NCBI GenBank assembly: GCA_013360565.1
Contig: JABWBI010000004.1
Coordinates: forward strand, 1 to 46,653
DNA from: Candidatus Sumerlaeia bacterium
Lineage (GTDB): Bacteria; Sumerlaeota; Sumerlaeia; JABWBI01
Reading direction: 5' to 3'
DNA: 46,653 nt
The notes under the pieces were generated by a model. The model worked only from the letters and a program-made list of their open reading frames with translations. It searched no databases and was not told the origin of the DNA. This document shows positions 1 to 46,653 of this stretch, one piece after another (position 1 is the first letter of the stretch; every line of letters begins with the position of its first letter). Made by a program: the position numbers and the translations under genes.

Positions 1-296
1 GTTTCGATCACCGCGTCGTCGATTACGGTTTCGACGAGCTCGACGAGCTCGATCTCGCCTACGCCATCACGATCCACAAGAGCCAGGGCTCGGAATTTCC
101 TGCCGTCGTGATCCCCATCCATGGGCAGCATCACATCATGCTCCAGCGGAATCTCCTCTACACCGCCATCACACGGGGGCGCCGGCTGGTCACACTCGTC
201 GGCACACGGCAGGCGCTGGCACGAGCCGTCCGCGAGGCCCGTCAGAGCCGTCGACACACCGGCCTTGCCCGCCGGCTCGAGCGGCTTCTGGGATGA
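1..296 (+). CDS. RecD/RecD2-like ATP-dependent DNA helicase, C-terminal fragment (truncated by the window start)
   Basis: Frame 3 reads FDHRVVDYGFDELDELDLAYAITIHKSQGSEFPAVVIPIHGQH...NLLYTAITRGRRLVTLVG. The AITIHKSQGSEF and LLYTAITRG motifs are typical of RecD/UvrD-type helicase C-termini. Confidence 0.88.
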   Translation, partial: FDHRVVDYGFDELDELDLAYAITIHKSQGSEFPAVVIPIHGQHHIMLQRNLLYTAITRGRRLVTLVGTRQALARAVREARQSRRHTGLARRLERLLG

Positions 297-302
297 GAGA
301 CC

Positions 303-325
303 GGCGGGCTCCCAGGGAGCCCGCC
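303..325. terminator. Perfect 10-bp GC hairpin between convergent genes, candidate bidirectional terminator
   Basis: ggcgggctcc-cag-ggagcccgcc between the helicase stop (296) and the minus-strand gene stop (352). No clear U-tract. Confidence 0.5.
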
Positions 326-351
326 TCGCTAGCTCGATCAGCTCGTCCCTC

Positions 352-2136
352 TCAGTTGCCCGGAGGAGTCGGCTCCGTCCCGGCCATCTCGACGATCCGG
401 GCCACATCTGCGGCAGGCACCGCCAGACCGAAGCGGACGCCGTTCTCGATGATTGTGGCACCGGCCCAGATGCCCGTCTCGCTCTGGGAGAGCGCCTCGG
501 CGAGGGTGGTGATTTCCGGGGGAGCGGGGAGCGGCATGGCGTTCGACGCCCACCGGAGCGCTCCGCCGACACTGATCTTCATGATCAGGTCTGCCCCCCC
601 GGTGACTCCAGACGCCAGGCTCGGGACGGTCAGAGGCGCGCTGGCCCCGCCGAGCATCCTCGCCAGCAGAACCGGCTGCGGCTCCGTGGTCATGTAGAGG
701 TTCTCGGCATCGCTGGCCATCCAGTAGTCGATCACGCCGAGCTGCTCCGCAACCGACTGCATCACCGCGGCCTCCTCACCCGAGGCGGGCGCCATGGCCT
801 GCACCATGTCACCGAGGCCCGTGAGCTGAATGTGGTGCGCCGGGACTCCTCCGACCTCCTGGGAGCCGAGGTCGACGATGGTCACCTCGGCGCTCGCCGG
901 AAGACCGTAGAGCACGCCCATGTGCGATGTCAGGCTCTCATCGCTCATCATGGCCCGCATCTGGGCCAGAGCCGCGGCGGGATCAGGCGCGCGCATCGCA
1001 ATCGCGACACCGGGCATGATCCCCTCGCCGGGGTAGATGCCGTAGGCAATCTGGTCCCCAAGCGTCGCGTAGAGATCTTGACACATCTGCGCGATCCGGT
1101 CGGCCAGCGCCGGCTCCGAACCTGCCGGGGCGATCGCGTTGACGTACCAGCGGCTGAAGTCCGCGAGTGCGCGGGCACCACGCTCGGCGTCGAAGGAGGA
1201 GGAGAGCACGACGAAGGGGTCGCCGGGCAAACGGCCCGAGAGCGCTGTGTCATTGTGCACGTGGCGAGGCAACGAGGCCAGGAGCGCGCTGCCGGCCCTC
1301 AGGGCAGCCTGCGTGTCGATCACCACGGCCTCCTGATCCGCGCGGAACGACACCTCCACGGTGTCGATCTCCGAGGCGACTTGAACCGCACCTCGCACCA
1401 TGGCCATGGCCATTCCAAAGGCCGCGTCCGGGGCCTGCTGGTTCTGCGCCATCATCATCTGCGCCATGCCGAGCATCTGGTCGATCATCGGACGATAGGT
1501 CGTGATGATGCTGTCGAGGTCGATGGCAACAGCGATCTCACCCACGTCTGGCTGAGCGATGGCCCCAGAAAGAGCTGGCGGCTCGTGCGGAGATATCATG
1601 GCGCGAAGGGCGCCTTCGTCCGTGCTCGTGATCAGCGACTCCCCACGCATGAGCGCGGCGGCATGGATCTGCGGTGGTGCGTCCGCGTCCCCCGGCGCAC
1701 CCAGGAGGTAGATCGTCTCCCCATTCATGTCGGAGGTGCTGACCGCCTCGGCGTTCAAGGAGTGGACAACCGGTTCTCCGTCGGCAAGAGGCGCCACGGC
1801 CCCGGCGATTCCCTCACCGGAGAGAAACAGGATGAACTCCCGGTCGAGATCCAGGCCCGAGTTGGCCGGGTCGAGCACACCCTCCATGTTGATCATCTCG
1901 ATGGCACGACTCGCCGCGTCAAACTCGTCCGTTGGGGCACCGATCGCGTCCGCGAAAGCCATGACACCCGCCGCGCACTGGTTGAACCCGTTCACTGTGA
2001 CCACAGCCAGCGTGCCGGAGGGCATCAGACCGGGGGCCTGCACGGCCGGGTACTCCGCCTGGGACTGAGGAGCGAGGACAAAGGAGGCTGCGGTGAACGA
2101 TGCCAGCCTGAGCACTCGCAGTTTGCCTGGGAACAT
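352..2136 (-). CDS. Secreted hypothetical protein (possibly DUF3352-like), Ala-rich, with signal peptide
   Basis: Long ORF. Internal ATG MFPGKLRVLRLASFTAASFVLAPQSQA gives a signal peptide and is preceded by an AGGGAGGA-like RBS. The family link is weak. Confidence 0.65.
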   Translation of the reverse strand: MFPGKLRVLRLASFTAASFVLAPQSQAEYPAVQAPGLMPSGTLAVVTVNGFNQCAAGVMAFADAIGAPTDEFDAASRAIEMINMEGVLDPANSGLDLDREFILFLSGEGIAGAVAPLADGEPVVHSLNAEAVSTSDMNGETIYLLGAPGDADAPPQIHAAALMRGESLITSTDEGALRAMISPHEPPALSGAIAQPDVGEIAVAIDLDSIITTYRPMIDQMLGMAQMMMAQNQQAPDAAFGMAMAMVRGAVQVASEIDTVEVSFRADQEAVVIDTQAALRAGSALLASLPRHVHNDTALSGRLPGDPFVVLSSSFDAERGARALADFSRWYVNAIAPAGSEPALADRIAQMCQDLYATLGDQIAYGIYPGEGIMPGVAIAMRAPDPAAALAQMRAMMSDESLTSHMGVLYGLPASAEVTIVDLGSQEVGGVPAHHIQLTGLGDMVQAMAPASGEEAAVMQSVAEQLGVIDYWMASDAENLYMTTEPQPVLLARMLGGASAPLTVPSLASGVTGGADLIMKISVGGALRWASNAMPLPAPPEITTLAEALSQSETGIWAGATIIENGVRFGLAVPAADVARIVEMAGTEPTPPGN

Positions 2137-2234
2137 GGAGAGTCCTCCCTGGAGATGTATCTGAGACTGCACACTTCTCATTGGACGCCATGAGACGACG
2201 AAAAGTCCCCACTCTCCAGAGAATTCTTTGCCCT

Positions 2235-3131
2235 TCAGGTCCGGGGGGCGATCACCTGCGACGCCATGATGTGCCGTCGAGCTTGAGCCGGCGAGAACCC
2301 CTGCTCCCGCAGCCGGCGAAGCGAGCAGGACCCGTCACGCTTGCTCATGCGCCTGCCCTGGGCATCTGCCAGGAGTGGAATGTGGCTGTACCGGGGGAAC
2401 GGCAAGCCCAGCGCATGGAGAATGGCCATCTGACGCGGTGTCGACAGCAGCAGGTCTTGGCCACGGACCACGTGAGTGACTCCCATCAGACCGTCGTCCA
2501 CAGCACAGGCCAGCTGGTAGGCCCAAAGGCCATCACGGCGCCTGACGATGAAGTCGCCGCTCAGTCGTGGGAGGTCTGCCACCTGACGGCCGAGTGTCAG
2601 ATCGTCGAAAGTGATGAGTGGGTCCGCGTCGACGCGAAAGCGCACAGCCGCTCCCAGGGCGTGTGCCCGCTGCCTGGCCGGATCGGCGCGCCGGCACCGT
2701 CCAGAGTAGATGGGGCCATCCGGCGCCATTAGGCCGCTGACGGGCCCATGCGGCGCACTCGCCTCGCGGAGGTCCCGCCGGTTGCAGGTGCACAGGTAGG
2801 TCAGCTCTCTCGACCTGAGCACATCGAGCGCCTCCTGATAGAGACCCGATCGCTCCGACTGGCGGTAGGGCCCCGCCGGCCCCCCGACATCCGGGCCCTC
2901 GTCCCAGTCGATGCCGAGCCACCGAAGATCCTCGAGCATGCGCTCTTCCGAGCCCGGCACGGTGCGCGGACCGTCGATGTCTTCAATGCGCAGGATGAAG
3001 ATCCCCCCGTCGCGGCGACACGCCTCCCAGGCGGCGAGTGCCGTGCGCAGGTTGCCAAGATGCAAATCTCCCGTGGGACTCGGGGCGTATCGGCCAACTG
3101 GCCGGCTGCGCTCGACAGGCTGAAGCGTCAC
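2235..3131 (-). CDS. gluQ: Glutamyl-Q tRNA(Asp) synthetase
   Basis: VGRYAPSPTGDLHLGNLRTAL (HIGH-type motif), LCTCNRRDL with a further Cys (zinc site), QGRRMSKRDGS (KMSKS-type). GTG start overlaps the lpxB stop (GTGA). Confidence 0.88.
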   Translation of the reverse strand: MTLQPVERSRPVGRYAPSPTGDLHLGNLRTALAAWEACRRDGGIFILRIEDIDGPRTVPGSEERMLEDLRWLGIDWDEGPDVGGPAGPYRQSERSGLYQEALDVLRSRELTYLCTCNRRDLREASAPHGPVSGLMAPDGPIYSGRCRRADPARQRAHALGAAVRFRVDADPLITFDDLTLGRQVADLPRLSGDFIVRRRDGLWAYQLACAVDDGLMGVTHVVRGQDLLLSTPRQMAILHALGLPFPRYSHIPLLADAQGRRMSKRDGSCSLRRLREQGFSPAQARRHIMASQVIAPRT

Positions 3132-4300
3132 GCGGCGCTTTGGCTCAGCACGGCGGATTCGGCTCCCCGGACCACCCGGAGCACCTCCTCGGCCGCTCGA
3201 CGGCTCGCCCCGGGCCCGCCACATCTCTCTCTGATCTTCGAGAGCTGGAACTTGGTGTTCTCGTACACCTCGGCGTTGCCAAGCACTGCGAGCGCTCGCT
3301 CGGCGATCTGCCGGGGTGTCGCATCGTGCTGGATGCACTCGGGGACGATCTGCTCCCCGCCGACGACGTTGACGAGGCCAACGTACGGGACCTTGACCAG
3401 CATCTTCCCGATGAGCCAGGAGAGGGTGTCCACCCGGTAGACAACAACCATCGGACACCCCAGGAACGCCGTCTCCAGCGTCGAGGTGCCACTCTTGCAG
3501 AGACAGAAGTCCATCGCGGCCCTGACGTTGTAGCGGTACTCGTCGACGACGCGCACGGGCAACCTCGTCTCGGCCAGGTGCGGGTCCAGCAGCGAATTCG
3601 GCACGGTGATGGCACGGGGAAGGACGAACTGCACTCCCGGCATCTGCGAGGCGATGATCTCGGCGGCGCTGAGCATTGCCGGGAGCAGACGCTCGATCTC
3701 CTGCCGGCGGCTGCCGGGCAGGATCCCGATCAGTCGCCGCGAGGGGTCGAAGCCGAAGTGGGAGAACACCTCCTCACGCGTCATCGTCAACTTCATGATG
3801 TCCAGAATGGGGTGTCCCACGTACGCGACATCGACGCCATGGTCGCGGAAGATCCGCTCCTCGAACGGGAGAATGCACAGCACCTTGGAGACATCGCGCC
3901 GGATCTGGTGAATGCGGCCGAAACGCCAGGCCCAGATCTGCGGCGCGATGTAGTAGATGACCGGAATGCCGAGCCTGCGGGCCATCGGGGCGACGCGGAG
4001 ATGAAACTCTGGACTGTCGATCAGCACCACCGCCGCAGGCCGGGTCTCGGCGAGAAATCGCTCGATGTCCGCCAGGAGGCGGAAGTACTTGCGCAGGCTC
4101 TTGACCGCGTTCAGCCCGATGTGCGCGTGCCTGTCGACGATGTTGTCGATCAGCTCCACTCCCGCCCCCTCCAGCTTCGCTCCTCCCAGGCCGCGGAATC
4201 GGATGCCCGGTGCGGTCCGGTGAATCGCCTTGACGAGATTCGACCCGTGCAGGTCGCTCGAGGCCTCGCCGGCCGAGATGAAGATCTCAGTGGGTGGCAC
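3128..4300 (-). CDS. lpxB: Lipid-A-disaccharide synthase
   Basis: EIFISAGEASSDLHGSNLVKAI, PQIWAWRFGRIHQIRRDVSKVLCILPFEERIF, YVGHPILD, LPGSRRQEIERLLP, KSGTSTLETA. Probable GTG start at 4300; the longer ORF start is probably false. Confidence 0.93.
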   Translation of the reverse strand: MPPTEIFISAGEASSDLHGSNLVKAIHRTAPGIRFRGLGGAKLEGAGVELIDNIVDRHAHIGLNAVKSLRKYFRLLADIERFLAETRPAAVVLIDSPEFHLRVAPMARRLGIPVIYYIAPQIWAWRFGRIHQIRRDVSKVLCILPFEERIFRDHGVDVAYVGHPILDIMKLTMTREEVFSHFGFDPSRRLIGILPGSRRQEIERLLPAMLSAAEIIASQMPGVQFVLPRAITVPNSLLDPHLAETRLPVRVVDEYRYNVRAAMDFCLCKSGTSTLETAFLGCPMVVVYRVDTLSWLIGKMLVKVPYVGLVNVVGGEQIVPECIQHDATPRQIAERALAVLGNAEVYENTKFQLSKIRERCGGPGASRRAAEEVLRVVRGAESAVLSQSAA

Positions 4301-5321
4301 GGTAGGCGCTGACCTTCTCGCGGATCTGCTTGGAGATCTCGACAGCGATCTCGAGCGCGTTGAGCCCATGCTCGCCCGTGACATCGGGCGTGCGCCCATG
4401 GCGGACGCAGTCGAGGAAGTGGCTGAGCTCTGCGCTCAGCTGCTCTGCGCGGCGCAGACGGAACTTGCGCGGCCGCGGGATTGCCGGCAGCAGACCCCGG
4501 TTCGACAGCTTCTGCAGTTCACTGCGGTAGTAGACGTCGAGCTTCTGCTTCTCGTAGTTGAGTGTGATATAGGCGGATGGCTGGAAGATGCGGATCTTCC
4601 GCGTGGCCTTCACGCTCACGCGAGAGGCATTGAGGTTGACCACGCAGCCGTTCTCGAACTCGAGCCGCGCGTTCGCGAGATCCTCGAACTCGCTGAAGAT
4701 CCCGATGCCGAGGGCGTCGATCCGCCGGAGCCGGCTGTTGACCAGCTGGAGGACGATGTCGATGTCGTGGATCATCAAGTCGAGAACCACGCCGACATCT
4801 CTCACCCTGGCGTTGTAGGGCCCCAGGCGCTCGGTCACGATGTAGACCGGGTCCTCGATGATCTCGCGCAGCTTCACCACCGCCGCATTGAAGCGCTCAA
4901 TGTGACCCACCTGGAGGATGCGGTTGCAGCGGCGGCTGATGTCGATCAGCTCCGAGGCCTCCTGGATGGTGGTCGTGATCGGCTTCTCGACGAGCGTGTG
5001 GGTGCCGCTCTCCAGGAAGTCCTTGGCCAGCCCGAAGTGGAGTGCCGTCGGCACGGCGATGGAGACGGCGTCGACTTGCCCCAGAAGCTGCCTGTGGTCG
5101 AAGAGCGCCTGGGTGCGACAGTTCCGGGCCACCTTCTGGGCCTGCTCGCGATTGGCGTCGCACACGGCGACGAGGTCCACGTCCGCCATCTCCGAGTAGA
5201 TGCGCGCATGGTGCTGCCCGAGGTGACCCACGCCCACAACGGCGACGCGGACGCGCCGGCGCTCCCAGATCTGCTGGGGAGCCGTGGCCTTCAAGGTGTC
5301 GGGGGAGCTCGGTGCGCTCAT
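4287..5321 (-). CDS. Gfo/Idh/MocA family oxidoreductase
   Basis: VRVAVVGVGHLGQHHARIYSEM (Rossmann), VDAVSIAVPTALHFGLAKDFLESGTHTLVEKPITTT, GHIERFNAAV. Confidence 0.9.
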   Translation of the reverse strand: MSAPSSPDTLKATAPQQIWERRRVRVAVVGVGHLGQHHARIYSEMADVDLVAVCDANREQAQKVARNCRTQALFDHRQLLGQVDAVSIAVPTALHFGLAKDFLESGTHTLVEKPITTTIQEASELIDISRRCNRILQVGHIERFNAAVVKLREIIEDPVYIVTERLGPYNARVRDVGVVLDLMIHDIDIVLQLVNSRLRRIDALGIGIFSEFEDLANARLEFENGCVVNLNASRVSVKATRKIRIFQPSAYITLNYEKQKLDVYYRSELQKLSNRGLLPAIPRPRKFRLRRAEQLSAELSHFLDCVRHGRTPDVTGEHGLNALEIAVEISKQIREKVSAYRATH

Positions 5322-5397
5322 GCGGCCTCTCGGGAAGCAATGCCCTGGAGGCCGAGGCTACGCGGTGCGGCGCGTGCCTGTCAATCGCGCGGGCGCC

Positions 5398-6642
5398 TCA
5401 CGCGGGCGGAGGAGGGATCACGCCGACGATGCAGCGCACGGTGTCCCTGGCGATCACCAGCTCTTCATCAGTGGGGATGACCCAGATCTTGGCACGCGAG
5501 GTGGCCGTCGAGATCTGGCGCTCGCCCCTCGCCTCGGGATCCGCGTTGCGGGCCGGGTCGATCTCAAGCCCCATGAAGGCGAGGCCATCGACCGACCTCT
5601 CCCGGATGAGCGCGGAGTTCTCGCCGATCCCGCCGGTGAAGACGAGGTGATCCACGCCCCCCATCGCGGCGGCGTAGGCTCCGATGTATTTCTTCAGGCG
5701 ATAGCAGAACATGTCGATCGCGAGCTGGGCGTCCTCGTTGCCCTTGGCCGCGGCGGTCTGCAGCTCCCGCATGTCGTTCGAGATCCCCGAGATGCCCAGG
5801 AGCCCTGAGTGCTTGTTGAGCAGCGTGTTCGCCTCGGACAGGCGGAGCTCCTCCTTCGCGATGACGTGAAGGACCGCCGCGGGGTCGATGTCGCCCGACC
5901 TCGTGCCCATGATCAGGCCCTCGAGGGGAGTGAAACCCATGGTCGTGTCGAGTGACTTCCCGTGGTCGATGGCACAGGCCGAGCATCCGTTGCCGAGATG
6001 GGCCGTGATGATCCGTAGCTCCTCCCGGTCGACCCCTGTGATCTTCTCGATCCGGTAGGCACAGTAGCGGTGACTTGTTCCGTGAAAGCCGTATCGCCGG
6101 ACGCCGTGACGGCGATGAATGACCCGGGGCAAGGCGTAGAGGTAGGAGTGCGGGGGCATCGTCTGGTGGAAGGCTGTGTCAAACACCGCGACGTGAGGGA
6201 TGTCGGGGAAGATCTGCCGCGCGACGGTGTAGCCGCGGATGTTCGCCGGGTTGTGCAGCGGCGCGAGCTCGATGCACTCCTTCATCTCGTGAAGCACGCG
6301 GTCGTTGATCAGCGTCGAATTCGCAAACTTCTCCCCGCCGTGGACGACCCGGTGGCCAACACCGTCGATCTCCTTCGGATCTCCGATCACCCCGTGCTCG
6401 GGGTCGCAGAGCAGTCGTGCGACGCGCTCGATCGCCACCCGGTGCTCCAGAATCTCCGGCGTCTCGCGGTGGCGCTCGCGGCCGGGCACATCAAAGGTGA
6501 CGATGGCGTGGGAGGAGCCGATCTTCTCCACCGACCCTTTGGCGATCAGCCTGTCCGCCCGCTGCTCGATCAGCTCAAGGCTGGTCTCGATCAGCTGGAA
6601 CTTGACGCTTGAGGACCCGCAGTTGAGAACGAGGATCTTCAC
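5398..6642 (-). CDS. ackA: Acetate kinase
   Basis: MKILVLNCGSSSVKFQLIE, HRVVHGGEKF, VAVFDTAFHQTMP, RRYGFHGTSHRY, TAHLGNGCSACAI, GLIMGTRSGDIDPA, FTGGIGENS. ATGA overlap with the upstream gene. Confidence 0.97.
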   Translation of the reverse strand: MKILVLNCGSSSVKFQLIETSLELIEQRADRLIAKGSVEKIGSSHAIVTFDVPGRERHRETPEILEHRVAIERVARLLCDPEHGVIGDPKEIDGVGHRVVHGGEKFANSTLINDRVLHEMKECIELAPLHNPANIRGYTVARQIFPDIPHVAVFDTAFHQTMPPHSYLYALPRVIHRRHGVRRYGFHGTSHRYCAYRIEKITGVDREELRIITAHLGNGCSACAIDHGKSLDTTMGFTPLEGLIMGTRSGDIDPAAVLHVIAKEELRLSEANTLLNKHSGLLGISGISNDMRELQTAAAKGNEDAQLAIDMFCYRLKKYIGAYAAAMGGVDHLVFTGGIGENSALIRERSVDGLAFMGLEIDPARNADPEARGERQISTATSRAKIWVIPTDEELVIARDTVRCIVGVIPPPPA

Positions 6643-7535
6643 TTCACGTCACCTCCGATGGCGCCCCCGGTCTTCTCGCCGAACTCGTTGTAGCTGAAGA
6701 ACCCCTGGCGTGTCTTCACGCCCAGATGCCCCGCGCGCACGAGGCGGCGGAGAATGGCCGGTGGCCGGAACTTCGGGTCGCCGAGCTCCTGGAAGAGATG
6801 CTCCATCGAGTTGAGGACGTCGTCGAGGCCCATCTGGTCGGCGATCTGGAACGGTCCTGCGGGGAAATCGAACCCGAGTTTCATGGCGCGGTCGACATCC
6901 TCGACCGTCGCGACGCCCTCCATGACCGTCTGCATCGCCTCGGCGAGCAGGGGCAGGATCACACGCGTTGTGACGAAGCCGGGATACTCGTGGATCTCGA
7001 CGGCAGTCTTGCCGAGCGCCTCGGCGAACCGGCGCGCCACCGCGTAGGTGTCGTCGCTCGTGTGGAAGCCGCGCACCACCTCCACCAGAGCCCGCTTCGG
7101 CACGGGGCGGAGGAAGTGCATTCCGATGATCTTGTCCGGACGCCGCGTCTCGCGCGCCAGCTCACTCACGCTGAGCGTCGAAGAGGTGGTGACAATCACG
7201 CGCTCGTCCGGGATGATGAGATCCAAATCGTGGATGACCTCGCTCTTGCGGTCCCAGAGGTCCTCGACGGCCTCGATGATGACATCGGTGTGCCTCAGAT
7301 CATCGTAGCTCTCGGTCCCCGTGATCCGGGAGAGGTGGGCCTTCTTCTCGCTGGGCGTGATCGCCCACCGGTCGATCTCACGGTCAAGTGCCGTCTCAAT
7401 GGCCCTCCGGGCGGTCTCCAGGTGCTCCCGGGAGATCTCCTTGAAGACCACGTCGATGCCGTTGACGGCGGCGGTCTGAACGATGCCCTGCCCCATCGTT
7501 CCGGCTCCCACCACGCCGATGGACCTGAGTCTCAT
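6639..7535 (-). CDS. hbd: 3-hydroxyacyl-CoA (3-hydroxybutyryl-CoA) dehydrogenase
   Basis: IGVVGAGTMGQGIVQTAAVNGIDVV, SSTLSVSELARETRRPDKIIGMHFLRPVP, PGFVTTRVILPLLAEAM, LGFDFPAGPFQIADQMGLD. Strong AGAAGGAGG RBS. Confidence 0.94.
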   Translation of the reverse strand: MRLRSIGVVGAGTMGQGIVQTAAVNGIDVVFKEISREHLETARRAIETALDREIDRWAITPSEKKAHLSRITGTESYDDLRHTDVIIEAVEDLWDRKSEVIHDLDLIIPDERVIVTTSSTLSVSELARETRRPDKIIGMHFLRPVPKRALVEVVRGFHTSDDTYAVARRFAEALGKTAVEIHEYPGFVTTRVILPLLAEAMQTVMEGVATVEDVDRAMKLGFDFPAGPFQIADQMGLDDVLNSMEHLFQELGDPKFRPPAILRRLVRAGHLGVKTRQGFFSYNEFGEKTGGAIGGDVK

Positions 7536-7673
7536 GCCCGCCTCCTTCTCACGATACTTATCAGAACTCTCGTCCCGGAGCTCCTGAATCTCAGCATCGC
7601 CGCCTGTGAAATAAATCTCAAGCCCTCTCTGGGGCGCTTTTTCATGGGACTTAGCTTCAGATCCTCCGGTTTG

Positions 7674-8765
7674 TCACGCGAAGGGATCCACCTGCGCATC
7701 CGGAAGCTCATCGATGCTCTCGATCGGACGCGCCGGCTCTGGCACCTGGGGACCACTCACGGCTTCGGCAGACGCCCGGACCGGGAGCGTCTCCACCATC
7801 ACGTTGCCATTCCAGGCGACCCGCGTTCGCGCCTCGGGCATCTCGGTCATCGTGATCTGGTCCGCCACCGCGTGGAAGATCTCGTCCTCGCGGTTCTGCC
7901 AGACCTCCGGTTGAGGATCACCGGGTCGATTGCGGTCGAGAAAGATCCTCCCGGCATCGGTCAAGTAGGTCATGCGTGTGCACCGCGACTCGACATCCTG
8001 CTTCTTGAGATAGACGGTCTCCCCTGTGGCAACCATGCGGCCCGTGGTTTGGCTGTAGTCGAAGTCCTGACAGTCCAGGAACAGATCCGGTGTGTTGATG
8101 ATGACACCGCCCCCCGCCGTCAGGTCACCGGTGGCCGATCGGTAGACGAGACTGCTGCAGGTCATCACGCCGCTCGAGCCCATGCCGGGGATCTCGACCC
8201 GAATCTGTGGGACAGCAAGGCGGCTGGCGGTCGACGCCGCAGCGTTCGCGACCGTGTTCTGGACATGCACGTCGCCTTCGAAGTGAGCCCTGCTCTGTCC
8301 CGACGAGTCGACAGAGATGCTGATGACGTCCGCAATTGCCGTGAATGTGGAGTCATCGCCCTGCTGAATCAGCTGGGGCTGAGCACCGCCGGAGGCCCGG
8401 CGGATCGCGATGGCGCCGGTCTCCGTGTTGTACGTCAGGGCGCCGCCCGAGGCGCTGATGTCCTCCGTCGCCACCTGGACCGCGCGGCCGGTTGCCACCA
8501 TCAGCTTGGACTGGCCATCGTAGGTGAGGTTCTCGCAGTCGATGTTGAACCGGTCGGATCGGACGACCACGCTCCCCACCGCCTCCAGCCGCTCGCTGGT
8601 CGCCTCGAAGACGAGCCGCTCGCAGCGGATGATCGCATTCTCTCCCAGGGCCGGAAGTGCCAGGCGCGGCGGGGGCCGGCGCGTGGAGACGACCTCGGGA
8701 GACGTCTGCCCGGGAGCCAGTGGCGCCGCGGCCAGGAACAGGAGAGTCGAGAGGCAGCGTCTCAT
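7674..8765 (-). CDS. LptA/OstA-like periplasmic protein with two LptA-like repeats
   Basis: Signal peptide MRRCLSTLLFLAAAPLAPGQ. Repeated CexLvYd...ATGxxV and YNTETGAI-type segments homologous to the upstream 8762-9304 product. ATGA overlap with the upstream gene. Confidence 0.75.
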   Translation of the reverse strand: MRRCLSTLLFLAAAPLAPGQTSPEVVSTRRPPPRLALPALGENAIIRCERLVFEATSERLEAVGSVVVRSDRFNIDCENLTYDGQSKLMVATGRAVQVATEDISASGGALTYNTETGAIAIRRASGGAQPQLIQQGDDSTFTAIADVISISVDSSGQSRAHFEGDVHVQNTVANAAASTASRLAVPQIRVEIPGMGSSGVMTCSSLVYRSATGDLTAGGGVIINTPDLFLDCQDFDYSQTTGRMVATGETVYLKKQDVESRCTRMTYLTDAGRIFLDRNRPGDPQPEVWQNREDEIFHAVADQITMTEMPEARTRVAWNGNVMVETLPVRASAEAVSGPQVPEPARPIESIDELPDAQVDPFA

Positions 8766-9304
8766 GGCATCGCCGGTCCTTCGGCCGGCGTGGTCTCGGA
8801 GGTCGTGCGGACCTGCACGTTGCCCTCGAAGCGAGTGACCGCCTCCCCGCTCGCGTCTTGGTCGATGACGATCGTGTCGGCCCAGGCGGTGAAGACCGAC
8901 CCCTCCTGCTGCTGCACGACGTAGGGCTGGTCCGTCGCCGCTCCGCGCTCGAGGGTCATCGAACCACTCTCGGTGTTGTAGTTCAGAGTGCCGCCGACGG
9001 CGACCAGCTCACCCATCTGGATCTGGACCCGCTGGCCCGTCGCGCTCATCGAGTGGCCGGTCTCGTCGTAGATCAGCTCCTCGCAGTCGATGTTGAAGTC
9101 ATCCGAACGGACCGCGACGGAGCCGCGGGCGTGGAGGCGGCCCGTGCTGCCCTCGTAGTCCATCACCTGGCAGTCGATGCGGCTGTTGCCGCCAAGTCCA
9201 GGCAGGCTCATCGACTGCCGCTCACCGCCCGGGGCGGCCTCCTGGGCGCTCGGAGCGCTGGCCGTGAGTGCGGCCAGTAGCAGGGTCAAGGTTGCAGGTC
9301 TCAT
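8762..9304 (-). CDS. LptA/OstA-like periplasmic protein
   Basis: Signal peptide MRPATLTLLLAALTASAPSAQ. NSRIDCQVMDYEGSTGRLHARGSVAVRSDDFNIDCEELIYDETGHSMSATGQRVQI resembles an OstA_N beta repeat. Follows an LptC-like gene. Confidence 0.75.
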   Translation of the reverse strand: MRPATLTLLLAALTASAPSAQEAAPGGERQSMSLPGLGGNSRIDCQVMDYEGSTGRLHARGSVAVRSDDFNIDCEELIYDETGHSMSATGQRVQIQMGELVAVGGTLNYNTESGSMTLERGAATDQPYVVQQQEGSVFTAWADTIVIDQDASGEAVTRFEGNVQVRTTSETTPAEGPAMP

Positions 9305-9305
9305 G

Positions 9306-9956
9306 TCAGGGCGTGTCCTCCCGGTGAATTGGACGATACTCCGCATCGAAGGCGGCAACGTCGAAGGTCGGTGAGCGGGTCATTGAGGGGCGGGTGAAAC
9401 GTGCATTGAGCTGCAGGTCGGCAGAGACCCCCCGGCCCTGAGAGATCCAGGCGCCGCCGTCCGGCGTCGCCTGCACCATCACGAACTGCTCATCCGTATT
9501 GCCCGGCGCCTCGACCCCCTGTGGCAGCGCCGTCGTGAGACGGCGCGTCTCGGGATCGTAGGCAATCTGAGTCACGTAGAGAATCACGTTCTCGTCGAGA
9601 CGCCGGATCTTGATGCGCTCGTCCTGAGCGAACGCAACGAATGTCGAGCGATCGATGTCAACACGGCCCCAGTCGGCGGAGACCTCCGAGACCACCTGCC
9701 CGTCCTGGTAGAAGTGCAGGGTGAAGTCCTGGAGCGTCGCGTAGCCCGCCCCCTCGAACATCTCGCCGCGCACTGCCTCCACGCGCTGCCCCGGCCCTGT
9801 GATCTCGTCATGTGAGGTCAGGACGAAGTTGGTCATCGCGATGGGGATCTCCGGGGCCGGTGCCGCATCGCCCTCAGGAATGACCCGCAGATCACCGCAG
9901 CTCGCCAGTGCAGCGGCGCCGAGTGCAGGCAGGCAGCGCCGGAGGTCGAATCTCAT
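9306..9956 (-). CDS. LptC-like lipoprotein (LPS export)
   Basis: ATG overlaps the kdsA stop. MRFDLRRCLPALGAAALASCGDL lipobox; FVLTSHDEITGPGQRVEAVRGEMFEGAGYATLQDFTLHFYQDGQ...VDIDRST. Sits between kdsA and the LptA-like genes. Confidence 0.65.
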   Translation of the reverse strand: MRFDLRRCLPALGAAALASCGDLRVIPEGDAAPAPEIPIAMTNFVLTSHDEITGPGQRVEAVRGEMFEGAGYATLQDFTLHFYQDGQVVSEVSADWGRVDIDRSTFVAFAQDERIKIRRLDENVILYVTQIAYDPETRRLTTALPQGVEAPGNTDEQFVMVQATPDGGAWISQGRGVSADLQLNARFTRPSMTRSPTFDVAAFDAEYRPIHREDTP

Positions 9957-10792
9957 GGCCGAGCCTCCACACGATCGACGGCGGCGCGAATCGCCAGCAG
10001 ACTGTCGAGAAGCGGCGCGAGGTCGTCGAGTTTCCACGAGACCGCCCCGTCGCACAGGGCGCGATCCGGGTCGGGATGGACCTCCATGAAGACGGCATCG
10101 GCCCCTGCGGCGACGGCAGCGCGCGCCAGGTGCGGGATGTACTCCCGCGTGCCGCCACTCTGGCCGCCGGCAGCGCTCGGCCGCTGGACGCTGTGGGTCG
10201 CATCGAAGACGACAGGGCACTCGGCCTCGCGCTGCATCCACGGGATGGACCTCATGTCCACCACCAGACTGTTGTAGCCGAACGTCGCCCCCCGCTCGGT
10301 CACCATGACGCGGTCACAGCCGGCGTCGCGGCACTTCTCGACCGCATGGGTCATGTCACCCGGTGCGACGAATTGCCCCTTCTTGATGTTCACCGCCGCC
10401 CCGGTCCGGGATGCGGCGACGAGGAGGTCCGTCTGCCGGCACAGAAAGGCGGGGATCTGAAGGATGTCGACCGCCGAGGCCGCAGGCGCTGCCTGTGGCG
10501 GCTCGTGGATGTCCGTCATCACCGGCACGCCGTGCCGGCGTCTGATGCCCGCCAGCACCGTCAGCCCCTCGTCCAAGCCCGGCCCGCGGAACGAGTGAAT
10601 CGAAGTCCGGTTGGCCTTGTCAAAGGACGCCTTGAAGATCAGCGGGAGGCCGAGCGGGCGGCAGATCGCCACGAGGCGCTCCGCGACTTCGTCGGCCAGC
10701 GCGGGCGTCTCGATGACATCGGGACCGGCGATCAGCGCCAGGGGCTGTCCAGCACCGATGCTCACAGACCCGAGGGTGACCACAGTTGCCAT
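9953..10792 (-). CDS. kdsA: 3-deoxy-8-phosphooctulonate synthase (Kdo-8-P synthase)
   Basis: LIFKASFDKANRTSIHSFRGPGLDEGL, VMTDIHEP, VDILQIPAFLCRQTDLLVAA, NIKKGQF, VFDATHSVQ, FMEVHPDPDRALCDG. Confidence 0.95.
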   Translation of the reverse strand: MATVVTLGSVSIGAGQPLALIAGPDVIETPALADEVAERLVAICRPLGLPLIFKASFDKANRTSIHSFRGPGLDEGLTVLAGIRRRHGVPVMTDIHEPPQAAPAASAVDILQIPAFLCRQTDLLVAASRTGAAVNIKKGQFVAPGDMTHAVEKCRDAGCDRVMVTERGATFGYNSLVVDMRSIPWMQREAECPVVFDATHSVQRPSAAGGQSGGTREYIPHLARAAVAAGADAVFMEVHPDPDRALCDGAVSWKLDDLAPLLDSLLAIRAAVDRVEARP

Positions 10793-10858
10793 GGTGGGAT
10801 TCAAGGGTGCGCAGGCCCGAATCCGCAACGCAAATCGCGTGGCGGGATCGATCCCCCT

Positions 10859-13253
<2,395 letters not shown>

Positions 13254-13257
<4 letters not shown>

Positions 13258-14249
13258 CGGTGCCGCACCTTCGACCGCAGAGGACTGCTCCGCAGGGACT
13301 CGCTCAGCTCCCCGGCCTTGACCGTGGCGGTGCCGAGCTTGCCGACCACGATTCCGGCCGCGCGGTTGGCGAGGCGGGCCGCCTCTTCGAGGTCGGTGCC
13401 TGCCGCCAGGGCCAGCGCCATGGTTGCAACGACGGTGTCCCCGGCACCGGACACGTCGTAGACTTCGCGGGCTTCGGTGGGGATGTGAAGCGGCGGACGT
13501 CCCGGGCGGAAGAGTGACATGCCCTCGGGGCCCCGCGTGATCAGGACCGACTTCGCGCCGGAGATCTCGAGAAGCTGCCGCCCTGCCGCGAGCAGTGACT
13601 CCGGTCCGGTGATCTTGCAGCCGCTGGCCGCACCGGCTTCATGGTGATTGGGGGTGATAACATCGACACCACGGTAGAGGGAAAAGTGGCCCACCTTGGG
13701 ATCGACGACGACTCGGGCACCACGCTTGGCACACTCGGCCAGGAGGGCGGTGATCAACCCGGGGCTGATGACCCCTTTGCCGTAGTCGGAAATCACCGCC
13801 GCCCGGTGCCGGCGGACGCAGCGAATCGCGGTGCGGATCAGAGCCTCGCTCTCCAGGCCGTCCGGACGGTTCTCCTCGTAGTCGACGCGGAGAAGCTGCT
13901 GATGCTGGGCCATCACACGGACCTTGCGGATCGTGGGGACTCCGGGCACGCAGACGAGCCCCGCCACAGGAAGGCCCCACTGGCGGAACACGCGGCGCAG
14001 CTCTTCGGCCGCCAAGTCATCCCCAACGGCCCCCACGGCCAGACACTTGCCGCCGAGCGAGGCGACGTTGGCCGCGACGTTGGCCGCGCCCCCGAGCCGC
14101 CGGTCGATCTGCTCCATGCGCACGACGGGAACCGGGGCCTCGGGGCTGATCCGCTCGACAGCCCCGAGCACGTACTCGTCGAGCATCACATCGCCCACGA
14201 CGAGGACCGGGGCCTGAGCGAAGCGTCGGAGGGCGGCGTGAAGAGTCAC
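13254..14249 (-). CDS. rfaE1: D-glycero-beta-D-manno-heptose-7-phosphate kinase (PfkB family)
   Basis: VLVVGDVMLDEYVLGAVERISPEAPVPVV, RRLGGAANVAANVASLGG, ISDYGKGV, VVDPKVGHFSLYRGVDVITPNHHEA, DVSGAGDTVVATMALALAAG. Confidence 0.93.
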
Positions 14250-14343
14250 GGTGCAAGCGGCGGGGAGGGCATGTGCCCGCGGAGAGACGCGCCGTGAGCG
14301 CGTGGCAGAGCTCCTGCCGGCGCCATCGCACCGTGGTCCGGCG

Positions 14344-15243
14344 TCACGGGATCACCTTGTTGAGCGGGTACTCGATGATGTCCTTCGCCCCCGCCTGCTT
14401 GAGCGCCGGAATGATCCGCCGCACCTCGCTCTCGTCGAGGATCACCTCGATGGCCACCCAGCCGGTCTCCGCGAGTTTGCTGACGGTCGGCGACTCCATC
14501 CCGCGGATCTGGCCTGAGACCTTGGCCAGTGAGGCCTCGGGGAGGTTCATTTTCAAACCGACCTTGCCCTGCGCCTCGATCGCGCCGCTCATCAGCATCG
14601 CGAGGGTCTCGATCTTGTCCCGGATCCAGGGAACGTTCCAGCCGTTGCGATTCGCGATGATGACCGGATAGCTCTTCACCACATAGTCACGCCCCGTGTC
14701 GTCGACCGGCAGAATCCGCAGATTGTTCGCCTTGAGCGAAGAACCCGTCTCGGTGATCTCCAAGATGGCGTCGACGAGGTCGGGGACTTTGATCTCCGTG
14801 GCGCCCCAGGAGAACTCGACCTGCGCGCGGATACCGCGCTCGGCGAGGAATCGATTGGCCATGTTGACGGCCTCGGTGGCGATCCGCTTGCCGGCGAGGT
14901 CCTCGACCCGGTGGATCTCCGAATCCTTCGCCACGGCCAGCACCCAGCGCACCGGATTCCGCGTTGCCTTCGAGTAGGGAATGGACGCGACCGTCACCAC
15001 ATCCGCGCCGTTCTCCATGACCCAGTCCTCGCCCGTGATGCCAGCGTCGAAGACGCCCTGCTCGACGTACTTGGCGATCTCCTGCGCCCGGAGGAGCTTC
15101 GCGTCGATCTCGGGGTCGTCGCACTGCGCGGTGTAGGAGCGAGAGCTGACCGCGAACCGGAAGCCCGCCTTCGCCAGCAAGCTCAGCGTCGCCTCCTGAA
15201 TGCTGCCCTTGGGCAGCGCGAGGCGGAGAGTCGGTTCACCCAT
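14344..15243 (-). CDS. hisG: ATP phosphoribosyltransferase (long form with C-terminal regulatory domain)
   Basis: LRLALPKGSIQEATLSLLAKAGF, FDAGITGEDWVMENGADV, RIATEAVNMANRFLAERG, DAILEITETGSSLKANNLRI. Confidence 0.95.
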   Translation of the reverse strand: MGEPTLRLALPKGSIQEATLSLLAKAGFRFAVSSRSYTAQCDDPEIDAKLLRAQEIAKYVEQGVFDAGITGEDWVMENGADVVTVASIPYSKATRNPVRWVLAVAKDSEIHRVEDLAGKRIATEAVNMANRFLAERGIRAQVEFSWGATEIKVPDLVDAILEITETGSSLKANNLRILPVDDTGRDYVVKSYPVIIANRNGWNVPWIRDKIETLAMLMSGAIEAQGKVGLKMNLPEASLAKVSGQIRGMESPTVSKLAETGWVAIEVILDESEVRRIIPALKQAGAKDIIEYPLNKVIP

Positions 15244-16477
15244 TCGCAGGGGCTCCCGGCATGGACTCAGGACTCGCCGTTGCCGGTGCCGGCGGTGGCG
15301 GGGTCCGGGCAGTGCGGGCCGCCTCGGCGGCGACCCGGGACTGATAGATCGTCACCTCCGTCCCGCGGGGCAGGAGGTCGAAGAGCTCCTCGACATCACT
15401 GTTGCGGAGTCCGATGCACCCGTTGGACGCGCGCGTGCCGATCGTGTCGGGCTGAATCGTCCCGTGGATGCCGATCGATGGCATCTCCCGGAAGCCCATC
15501 CAGCGCGTTCCCAGCTCATTGTCGGGGGCGCCTGGGGCCACGTTGCGGCCGGTGACGGGGTCGTTCCAGGCGGGATTGACGCTGCGCGCCTCGATGTGGA
15601 ACTCGCCCAGTGGAGTCATGTACTCCTCGCGGCCGACGCGGATGGGATAGCGGGCGTAGAACTCGTCGCCGTTGAAGACGAGGAGCGTGAAGTCGTCCTT
15701 GTAGATCTCCACGCGGAAGTCCCGCCGCGGAATCTTGATGCGGCGGTTGATCTGGAGGTTGCGGGGGTTGAGGTTGTTCACACGCTCGATCAGCGAGGCG
15801 CTGACCCCGAAGCGCCTCCCCAGCCGGTCCAGGGTGTCACCGCGCTGGATGACATAGAGTTCATCGTCGCCTTCGAGCGTGAGGGAGAACAGGACATCGA
15901 GATTCAGACCCGAGAGGCGGTCTTCGATCTCGTTGACGATCGGGGACAGGGGGTCGGCTTGGCGCGCCTGACGATACAGGGCCCGGGCCGCCTCGGCGTC
16001 CCCGCGGGCCTCTGCGATGCGTCCCTGGCCGTAGAGCCGGTGCTCAGTGAAGTCTGCGGCACCGATCTCGCCGAGCCGGTTGAAGTGCCCCTCGGCGACA
16101 TCGACTTGCCCTGCCGCCAGAGCACGGAGGGCCAACTCGTACAGCGCCCGGCCCCGGAGCGAGGGGTCCCGCGCCTCATCCGCGAGGCGCTGGTACATGC
16201 GCGTCGCCTCGAGACTCGCCTGTGCAGCGGTGTGGGCCTCGGCCAAGAGCATCCAGACGCGCTGGCGCAGCTCGAGGGTCGGCGCTGCATCGGCCAGCGG
16301 AGTGGCCGTCTGGATCGCCTGCTGCCACTGGCCGTCGCGGGCTTGGCTCTCGGCCAAGTTGATCGTGTCCTGGGCACCGGCCGCTGCCTTGCCCTGGGAC
16401 AGCTTGAACCAGACGCCCCCGAGGATTCCCGCAGTGATCAGAAGGCCGATGAAGATGGCGAGAACTTGGCGTGGCAC
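15236..16477 (-). CDS. L,D-transpeptidase (YkuD) with TPR-like region and LysM
   Basis: N-terminal TM; YVIQRGDTLDRLGRRFGVSASLIERVNNL (LysM); IGIHGTIQPDTIGTRASNGCIGLRNSDVEELFDLLPRGTEVTI (YkuD active site). Stop overlaps the hisG start by 8 nt. Confidence 0.9.
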   Translation of the reverse strand: MPRQVLAIFIGLLITAGILGGVWFKLSQGKAAAGAQDTINLAESQARDGQWQQAIQTATPLADAAPTLELRQRVWMLLAEAHTAAQASLEATRMYQRLADEARDPSLRGRALYELALRALAAGQVDVAEGHFNRLGEIGAADFTEHRLYGQGRIAEARGDAEAARALYRQARQADPLSPIVNEIEDRLSGLNLDVLFSLTLEGDDELYVIQRGDTLDRLGRRFGVSASLIERVNNLNPRNLQINRRIKIPRRDFRVEIYKDDFTLLVFNGDEFYARYPIRVGREEYMTPLGEFHIEARSVNPAWNDPVTGRNVAPGAPDNELGTRWMGFREMPSIGIHGTIQPDTIGTRASNGCIGLRNSDVEELFDLLPRGTEVTIYQSRVAAEAARTARTPPPPAPATASPESMPGAPANG

Positions 16478-16518
16478 GGTCGCGTCAACTCCTCTCGGGG
16501 CAGGGCAGAGGACTGCCG

Positions 16519-16549
16519 ATTAGACACCATGCAGCTCCGAAGCTGTCAA
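16519..16549 (-). promoter_or_regulatory. Candidate sigma70-type promoter for the L,D-transpeptidase gene
   Basis: Minus strand TTGACA (16549-16544), 19-nt spacer, TCTAAT (16524-16519), upstream of the ATG at 16477. The spacer is slightly long. Confidence 0.4.
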
Positions 16550-16727
16550 CGGATTTGCAGCGGCATCGCGCCCAAGGGACTGAACTGGCACGGCGTGGGT
16601 TTGGAAGTCATTCAAGCGGCGACCATCGCAGGGCGATAAGCCGGAGGCGGAGGTGCCCCGCACATCTCGGGCGGACTCAGGCCCGGCCCCTCGCAGGCCC
16701 ACTCTTGCCAGACTGAGGTCATTGAAG

Positions 16728-17939
16728 ATGAGATCACTGCACTCAGGCCGCTTCTCCCCCACTGCTCTCGCTTCCCTTCTGCTGGCGGTGTGCCCTGCGC
16801 AGGCGCGAGCCGAGTGGGATTGTGCAACGGCCACCGCTTCCGCCGAAGGCCTGACCACGGGGACCCCGCTGAGCCTCGAGGCACGGACCTGGATCGTCGA
16901 TGGCCGCACCTACGTTGCCCGGTGGGGCTCCCTTCACTCGCACACCAGCCTGTCGGATGGCAGTGGCACTCCGGCGCAGGCGTTCGCCCGTGCGCGCGGC
17001 ATCGCACAGATGGACTTCTGGGGCGTGAGCGACCACGTCGCAGGCCCCCCTGGGACGCCTCAGTCGCTGACCGAGGAGGGCTGGGAGCAGCTGAAATCTG
17101 AAGCCGACGCCGCCAACTCCCCTGGCCAGTTCGTCACCTTCTACGGGTACGAGTGGTCGCCCTTCGGTGAGCACATGGTCCTCTGGAACGAGCCGGACCT
17201 GCTGGTCACCCGCGACATTCTGCGCTTTCTCGCCCAGTGCGGCGAGCGCGGCCGTCTCGTGAATCTCTCCCATCTCTGGAATGGGCAAGTCCCTTTCTGG
17301 TGGGCCGAGGCGCACCCCGTCTATCGGCCCGACTGGGATCAGGTGTTCGGTCTTGCCGATGTCTGGGCCGGGGGACCGTATCGGCCGGTCTACGACGAGC
17401 TCATCAGCCAGGGCTACCGCGTGGGAGCCTTCGCAGGACAGGACAACCACGGGCCGGACTGGGGCCTCATTGGCGAAGCGAACGGTTGGGGCGTCGCCTG
17501 GTCCGAGGAACTGACCCGTGAATCAATCGACCGCGCCTTCCGCGCATGCCGGACCTATGCGACCCGTGACCGGGACCTCGTCATCACCTACAGCCTGCGT
17601 GGCTTGCCCGACCGCAATGGGGAACGCGTCTACCCCATGGGCTCCACGGTGCTCGTCCCGATCACCTTCCCGCTCGTGGCAAGCGTCGAGGTGCGTCAGG
17701 CCGCCGGCGGAGAACCCATCGACGCGGTCGAAGTCCTGCGCAACGGCGTGCAGATCGACGTCGTCTTCACCGACGCCGGTGCCTTCGCTCTCGACATCCC
17801 CATGGGGACAGCCGACCTGGGCCGGCACGCCTACTATCTGCGGCTCTGGCGTCTGGGAGACGACCGCCCGCTCGCCGTCACGTCTCCCATCTGGGTCGGT
17901 GGCTGGTCGCAGAATTCCTTCGGCTACCTGGGGACGTGA
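16728..17939 (+). CDS. Secreted PHP-domain metallohydrolase (CehA/McbA-type)
   Basis: Signal peptide MRSLHSGRFSPTALASLLLAVCPAQARA; WGSLHSHTSLSDGSGTPAQAFARARGIAQMDFWGVSDH is a PHP metal-binding motif; later GQDNH. Confidence 0.78.
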   Translation: MRSLHSGRFSPTALASLLLAVCPAQARAEWDCATATASAEGLTTGTPLSLEARTWIVDGRTYVARWGSLHSHTSLSDGSGTPAQAFARARGIAQMDFWGVSDHVAGPPGTPQSLTEEGWEQLKSEADAANSPGQFVTFYGYEWSPFGEHMVLWNEPDLLVTRDILRFLAQCGERGRLVNLSHLWNGQVPFWWAEAHPVYRPDWDQVFGLADVWAGGPYRPVYDELISQGYRVGAFAGQDNHGPDWGLIGEANGWGVAWSEELTRESIDRAFRACRTYATRDRDLVITYSLRGLPDRNGERVYPMGSTVLVPITFPLVASVEVRQAAGGEPIDAVEVLRNGVQIDVVFTDAGAFALDIPMGTADLGRHAYYLRLWRLGDDRPLAVTSPIWVGGWSQNSFGYLGT

Positions 17940-17963
17940 TCCCTGTCCCTTGAAGCGATGAGC

Positions 17964-17991
17964 GCGCTGCGGCGGTCACCCGCCGCAGCGC
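17964..17991. terminator. Perfect 12-bp GC hairpin with 4-nt loop between convergent genes
   Basis: gcgctgcggcgg-tcac-ccgccgcagcgc between the stop at 17939(+) and the stop at 18020(-). Confidence 0.55.
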
Positions 17992-18019
17992 CCCACTTCG
18001 TGCTCATCGCAGAGTCTGC

Positions 18020-18244
18020 TCAGTCGAGAGCGGAGATCTCCTTGATCAGCTCCTTGCGCTCCTTCTCGAGCTCCTCCAGGGCGCTGATCTTGCCCTCGAG
18101 ATCCGCCAGCTTTGTCTGGAGGTCGAGAATCATCTCCTGCTGCTCGCGGATGACTTCGTTCTTCTCGTCCAGCTTCGTCCGGATCGTTTCGATGATTTCC
18201 TGGTTCGTGACCACAGGGGGGCCTCCTTGCCATTCAGGGCGCAT
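18020..18244 (-). CDS. Small coiled-coil protein
   Basis: NQEIIETIRTKLDEKNEVIREQQEMILDLQTKLADLEGKISALEELEKERKELIKEISALD has a heptad pattern. The start could be the internal GTG (VVTNQE). Confidence 0.6.
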   Translation of the reverse strand: MRPEWQGGPPVVTNQEIIETIRTKLDEKNEVIREQQEMILDLQTKLADLEGKISALEELEKERKELIKEISALD

Positions 18245-18319
18245 GTCCAGCGCCGGGGACGAGAGTTCCCGGGCCGCCAGATATGCTATCGGCGCGGGCC
18301 CCTCGGGAGTTGAGTCCGG

Positions 18320-19027
18320 TCAGTTGCTGCGCTTGGGCAAGAAGGGCAAGATCGTGTTGATGAAGCTCTGGAAGGATCGCGTCTGGATGTAGATGCGCCC
18401 CGGGCCTCGATAGCGGCAGACGAAGCCCTCTCCTGACATGGCCGACTTCACCAAGCCCTTGAAGAAGCCGCCGACGCCCTGCGACTGGCCCGTGGCCTTC
18501 TCCAGGCTGTAGGTGACCGTCGAGTCGAACGCGACGATGTGGGACGTGTCGACCAAGTACTCTTCGCCGGCATCGAGCGACAGAGCGTGAATCGCGCCGA
18601 AGGAGGAGACGAACAGCGTCCCCGAGCCCTGAACGGTCAGCAGAAAGAGACTCTCACCGGAGATCATCGCCTTCAGACTGCCCTGGACGCCGATCTGGAA
18701 ATCAGCCGCGCCCGCCAGGTAGGAGCCCGATTGAACCATCATTTTCTCTCCCCGGAGCTCGATGGCCATGATGTCGCCCGTCGAGCCAGGGGCAAACGTC
18801 ACCTCACCGCGCCCTCCCTCTGCGGTGTAAGTCGAGCGGAAGATCGACTCGCCGCCCGCCATGCTCTTGACGGCGCCGAACAACCCGCCTCCGGACACCT
18901 GGGCGTCCAGCTTGATGACGGGAGACATCGACACCATCGCGCCGGCCTCCGCCATGATGCGCTCGCCCTGCTCCAGCGTGACGACCAGCAGACTGTAGGA
19001 CGGCTGATAGAGAATCTCGTGCTGCAT
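18320..19027 (-). CDS. TIGR00266/AIM24 family protein
   Basis: MQHEILYQPSYSLLVVTLEQGERIMAEAGAMVSMSPVIKLDAQVSGGGLFGAVKSMAGGESIFRSTYTAEGGRGEVTFAPGSTGDIMAIEL. Confidence 0.9.
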   Translation of the reverse strand: MQHEILYQPSYSLLVVTLEQGERIMAEAGAMVSMSPVIKLDAQVSGGGLFGAVKSMAGGESIFRSTYTAEGGRGEVTFAPGSTGDIMAIELRGEKMMVQSGSYLAGAADFQIGVQGSLKAMISGESLFLLTVQGSGTLFVSSFGAIHALSLDAGEEYLVDTSHIVAFDSTVTYSLEKATGQSQGVGGFFKGLVKSAMSGEGFVCRYRGPGRIYIQTRSFQSFINTILPFLPKRSN

Positions 19028-19052
19028 GGCCTGCGTCCTTGATAAAGATGAT

Positions 19053-19088
19053 GGCCTCTGGCCACTCGGGTGGAGTGGACCAGAGGCC
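19053..19088 (-). terminator. Imperfect 14-bp hairpin between the small secreted gene and the AIM24 gene
   Basis: ggcctctggccactc / gagtgg-a-ccagaggcc with a single bulged A, downstream of the minus-strand stop at 19131. Confidence 0.45.
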
Positions 19089-19130
19089 GCGGCAACTCTC
19101 AAGGCCGATGGCGCCGCGCGGCGCCGGACG

Positions 19131-19433
19131 TCACTGCTGCCGTTGGCCGGGCCTTCCCATGTGTTGGGGGGCCGTCGGATTCGGATCAGGGCCGTCCGAG
19201 CGCAGCGCTCCGCGATTCTGGAGCCGTGCCTGGGAGTAGGCGTTCGTGATCTTGGCGAAAGACACCGACGTCGTCTCCTGGCCATCGACGGTGGTCCGCT
19301 CATAGACGATGTCCGGAGCGCCGTGGGTGTACACGGGATCGTCGAGATAGTAGTTGTGGGAGTGGTCCTGCGCGAGGGCCGCGGCGCTGAGGCCGAGCGA
19401 CAGCGCCGAGCCGACGATCATGAGGCGTCGCAT
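19131..19433 (-). CDS. Small secreted protein of unknown function
   Basis: MRRLMIVGSALSLGLSAAALAQDHSHNYYLDDPVYTHG... signal peptide; AGAAGGGAG RBS; promoter upstream. Confidence 0.7.
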   Translation of the reverse strand: MRRLMIVGSALSLGLSAAALAQDHSHNYYLDDPVYTHGAPDIVYERTTVDGQETTSVSFAKITNAYSQARLQNRGALRSDGPDPNPTAPQHMGRPGQRQQ

Positions 19434-19479
19434 GAGTGAGACTCCCTTCTGGATGTGAGATGAGTGTTGCTCTGTCCTG

Positions 19480-19508
19480 ATTATCAGAGCACCCCGCTTC
19501 TCTGTCCA
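19480..19508 (-). promoter_or_regulatory. Candidate sigma70-type promoter for the small secreted protein gene
   Basis: Minus strand TGGACA-N17-GATAAT, about 47 nt upstream of the ATG at 19433. Confidence 0.6.
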
Positions 19509-19581
19509 CTGAAACCGGTGAGCCGGAATGGCCAAGGGCTTTGGGATTGCACAACTTGATGCGCAGCGGCAGAGAGGTCTC

Positions 19582-21651
19582 ATGAGCGCACGCCGTCAGC
19601 CATCACGTCCCGGTTCCCCGGGGCGATTCGCCACGCAGCTGCTGGCGATCACGCTCGTCATCGGAATCCTCGTGGGCGCCCTCTCGGCCCTCGGTGCCTT
19701 CACTGGCATCGAATGGTGGCTCACCAAGGCCCGGCTGAACTGGCACACCTGGGACTGGCACCCAGATGGCCCCGGCCGCGGGGCCTCCCCATTTCCCGGC
19801 GTGGCGCTTCTTCTCTTTGATCGGGCTGATCTGCTCGCAGCGGGGGCCGACGCAGAGCGTGATGGCCAGGACAGCGCGTCTTGGCACGACCGCGAGCAGC
19901 TTCAGTGGATGGTCATGCGCAGCCTGGAGATCCTGGCCGACCTCGCATCGCATGACGCCGGGCTCGCTCCGGGTGCCGTCGGCCTGGACTTCTACAATCT
20001 CGGGATGGACGACGACCGAAACGCGGAGATCGTGTCGCGGATGACGGTGGCGGCGCAGAGGCTGGAGAACGTGGTCGACGGGTACCGGCTCACGGACGAG
20101 ACGGGGAGCGACACGACGCTTGCTTCCGCCTCGCGTCACGGATTCCTCGATCTTCTTCCACCGGTGAGGTTCCTGGTGGATGAGGACGCGACGCAGACGG
20201 CGACGCTCTGGCGCCGCTCTGCCGCTTCTCGGGAGGATCAGTTCTCGCTGGGATTGGCCATCTGCATGGAGTTCGAGGCCCGGATGCGCCACCGGCCTGA
20301 GTGGAGCCCGAGCCGCGTCTCGTTCGCCTCGTGGGATGCTCTCTCGGCGGAAGGTCAACGCTGGCCACCCATGGACAGCGTCGATGACGAGCTGAGGCTG
20401 CTCTGGCCGATCATGTTTCTCCCCCCTCGCTCCAGCGGCACCTCCGAGAGCGGATCACCTGCCCGGCGGTCGGCATTTCCCGTCCTTCATTTCCGCGACA
20501 TGCTTCAGCTCGGCCGCCTGCTGAAGACGGGAGATCCCGCCGAGTGGCCTGGCCTCGGGACGGTCTTTGGCCGTGCGCTGCTCGTCGGCGTCGATCTGCC
20601 CGACGTCGATCGAATCCGAACCCCCTACAGCAATCGCCTCCACGGCTCCCAGGAGTTTCCCGGCGTCGAGGTCCACGCACAGATCGTCTGCGGACTCCTG
20701 AACGGCTGGGTCCTCCGGCCCCTCGACCGGTTCCTTCCAGCCCTCAATGGGGTTCTGCTCCTCGGACTCATGTTCGTCTCGGCCTGGGGCGCGGGGCGCC
20801 TTGCATTCGGCTGGAGCATTGTCGCGGGCGCGCTTCTCCTGGTCGCACTCCTTCTGGTCGATGCAGTCCTGTGGCACTTCGGCCACATCACGCTCCCGCT
20901 CACCCAGTGGCTAGTGGGGATCTCGATGGCCAACCGAAGCGCCGCCCAGCTCCTCGCACGGCGCGAGCGGCGGTCGCGCGATCTCGTCATGCAGCGGCTC
21001 TCGCAGCACGTCACCGAGCGGGTGGCCCATCACTTGGTTCACAGCCCGCTTGCCGGCGAGCTCGGCGGTGAGCGGCGCGAGGTGACGGTCCTCTTCAGCG
21101 ATCTGCAGGGCTTCACCTCGCTGACCGAGCGCTTGCCCCCGGAGGTGATGCTCGCATTGATGAACCGCTACCTCGACGCCATGAGCGACGAGATCGCCGC
21201 CGAGGGGGGCACGCTGGCCAATTACATCGGCGACGCGATCTTCGCGATCTTCGGCGCTCCCGATGCACTCCCCGACCACGCCCGGCGGGCCGTCAATGCC
21301 GCGATCCGGATGCAGCAGGCCCTCAGCCGGTTCAATCTCACGATCACCGCCGAGGGACACGCACCCCTCGCGCAGCGCATCGGCCTGTCCACCGGACAGG
21401 TGATCTGCGGCAATGTCGGCGGCACCAAGCGCTTCATCTGGACGGCGCTCGGCGACGCGGTGCCCATCGGGGCGCGACTCGAACCCCTCAACAAGCAGTA
21501 TGGAACCGGCATTCTGATGACGCAGGCCACTTGCGCGCAACTCGGTCCAGAGTACAATGTCCAACTCGTGGACTCGGGCATCCGAGTCCGGGGCCGGCAG
21601 GGTCTGCTCGACATCTACACCGTGGAGGTGCCTCCATGCGAAGGGGGTTGA
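19582..21651 (+). CDS. CHASE2-domain class III adenylate/guanylate cyclase-like protein
   Basis: N-terminal TM; extracytoplasmic region ending DRIRTPYSNRLHGSQEFPGVEVHAQIVCGLL (CHASE2-like); three TMs; cyclase domain EVTVLFSDLQGFTSLTERLPPE...GGTLANYIGDAIFAIFGAPD...ALGDAVPIGARLEPLN. Confidence 0.88.
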   Translation: MSARRQPSRPGSPGRFATQLLAITLVIGILVGALSALGAFTGIEWWLTKARLNWHTWDWHPDGPGRGASPFPGVALLLFDRADLLAAGADAERDGQDSASWHDREQLQWMVMRSLEILADLASHDAGLAPGAVGLDFYNLGMDDDRNAEIVSRMTVAAQRLENVVDGYRLTDETGSDTTLASASRHGFLDLLPPVRFLVDEDATQTATLWRRSAASREDQFSLGLAICMEFEARMRHRPEWSPSRVSFASWDALSAEGQRWPPMDSVDDELRLLWPIMFLPPRSSGTSESGSPARRSAFPVLHFRDMLQLGRLLKTGDPAEWPGLGTVFGRALLVGVDLPDVDRIRTPYSNRLHGSQEFPGVEVHAQIVCGLLNGWVLRPLDRFLPALNGVLLLGLMFVSAWGAGRLAFGWSIVAGALLLVALLLVDAVLWHFGHITLPLTQWLVGISMANRSAAQLLARRERRSRDLVMQRLSQHVTERVAHHLVHSPLAGELGGERREVTVLFSDLQGFTSLTERLPPEVMLALMNRYLDAMSDEIAAEGGTLANYIGDAIFAIFGAPDALPDHARRAVNAAIRMQQALSRFNLTITAEGHAPLAQRIGLSTGQVICGNVGGTKRFIWTALGDAVPIGARLEPLNKQYGTGILMTQATCAQLGPEYNVQLVDSGIRVRGRQGLLDIYTVEVPPCEGG

Positions 21652-22655
21652 TTTCAGCGGCGCTCCTCGCCGCGGCATTCGCGGCGGGCGCCGGCCCGGC
21701 GGATATGATCCTGGCGATCGACGGGGGCGTCTTTGTCGACCGCGCCGGGACAGCGGAGCGCGTGAGCAGCGTTCCATTCACTCTCGAGCCCGGTGACGTC
21801 GTGCGCGTCAACCCCGGAGGCCAAGCCCGGCTTCTGGGAGGGGACGGTGAGGGCAGCCTCGTCATCACCCCTGGCCGCAGTCCGCACACAGTCGGTCAAC
21901 CAACCTCCCTCATCGCGACGCTGCTCAGCCAGTCTCCGTCCGAGAGCGCCGACGTCGCTGGCGTCGACTTCACGACGATGCGCAGCGCCATCCACCTGAG
22001 CCAACAGCTGGCGAGTCCCCGCAACACAGCGCTCCGCGAGTGCCCCACGTCTCTCGTGATTGCCCTGCCCGCCGGGACGGCGCGTGAGTTCATCGCGGCC
22101 AGCCAGGACGAGGGACTCTCAGCGACGGTGACGCTGACCGTGCTCGGGGCCGAGGAATCCCTGTTCACAGGTCAGGTCCTGTGGAGCCGGGCCGACCTCC
22201 AGGGGCTGGCAAGCTCTGACCGCGAGGAAGACCTTCGGACGGTGGAACTGGGTGAGGCCGCCGGCCGAATCCCCACAGGCGAGAGAGTCGTCGCCCACGT
22301 CTCCTCCCCGCAGCTGCAGGACATCGCCCTCCGCGACGATGCGACCGAGCCTCCTCCCGAGGATCGCGCCTGGTTCCGAATCTTGACTGACGATGAACGG
22401 CTGCGCGCTGAGGCCGATCTGGAGCATGCCCTGCGCATCGCCGAGCGCCTGGGGAACGAGCCCACACAGCGGACCCTCTTCTGTGCGAGGATCCTGGAGA
22501 GCCACGGCCTGTCGGCGGAGACGCTCGCTCTCCTCCGCGAAAGCCTCGGCGCCGCTGGGAACGGCGCCAGCGGGGAAGCGCTCGCTCCCCTCGCCCGCTA
22601 CGAGCAGCGTCTGAGCGCGACTCTCGCGGCACCATGGCAACCCGAGTCGCGGTGA
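21636..22655 (+). CDS. Secreted FecR-like protein
   Basis: Signal peptide MRRGLISAALLAAAFAAGAGPA; DGGVFVDRAGTAERVSSVPFTLEPGDVVRVNPGGQARLLGGDGEGSLVITPG is a FecR-like pattern. Starts inside the cyclase 3' end (16-nt overlap). Confidence 0.6.
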   Translation: MRRGLISAALLAAAFAAGAGPADMILAIDGGVFVDRAGTAERVSSVPFTLEPGDVVRVNPGGQARLLGGDGEGSLVITPGRSPHTVGQPTSLIATLLSQSPSESADVAGVDFTTMRSAIHLSQQLASPRNTALRECPTSLVIALPAGTAREFIAASQDEGLSATVTLTVLGAEESLFTGQVLWSRADLQGLASSDREEDLRTVELGEAAGRIPTGERVVAHVSSPQLQDIALRDDATEPPPEDRAWFRILTDDERLRAEADLEHALRIAERLGNEPTQRTLFCARILESHGLSAETLALLRESLGAAGNGASGEALAPLARYEQRLSATLAAPWQPESR

Positions 22656-22734
22656 CGCTGGACAGGCGCGCTCTCGGAGAGGCAGAATGCGCCGACGCCT
22701 CTGACGGCCCAGATTCGACTCTGAGAGGACCTCG

Positions 22735-23739
22735 ATGAAAGCGATCATCCCGGTGGCCGGTGTCGGCACCCGCATGAAGCCCCACACCTACACAGCCCCC
22801 AAGGTGCTGCTGCGTGTGGCGGGCAAGCCCATGCTCGGTCACATTCTCGACGAGCTTGTGAAAATCGGAGTCGAGGAGGTCACCCTCATCGTCGGCTACT
22901 ATGGGGAAAAGGTCATCGAATACGTCGACACCTCCTACAAGTTCAAGCGCGTGAACTATGTCTGGCAGGAGGAGAGGCGCGGTCTCGGGCACGCCATTTG
23001 GATCACCAAGAAGCATCACCGGACGGACGAGCCGCTGCTCATCGTCCTCGGAGACACCGTCTTCGAGGCGGACTTCAACAAGCTCTTCAAATTCAAGAAC
23101 AACGTGCTCGGCGTGAAAGAGGTCGATGATCCCTCGCGTTTCGGCATCGCCCAGCTCGACAAGTCGGGGACGCAGATCGAACGCCTCGTCGAAAAGCCGC
23201 CGGAGTTCGTCGGCAACCTGGCGCTCGTCGGCATCTACTACATGACTCAGCCCAAGCTCATGTTCAAGTGCCTCGACCACATCATCAGGCACAGGATCAC
23301 GACCAAGGGAGAGTATCAGATCACCGATGCGCTGCAGGAGATGATCAACAGAGGCGCCGCCTTCGTGCCCTTCCGAATTGAGGGGTGGTACGACTGCGGC
23401 AAGCCGGAGACTCTGCTGGAGACGAATCGCATCCTCCTCGACAACATGGCCAAGCGTGGCAAGTCCCAGGCGCCCCGGCCGTGGAAGGACTCCATCATCA
23501 TTCCCCCTGTTTCGATTCATCCCAGCGCGAAGATCGTGCGGAGCATCGTCGGCCCGCACGTCGACGTCGCCGAGGGGGCGGAGATCAGCCACTCGATCAT
23601 CTCCGACTCGATCGTCTCCAGCAACGCGAGCGTCGCAAACATGATCGCGGCGCAGACCATCATCGGCAACGATGCCCACGCGACCGGCGTGACGCACCAG
23701 TTGAACGTCGGCGACAGCTCCGAGATCAGCTTGGCCTGA
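22735..23739 (+). CDS. Sugar-1-phosphate nucleotidyltransferase with left-handed beta-helix tail
   Basis: MKAIIPVAGVGTRMKPHTYTAPKVLLRVAGKPMLGHILDELVKIGV; VLGDTVFEADF; VEKPPEF; IEGWYDCGKPETLLETN; hexapeptide-like C-terminus. Confidence 0.9.
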   Translation: MKAIIPVAGVGTRMKPHTYTAPKVLLRVAGKPMLGHILDELVKIGVEEVTLIVGYYGEKVIEYVDTSYKFKRVNYVWQEERRGLGHAIWITKKHHRTDEPLLIVLGDTVFEADFNKLFKFKNNVLGVKEVDDPSRFGIAQLDKSGTQIERLVEKPPEFVGNLALVGIYYMTQPKLMFKCLDHIIRHRITTKGEYQITDALQEMINRGAAFVPFRIEGWYDCGKPETLLETNRILLDNMAKRGKSQAPRPWKDSIIIPPVSIHPSAKIVRSIVGPHVDVAEGAEISHSIISDSIVSSNASVANMIAAQTIIGNDAHATGVTHQLNVGDSSEISLA

Positions 23740-23744
23740 CCCCT

Positions 23745-24881
23745 GTGACTGCGCCTGCCAGGATTCTCCGCGTCGCTGATCTCCTCACGGTCCTCGAGGA
23801 GATGGCCCCGTCGTCCCTGGCCGAGCCCTACGACAATCCAGGGCTCCAGATCGGCAGTCGCCGCCAGGCGGTGCAGCGCATTCTCGTCGGCCTCGAACTG
23901 AGCCCTCGCCTACTCAGCGAGGCCAGGCGGCGCCGGTGTGACACCGTGCTCGTGCATCACCCGCTCTTTTTTCTGCCGGTCAAGCGCCTCCTTGAGGAAG
24001 AGCTGGTGGGCGGTCTTGCGCTCGCCGTGGCGCGAGCGAGGCTGACGCTCATTGCGGCGCACACAAATCTCGACAAGTCCCCCGAAGGCACAGGGCCTGC
24101 CCTCGCCGCCGAGCTGGGACTCCGCCACACCGAGGTTCTCCTGCCGGAGCGCCTGGGCGCCGACGTGAAGTTTGTCGTGTTCGTCCCCGCAGGACATGAG
24201 GCGAAGGTCATCGAGGCCATTCACCGCGGCGGCGGCGGCGTCATCGGAGAGTATGATCACTGCTCCTTCCGTGCGGAGGGGACCGGCTCCTTCCGTGGCA
24301 GCGCCCGCGCGAACCCGGCGGTCGGACAGGCAGGCCGTCTGGAGCAGGTGCGCGAATTCCGCCTCGAATCCCTGGTGCCGCGCAGAGCCCTTGCATCCGT
24401 GCTCGACGCCGTGCGCAGGGTCCACCCCTATGAGGAGATGGCCTTCGATGTCTATCCACTCGAACAGCCCCTGTCGCCATTCGGCCTTGGCCTCCGGGCG
24501 ACGCTGGAGAGGCCGATGACGCTCCGCGCATGGGCCGCCCATGTGAAGCGCCGCCTTCGCCTGCGCTCCGTGCGAATGGTCGGAGACCCGCAACAGCGGG
24601 TCCGCCACGTCGCCCTTGCCACGGGCGCGTGCGAGTTTCTGCTCCGCGATCTCGCGCCTCCGCACATCGACTGCCTGGTGACGGGAGACGTGAAGTACCA
24701 CCTGGCCGTGGAGGCCCGCGCCAAGGGGCTGGGTGTCGTTGACCCCGGCCACTGGGCGAGCGAGGTGATCGTCTGCGAACCCTGGGCCAGAGCACTGCAC
24801 CGCCGTCTCACGGCGAAGGGCTGGAGTGTCGACGTCTTCGCCGCGACCGAGAACGATCCTGATCCCTTCGTGACGGTGTGA
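23745..24881 (+). CDS. Nif3-like dinuclear metal center protein (YqfO type with insert domain)
   Basis: GTG start; LAEPYDNPGLQIGSRRQAVQRILVGLELSPRLLSEA, VLVHHPLFF, AAHTNLDKSPEGTGPALAAELGL, VTGDVKYHLAVEARAKGLGVVDPGHWASEV. Confidence 0.92.
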   Translation: MTAPARILRVADLLTVLEEMAPSSLAEPYDNPGLQIGSRRQAVQRILVGLELSPRLLSEARRRRCDTVLVHHPLFFLPVKRLLEEELVGGLALAVARARLTLIAAHTNLDKSPEGTGPALAAELGLRHTEVLLPERLGADVKFVVFVPAGHEAKVIEAIHRGGGGVIGEYDHCSFRAEGTGSFRGSARANPAVGQAGRLEQVREFRLESLVPRRALASVLDAVRRVHPYEEMAFDVYPLEQPLSPFGLGLRATLERPMTLRAWAAHVKRRLRLRSVRMVGDPQQRVRHVALATGACEFLLRDLAPPHIDCLVTGDVKYHLAVEARAKGLGVVDPGHWASEVIVCEPWARALHRRLTAKGWSVDVFAATENDPDPFVTV

Positions 24882-25621
24882 TGATGGAAGACCTGCCGCG
24901 TGAGGAGATGTCCCGGATCTGGCGTTCGCTGGTGGAGCTCCAGCGCATCGACGCCGAGAGCCTCGCCGTCGATCAGCGGCTGTCCGCCCTCCCCGCCAAG
25001 GTGGACGCCGAGCACCAGCGCCTCGCGTCCAAGCAGGCGGCGCTGAGAGACCACGAAGCCAGGGGCGAGAGTCACGCGCGCGAGCGGCGCGAGTGCGAGC
25101 GCCAGATTGCCGAGCGCGAGGAGAAGGTGAAGCGTCTTCAGGCTCAGCTGTTTCAGGTCAAGACACAGAGGGAGTACGACGCGATCGGCGTTGAAGTCAC
25201 GGTGCTTCAGCGCGAGATCAGCGACATCGAAGACCGTGAGCTCGCGCTCATCGAGGCCGAGGAGACCCATGCGCGCGAGATCGAGGCTCTCCGCCGGGCC
25301 GTCGACGAGCTCCGGGCCGGCACCGCCAAAGAAATCAGCCGCCTCGAGAGCCTGCGGGAGGAGGCCGAGAGAACGCGTGAGGTCCTGCTGGCCGACCGGC
25401 CGCGCCATGCCTCGTCGCTGCCTGATGAGATTCTCCGGCGCTACGACACGCTCCGCCTTCGCTTCCCCGACAGCGCCGTGGTGCATGCCGTCGAGAGCAC
25501 CTGCGGCGGCTGCCGGATGGGGCTCGTCAACCAGACGATGCTGCAGCTCAACCTCGGGCAGCGATTCACCTACTGCGAACACTGCAGCCGCATGCTGGTC
25601 CCTCAGGAGAAGGCCGGATGA
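24878..25621 (+). CDS. C4-type zinc-ribbon coiled-coil protein
   Basis: Long coiled coil followed by ESTCGGCRMGLVNQTMLQLNLGQRFTYCEHCSRML. Overlaps the Nif3 stop. Confidence 0.88.
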   Translation: MMMEDLPREEMSRIWRSLVELQRIDAESLAVDQRLSALPAKVDAEHQRLASKQAALRDHEARGESHARERRECERQIAEREEKVKRLQAQLFQVKTQREYDAIGVEVTVLQREISDIEDRELALIEAEETHAREIEALRRAVDELRAGTAKEISRLESLREEAERTREVLLADRPRHASSLPDEILRRYDTLRLRFPDSAVVHAVESTCGGCRMGLVNQTMLQLNLGQRFTYCEHCSRMLVPQEKAG

Positions 25622-26721
25622 GATTCCCCCTGTTCCCTCTCATGCTCCTGGCTGCCACCGTGCTGCCCGGCCCGGCAGCCGCCGGCCCGGCGGTGGTCGG
25701 TCTCTACGCTCGGGCCCTCCCGGACGCTCAGGACCGCGCCGCGCAGTGGGACCGGTGCGAAGAGACCGGCGTCACCGATCTCTTCGTTCAGACGTTTCAC
25801 GGCGGCATGACGATCTACCCCTCCAACGCGGAGCGCACCTTCCCGCAGCGTCCTGACCTCGCGGGCACCGACCTTCTCCAGACCTACATCGACGAGGGCC
25901 ATGCGCGGGGCATCCGCATCCACGCCTGGGTGGATCTGCTTCTCTGGGGGCCGGACCGCGCCACGCTCGAACCTGGAGCACCGCTCCCCCTGGCGCTCAA
26001 CCATCCCGAGTGGCAAGTCGCCGATGCCTCGGGAGCCACGACGGGGCCCCTCTTCGTCACACCGGCTCATCCCGACGTGACGAACCGGGCCACACTCGTC
26101 TGCCTTGAGATCGCCCACTCGCACCGGGAAATCGACGGGATTCACCTCGACTACCTCCGCTACCCCGGGGGCGGCGACTTCACCTACGATGCCGCGGCTC
26201 TGCGCACTTTTCAGGGGCAGGGGCACCCCGATCCCCGGCACAATCGCAGTCCGGAGACCGCGCAGGCGTGGCGCGCACACTGCGAGAGCCGGCTGCGTGA
26301 TCTGGGCAATCAGATCGGACTGATCATCGACGGTCTCTTCGAAGATGACATCCTGGTCACCGTGGCTGTGCAGGCACGCCCCGCGGACGATGACCTGACG
26401 TATCAGAGCTGGCCCTCCTGGCTCGCCGATGGGCACATCGACGCTGCTGTGGCGCAGTGCTTCTCAGCAGACCTCGATGCCATTCACGAAGAGGCCGCGG
26501 CGGCCATCGCGGATGCGGCAGAGACGCCCTGCTGGATTGCCCTGGCGTGTCAGCCCCGCTCCGGCAGGCCGATGCCGCACGATCAGATCGCTGCGTTGGC
26601 CGGGCTGAATCCCGCCGGAGTCGTGCTCTTCAGTGACGCCTGGCTCGCGCCGGACGGCGAAGTTCGGCAGTCCATCCGCACAGTGTTGAGATCCAGTGAG
26701 GGGTCGCCGGAGGGGAGCTGA
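25618..26721 (+). CDS. Secreted GHL10/DUF187-type glycosyl hydrolase-like protein
   Basis: Signal peptide; EETGVTDLFVQTFHGGMTIYPSNAERTF; GIRIHAWVDLLLWGP; REIDGIHLDYLRYPGGGDFTYD. ATGA overlap with the upstream gene. Confidence 0.82.
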   Translation: MRFPLFPLMLLAATVLPGPAAAGPAVVGLYARALPDAQDRAAQWDRCEETGVTDLFVQTFHGGMTIYPSNAERTFPQRPDLAGTDLLQTYIDEGHARGIRIHAWVDLLLWGPDRATLEPGAPLPLALNHPEWQVADASGATTGPLFVTPAHPDVTNRATLVCLEIAHSHREIDGIHLDYLRYPGGGDFTYDAAALRTFQGQGHPDPRHNRSPETAQAWRAHCESRLRDLGNQIGLIIDGLFEDDILVTVAVQARPADDDLTYQSWPSWLADGHIDAAVAQCFSADLDAIHEEAAAAIADAAETPCWIALACQPRSGRPMPHDQIAALAGLNPAGVVLFSDAWLAPDGEVRQSIRTVLRSSEGSPEGS

Positions 26722-26722
26722 G

Positions 26723-27460
26723 TCAATGGGGACGCCCGGCGTCACCGATCTCGTCGAGAATCTCCGGCACGAGCACTGAGAGGGCTCGCACCAGCTGTCC
26801 AGCAGCCTCTCGCGCTCTCCTGCGCTGACGAATCACGGCGCGGAGACGCCCGGGATGCAACCGGAAGCGATGGGTCCCTGGGCTCTGGCCCGCCACAGAT
26901 CCGAGATCCTCCTCGACCGTGTCCAGAATCACTCTGACGGAGAGCCAGGGAATGGCGAGCCGCGAGGCGATCTGACCTGCGGCCGCACTCTCCATGTCGA
27001 CCCAGCTGACTCCATGCTTCTCGGCCGCCGCTCGCTTGGACTCCGCATCGGCCAGCGCATGGATGGACGTCAAACTCGGAGCGAAGCGCCATGGCGGTCC
27101 CTGCGCACGGACTGCGGCGCGCCCCGCTCTCTCCACGAGCCAAGCCGGAGGGGCAAGCACGGCAGGTGGAAGGAGCACCCGTTCGGAAATGCAGATGTCA
27201 CCTCCCCGCAGACTCTCAACTGTGGCGCCGGCTGTGCCCACCGACAGAATCCCGCTCAGATCGAGGCGCGTGTCGAGGTGGATGAGTGCCTGCCGGCATG
27301 CGTCGACGCCGACCCCCGTCGCGACCGCGGCGACGTTGCCCTGGGGTGTCCTCCAGCGCTGAACGGGCCAACGCCCCACCGTCAGCGGCGGGAGAGGAGT
27401 CCACCCCGCATGCCCGAGGCTCACGATTTCCTCGCGGACGGCGGCGGCGATCAGGAGCAC
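26723..27460 (-). CDS. Nucleoside phosphorylase superfamily protein (MTA/SAH nucleosidase / futalosine hydrolase / HpnG-like)
   Basis: VLLIAAAVREEIVSL; VAAVATGVGVDACRQAL; LSGILSVGTAGATVESLRGGDICISERVL; WVDMESAAAGQIASRLAIPWLSVRVILDTVEEDL. GTG start. Confidence 0.78.
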   Translation of the reverse strand: MLLIAAAVREEIVSLGHAGWTPLPPLTVGRWPVQRWRTPQGNVAAVATGVGVDACRQALIHLDTRLDLSGILSVGTAGATVESLRGGDICISERVLLPPAVLAPPAWLVERAGRAAVRAQGPPWRFAPSLTSIHALADAESKRAAAEKHGVSWVDMESAAAGQIASRLAIPWLSVRVILDTVEEDLGSVAGQSPGTHRFRLHPGRLRAVIRQRRRAREAAGQLVRALSVLVPEILDEIGDAGRPH

Positions 27461-27461
27461 G

Positions 27462-28388
27462 TCAGAGTTCCTCCCCTGGCCAGAACGCGCTCGCGAGGGG
27501 ATTGACGATGAAGACCAACACGGTGAAGAGGGCCACAAGAAAGGCCGCGCAGAGCGCAATCTCGCGCGGATTCTTTGGGATGGCGCGCCAGTTCACCCCG
27601 ACGAAGAGCGCCGCGATGAAAGGGAGCGCCGGAATGCCCGACGGTGTCAGAAGGGCTGACAGCAGTGATGTGATGATGGCGACAACCAGAGCGACGAGGT
27701 TGCGCATCAGAGGCAGGGCAAAGCGCCGTGCGACCTCGAGCAGAATGGCCGCGACGATGAGATCGCCAAAGCCGAACGCCGGCGTGACAGCGAGGCCTCC
27801 TTCCCCGGCCGGCGTCAGATTGGGGTACCAGAGCAAGAGCGCCTGCCCCAGCTCGGACTCGAGGGGGGTCTCCTGGATCTCCGCCGCGACGCGCCCCGTC
27901 GGCCCGAAGTACACGCTCCAGATGTCCACAGCCGTCAGGACGAGCACGATGGGAATGACCCAGGACAGGTTCTCCACGCGCCCGGCGATCAGCTTGCCGA
28001 TGAAGAGCGACGAACCGATCAGGGCCACGTTGGCGACGCCGAATTGGAGCACCGTCGCAAGACTGCGCTCGGGCGACGGATCGAACAGCAGATGCACCCC
28101 CTGACTGACCGCCGTGCAGATGACACCGGCGACAACAAGGCCGGGGACGGTCCATTCGAGCAGCACGCCCCGGAGAATGAGCCACATCGTCGTGAGCGTC
28201 AGGGCGAGGGCCGCAAACAGAGGCAGGAGCAGAAGCGGAGTCCCTGCGAGGCGTCCCATGGCATCTTCGGACATCGCCGCTGTGGCTGTGCTGAGAACAC
28301 TGTATGCGCCCACCCAGAGTGCGAGCGCCAAGCCGAGCCCAAGGACAGGGTTCCGATGAGTGGCATCTACCCGGCTCTCCAAAGTCAC
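27462..28388 (-). CDS. Polytopic membrane protein, candidate presenilin/SPP-type (A22) intramembrane aspartyl protease
   Basis: About 9 predicted TMs by eye. IVLVLTAVDIWSVYFGPTG (TM Asp155), VTPAFGFGDLIVAAILLEVARRF (GxGD, Asp209), SGIPALPFIAALFVG (PALP 253-256), in the order found in presenilins. Confidence 0.72.
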   Translation of the reverse strand: MTLESRVDATHRNPVLGLGLALALWVGAYSVLSTATAAMSEDAMGRLAGTPLLLLPLFAALALTLTTMWLILRGVLLEWTVPGLVVAGVICTAVSQGVHLLFDPSPERSLATVLQFGVANVALIGSSLFIGKLIAGRVENLSWVIPIVLVLTAVDIWSVYFGPTGRVAAEIQETPLESELGQALLLWYPNLTPAGEGGLAVTPAFGFGDLIVAAILLEVARRFALPLMRNLVALVVAIITSLLSALLTPSGIPALPFIAALFVGVNWRAIPKNPREIALCAAFLVALFTVLVFIVNPLASAFWPGEEL

Positions 28389-29791
28389 CGCTCAGGACTC
28401 CTGCGCGGCGGGGATGGGAATTCGCGGGCGTCTCGATCTCCCGGGAGCCACTCGGCAATGGCGATGAGGAGCCCCAGCAGCAGGCATGCGGGGAGCAGCG
28501 CGAGCCAGACCACACCGGCCCAGAGCCAGCGCAGCGACAGCAGGCGATCCGCGATCTGCCACGAGAGCTTTCCCCGCAGTGTGTCCAGCTCGGATCGAAC
28601 TTCCCGGAGCTCGTGCGTGAGCCTCGTGATCTCCCGGTCCTTCGATTCGAACGCCAGGGAGATCTCCAGCTTGCCGTCCCGTCTGCGCGGACTGCGGCAC
28701 CACACGGCCAGCGGCTCGATCGTCTTGTCCCATGTGAGGCGAGCGCGGACGAGTGCCTGAGCCTGGATGCCGCGCCGTGCGACTTCCTCCGGCTGATCCA
28801 GGGCCTCCCGGATCGCGCGCTCGATGGCATTCCGATCCGACGCATCGACCACCCATCCGGCCTCCCACTCGGCGATCAACGGCGCCAGCTCATCTCCGTC
28901 ACCATGGATCACGGGGAGACCTGCCCAGAGATAGAGGACTGTGCGCGTGGCGAAGGCCAACTCGCGCTCGGGGTTACGGGCCATCACATCGAGGGCAACA
29001 CCACAGCGGCCAATCGCGTCGACATAGGCGTCACAGGCGGTCAGGCCATGCACGCTCACGTGCGGTGAGCCCGCCAGCCTCGCCAAGAGCGCTTCGAAGC
29101 GCCCGCGGGACACATCGAGGCGCGGATGGGGACCACCCCAGAAGTGGAGGTGACCTCGCTGCCCGCACTCCATCACGTCGAGCAATGTGTCGATCGCCAG
29201 GCGCGGGTCCTGCCACGGGAGGAACATCCCCCCGTACACGAACTGATCCACCGCATGGCTCTGCTCCGGCAGGGCTGGACTGACGCTGAACGGAATCACG
29301 GGCAGCAGTTCGCTGGTCACGGGAAAGCCAGCGAGTGCCACGTGGTTGAGGAAATAGAGCCGCTGGCGTTCTCCGGAGCAGACGACGAAGTCGGCCCGGC
29401 GCAGAGCCGCGAGCTTTTCCTCGAGATGTTCGGCCCAGTTCTCGGCACCCCAGAGCCGGCGTTCGAGCAGGTGAGGACCCGCGAGGTCGATGGCGAGAGG
29501 CTGTGTCAGCGGGGGAACATCGCGCAGCAGACCCCAGTGCTGGGCGACGATGCAGCCCGGGCGCCACCGCTCAACCTGCTCGGCGATGGTCGCCGGCTCC
29601 CAGAGAAGGGCGTGGTGCGCCCGCGCGGGCTCCTCCTCCACGTCAGGCATCGCCAGCCGCCGCGTCGCAACCTTGGCATCCAATCCGGCGCAGCGCAGTC
29701 CGCGCATGAGGCCCCAGGCCCGGAGCCCGGCGCCGGTGGTGACTTGGCCGGGGAGTGGCAGGGGTTCTCCGGTGAGGACCAGGACGTCCAT
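28385..29791 (-). CDS. Glycosyltransferase (GT4-like) with C-terminal coiled coil and single C-terminal TM
   Basis: MDVLVLTGEPLPLPGQVTTGAGLRAWGLMRGL; FVYGGMFLPWQDPRLAIDTLLDVM; AFATRTVLYLWAGLPVIHGDGDELAPLIAEWEAGWVVDASD; C-terminal WLWAGVVWLALLPACLLLGLLIAIAEWL. Confidence 0.82.
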   Translation of the reverse strand: MDVLVLTGEPLPLPGQVTTGAGLRAWGLMRGLRCAGLDAKVATRRLAMPDVEEEPARAHHALLWEPATIAEQVERWRPGCIVAQHWGLLRDVPPLTQPLAIDLAGPHLLERRLWGAENWAEHLEEKLAALRRADFVVCSGERQRLYFLNHVALAGFPVTSELLPVIPFSVSPALPEQSHAVDQFVYGGMFLPWQDPRLAIDTLLDVMECGQRGHLHFWGGPHPRLDVSRGRFEALLARLAGSPHVSVHGLTACDAYVDAIGRCGVALDVMARNPERELAFATRTVLYLWAGLPVIHGDGDELAPLIAEWEAGWVVDASDRNAIERAIREALDQPEEVARRGIQAQALVRARLTWDKTIEPLAVWCRSPRRRDGKLEISLAFESKDREITRLTHELREVRSELDTLRGKLSWQIADRLLSLRWLWAGVVWLALLPACLLLGLLIAIAEWLPGDRDAREFPSPPRRSPER

Positions 29792-29801
29792 CGTCTTCCG
29801 A

Positions 29802-31154
29802 TCATCGCTCCGCGGGCAGGGAAGGCAGCCGCGTCTCCATCCAGTGCATGAGAGCAACGTCGATCAAGAGGGGCGGGGCAGGCAAGCTCAGGAGTCGCTC
29901 CGCGAAGAGGCGCGCCGCCACCTCCTCGCAGATTCGCGCCTGCAGAGATGACCGCGTCTCGCCCGTCAGCGCGTGGAACCCCTCGTGAGCCATGGCGAGC
30001 GCGCGGAGGCTCTCGAGGCCCACTCCGCGCAGCGGCGCACAGCATGGGACCTCGATCTCACGCAGCAGTGCCGCGAGCCGGGCCAGTGCTCCCCGCCAGA
30101 GGCAGATGCGACGCTCCGAGCGCTCCCAGACGCTGAAGACCATTCCGTCCTCTGGCCTGTCCTCAACCGAGATGCCCCGTCTCTCCAGCTGCTTCACCAG
30201 GCCCTCCGGTGTCGGCGGCGTCAGTGTCGCGATTGCCTGCCCGGCGAGGAGCTCCGCATCGCTCTCGATCGCCTCACGCTCTGTCCAGCTCAGGCGCTGC
30301 CCTCCAGGAAAGCCCTCCACGAAGAGATCGACGAGGTCTCGCCGCTGCTGTGCCCTGTCCTGATGCAGCCGGGCCCGGCGCCACTGGCAGATCGTGTCCT
30401 CTGTCCGGGTGCCAAGCAGCAGTCCGCCGTGACGGTGCAGCACCGGGACAACAACGCCGGTGAGCGCGGCAAGAGAGGTGACAAACATCTTCGCCTGGCC
30501 CAGCCGGGCCTCGCGCACGATGCCCGCCGCTCCGAGCACCGGGTCGATCCGGCGAAATCCCTCCGAGCTCCCAGGGACGGGGTCGACTCTCACGCGCTCG
30601 ATGCCCCCACTCGGACTTCGCCGGTGGGCAGTAACGTGGGACTGTCCCTCCTGAAAGCCGATATCCAGGTAGGGGACCTGCGCGAGTTCCTCGCACAGGT
30701 GAAGCGCGGTGTTGGTCGTCTGGTCGGTGCCGATCTGCAGGATGACTCCACCTCGATGCAGAAGCCAGCCCAGCGGGCTGCCGGGCCCGACAGCGTCACG
30801 CTGGGAGGAGGTGACCTCCTCGGCATCCGCTCCCCACGCAGCGTATGAATGCGTCGGGTGACCACTCCGATGCACGTCAGGCCGGCGCCAGAAGGTGTCC
30901 GTGACCAGTCCGACCTTCGAGGGACTCGTCGCGGGATCGTACGGGGGATTCCCCCACTCCGGCAGCGAGAAAGTGAAGGTCGGCATGACAAGAGTCCCGC
31001 TGGGTCCGAGCACCAGCTCCAGGGCATCGATGACGGCGTCCGCGCCGTCGGCCACCATGCCGATGGTCCTCAGACTGCTGTGGACGACGACACGCTGACC
31101 CGGCGCGAGACCCGCCGCGAAGAGGTCCCGGACGAGACGGTCGCGCGAGATCAC
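29802..31154 (-). CDS. AAC(3)/YokD-like N-acetyltransferase fused to a C-terminal domain with an HExxH motif
   Basis: VVVHSSLRTIGMVADGADAVIDALELVLGPSGTLVMPTFTFS; RRPDVHRSGHPTHSYAAWGADAEEVT; SPLGWLLHRGGVILQIGTDQTTNTALHLCEE; C-terminal AMAHEGFHALTGETRSSLQARICEEVAARLFAERLL. Confidence 0.8.
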   Translation of the reverse strand: MISRDRLVRDLFAAGLAPGQRVVVHSSLRTIGMVADGADAVIDALELVLGPSGTLVMPTFTFSLPEWGNPPYDPATSPSKVGLVTDTFWRRPDVHRSGHPTHSYAAWGADAEEVTSSQRDAVGPGSPLGWLLHRGGVILQIGTDQTTNTALHLCEELAQVPYLDIGFQEGQSHVTAHRRSPSGGIERVRVDPVPGSSEGFRRIDPVLGAAGIVREARLGQAKMFVTSLAALTGVVVPVLHRHGGLLLGTRTEDTICQWRRARLHQDRAQQRRDLVDLFVEGFPGGQRLSWTEREAIESDAELLAGQAIATLTPPTPEGLVKQLERRGISVEDRPEDGMVFSVWERSERRICLWRGALARLAALLREIEVPCCAPLRGVGLESLRALAMAHEGFHALTGETRSSLQARICEEVAARLFAERLLSLPAPPLLIDVALMHWMETRLPSLPAER

Positions 31155-31840
31155 TGTGGCGGCACCGCGGCAATGAAGCGGCGCGCGATGATCTCCGGCC
31201 TCGTGATCGCCGTGCCGATCACCACGGCGTGGGCGCCTCGCCGGAAGGCCTCGGTCACGTGCTCCGGGGTCTCGTACCTGCCTTCCGCAATGACCGGCAC
31301 CCGGAGGTGATTGGCGAGAGCCTCGACGAGATCGAGGTCGGGCCCCGGCTGATGCGGGCTGTCGGCCGTGTAGCCAGACAGGGTGGTACCGACGGCATCC
31401 GCGCCGAGCTGCTCGGCGCGCAGCCCATCCTCCAGAGTGGCGCAGTCCGCCATGACGAGGACGTCCAGCTCGGCGTGCGCTCTCCGGATGATCTCTCCGA
31501 GCGCTTGGCCCCGGGGCCGTGGCCGGGATGTTCCATCCAGTGCGATGGCCTCCGGGCGAAACCGCGCGACATCGTGTGCGGCCTCGAAGGTCGGTGTGAT
31601 CCGGACGTCGAATCCGGGCCAGTCCTGCTTCAGGATGGCAAGGAGAGGGAGGGACACACTTCCCCGGATGGCCGGGATATCCTCGCTCCCATTCGCCCGG
31701 AGGCCGACGGCTCCCGCCCGCTCAGCCGCGCGGGCCATCGCGGCCATGATGCGCGGATCGCGGAGCGGGTCTCCCTCGGGGGCCTGGCAGGAGACAATGA
31801 CGCCGCGCGGGAAGACCTCGGTGAACCGCCTGACCCTCAC
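31151..31840 (-). CDS. nanE: Putative N-acetylmannosamine-6-phosphate 2-epimerase
   Basis: VSCQAPEGDPLRDPRIMAAMARAAERAGAVGLRANGSEDIPAIR; ADCATLEDGLRAEQLGADAVGTTLSGYT; PVIAEGRYETPEHVTEAFRRGAHAVVIGTAITRPEII. Confidence 0.93.
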   Translation of the reverse strand: MRVRRFTEVFPRGVIVSCQAPEGDPLRDPRIMAAMARAAERAGAVGLRANGSEDIPAIRGSVSLPLLAILKQDWPGFDVRITPTFEAAHDVARFRPEAIALDGTSRPRPRGQALGEIIRRAHAELDVLVMADCATLEDGLRAEQLGADAVGTTLSGYTADSPHQPGPDLDLVEALANHLRVPVIAEGRYETPEHVTEAFRRGAHAVVIGTAITRPEIIARRFIAAVPPQ

Positions 31841-32730
31841 TGCTGACTCTCGTCCTCGCTGATGAGCGTGCCGATTCCCTGGTCGGTGAACAGCTCGAGC
31901 AGCAGCGCGTGAGGGACGCGGCCATCGAGAATGTGAACTGCGCCGACACCGTCCCGGATGGCCGCCGCCGCGCCTCGGACCTTGGGGATCATGCCGCCGC
32001 TGATCGTCCCGTCCGCGATCAGTGCTTCCACCTCACCGGCCAGAATCCGGTCGATCAGGGTCGAGGCATCCTTCAAATCCCGGCAGACGCCAGGGGCGTC
32101 GGTCAGCAGGATCAGCTTGTCGGCCTTCATCGCGGTCGCAATGGCCGAGGCGACGGAGTCTGCGTTGATGTTGTAAGGCTGTCCTCGCTCGTCAGGCCCC
32201 ACGGGCGAGACCACGGGGATGATGCCCCGCTCCTGGAGAATGTGGAGGATCGATGGGTTCACCGACTGCACCTCGCCGACGTACCCCATGTCCTTGGCCC
32301 CCTGGAGCTTCCGCGCGGTGATGAGTCGATCATCCTTTCCCGTGACTCCGGCGCTGCGCCCTCCAGCGCGCTGAATGCCCGTGACAATCTCCCGGTTGAC
32401 CGTGCCGCTCAGGACCATCTCGACCACCATCAGCATGTCCTCGTCTGTCACGCGCTGACCATCGACGAACTGCGCCCTGAGGCCCATGCGCTCCGCGGTG
32501 CGAGAGATCTCGGGGCCTCCGCCGTGCACGACAATCGGCCGCATGCCGACGTGCTCCATCAGGACGAGGTCCGTGTACACGGCCTGCTCGAGGTTCTCGT
32601 CGGTCATCGCCGCCCCGCCGTACTTGATCACGAGTCGCGCCCCGCGGAACCGCTGGATGTAGGGCAGCGCCTCGACGAGCACGCGCGCCGTCGCCTCCGC
32701 GGTGGCAGAGGGTGTGACTTCGGGAACCAT
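31837..32730 (-). CDS. argB: Acetylglutamate kinase
   Basis: RLVIKYGGAAMTDENL; VHGGGPEISRTAERMGL; FVDGQRVTDEDMLMVVEMVLSGTVNREIV; YNINADSVASAIATAMKADKLILLTDAPGV; GTISGGMIPKV. Internal ATG start. Confidence 0.96.
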   Translation of the reverse strand: MVPEVTPSATAEATARVLVEALPYIQRFRGARLVIKYGGAAMTDENLEQAVYTDLVLMEHVGMRPIVVHGGGPEISRTAERMGLRAQFVDGQRVTDEDMLMVVEMVLSGTVNREIVTGIQRAGGRSAGVTGKDDRLITARKLQGAKDMGYVGEVQSVNPSILHILQERGIIPVVSPVGPDERGQPYNINADSVASAIATAMKADKLILLTDAPGVCRDLKDASTLIDRILAGEVEALIADGTISGGMIPKVRGAAAAIRDGVGAVHILDGRVPHALLLELFTDQGIGTLISEDESQQ

Positions 32731-32764
32731 CGCGCGCTGGTTATGCGGCGCGCCCAGGGGAGGG

Positions 32765-33835
32765 TCAAGGGGCAAAGGCAAAGCCGCCGCGGACGAAGGC
32801 CTGCTCATCCCAGATGGCCCAGCCGGTCGCCCCGCACTCCTGGGCCGTCTGCACCTGTGTGGCGAGTGCCTCAGCCCCCTGCGCCGCATCGAGACCGGCC
32901 CAGAGCGGCATCCCCTCGGCCAGGAATCCCATCGAGAGACCCACCTCGCGCCGCACGAGGTCCTCGCCCCCGTAGATCATGGGGATCGCCAAGTCCAACG
33001 TTCCCTCGCGGAGCCAATCGGCCCAGTGCTGGGACTTCTCTTCGAGCATGTGGGGCGGATTGACCGCCGCGGTGATGGGGAGGCCCGGATGAGCGACACG
33101 CCACCGGGCGTCGAACTCGCGCATGAAGTCGTTGATGACCAGCCGGCGCCAGCTCGCGAAGGCGCTGGGCGATCCGTGACTGATGCGGGCATCCGCCTCG
33201 AACGCCGCCTGCGAGACTTCATCGTGCCCCCAGTCGGGGCCCATGTACCGAATCCGGTCAAGGTTGATCCCGTCGACCTCATAGCGGCTCGCCACGTCGA
33301 GCAACACCGACGCGATGAACTCGCGCGCCTCCGGGACCGCCGGGTTCACCATGAAGTGATTGACGCCAAGGTCCTCGTTCCAGAGTGCGATCTCGCCGGA
33401 GGCATTCTCGACGCGCCACCCGGGGTGGGCCTCCAGGACCCAGCCGCAGTCCGTCTCGTCGCCCTGCTCCCGATTGTAGTGGACGAAGAAGCCATACTCG
33501 GCCCAGGGCCACACCATCAGACCGCGGGCGTGGGCTTCGCGCACGGTCACTGCCATCGGGTCCCAACCCACGAAGTCCGGGTGCTGAGGGGCCAGGTCGC
33601 TGCCGGGGTAGAGCAGGTGCCCATGGAACCAGAAGTTGGGCATGATCACATCGATGCCCCGCTCCGCACAGGTCTCGATGAACTCCGCGATGGCCGCCTC
33701 GCCGGAGGCCATCAGGTGGCGATTGAGCCAGATTCCCGACGTCGCCTCTCCCGCGCCGGGAACCGGCCCGTCCGCCTGAGCCGGGGCCTGCGCCACGGCC
33801 GCCACGATGACGAGCGCAGTCAGAGCGTGCTTCAT
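32765..33835 (-). CDS. Secreted GHL10-type glycosyl hydrolase-like protein
   Basis: Signal peptide MKHALTALVIVAAVAQAPAQA; EFIETCAERGIDVIMPNFWFHGHLLYPGSD; YEVDGINLDRIRYMGPDWGHD; LDLAIPMIYGGED. Confidence 0.85.
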   Translation of the reverse strand: MKHALTALVIVAAVAQAPAQADGPVPGAGEATSGIWLNRHLMASGEAAIAEFIETCAERGIDVIMPNFWFHGHLLYPGSDLAPQHPDFVGWDPMAVTVREAHARGLMVWPWAEYGFFVHYNREQGDETDCGWVLEAHPGWRVENASGEIALWNEDLGVNHFMVNPAVPEAREFIASVLLDVASRYEVDGINLDRIRYMGPDWGHDEVSQAAFEADARISHGSPSAFASWRRLVINDFMREFDARWRVAHPGLPITAAVNPPHMLEEKSQHWADWLREGTLDLAIPMIYGGEDLVRREVGLSMGFLAEGMPLWAGLDAAQGAEALATQVQTAQECGATGWAIWDEQAFVRGGFAFAP

Positions 33836-33858
33836 GCGATGCCTCCGGCGACAGAGAC

Positions 33859-33883
33859 GGCTCCGGGCACGGGACCCGGAGCC
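33859..33883 (-). terminator. 9-bp GC hairpin downstream of the pseudopilin gene
   Basis: ggctccggg-cacggga-cccggagcc between the pilin stop (33915) and the start of the next minus-strand gene (33835). Confidence 0.4.
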
Positions 33884-33914
33884 GCGGAAGATGGGCAACG
33901 TCAGGCCGCCGGAT

Positions 33915-34541
33915 TCACTGGCGCAGACGAACGATGTCACCGTTGCTGATGGTGCCGTTCGTGGCGTCGTACTGCCAGATCGGGGACGGGAAGCCAGCGT
34001 CGAGCACGTCGAAGTCCCGGTCCGGCCCGAAGCTTAGTGACGCCCAGAGCGGCTCACGCAGCAAATTCGTCCCGTCCGACACCTCGGGCCAGTAGACGAA
34101 AATCATCTGAGCCGTGCGCGGGCGCTGGTTCACGGTGGTCCCACTCATCGTGATGTACTCGACGAGGAAATCGGTGCCCCAGTAGACGAGCACGCGCTGG
34201 TCCGAGGCCCCGAACCCCGCCGGTGGCAGCGCGGTCGCATTGAAGGCATCCGGGAAGGCCGATGTGATGTAGGCGACCGGGGTGGTCAGCGCGGTGTAAG
34301 CGCGGATGCGCGGCGACCACGTGGCGTCGGTCGTCTTGTCGACGGACAGGGGATAGCGGTTGTAGTCGATGTAGTACGACTCGATGGCCGTGGCGAGCGA
34401 GCGCTGGTCGGCGCGCACGCGGGAGACCTTCGCTCTCGTCTGCGCCTCGAGGAAGTTTGGGACGGCGATCGCCGCGAGAATCGCGATGATCGCCACGACG
34501 ATGAGCAACTCAATCAGGGTGAAACCCCGAAGTCGATGCAT
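33915..34541 (-). CDS. Type II secretion/type IV pilin-like pseudopilin (GspG-like)
   Basis: MHRLRGFTLIELLIVVAIIAILAAIAVPNFLEAQTRAKVSRVRADQRSLATAIESYYIDYNRYP is a prepilin peptidase motif and N-terminal helix. Confidence 0.92.
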   Translation of the reverse strand: MHRLRGFTLIELLIVVAIIAILAAIAVPNFLEAQTRAKVSRVRADQRSLATAIESYYIDYNRYPLSVDKTTDATWSPRIRAYTALTTPVAYITSAFPDAFNATALPPAGFGASDQRVLVYWGTDFLVEYITMSGTTVNQRPRTAQMIFVYWPEVSDGTNLLREPLWASLSFGPDRDFDVLDAGFPSPIWQYDATNGTISNGDIVRLRQ

Positions 34542-34702
34542 GGTGAAACCTCACACAGAGCAGGGGTGAATGTGCACCTCCGGGACCCGACGCGCCAGCG
34601 GATCCCTGGACGGCAGGGACCAAGTTCCGCCCGCCGGAGACGAGCGTCAAACCCAATCCAACAGCGCCCGAAATGCAAGCGATGGTCAGGAAACTGGACA
34701 GA

Positions 34703-34840
34703 TCAGAGCGCCGACTCGGTCTGACCCGGGGCCTGCGCGGGCTGCTCGGAGGCGGGCTCCTCGGCGGCGCCTCCGCACGCGGTCAGCGTCGCCATCGCGG
34801 CGAGGGCGAGGAAGGTCAGGGTGGCAAGTCTCTTCAACAT
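34703..34840 (-). CDS. 45-aa putative lipoprotein (absent from the supplied ORF track)
   Basis: Minus-strand translation MLKRLATLTFLALAAMATLTACGGAAEEPASEQPAQAPGQTESAL*. Lipobox LTAC; GGAGACCTG-type RBS. Confidence 0.65.
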   Translation of the reverse strand: MLKRLATLTFLALAAMATLTACGGAAEEPASEQPAQAPGQTESAL

Positions 34841-34990
34841 GGGGGCAGGTCTCCTTTGGCTGTCTCAGCTGCGATGCCGCGCAGATGACTCTCCGGTCCT
34901 CACGGGCCGGAGGCACTGCGGAGAATCCACGGCGCCAGGGTACTGTCAACGGGAGAGACACTCCCGCCCGGCCTGCGGAGAAACCGACTC

Positions 34991-35566
34991 TCAGAGGTCC
35001 GCGTCACCGCCCGGCTGCTCCGCACGTCCCAGGCTCTCCGCAAGGAAAGTGAGGACTCCCTGAAACTTGACCTCGTTGCCCTTGTCCGCATCGATCAGGC
35101 GCTCGTGCGCCTCGATCATCATCCGGATCCGCTCCATGCGGCTCATCGGGGGCGCCTCGGGCAGCGGCTCGAAAGCGCCGGGCATGACGGCCGTCCGCCG
35201 CGCTCCCGTCTCGCGCACGTCCAGGAAATGAGTCAGCCCGAGCGTCCTCAGCAGCTTCGAGGTGTGCTCGTTGAGGTTCACGATGACCATCTTGCCCCGC
35301 TTCGACTGCCGCTGGCGCAGTCCCACACCCGCGATCACTCCCATGAACGTCGAGTCCATCGACGTGCAGTTCTCGAGATCAACGATGAGCTCGAGATCGG
35401 GATCGGTCGCCAGCTGCCGGTCGAGGAACTGCTTGAGCCCGCCACAGTTCTGAAACGAACCTCTCCCCTCGACCCGCACGACGTAGAGGTGCTCGCCCGC
35501 CTTGCCCACCTGAATGGGCTCCGTCTGGCTGCGGCTGGCCTCCGGTGCTTTCACGTCAGACCTCAC
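34991..35566 (-). CDS. STAS-domain anti-anti-sigma-like protein
   Basis: LELIVDLENCTSMDSTFMGVIAGVGLRQRQSKRGKMVIVNLNEHTSKLLRTLGLTHFLDV. Confidence 0.85.
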   Translation of the reverse strand: MRSDVKAPEASRSQTEPIQVGKAGEHLYVVRVEGRGSFQNCGGLKQFLDRQLATDPDLELIVDLENCTSMDSTFMGVIAGVGLRQRQSKRGKMVIVNLNEHTSKLLRTLGLTHFLDVRETGARRTAVMPGAFEPLPEAPPMSRMERIRMMIEAHERLIDADKGNEVKFQGVLTFLAESLGRAEQPGGDADL

Positions 35567-35642
35567 GAATCGCGGAGCGTAGTCAGCGCCGCTCCGGGCT
35601 GTCCAGCCCTTTCGGACAACGGCCGGCGTGGCCGGTCCCGTC

Positions 35643-38600
35643 TCAGGGGGCGTTCACCCTGAGGACAACATCGCGCGCGTCAATCACGCCGTTGTCATCC
35701 ATGTCGGCACCCAGCAGGGCGTCACCGGTGAGCACGGAGGCACCCAAGATGTGCTGGACGATGGTATCGGCAGTTGGGAGCGGAATGTTCACCTGATATG
35801 TCAAGCCGGCCGTCGCGGACCGGCCCGTGTAGGTGGCACCGGTGAACGCGACGGCGGTCACGGCGTTAGCTCCCTCGGCCAGGGCAGGCGCCGAGGCCGT
35901 CCAAGTCCTCGATCCCTCTCCCGAGCTCTGGAAGATGGCCGGGGCGATCTGCCCATTGACCGCGACGAGCGTCGAGTTGGCCGCCTCGTTGGTCGTGATG
36001 GTCACGAGCGGACCGGCGGTCTCCGGCAGGATCGCGTTGTCCGCCGGTGTGACCGACAACACCGAGGGCTCCGCCGGGGAGCCACTGTCGGCAGGCGCGG
36101 GAATGACAATGTCATGACGCAGCGTGACCGCGGCGTTGTCCGGGGAGTCGATCACGCCGTCGTTGAGTCCCGGACCGTCGCTGAAGGCTCGCCCGTAGGC
36201 GTTCTCGCTGTTGCCCACCTGCCCGCCGGCGACATCCACGGCGTCGGGCCCCGCTCCGATGTCGCGCGTGGAGTCGACCTCGTTGTTGTAACCGCCCGCC
36301 AAGTCCGGGCCGAAGCGCTGGTTCTCGAAGGTCGCTGCCTGGATCGTGATGGTCCGCGCGGCCGCTCCGGCCAATCCCAGAGCCGCGCGCGGAATCGAGA
36401 ACTCGATCAGGTCGTTCTCCGCACTGATGTAGCTGCTCTCCCCCGCAGGGGCGAACCAGGCGAGAGTGTCGTCGTCGTCGAACACCTCGACTTGGCTGAA
36501 GGAGCCGTTGACGAAGTGCACCTGGACCGAGAAGTCCCACGTCCTGCCACCCGACGCGTCGAGGAAGGTCCCCGACTCGTCTCCGATGAAATCGGAGATC
36601 ACCGACGTCATGTCGCCCGGCTCGTTCGTGTCGATCCCCACGGCGAAGGACGGCCGGCGGACATCGCCGATGTCGCGCAGGCGCGCCAAGAAGTGGAGAG
36701 CTGTCGCCGTCGCCGCCACGCGCATCTCCGTCAGGTCCATGTTGAAATCGCCGGCGTCGCCGAGGTTTCCGATGTCGGGGTCGTCCCCCAGATCCGTGCG
36801 GCAGTCGCCGGCTCCTCCCGTGTAGATCCACTCTCCGTTCGATGTCGTGATGCTGTGGATCTCCGGCGCCGGTGTGCCCGTCCAGTCGTTGTCCTGGCCG
36901 TCGGCCAGGCGAGGGCTCGGAGCCGGGGCGAAATCACTCGCCCCGATGATCAACACCTGAGTCGACTCCTCGTGGGGGATTCCCGTCCCGTTCAGCCCTG
37001 TCCAGGAGCGCACACGGAGCGAGGCGGCACCATTGAACAGCTCCGCGGAGCCGACGCTGGCCGTGAGCACGGTGCTCGATGGGGGCGTGGGTACGCTCTG
37101 CGTCAGCAGCAGACTCTCGGTTTCGCCGCTCTGAACGAACAGCTGCAGCGAACGGGCGGTGGACTCCAGGCCGGCGATGCTCACGCTCAGCGTCGCGGGA
37201 TTCTGGAGCAGAACGGCCGGTGGCTGACCGGGGGCAGGCGGCGCCGGGTGCACGATCGCGAACTGGGCGCCTGGCGTCTCCGCTGCCACCTGGACGCTCT
37301 GCGTCACGAGGGATGGCGGCTCGCTCCCATCGTTCAGCTCTGCGCTGACCTCAAAGGAGTGGGCTCCGAGGCCGTATCCCCGCCAGTTGAAGCGGAACAC
37401 GTCGAACTCGTCACCCAGGTCCGTGTCCTGCTGGTAAAGTGTGTTCTCGCTCCCCACCAGTCCGGGACTGAAGGCCTGTGCCGGGTGAGCCGTGCCATCG
37501 ACCGTGAGAACGACGTTGAAGGAGTCCGGTGCCGTTCCCGTCGGGTCGAAGGTGTAGAATCCTCCTCCGGGCTTCGCGATGTCCACGAGCACGCGGATGT
37601 CGTCGACGGTGTTCGCGGTCACCAGGCTGGCGAGGTTCTGGAGCTGAACCTCCGGGACCGAGACGGAGGCGTCGATGTTGTCGAACCGCGTCACGCTGGC
37701 GTTCCCCGTCTCCTCGAAGGCAACGACAACCAGCGTGTGCAGGCCGGGGTCGATCTCCGTCCAGTTGAAGCGGAACTCGCCGCGGTCGACCTGGTTCGCC
37801 CGGCTGGTGGGGCTCACTGCCGCGAGGGCGGCCGCATCGTTCCCCACGAAGTCCGGGAGAACATGGACCGAATTCGCCGTGAAGTCGGCGCAGTCGAGCA
37901 CGACCTCGTACTGCACCGACTGGACGTCCCCGGCGCCGGTGCGGCCCGGGAAGCGCAGGGCCATCGGTGGCGGCACCCGGTCGACGCAGATGACCTTGCG
38001 GAAAGTCTGGTAGATGGCCGGCAGGGTGCTCGGGACCCGGCGGAGAAACGCGACCGCCTCGATGTAGTGCAGCCCCTCGGAGAGCTGTGATATGTCGAGC
38101 GCCGCGGAATAGGTCCCGTTGCCCCCGAAGCCAGGGCTTGAGCTGGTGAACGTCTGATAGCCGCGGAACTCGCCTCCCGGGAAGAGCCCCGTGCCAATGA
38201 TGTCCTGGGCACCGGCGTCGATGCGCACGATGGCGTTGTCGTCGAGGTCCTCGTCCTGCATCGTGAGCGTCAGCGTGACGCTGTCCGCGGTGATGACCTC
38301 GATGGGAGTGATCCTGCGCTGGCCGTGGGGCACTGTGGCGGCGTCGGGAGCGATCGTCGAAGAGACCGGCGTGATCACCAGCGGGGCCGCACCCAGCCCC
38401 CGGGGCTGCGCCGGGCCCCAGGCGGCATAGCCTCGCCCATTCGCACTCGAGGGGATCGTGACGGTCGCGTTGCCACTCCCGTCCACATTGACCGTCGCCG
38501 ACGCCCCCGCGTTGCCGGTCAGCTCGACGAGCGTCACGTTGCGAAAAGCCAGATTGGCCAGATTCCGCGTCGCCGCGGAGGCCCCGTTGTCATTCAGGCC

Positions 38601-39977
38601 CACAAGGAGCGCGTTCTCTCTCTCGTAAACGTAGGCGTCTCCGTCGATCCAGCGCGTGCGGTGCGCACCCCGGGCATACTCGTGGTGGATGTCGACCAGA
38701 CGTGTGATGCGGTCCCCGAATTCGCCGCCGAGGGCGTCTCCGCGCCCGCGCTGGGGAAAGTCCCGCCCCGTGCCGAACTCCAGGGCGTTGAAGTAGACCA
38801 CGGGAAAGCCCGTGCGTGTCAGGATGTGGGCATAGGCGATGTTGTCGTTCGCCGGCGGACCGTTGTCGTGACTCGAGACGAACTGAACCCCCCGGGAGCC
38901 GTCGTTCGCGTTGCCGTCGCTGCCGTCGAAGGACGCGAACTCGAAGCCCCTCATGTCTCCGAAGCCGTTGCCGTTGAGGATGTCACGCATCGTGAAGTAG
39001 AGCGGGAAGTCGAGCACATCGCGGTTTCCCACGAGGTCTTTGCGGGTGTAGGAGTTCAGAACCCCGAAGTTGCCGTCGTACACTTCGCCGAAGCTGAACG
39101 GGGTGGACCCGTCCGGGTTCGAGTCGTCGAGAGCGGGATCGTAGAAGTCGTTCCAGAAGAACTGCGGCACATGCTTGACCGCGTCGAGGCGGAAGCCGTC
39201 CGCGCCGATGACCTCGTGCAGCCACCGCGTGTGCCGGATCAGCAGCCCCGTCGCGTTCTCGGGCACCGGGTCCCCCGCCAGGGGATTCGAGAGATTGAAG
39301 CCCGAGTGCGTGTGGACGTCGCCCGCTGTGTTGCCCAGCGAGGCGGGTGAGTTGAAATCGATGTCGGGGTAGTAGCGGCGATTGGACTCGAGCGCCGGCT
39401 CACCGGGGATGTTCAGGGGGGCGCCCGGCGTCACGGGGTGCCGGATGAACACGTGGTTCTTCTCCTGGGCAATGTCGATCAGCCCCGCCAAGCGCCCGTT
39501 GAGATCTCCGCCGTCGAAGCTCCCGTGGAAATCCCCGTCGATGTCTCCGGGCAGCGTCAGCGCGAAGCCGGGGTAGTCGCCGCTCGCAACGAAACCGGGC
39601 GTTCCGAGGTCACGGAAGCCATTGTGGTTCAGGACCAGGTCGATGAACACGTTGACGGTCGCCGCATCGGCCTCGCGGATCATCCTGGTCAGGCTCGACT
39701 CCGTGCCGTAGAGCGTCCTCTGAAACGGCGTGCCCAGGTGGAAACGGTCGAACACATCGTAGCCGACGGAGAAGCCCCCGGTGTCGGCGAGACTCACCGG
39801 CGGCACCCACAGCGCATCGTAGCCCGCCATGAAGATGTCCGGCATGCGACGCTCGATGGTCTCCCACCGGCTCTCGAAGTACTGGAGTATCACCTCAGCA
39901 CGGGCGGCGGGCACAGCCAGTGCGAGGGCAGCGATCCACGTGCGGAGACCAGGGACGGGGGCGGAGATGGCCTTCAT
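35643..39977 (-). CDS. Secreted multidomain GH13 alpha-amylase with Ig-like, DOMON-like and dockerin-like C-terminal regions
   Basis: Signal peptide; NVFIDLVLNHNGFRD, GADGFRLDAVKHV, SFGEVYDG, FVSSHDN (GH13 regions I-IV); LADGQDNDWTG...; C-terminal GADMDDNGVIDARDVV. Confidence 0.9.
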   Translation of the reverse strand: MKAISAPVPGLRTWIAALALAVPAARAEVILQYFESRWETIERRMPDIFMAGYDALWVPPVSLADTGGFSVGYDVFDRFHLGTPFQRTLYGTESSLTRMIREADAATVNVFIDLVLNHNGFRDLGTPGFVASGDYPGFALTLPGDIDGDFHGSFDGGDLNGRLAGLIDIAQEKNHVFIRHPVTPGAPLNIPGEPALESNRRYYPDIDFNSPASLGNTAGDVHTHSGFNLSNPLAGDPVPENATGLLIRHTRWLHEVIGADGFRLDAVKHVPQFFWNDFYDPALDDSNPDGSTPFSFGEVYDGNFGVLNSYTRKDLVGNRDVLDFPLYFTMRDILNGNGFGDMRGFEFASFDGSDGNANDGSRGVQFVSSHDNGPPANDNIAYAHILTRTGFPVVYFNALEFGTGRDFPQRGRGDALGGEFGDRITRLVDIHHEYARGAHRTRWIDGDAYVYERENALLVGLNDNGASAATRNLANLAFRNVTLVELTGNAGASATVNVDGSGNATVTIPSSANGRGYAAWGPAQPRGLGAAPLVITPVSSTIAPDAATVPHGQRRITPIEVITADSVTLTLTMQDEDLDDNAIVRIDAGAQDIIGTGLFPGGEFRGYQTFTSSSPGFGGNGTYSAALDISQLSEGLHYIEAVAFLRRVPSTLPAIYQTFRKVICVDRVPPPMALRFPGRTGAGDVQSVQYEVVLDCADFTANSVHVLPDFVGNDAAALAAVSPTSRANQVDRGEFRFNWTEIDPGLHTLVVVAFEETGNASVTRFDNIDASVSVPEVQLQNLASLVTANTVDDIRVLVDIAKPGGGFYTFDPTGTAPDSFNVVLTVDGTAHPAQAFSPGLVGSENTLYQQDTDLGDEFDVFRFNWRGYGLGAHSFEVSAELNDGSEPPSLVTQSVQVAAETPGAQFAIVHPAPPAPGQPPAVLLQNPATLSVSIAGLESTARSLQLFVQSGETESLLLTQSVPTPPSSTVLTASVGSAELFNGAASLRVRSWTGLNGTGIPHEESTQVLIIGASDFAPAPSPRLADGQDNDWTGTPAPEIHSITTSNGEWIYTGGAGDCRTDLGDDPDIGNLGDAGDFNMDLTEMRVAATATALHFLARLRDIGDVRRPSFAVGIDTNEPGDMTSVISDFIGDESGTFLDASGGRTWDFSVQVHFVNGSFSQVEVFDDDDTLAWFAPAGESSYISAENDLIEFSIPRAALGLAGAAARTITIQAATFENQRFGPDLAGGYNNEVDSTRDIGAGPDAVDVAGGQVGNSENAYGRAFSDGPGLNDGVIDSPDNAAVTLRHDIVIPAPADSGSPAEPSVLSVTPADNAILPETAGPLVTITTNEAANSTLVAVNGQIAPAIFQSSGEGSRTWTASAPALAEGANAVTAVAFTGATYTGRSATAGLTYQVNIPLPTADTIVQHILGASVLTGDALLGADMDDNGVIDARDVVLRVNAP

Positions 39978-40018
39978 CGAATCGGAGGATTTCGCCGATT
40001 TGGAACGGTTTATCTCCC

Positions 40019-40048
40019 TGTGTAGTTCCTCTCTCGCCGCCTTGTCAA
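40019..40048 (-). promoter_or_regulatory. Candidate sigma70-type promoter for the GH13 gene
   Basis: Minus strand TTGACA (40048-40043), N18, TACACA (40024-40019), about 42 nt upstream of the ATG at 39977. Confidence 0.4.
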
Positions 40049-40079
40049 TCGATTCTGGCCGCGATGCCCGGCCCCGGTC

Positions 40080-41087
40080 TCAGTCGGGGCCGAGAGGCCG
40101 CTTCAAGCGCCGAGCCCACTGGGAGTCGACTTCCCTGGGGATTTTCCATCTCGGCCGTTTCAAGCCCCCGGATGCCCCGCCGATCAGCTCTCGCAGAACG
40201 CTCAGATTGGCCCGGTCCTCGAAGCCGTCGTCGCGCTTCGGCGTTTCGAGCACCTTGGGCACCCGGGCGAAACGGGCGTCTCTGAGCAGGGCGCGGAAGC
40301 CAGCCAGCCCGACGTGGCCCCTGCCGATGTGCTCGTGACGATCGACGCGCGAACTCCGCGGCCTCTTCGAGTCGTTGAGGTGGACAGCGCGGATGTGCTC
40401 GACTCCGATCGCCGCGTCCCATCTCTCCATCGTCTCCCGCCAGCCGGTCTCCGTTGTGATGTCGTATCCCGCCGCCAAGGCGTGGCAGGTGTCGAAGCAG
40501 AACGCGACACGCGCTCCACCCTCCGCACGGTCGCGCATGACAGCCAGCTCTTCAAACGTCCGCCCGAGCGCCGTGCCCTGCCCGGCCACGTTCTCGAGGA
40601 AGACGGCGGCGCGGCATCCCCCGGTGCGGCGAAGCACCTCACGCAGGTTCTTGGCGATAGCGGCAATGCCCGCCTGCTCACCCGCCCCCATGTGCATTCC
40701 AGGGTGCAGGACAATCCCGGGCAGACCGAGCAGCTCGCATCGCTCGATCTCGTCGGCAAGGGCCCGCATCGACTTCTCCGCGTAGCCCCTGTCGACAGCC
40801 GCAAGATTGATCAGGTATGTGCTGTGCGCGAACGCGGCGTCGATCCGGCACTCCTTCACCGCCTCGCAGAACAGGCGCGCGCTCGCATCGCTGATCCCGG
40901 GGCCACTCCACTGCCGATTGCTCTTCGTGAAGATCTGAATCGCGGAGCACCCGAGCAGGCGCCCGCGGTGCGGCGCGAGCTCCACGCCGCCCGCGATCGA
41001 GACGTGCGTCCCGACGAAATCGTGGGGAGCCTCCCCGTCTCGCGTGCCCCGGCGGCGGGACTTCGCCCCTGTGTGTTGGCTCGTCAC
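40080..41087 (-). CDS. nfo: Deoxyribonuclease IV (AP endonuclease, Nfo family)
   Basis: VGTHVSIAGGVELAPHRGRLLGCSAIQIFTKSNRQW; GIVLHPGMHMGAGEQAGI; VAFCFDTCHALAAGYDI; VHLNDSKRPRSSRVDRHEHIGRGHVGLAGFRALL. Start uncertain (GTG at 41087 proposed). Confidence 0.93.
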   Translation of the reverse strand: MTSQHTGAKSRRRGTRDGEAPHDFVGTHVSIAGGVELAPHRGRLLGCSAIQIFTKSNRQWSGPGISDASARLFCEAVKECRIDAAFAHSTYLINLAAVDRGYAEKSMRALADEIERCELLGLPGIVLHPGMHMGAGEQAGIAAIAKNLREVLRRTGGCRAAVFLENVAGQGTALGRTFEELAVMRDRAEGGARVAFCFDTCHALAAGYDITTETGWRETMERWDAAIGVEHIRAVHLNDSKRPRSSRVDRHEHIGRGHVGLAGFRALLRDARFARVPKVLETPKRDDGFEDRANLSVLRELIGGASGGLKRPRWKIPREVDSQWARRLKRPLGPD

Positions 41088-41224
41088 TGGCCGTCCGTTG
41101 TCCTCGCACCGCTGATGACGCCCACTTTCGCACCCGCGTCCGCGCCGGGTCAATTGCCTTTGATTTGACACGGCGCATGCCGGCCGATTGACTGTTCGGA
41201 CCCGCGAATCAGGAGTCTGCGCCC

Positions 41225-42739
41225 ATGCGCCTCAGCGCCACTGTCTCCACGCCTGCCCGAGCTCCCGGGGACGCGCTCGCCGTCTCCGTGTGGCAGGAGG
41301 ACATCCGCCGGCGTGCCATCGTGGCGGAGGATCTCGCACGCCTTGACCGCGACGCCCACGGCGCCCTGTCCGCCGCCGTGGCACGCGAATCCATGAAGGG
41401 GGAACGCGGGCAGCGCGTCGAAGCCGCCACAAGGGGCGGCCGAATCATCGTCTTCCTCGGCATGGGCAAGAGGGCCAAGATGGACCCCCGCGCGTGGCTG
41501 ATCCTCGGTGCTGCGGCCTCTCACTTCGCCCGTGAGCACCGGGTGAAGTCGCTCGCCCTCGCAGCCCGTGTCGAGGGGACTGGCGAGATCGCTCGGCTGC
41601 TCGCCCAGGGGCTGCACCTCGGAGGCTACGAATATGCGCTCGGCACCGGGGAGAAGTTCAAGAGGCGCAAGCTCCCGCTTCAGAGCACAGTCATCTCTTT
41701 TCTCTCAAAGCTGCCCGGCCAGGTGACCGAGGCCCTGCGCACCGGATCGATTGTCGGCCAGGCGGCGAACTTTGCACGCGACCTCGTCAACGAGCCCGCG
41801 AACGTTGTCACGCCGACCGAGCTGGCCGCACGGGCGAAGGCCTGGTGTGAACCGGCCGGGGTCGAGGTCGACGTGTGGGGCAAGGCGAAGCTGAAGGCGT
41901 TGAATTGCGGAGGCCTGCTGGGCGTGAATCAGGGCTCGACCGAGCCGCCCGTCATGATCGTCATGCGACACGCGCCCGAGGAGCTCCGGGGGGGCCCCAA
42001 GCTCGCCCTCGTGGGAAAGGGCGTCACGTTCGACACCGGTGGCATCTCGCTCAAGCCGGGCGCCGACATGCACCTCATGAAGGGGGACATGGCCGGGGCG
42101 GCGGCCGTCATCGCGGCCATGGGGGCCATCGGGCGGCTCCGCCTGCCGGTCCAGGTCATCGCCTACGTGCCCTCGACGGACAATATGCCCAGCGGGTCCG
42201 CCATCCGGCCCGGCGACGTCGTCACCCATCCGAACGGCAAGACGACCGAGGTCCTCAACACGGATGCGGAGGGGCGCCTCATCTTGGCCGACGCCCTGGT
42301 CCACGCGTGCCGCGAGAAGCCGACTCACCTGGTCGACTGGGCGACGCTGACGGGCGCCTGCGTCGTCGCTCTCGGCGAGCGCATCGCCGGCGTCATGTCA
42401 CCCGACGAAGCCTGGCGAGCCCGGGTCTGTGCACTCGGCACCGATGCAGGCGAGCGCGTCTGGCCCCTCCCACTCGACGAGGACTTTGCCGAGGGCTTGA
42501 AGAAGAGTGACGTCGCCGACCTCGCCAACATCGGCGGCGGCCGGTGGGGCGGAGCCGAGGTCGCGGGAAAGTTCCTCGAACAGTTCGTCGACGGCCCCCT
42601 GTGGGCCCATGTCGACATCGCTGGGCCCTCATATGCCAGCTCGGCGCACGCGCAGTTCACCACGAAGGGCGCGACGGGCTGCGGCGTCCCGCTCGCGGTG
42701 CGTCTGGCGGAGTCACTCGCCGCCGCGCGCGGAGGCTGA
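41225..42739 (+). CDS. pepA: Leucyl aminopeptidase (M17)
   Basis: ARDLVNEPANVVTPTELA; LVGKGVTFDTGGISLKPGADMHLMKGDMAGAAAV; NTDAEGRLILADAL. Confidence 0.96.
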   Translation: MRLSATVSTPARAPGDALAVSVWQEDIRRRAIVAEDLARLDRDAHGALSAAVARESMKGERGQRVEAATRGGRIIVFLGMGKRAKMDPRAWLILGAAASHFAREHRVKSLALAARVEGTGEIARLLAQGLHLGGYEYALGTGEKFKRRKLPLQSTVISFLSKLPGQVTEALRTGSIVGQAANFARDLVNEPANVVTPTELAARAKAWCEPAGVEVDVWGKAKLKALNCGGLLGVNQGSTEPPVMIVMRHAPEELRGGPKLALVGKGVTFDTGGISLKPGADMHLMKGDMAGAAAVIAAMGAIGRLRLPVQVIAYVPSTDNMPSGSAIRPGDVVTHPNGKTTEVLNTDAEGRLILADALVHACREKPTHLVDWATLTGACVVALGERIAGVMSPDEAWRARVCALGTDAGERVWPLPLDEDFAEGLKKSDVADLANIGGGRWGGAEVAGKFLEQFVDGPLWAHVDIAGPSYASSAHAQFTTKGATGCGVPLAVRLAESLAAARGG

Positions 42740-42809
42740 GCTTTCGCATTGACCCGCCTCCGGCCCCTGTGTCGGAATGCCGAAACACCTTGCTCTGCTG
42801 AGGCTGCTC

Positions 42810-44291
42810 ATGCCTGTCCGCGTCTCCATCGTGAACCCGCCCGACCTGACCGGAGAGATCTACTTCAAAGAGGTCTCCCGCTGCGGCCGCAAGTCGGTCG
42901 CGGGGGAGATCTGGCCTCAGACCGGCCTCGCCTATCTCGCGGCCACGCTGGAGGAGGCCGGGCACAGTGTCGACTTCGTCGACTCCATGGCCGAAGGCAT
43001 CGATGTCGAGGCGCTCCGGGCACGCATCACCCGATTCGACCCTCACCTCGTGGTCTTCAACACGATCACGCCGACCATCGTGAATGACTGCGAAGTGATG
43101 CGCCGAATCCACGACCCCAGGCGCCTCTGGGGCTGTGTCGGGACGCACGCGTCGGTCTTGCCCCAGGAGACGATCTGCAACTCGGGCTGCGACTTCACGC
43201 TGATCAACGAGGCCGAGGACTCGATCGTCGAGGTCGCCGCCGCCCTTGACCGGCTCGGAGTCGACGCCATCCGCGCGGATCCGCCGCAGGGTTTCGCCGG
43301 CGTGCAGGGCGGCATTGCGCACAGCGACGGCAACGGCGGGGTCGCTGTGACTGAGAAGCGAAAGTACATCCGCGACCTCGACCGCCTGCCACTGCCGGCG
43401 CGGCACCTCATGCCGATGGACCGCTACCGCATGCCCTTCTTCCCCGGCGAGCGGTTCGCGACCATCATCCCCTCGCGGGGGTGCCCCTGGACATGCACCT
43501 ACTGCCGCGCCGGGCAGGTCTACGGCAGCATGGTCCGCGTGCGCAGACCAGAGAGCCTTGTCGAGGAGATGCGCCGTCTCGACGAGGAGCACGACTGCCG
43601 CGCGGTCGTCTTCATGACGGACGGACTGACATTCAAGCCCGAGTGGACGAAGCAGGTCTGCGAGGCGATCATCGAGGCCAAGCTGCGCACGCGCTGGATC
43701 TGCAACTCGCGCGTTGACTGCGTGACGCTCGACCTGCTCCGGCTCATGAAACGCGCCGGGTGCCTGATGGTCTCCTACGGCGTCGAGTCGGGCTCACAGG
43801 CTGTGCTCGACCTCTCGAAGAAGCACATCACGCTCCAGCAGAGCCGCGATGCCATCAAGTGGACGCGCCAGGCGGGCCTGAAGAGCATGGCCTACTTCAT
43901 CATCGGCCTGCCGGGGGAGACGCGCGAGACCATCGAGGAGTCCAAACGCTTCGCCCGCGAGATCAACCCCGACTACGTCAACTTCCATGTCGCCACACCG
44001 TTCCCCGGCACCGAGCTCTACGACATCGCCAAGAGCAATGGCTGGCTCATCACCGAGGACTGGAGCCAGTACGAGGAGGAGGGCTCGGGTGTGATGCGCA
44101 CCGGCAGCCTGACGCCCGCGGACCTGATCCGCGCTCAGCGCGAGGCGATGCGCGAGTTCTACATGCGGCCGCGGAGGCTCATGAAGGAGATCTTCAACAT
44201 TCGCAGCCTCTCGGACTTCCAGGCCAAGTTCACCGCCGGCATGCGTGTCCTCCGCGGGCATCGGAGGAAGGAGCCGGTCGCAGCGGGGTGA
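42810..44291 (+). CDS. B12-binding radical SAM protein
   Basis: N-terminal cobalamin-binding-like fold; GCPWTCTYCRAGQVYG (CxxxCxxC); CLMVSYGVESGSQAVLDLSKK; YFIIGLPGETRETIEES. Confidence 0.9.
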   Translation: MPVRVSIVNPPDLTGEIYFKEVSRCGRKSVAGEIWPQTGLAYLAATLEEAGHSVDFVDSMAEGIDVEALRARITRFDPHLVVFNTITPTIVNDCEVMRRIHDPRRLWGCVGTHASVLPQETICNSGCDFTLINEAEDSIVEVAAALDRLGVDAIRADPPQGFAGVQGGIAHSDGNGGVAVTEKRKYIRDLDRLPLPARHLMPMDRYRMPFFPGERFATIIPSRGCPWTCTYCRAGQVYGSMVRVRRPESLVEEMRRLDEEHDCRAVVFMTDGLTFKPEWTKQVCEAIIEAKLRTRWICNSRVDCVTLDLLRLMKRAGCLMVSYGVESGSQAVLDLSKKHITLQQSRDAIKWTRQAGLKSMAYFIIGLPGETRETIEESKRFAREINPDYVNFHVATPFPGTELYDIAKSNGWLITEDWSQYEEEGSGVMRTGSLTPADLIRAQREAMREFYMRPRRLMKEIFNIRSLSDFQAKFTAGMRVLRGHRRKEPVAAG

Positions 44292-44318
44292 CAGCGACCG
44301 CCGCCAGAGAGACTCCGT

Positions 44319-45191
44319 TCAGACCGCGACGAGCGCGCCCAGACCGCCGAGCGCCCGCTTCAGCTGACTGATGACTTTCTCGCGGTGCGAGCTGTTGAGG
44401 CCGAGGGGGAACCACATCTCCTCTGGGATCTCGGGGGCCGAGTAGTCGCCGTTGTGGCCGATGCCCTCGCTCCGCACGAGCCGGTCCGCCAAGTCGAGCA
44501 GCGTGCGGATCTGCATCTCCGCGGAGCCAGGCGCCATGTGCTCGGTACCGGTGTGATGGTTTCGCACCGTGTTGACGAGCAGGGGCGGAAAGTCCCAGCG
44601 CTCGGCCAGCATCGCGCCGACCTGCGTGTGGTCGACGCCCAGCACCTCCTGCTCGGCCCGCTCCGCCGGCCAGCCGCACTGCTGCGCCATCGACAGGATC
44701 CGGCCGTGCTCCAGCGGCCAGCACTCATCGATGATCAGCTTTCCCATGTCGTGAATCAGTGCGCAGACGTAGGCGCGCTCGGCCGGATGCGCGGCGAGCC
44801 TCAGGAGCACCTTCGTGCACTGGGCACAGGCGAACGAGTAGTCCCAGAACGCCCGCCGATCGAAGGCCCCCGGGCTCCGCTCGCCGAGGAATCCGTGCAT
44901 CGCCGTGCTGACGACGTGGTCGCCGATCTCCGTCTTGCCGAGAAGGGCCACGGCCTGGGTCACCGTCTCGATCTTGCGCAGGAAGCCGTAGTAGGGCGAG
45001 TTTGCCACCCGGAGCACCCGCGTTGTCATCCCCTGATCCATCAGGAGCGCCTCGACCAGCTGCGCCACCGTGCTCTCCGGCTCGGCCACGAGGTCCAGCA
45101 CCTGGTGCACGGCCGAAGGCAAGCTGGGCAGCGCGCGGATGCGGAACTCGATGAGCTCGAGCCGCTGCTGGACGGCGCTGGTCTCTGCCAC
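44319..45191 (-). CDS. HDOD domain protein
   Basis: RALPSLPSAVHQVLDLVAEPESTVAQLVEALLMDQGMTTRVLRVANSPYYGFLRKIETVTQAVALLGKTEI; ALIHDMGKLIIDE. Confidence 0.92.
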   Translation of the reverse strand: MAETSAVQQRLELIEFRIRALPSLPSAVHQVLDLVAEPESTVAQLVEALLMDQGMTTRVLRVANSPYYGFLRKIETVTQAVALLGKTEIGDHVVSTAMHGFLGERSPGAFDRRAFWDYSFACAQCTKVLLRLAAHPAERAYVCALIHDMGKLIIDECWPLEHGRILSMAQQCGWPAERAEQEVLGVDHTQVGAMLAERWDFPPLLVNTVRNHHTGTEHMAPGSAEMQIRTLLDLADRLVRSEGIGHNGDYSAPEIPEEMWFPLGLNSSHREKVISQLKRALGGLGALVAV

Positions 45192-45353
45192 AGAACCGGT
45201 GCTCCTCAGGGAGGCCCTGAGCGCTCCGCGCCGGTCCGGCGCGGGCCAGAGGTCTCCACCCTGCTCATCGGCCCGTCCCTCCGAACAGTGAAGCGGAATT
45301 CTGCCGCGGTTGACTTCGCCGCCCCGCCGGGCGCTTGATGATGAGTGACCGCC

Positions 45354-46653
45354 ATGAATCTCTACGCTGACAACCGTCTCTTCGCCGACTACCTCACCGA
45401 CTTCGAGCGCCTGGCATCCTTCTACAGGCGCTCACATCGTCTCTCGGATCTGCGGGCGCACGTGCCCGCGCCCACCCGGCGGCCCATGACGCCATCTGAT
45501 CTGACCGCGCTGGCGGACTTCAACACCTTGCCCTTCTCGGACGCCGCCGCCGTTCGCTCCCGGGTGGACCGGCTGGCCGACCCCGAGACGGTGTGCACCC
45601 TGACGGGCCAGCAGCCGGGGCTCTTCCTGGGGCCGCTCTACACCATCTTCAAGGCCATCCATGCGATCCGCCTCGCCCGGTGGCTGGAACGCGAGACCGG
45701 CCGGGCCGCAGTCCCCGTGTTCTGGATCGGCTCCGAAGATCACGACTTCGATGAGATCAGCCGGATCGAGTGGCTCGATGGCAAAGGCGTGCGTCACAGT
45801 CACACCGCGAGTCTCCCAGCCGGATTCGACGGTCACAGTGTGGGACTCATGCCGATCGACGCGCGCGCGTTGGAGCAACTTCTCGATCACTGGGCCGCAA
45901 CTCTTCCCGAGACAGAGTTCCGCGCCCCGCTCTTCGCGCTTCTCTCCCAGGCGATCACCGCGTCGAAGACGATCGGCGATCTCTTCCGCCATCTGCTCCT
46001 GCGTCTGTTCCAGCCCGAGGGATTGATTGTCATTGATCCCTGGTCTCCGGCCATCAAGCGCGAACTCCCAGGCCTCTTGGACGTCGAGGTTTCTCGTCCC
46101 GGCGAGTCGACGCGTCAGATTCTGGCGGCCTCCGAGAGGCTGCGGGCCCTGGGCTGCGAGCCTCAGATTCACCGGCGGACGGAAGACGTGAACTTCTTCC
46201 TCTACGTCGGGGGCGTGCGCTGCAAGGTGACGCACGCGCAGGGCCGGTTCCGCACTCACCATCCGCGCACGGGCGAAGTGCTCGAGGAGCACTCGGCCGA
46301 TTCCCTGCGGGCGCTCATGAGCGAGCACCCCGAGCGGCTCAGTGGAAACGTGGCGACCAAGCCGCTCGTGCGTGACCACGTTCTGCAGCCGATCGCCTAC
46401 ATCGCCGGGCCGGGGGAAGTGGGCTACTACGCCCAGCTCCGCGCGCTCTACGACGACGCCGGAGTCCCCATGCCGGCCATCATCCCGCGGGTTCAGGCGA
46501 TCCTGTTGACCCCCTCCATCAGGCGCGCCCTCAAGAAGCTCGGGCTCGACGCGGTGCAGTGGCTCGGCTTGACCGAAGCCCAGCGCACCGAGGCCGTGGC
46601 ACGACGCGGCGCCGGCGCAGCCCTCCTGTCGCGCTTCGACGAGGAGCGCGAGG
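45354..46653 (+). CDS. bshC: BshC-like bacillithiol biosynthesis protein (truncated by the window end; not in the ORF track)
   Basis: ATG at 45354: MNLYADNRLFADYLTDFERLASFYRR; VCTLTGQQPGLFLGPLYTIFKAIHAIRLARWLE; VPVFWIGSEDHDFDEI; YIAGPGEVGYYAQL. The frame stays open to the end of the window. Confidence 0.9.
   Translation, partial: MNLYADNRLFADYLTDFERLASFYRRSHRLSDLRAHVPAPTRRPMTPSDLTALADFNTLPFSDAAAVRSRVDRLADPETVCTLTGQQPGLFLGPLYTIFKAIHAIRLARWLERETGRAAVPVFWIGSEDHDFDEISRIEWLDGKGVRHSHTASLPAGFDGHSVGLMPIDARALEQLLDHWAATLPETEFRAPLFALLSQAITASKTIGDLFRHLLLRLFQPEGLIVIDPWSPAIKRELPGLLDVEVSRPGESTRQILAASERLRALGCEPQIHRRTEDVNFFLYVGGVRCKVTHAQGRFRTHHPRTGEVLEEHSADSLRALMSEHPERLSGNVATKPLVRDHVLQPIAYIAGPGEVGYYAQLRALYDDAGVPMPAIIPRVQAILLTPSIRRALKKLGLDAVQWLGLTEAQRTEAVARRGAGAALLSRFDEERE

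Follow-up and report, generated by a model that had tools for sequence, protein, structure and literature searches.

A candidate presenilin/SPP-class intramembrane aspartyl protease in a Sumerlaeota bacterium and its relatives in other bacterial lineages

The window, by which is meant the whole stretch of DNA analysed here (46,653 nucleotides of contig JABWBI010000004.1, assembly GCA_013360565.1), comes from a genome of Candidatus Sumerlaeia bacterium (Sumerlaeota) of 3.33 Mb and 82% completeness. On its minus strand the reading frame 27462-28388 is free of stops and translates into a protein of 308 amino acids, referred to below as the window protein. The gene, its putative functional residues and its immediate neighbours are the following.

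28385..29857, minus strand: upstream neighbour, glycosyltransferase-like (GT1), sharing a GTGA overlap with the candidate protease gene and kept in G001, a genome of the same family
28398..28402, minus strand: AGGAG ribosome-binding site, 9 nt 5′ of the GTG start (from the sequence)
27462..28388, minus strand: gene for the presenilin/SPP-like protein, 308 amino acids, nine helices, GTG start (from translation and structural model)
27924..27926, minus strand: codon of Asp155, putative first catalytic aspartate, in the motif VDIWSVYFGPT within helix 141-160 (invariant, 44/44)
27822..27824, minus strand: Pro189, a family-specific invariant residue in the loop joining the two aspartate helices (44/44)
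27762..27773, minus strand: GFGD, residues 206-209, at the start of helix 207-222, with Asp209 as putative second catalytic aspartate (G206 and D209 invariant, 44/44)
27621..27632, minus strand: PALP, residues 253-256, counterpart of the PAL motif, directly before or at the start of helix 255-265 (P253 43/43; aligned with PALP of presenilin-1)
26723..27460, minus strand: downstream neighbour, a phosphorylase-superfamily nucleosidase with a likely GTG start at 27460

The GTG start overlaps the stop codon of the upstream glycosyltransferase gene as GTGA, and a possible start of the downstream nucleosidase gene lies 1 nt past the stop of the 308-codon frame. With the AGGAG sequence added, this frame looks like a real, translated gene. 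Other long open reading frames across 27462-28388 were unsupported and were read as shadows typical of a gene with 67% GC.

A sequence-only reading of this DNA had taken the protein for a presenilin-like GxGD protease on the strength of Asp155, GFGD and PALP, and the positions that it gave for all three agree exactly with the translation. Conservation was counted over 44 aligned family members, most of which share 20-35% identity with the window protein; in this set D155, P189, G206 and D209 are each present in 44/44, G162 in 43/44 and P253 in 43/43 of the rows that carry a residue at that position, so that the chosen motifs go beyond chance. The first 10 relatives, at 20-53% identity with the window protein, all carry D155, S158, G162, P189, G206 and D209, with P253 and P256 close to invariant. 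The remotest members of the family retain both aspartates, P189, G206 and the PAL motif and little more. Four of the seven motif residues singled out beforehand fall within the eight most conserved of the 308 columns (hypergeometric 6e-6, a value that ignores the general bias towards conservation of D, G and P). Retention of this kind in the remotest members is what would be expected if the residues kept there are catalytic.

The window protein carries GFGD and PALP in their canonical forms. Roughly two in three of the 44 members have T, S, A or P in place of the second glycine of GxGD, so the family motif is better written G-x-[GTSAP]-D, and the PAL segment mostly reads P-[AVG]-[LI]-P. The tyrosine of the YD motif is absent from the window protein, which has V154 there, and from nearly all relatives; a single member (L029) has YD. 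Around the first aspartate a D-x-W-S-V-x-x-G motif (27903-27926 in the window) is conserved and, like Pro189 of the inter-aspartate loop, family-specific. The three most distant members (L028, L029 and L085) keep D...G-x-A-D...PAL and have lost WSV and GPT; they could be a link between the bacterial branch and the forms known from archaea or eukaryotes.

Searched singly, the window protein matched zero Pfam families at E<=10, PF04258 (Peptidase_A22B) included, and gave no credible match in NCBIfam or among PDB sequences; the family is without a curated Pfam or NCBIfam model, and the PDB is without a close structure. A profile built from 11 members and run against 177,635 PDB sequences returned a single match at E<=10, the C-terminal fragment of human presenilin-1 (2kr6, E=0.0018), in whose alignment GLGD and PALP stand in register with the GxGD and PAL motifs of the family and the spacing from aspartate to PAL is 48 residues, compared with 44 here. 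With 17 members (profile A2) the same fragment still ranked first at a weaker E=0.018, and noise in the form of GABA-A receptors appeared; sequence evidence of this kind is therefore insufficient by itself for assignment to the presenilin/SPP class. Among scanned members the sole recurring Pfam family was Presenilin (PF01080), matched by two relatives (E 0.0031 at best, and E 0.036 with 13.3 bits for the second); the curated cut-off of 34.3 bits was reached by no member, and there were no matches to other SPP-family models. PF06550, the archaeal-type SPP model, was found in 0/192 related genomes, that of the window included, with positive controls in two archaea. The Pfam check proposed by the sequence-only reading (PF01080, PF04258, PF06550) thus gave nothing above a curated cut-off for the window protein. 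A scan of genome contigs with P0001, a scan of viral contigs with A3 and a tblastn search of plasmids likewise found nothing.

AlphaFold models were obtained for the window protein (pLDDT 68, pTM 0.72, from an alignment of 8 rows) and for a second Sumerlaeota member that is 33% identical to it (pLDDT 73, pTM 0.75); both are of medium confidence and derive from shallow alignments of 8 sequences. Each contains nine hydrophobic helices, which in the window protein span residues 14-38, 54-76, 81-101, 109-136, 141-160 (with D155), 207-222 (with D209), 227-247, 255-265 and 274-302. The GxGD motif thus lies in the helix next after that of D155, and the PAL motif comes two helices after the GxGD helix. 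The last two helices also bear out the extra membrane segment that the sequence-only reading had noticed after PALP.

Both models were compared by Foldseek with about 350,000 PDB chains. For the window protein ranks 1-7 were all presenilin-1 of gamma-secretase, with probabilities up to 0.99, and the archaeal PSH structures 4y6k and 4hyg stood at ranks 11 and 13. For the second member ranks 1-11 were all presenilin-1 or human SPPL2a, with probabilities of 0.72-1.00 (0.99 for SPPL2a 9k92); among the matches listed no other fold exceeded 0.2, and a further gamma-secretase chain appeared at rank 34. In a separate viral library the best match of this second model was a signal peptide peptidase of a giant virus (Megaviridae). 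Absolute scores were modest (best E 0.015, none below 0.001, TM-scores 0.3-0.4), as would be expected of medium-confidence models. A transporter or prepilin-peptidase fold, either of which would have counted against the original proposal, was absent from the fold matches listed.

Presenilin, the Alzheimer's protease in human, and SPP belong to the same class of proteases that cut within the membrane. The window protein shares with the MEROPS A22-type class about nine transmembrane helices, an aspartate in a transmembrane helix, GxGD in the next helix, a PAL motif and the fold ranking; the tyrosine before the first aspartate is missing, the aspartate itself being present. Human presenilin-1, the best match by profile and by fold, has the same order of aspartate helix, GxGD helix and PAL segment, with 48 residues separating its second aspartate and PAL proline in the profile alignment as against 44. 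It differs in that the bacterial protein is one helix short ahead of the first aspartate, has an additional one behind PAL, lacks a loop of presenilin size between the aspartates, and is predicted to be oriented the opposite way. The corresponding loop is short, at about 46 residues, as it is in archaeal PSH. That enzyme (MCMJR1 of Methanoculleus marisnigri; 4hyg, 4y6k), found among the fold matches, is likewise a single-chain prokaryotic di-aspartyl GxGD protein, and it is a proven enzyme whose aspartates D162 and D220 are 58 residues apart (PMC2947513), close to the 54 that separate D155 from D209. The two differ in their motifs, MCMJR1 having YD without an obvious PAL, whereas the bacterial protein has PALP without the tyrosine. 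SPP and SPPL2a resemble the window protein in the fold of its models and in the predicted orientation of the catalytic loop, yet sequence identity to them is very low and PF06550 is unmatched in the source genome and in the relatives.

The family was found in 5/40 Sumerlaeota genomes, in 24/40 genomes of a phylum (that of G156) grouping with a Riflebacteria record (L042), and also in Abditibacteriales, UBP13 and further bacterial lineages; of 386 genomes in a broad sample, 19 gave a match at E<=0.001, which in two cases was marginal. In a maximum-likelihood tree one clade (support 98/92) holds 4/5 of the Sumerlaeota proteins, and the proteins of the Riflebacteria phylum for the most part cluster, a grouping as expected if descent has been mostly vertical; several branches are long and deep placement is unsure. 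Some members are fused to other domains. A protein of 1132 amino acids (L051, 5403-8801, minus strand) joins the presenilin-like domain to an extracellular-type region, a HAMP domain and a class III guanylate/adenylate cyclase, and its genome holds a stand-alone copy as well (L004). Four others of about 610 amino acids (L074, L092, L095 and L096), found in one family of the Riflebacteria-type phylum, have an extra N-terminal membrane region ahead of a C-terminal presenilin-like domain; the one of the four that was tested, L074, weakly matches HisKA_7TM in its N-terminal region. Both aspartates are retained in all fusions, and the cyclase and 7TM fusions point to possible signalling uses in these other lineages.

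Taken together, the rankings, obtained independently and in agreement with one another, and the conservation argue that the window protein is a presenilin/SPP-class intramembrane aspartyl protease, of a bacterial branch absent from family libraries (probability roughly 0.87). That it works as a GxGD-type intramembrane protease is also highly likely, judging from sequence, conservation and the resemblance in profile and fold. The proposal of a presenilin-class GxGD protease in a Gram-negative-type bacterium has thus held up on conservation, on the profile match to presenilin-1 and on the fold searches with two models; membership in the presenilin family proper has fared less well, PF01080 and PF06550 having no match to the window protein and PF01080 being matched weakly by two relatives.

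A protein of presenilin fold without protease activity, whether lost or never acquired, that acts as a membrane sensor, scaffold or ion leak would account for the fusions to signalling modules (HAMP and cyclase in L051, 7TM-type regions in L074, L092, L095 and L096) and for the frequent loss of the second GxGD glycine. The aspartates and the PAL proline are nevertheless invariant even in fusions and in the remotest members; without catalysis this would be difficult to account for, and the reading is judged improbable. Far less probable still is a protease of the type IV prepilin peptidase kind (A24) cutting at the membrane surface. Such enzymes are also bacterial di-aspartyl GxGD membrane proteases, and there is a pseudopilin-type gene at a distance of about 6 kb (33915-34541), but they differ from the window protein in fold and in cleaving at the surface, their aspartates being placed in soluble regions with several helices between them (PMC2947513). 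Here the aspartates sit in successive helices, a PAL counterpart exists, neither an A24 domain nor any other Pfam match was obtained, and no prepilin-peptidase or FlaK entry occurs among the matches listed from both PDB fold searches. If the protein were instead an unrelated polytopic transporter with convergent motifs, the low identity to presenilins and the Foldseek E-values above 0.001 would be understandable; since the profile, Pfam and three fold searches with two models all put presenilin/SPP first and bring no second family near, this too is very hard to credit.

For the presenilin/SPP-class reading, a model of action can be outlined. Lysine and arginine are richer in the even-numbered loops (after helices 2, 4, 6 and 8) in 17/17 aligned members, and in the window protein the loop joining the aspartate helices is acidic. 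By the positive-inside rule this charge count places the N-terminus in the cytoplasm and the loop between the aspartates in the periplasm, so that, given a working protease, the catalytic loop is probably oriented as in SPP and opposite to presenilin. The term presenilin-like used in the sequence-only reading would accordingly suit the fold and the chemistry, while in substrate orientation the protein is predicted to be of SPP type. SPP and SPPL enzymes have their catalytic centre the other way round from presenilin, which may be why they prefer type II segments (PMC7366577), and by the same argument the likely substrates here would be N-in (type II) segments. The nine helices would span the inner membrane, with Asp155 in helix 5 and Asp209 of GFGD in helix 6 forming a water-activating pair and PALP253-256 giving the active site its shape, as the motif does in presenilin. 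Spent signal peptides, signal anchors and the remnants of a preceding cleavage would be the likely N-in substrates. Because neighbouring genes vary by lineage, a broad role in membrane clearance seems likelier than a single dedicated substrate, and the preferred view is a general function, for example the clearing of signal peptides or membrane stubs; a dedicated substrate encoded next to the gene is unlikely. Replacement of SppA by the protein was considered and rejected, as SppA-type S49 peptidases coexist with it in the source genome and in nearly the whole phylum (38/40 genomes).

GxGD intramembrane proteases have been described from eukaryotes and archaea (PMC2947513, PMC9263693). The open literature searched yielded no account of a presenilin/SPP family in bacteria; the phrase "bacterial presenilin homologue" occurs in passing with the organism not named (PMC8396450), and an earlier mention is possible in Raut et al. 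2021 (Proteins 89:232), which lay outside the scope of this survey. The family is very probably a widespread and uncatalogued bacterial branch of the presenilin/SPP class. The wider proposition, that it is an old third GxGD branch beside archaeal PSH and eukaryotic presenilin/SPP, tolerant of loss of the second glycine and built into signalling proteins, so that bacteria carry out regulated intramembrane proteolysis of presenilin/SPP type, is put forward with odds slightly above even. If true, such a branch in bacteria would alter the view of where the class originated. For structural and inhibitor work it would offer small single-chain homologues with a true PALP, a motif missing from MCMJR1, and it would raise the question of what the bacterial substrates are when S49 peptidases are present as well.

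The order argB, nanE, AAC(3)-like acyltransferase, glycosyltransferase, candidate protease and nucleosidase is partly kept, and only in G001; no neighbour is conserved across lineages, and elsewhere the flanking genes are unrelated, for example truA/purN/recN-like or dapF-like ones (named by sequence inspection). Two GHL10 glycosyl-hydrolase-like proteins on opposite strands bracket the cluster (25618-26721, plus strand; 32765-33940, minus strand), and a protein with CHASE2 and adenylate cyclase domains is encoded about 6 kb downstream of the candidate protease gene (19528-21651, plus strand). Between nanE and the glycosyltransferase gene, the frame 29802-31154 (minus strand) encodes an acyltransferase domain of the Antibiotic_NAT (AAC(3)) type that is extended at its C-terminus by about 200 amino acids, and its product is more likely a sugar-acting acyltransferase than a resistance protein.
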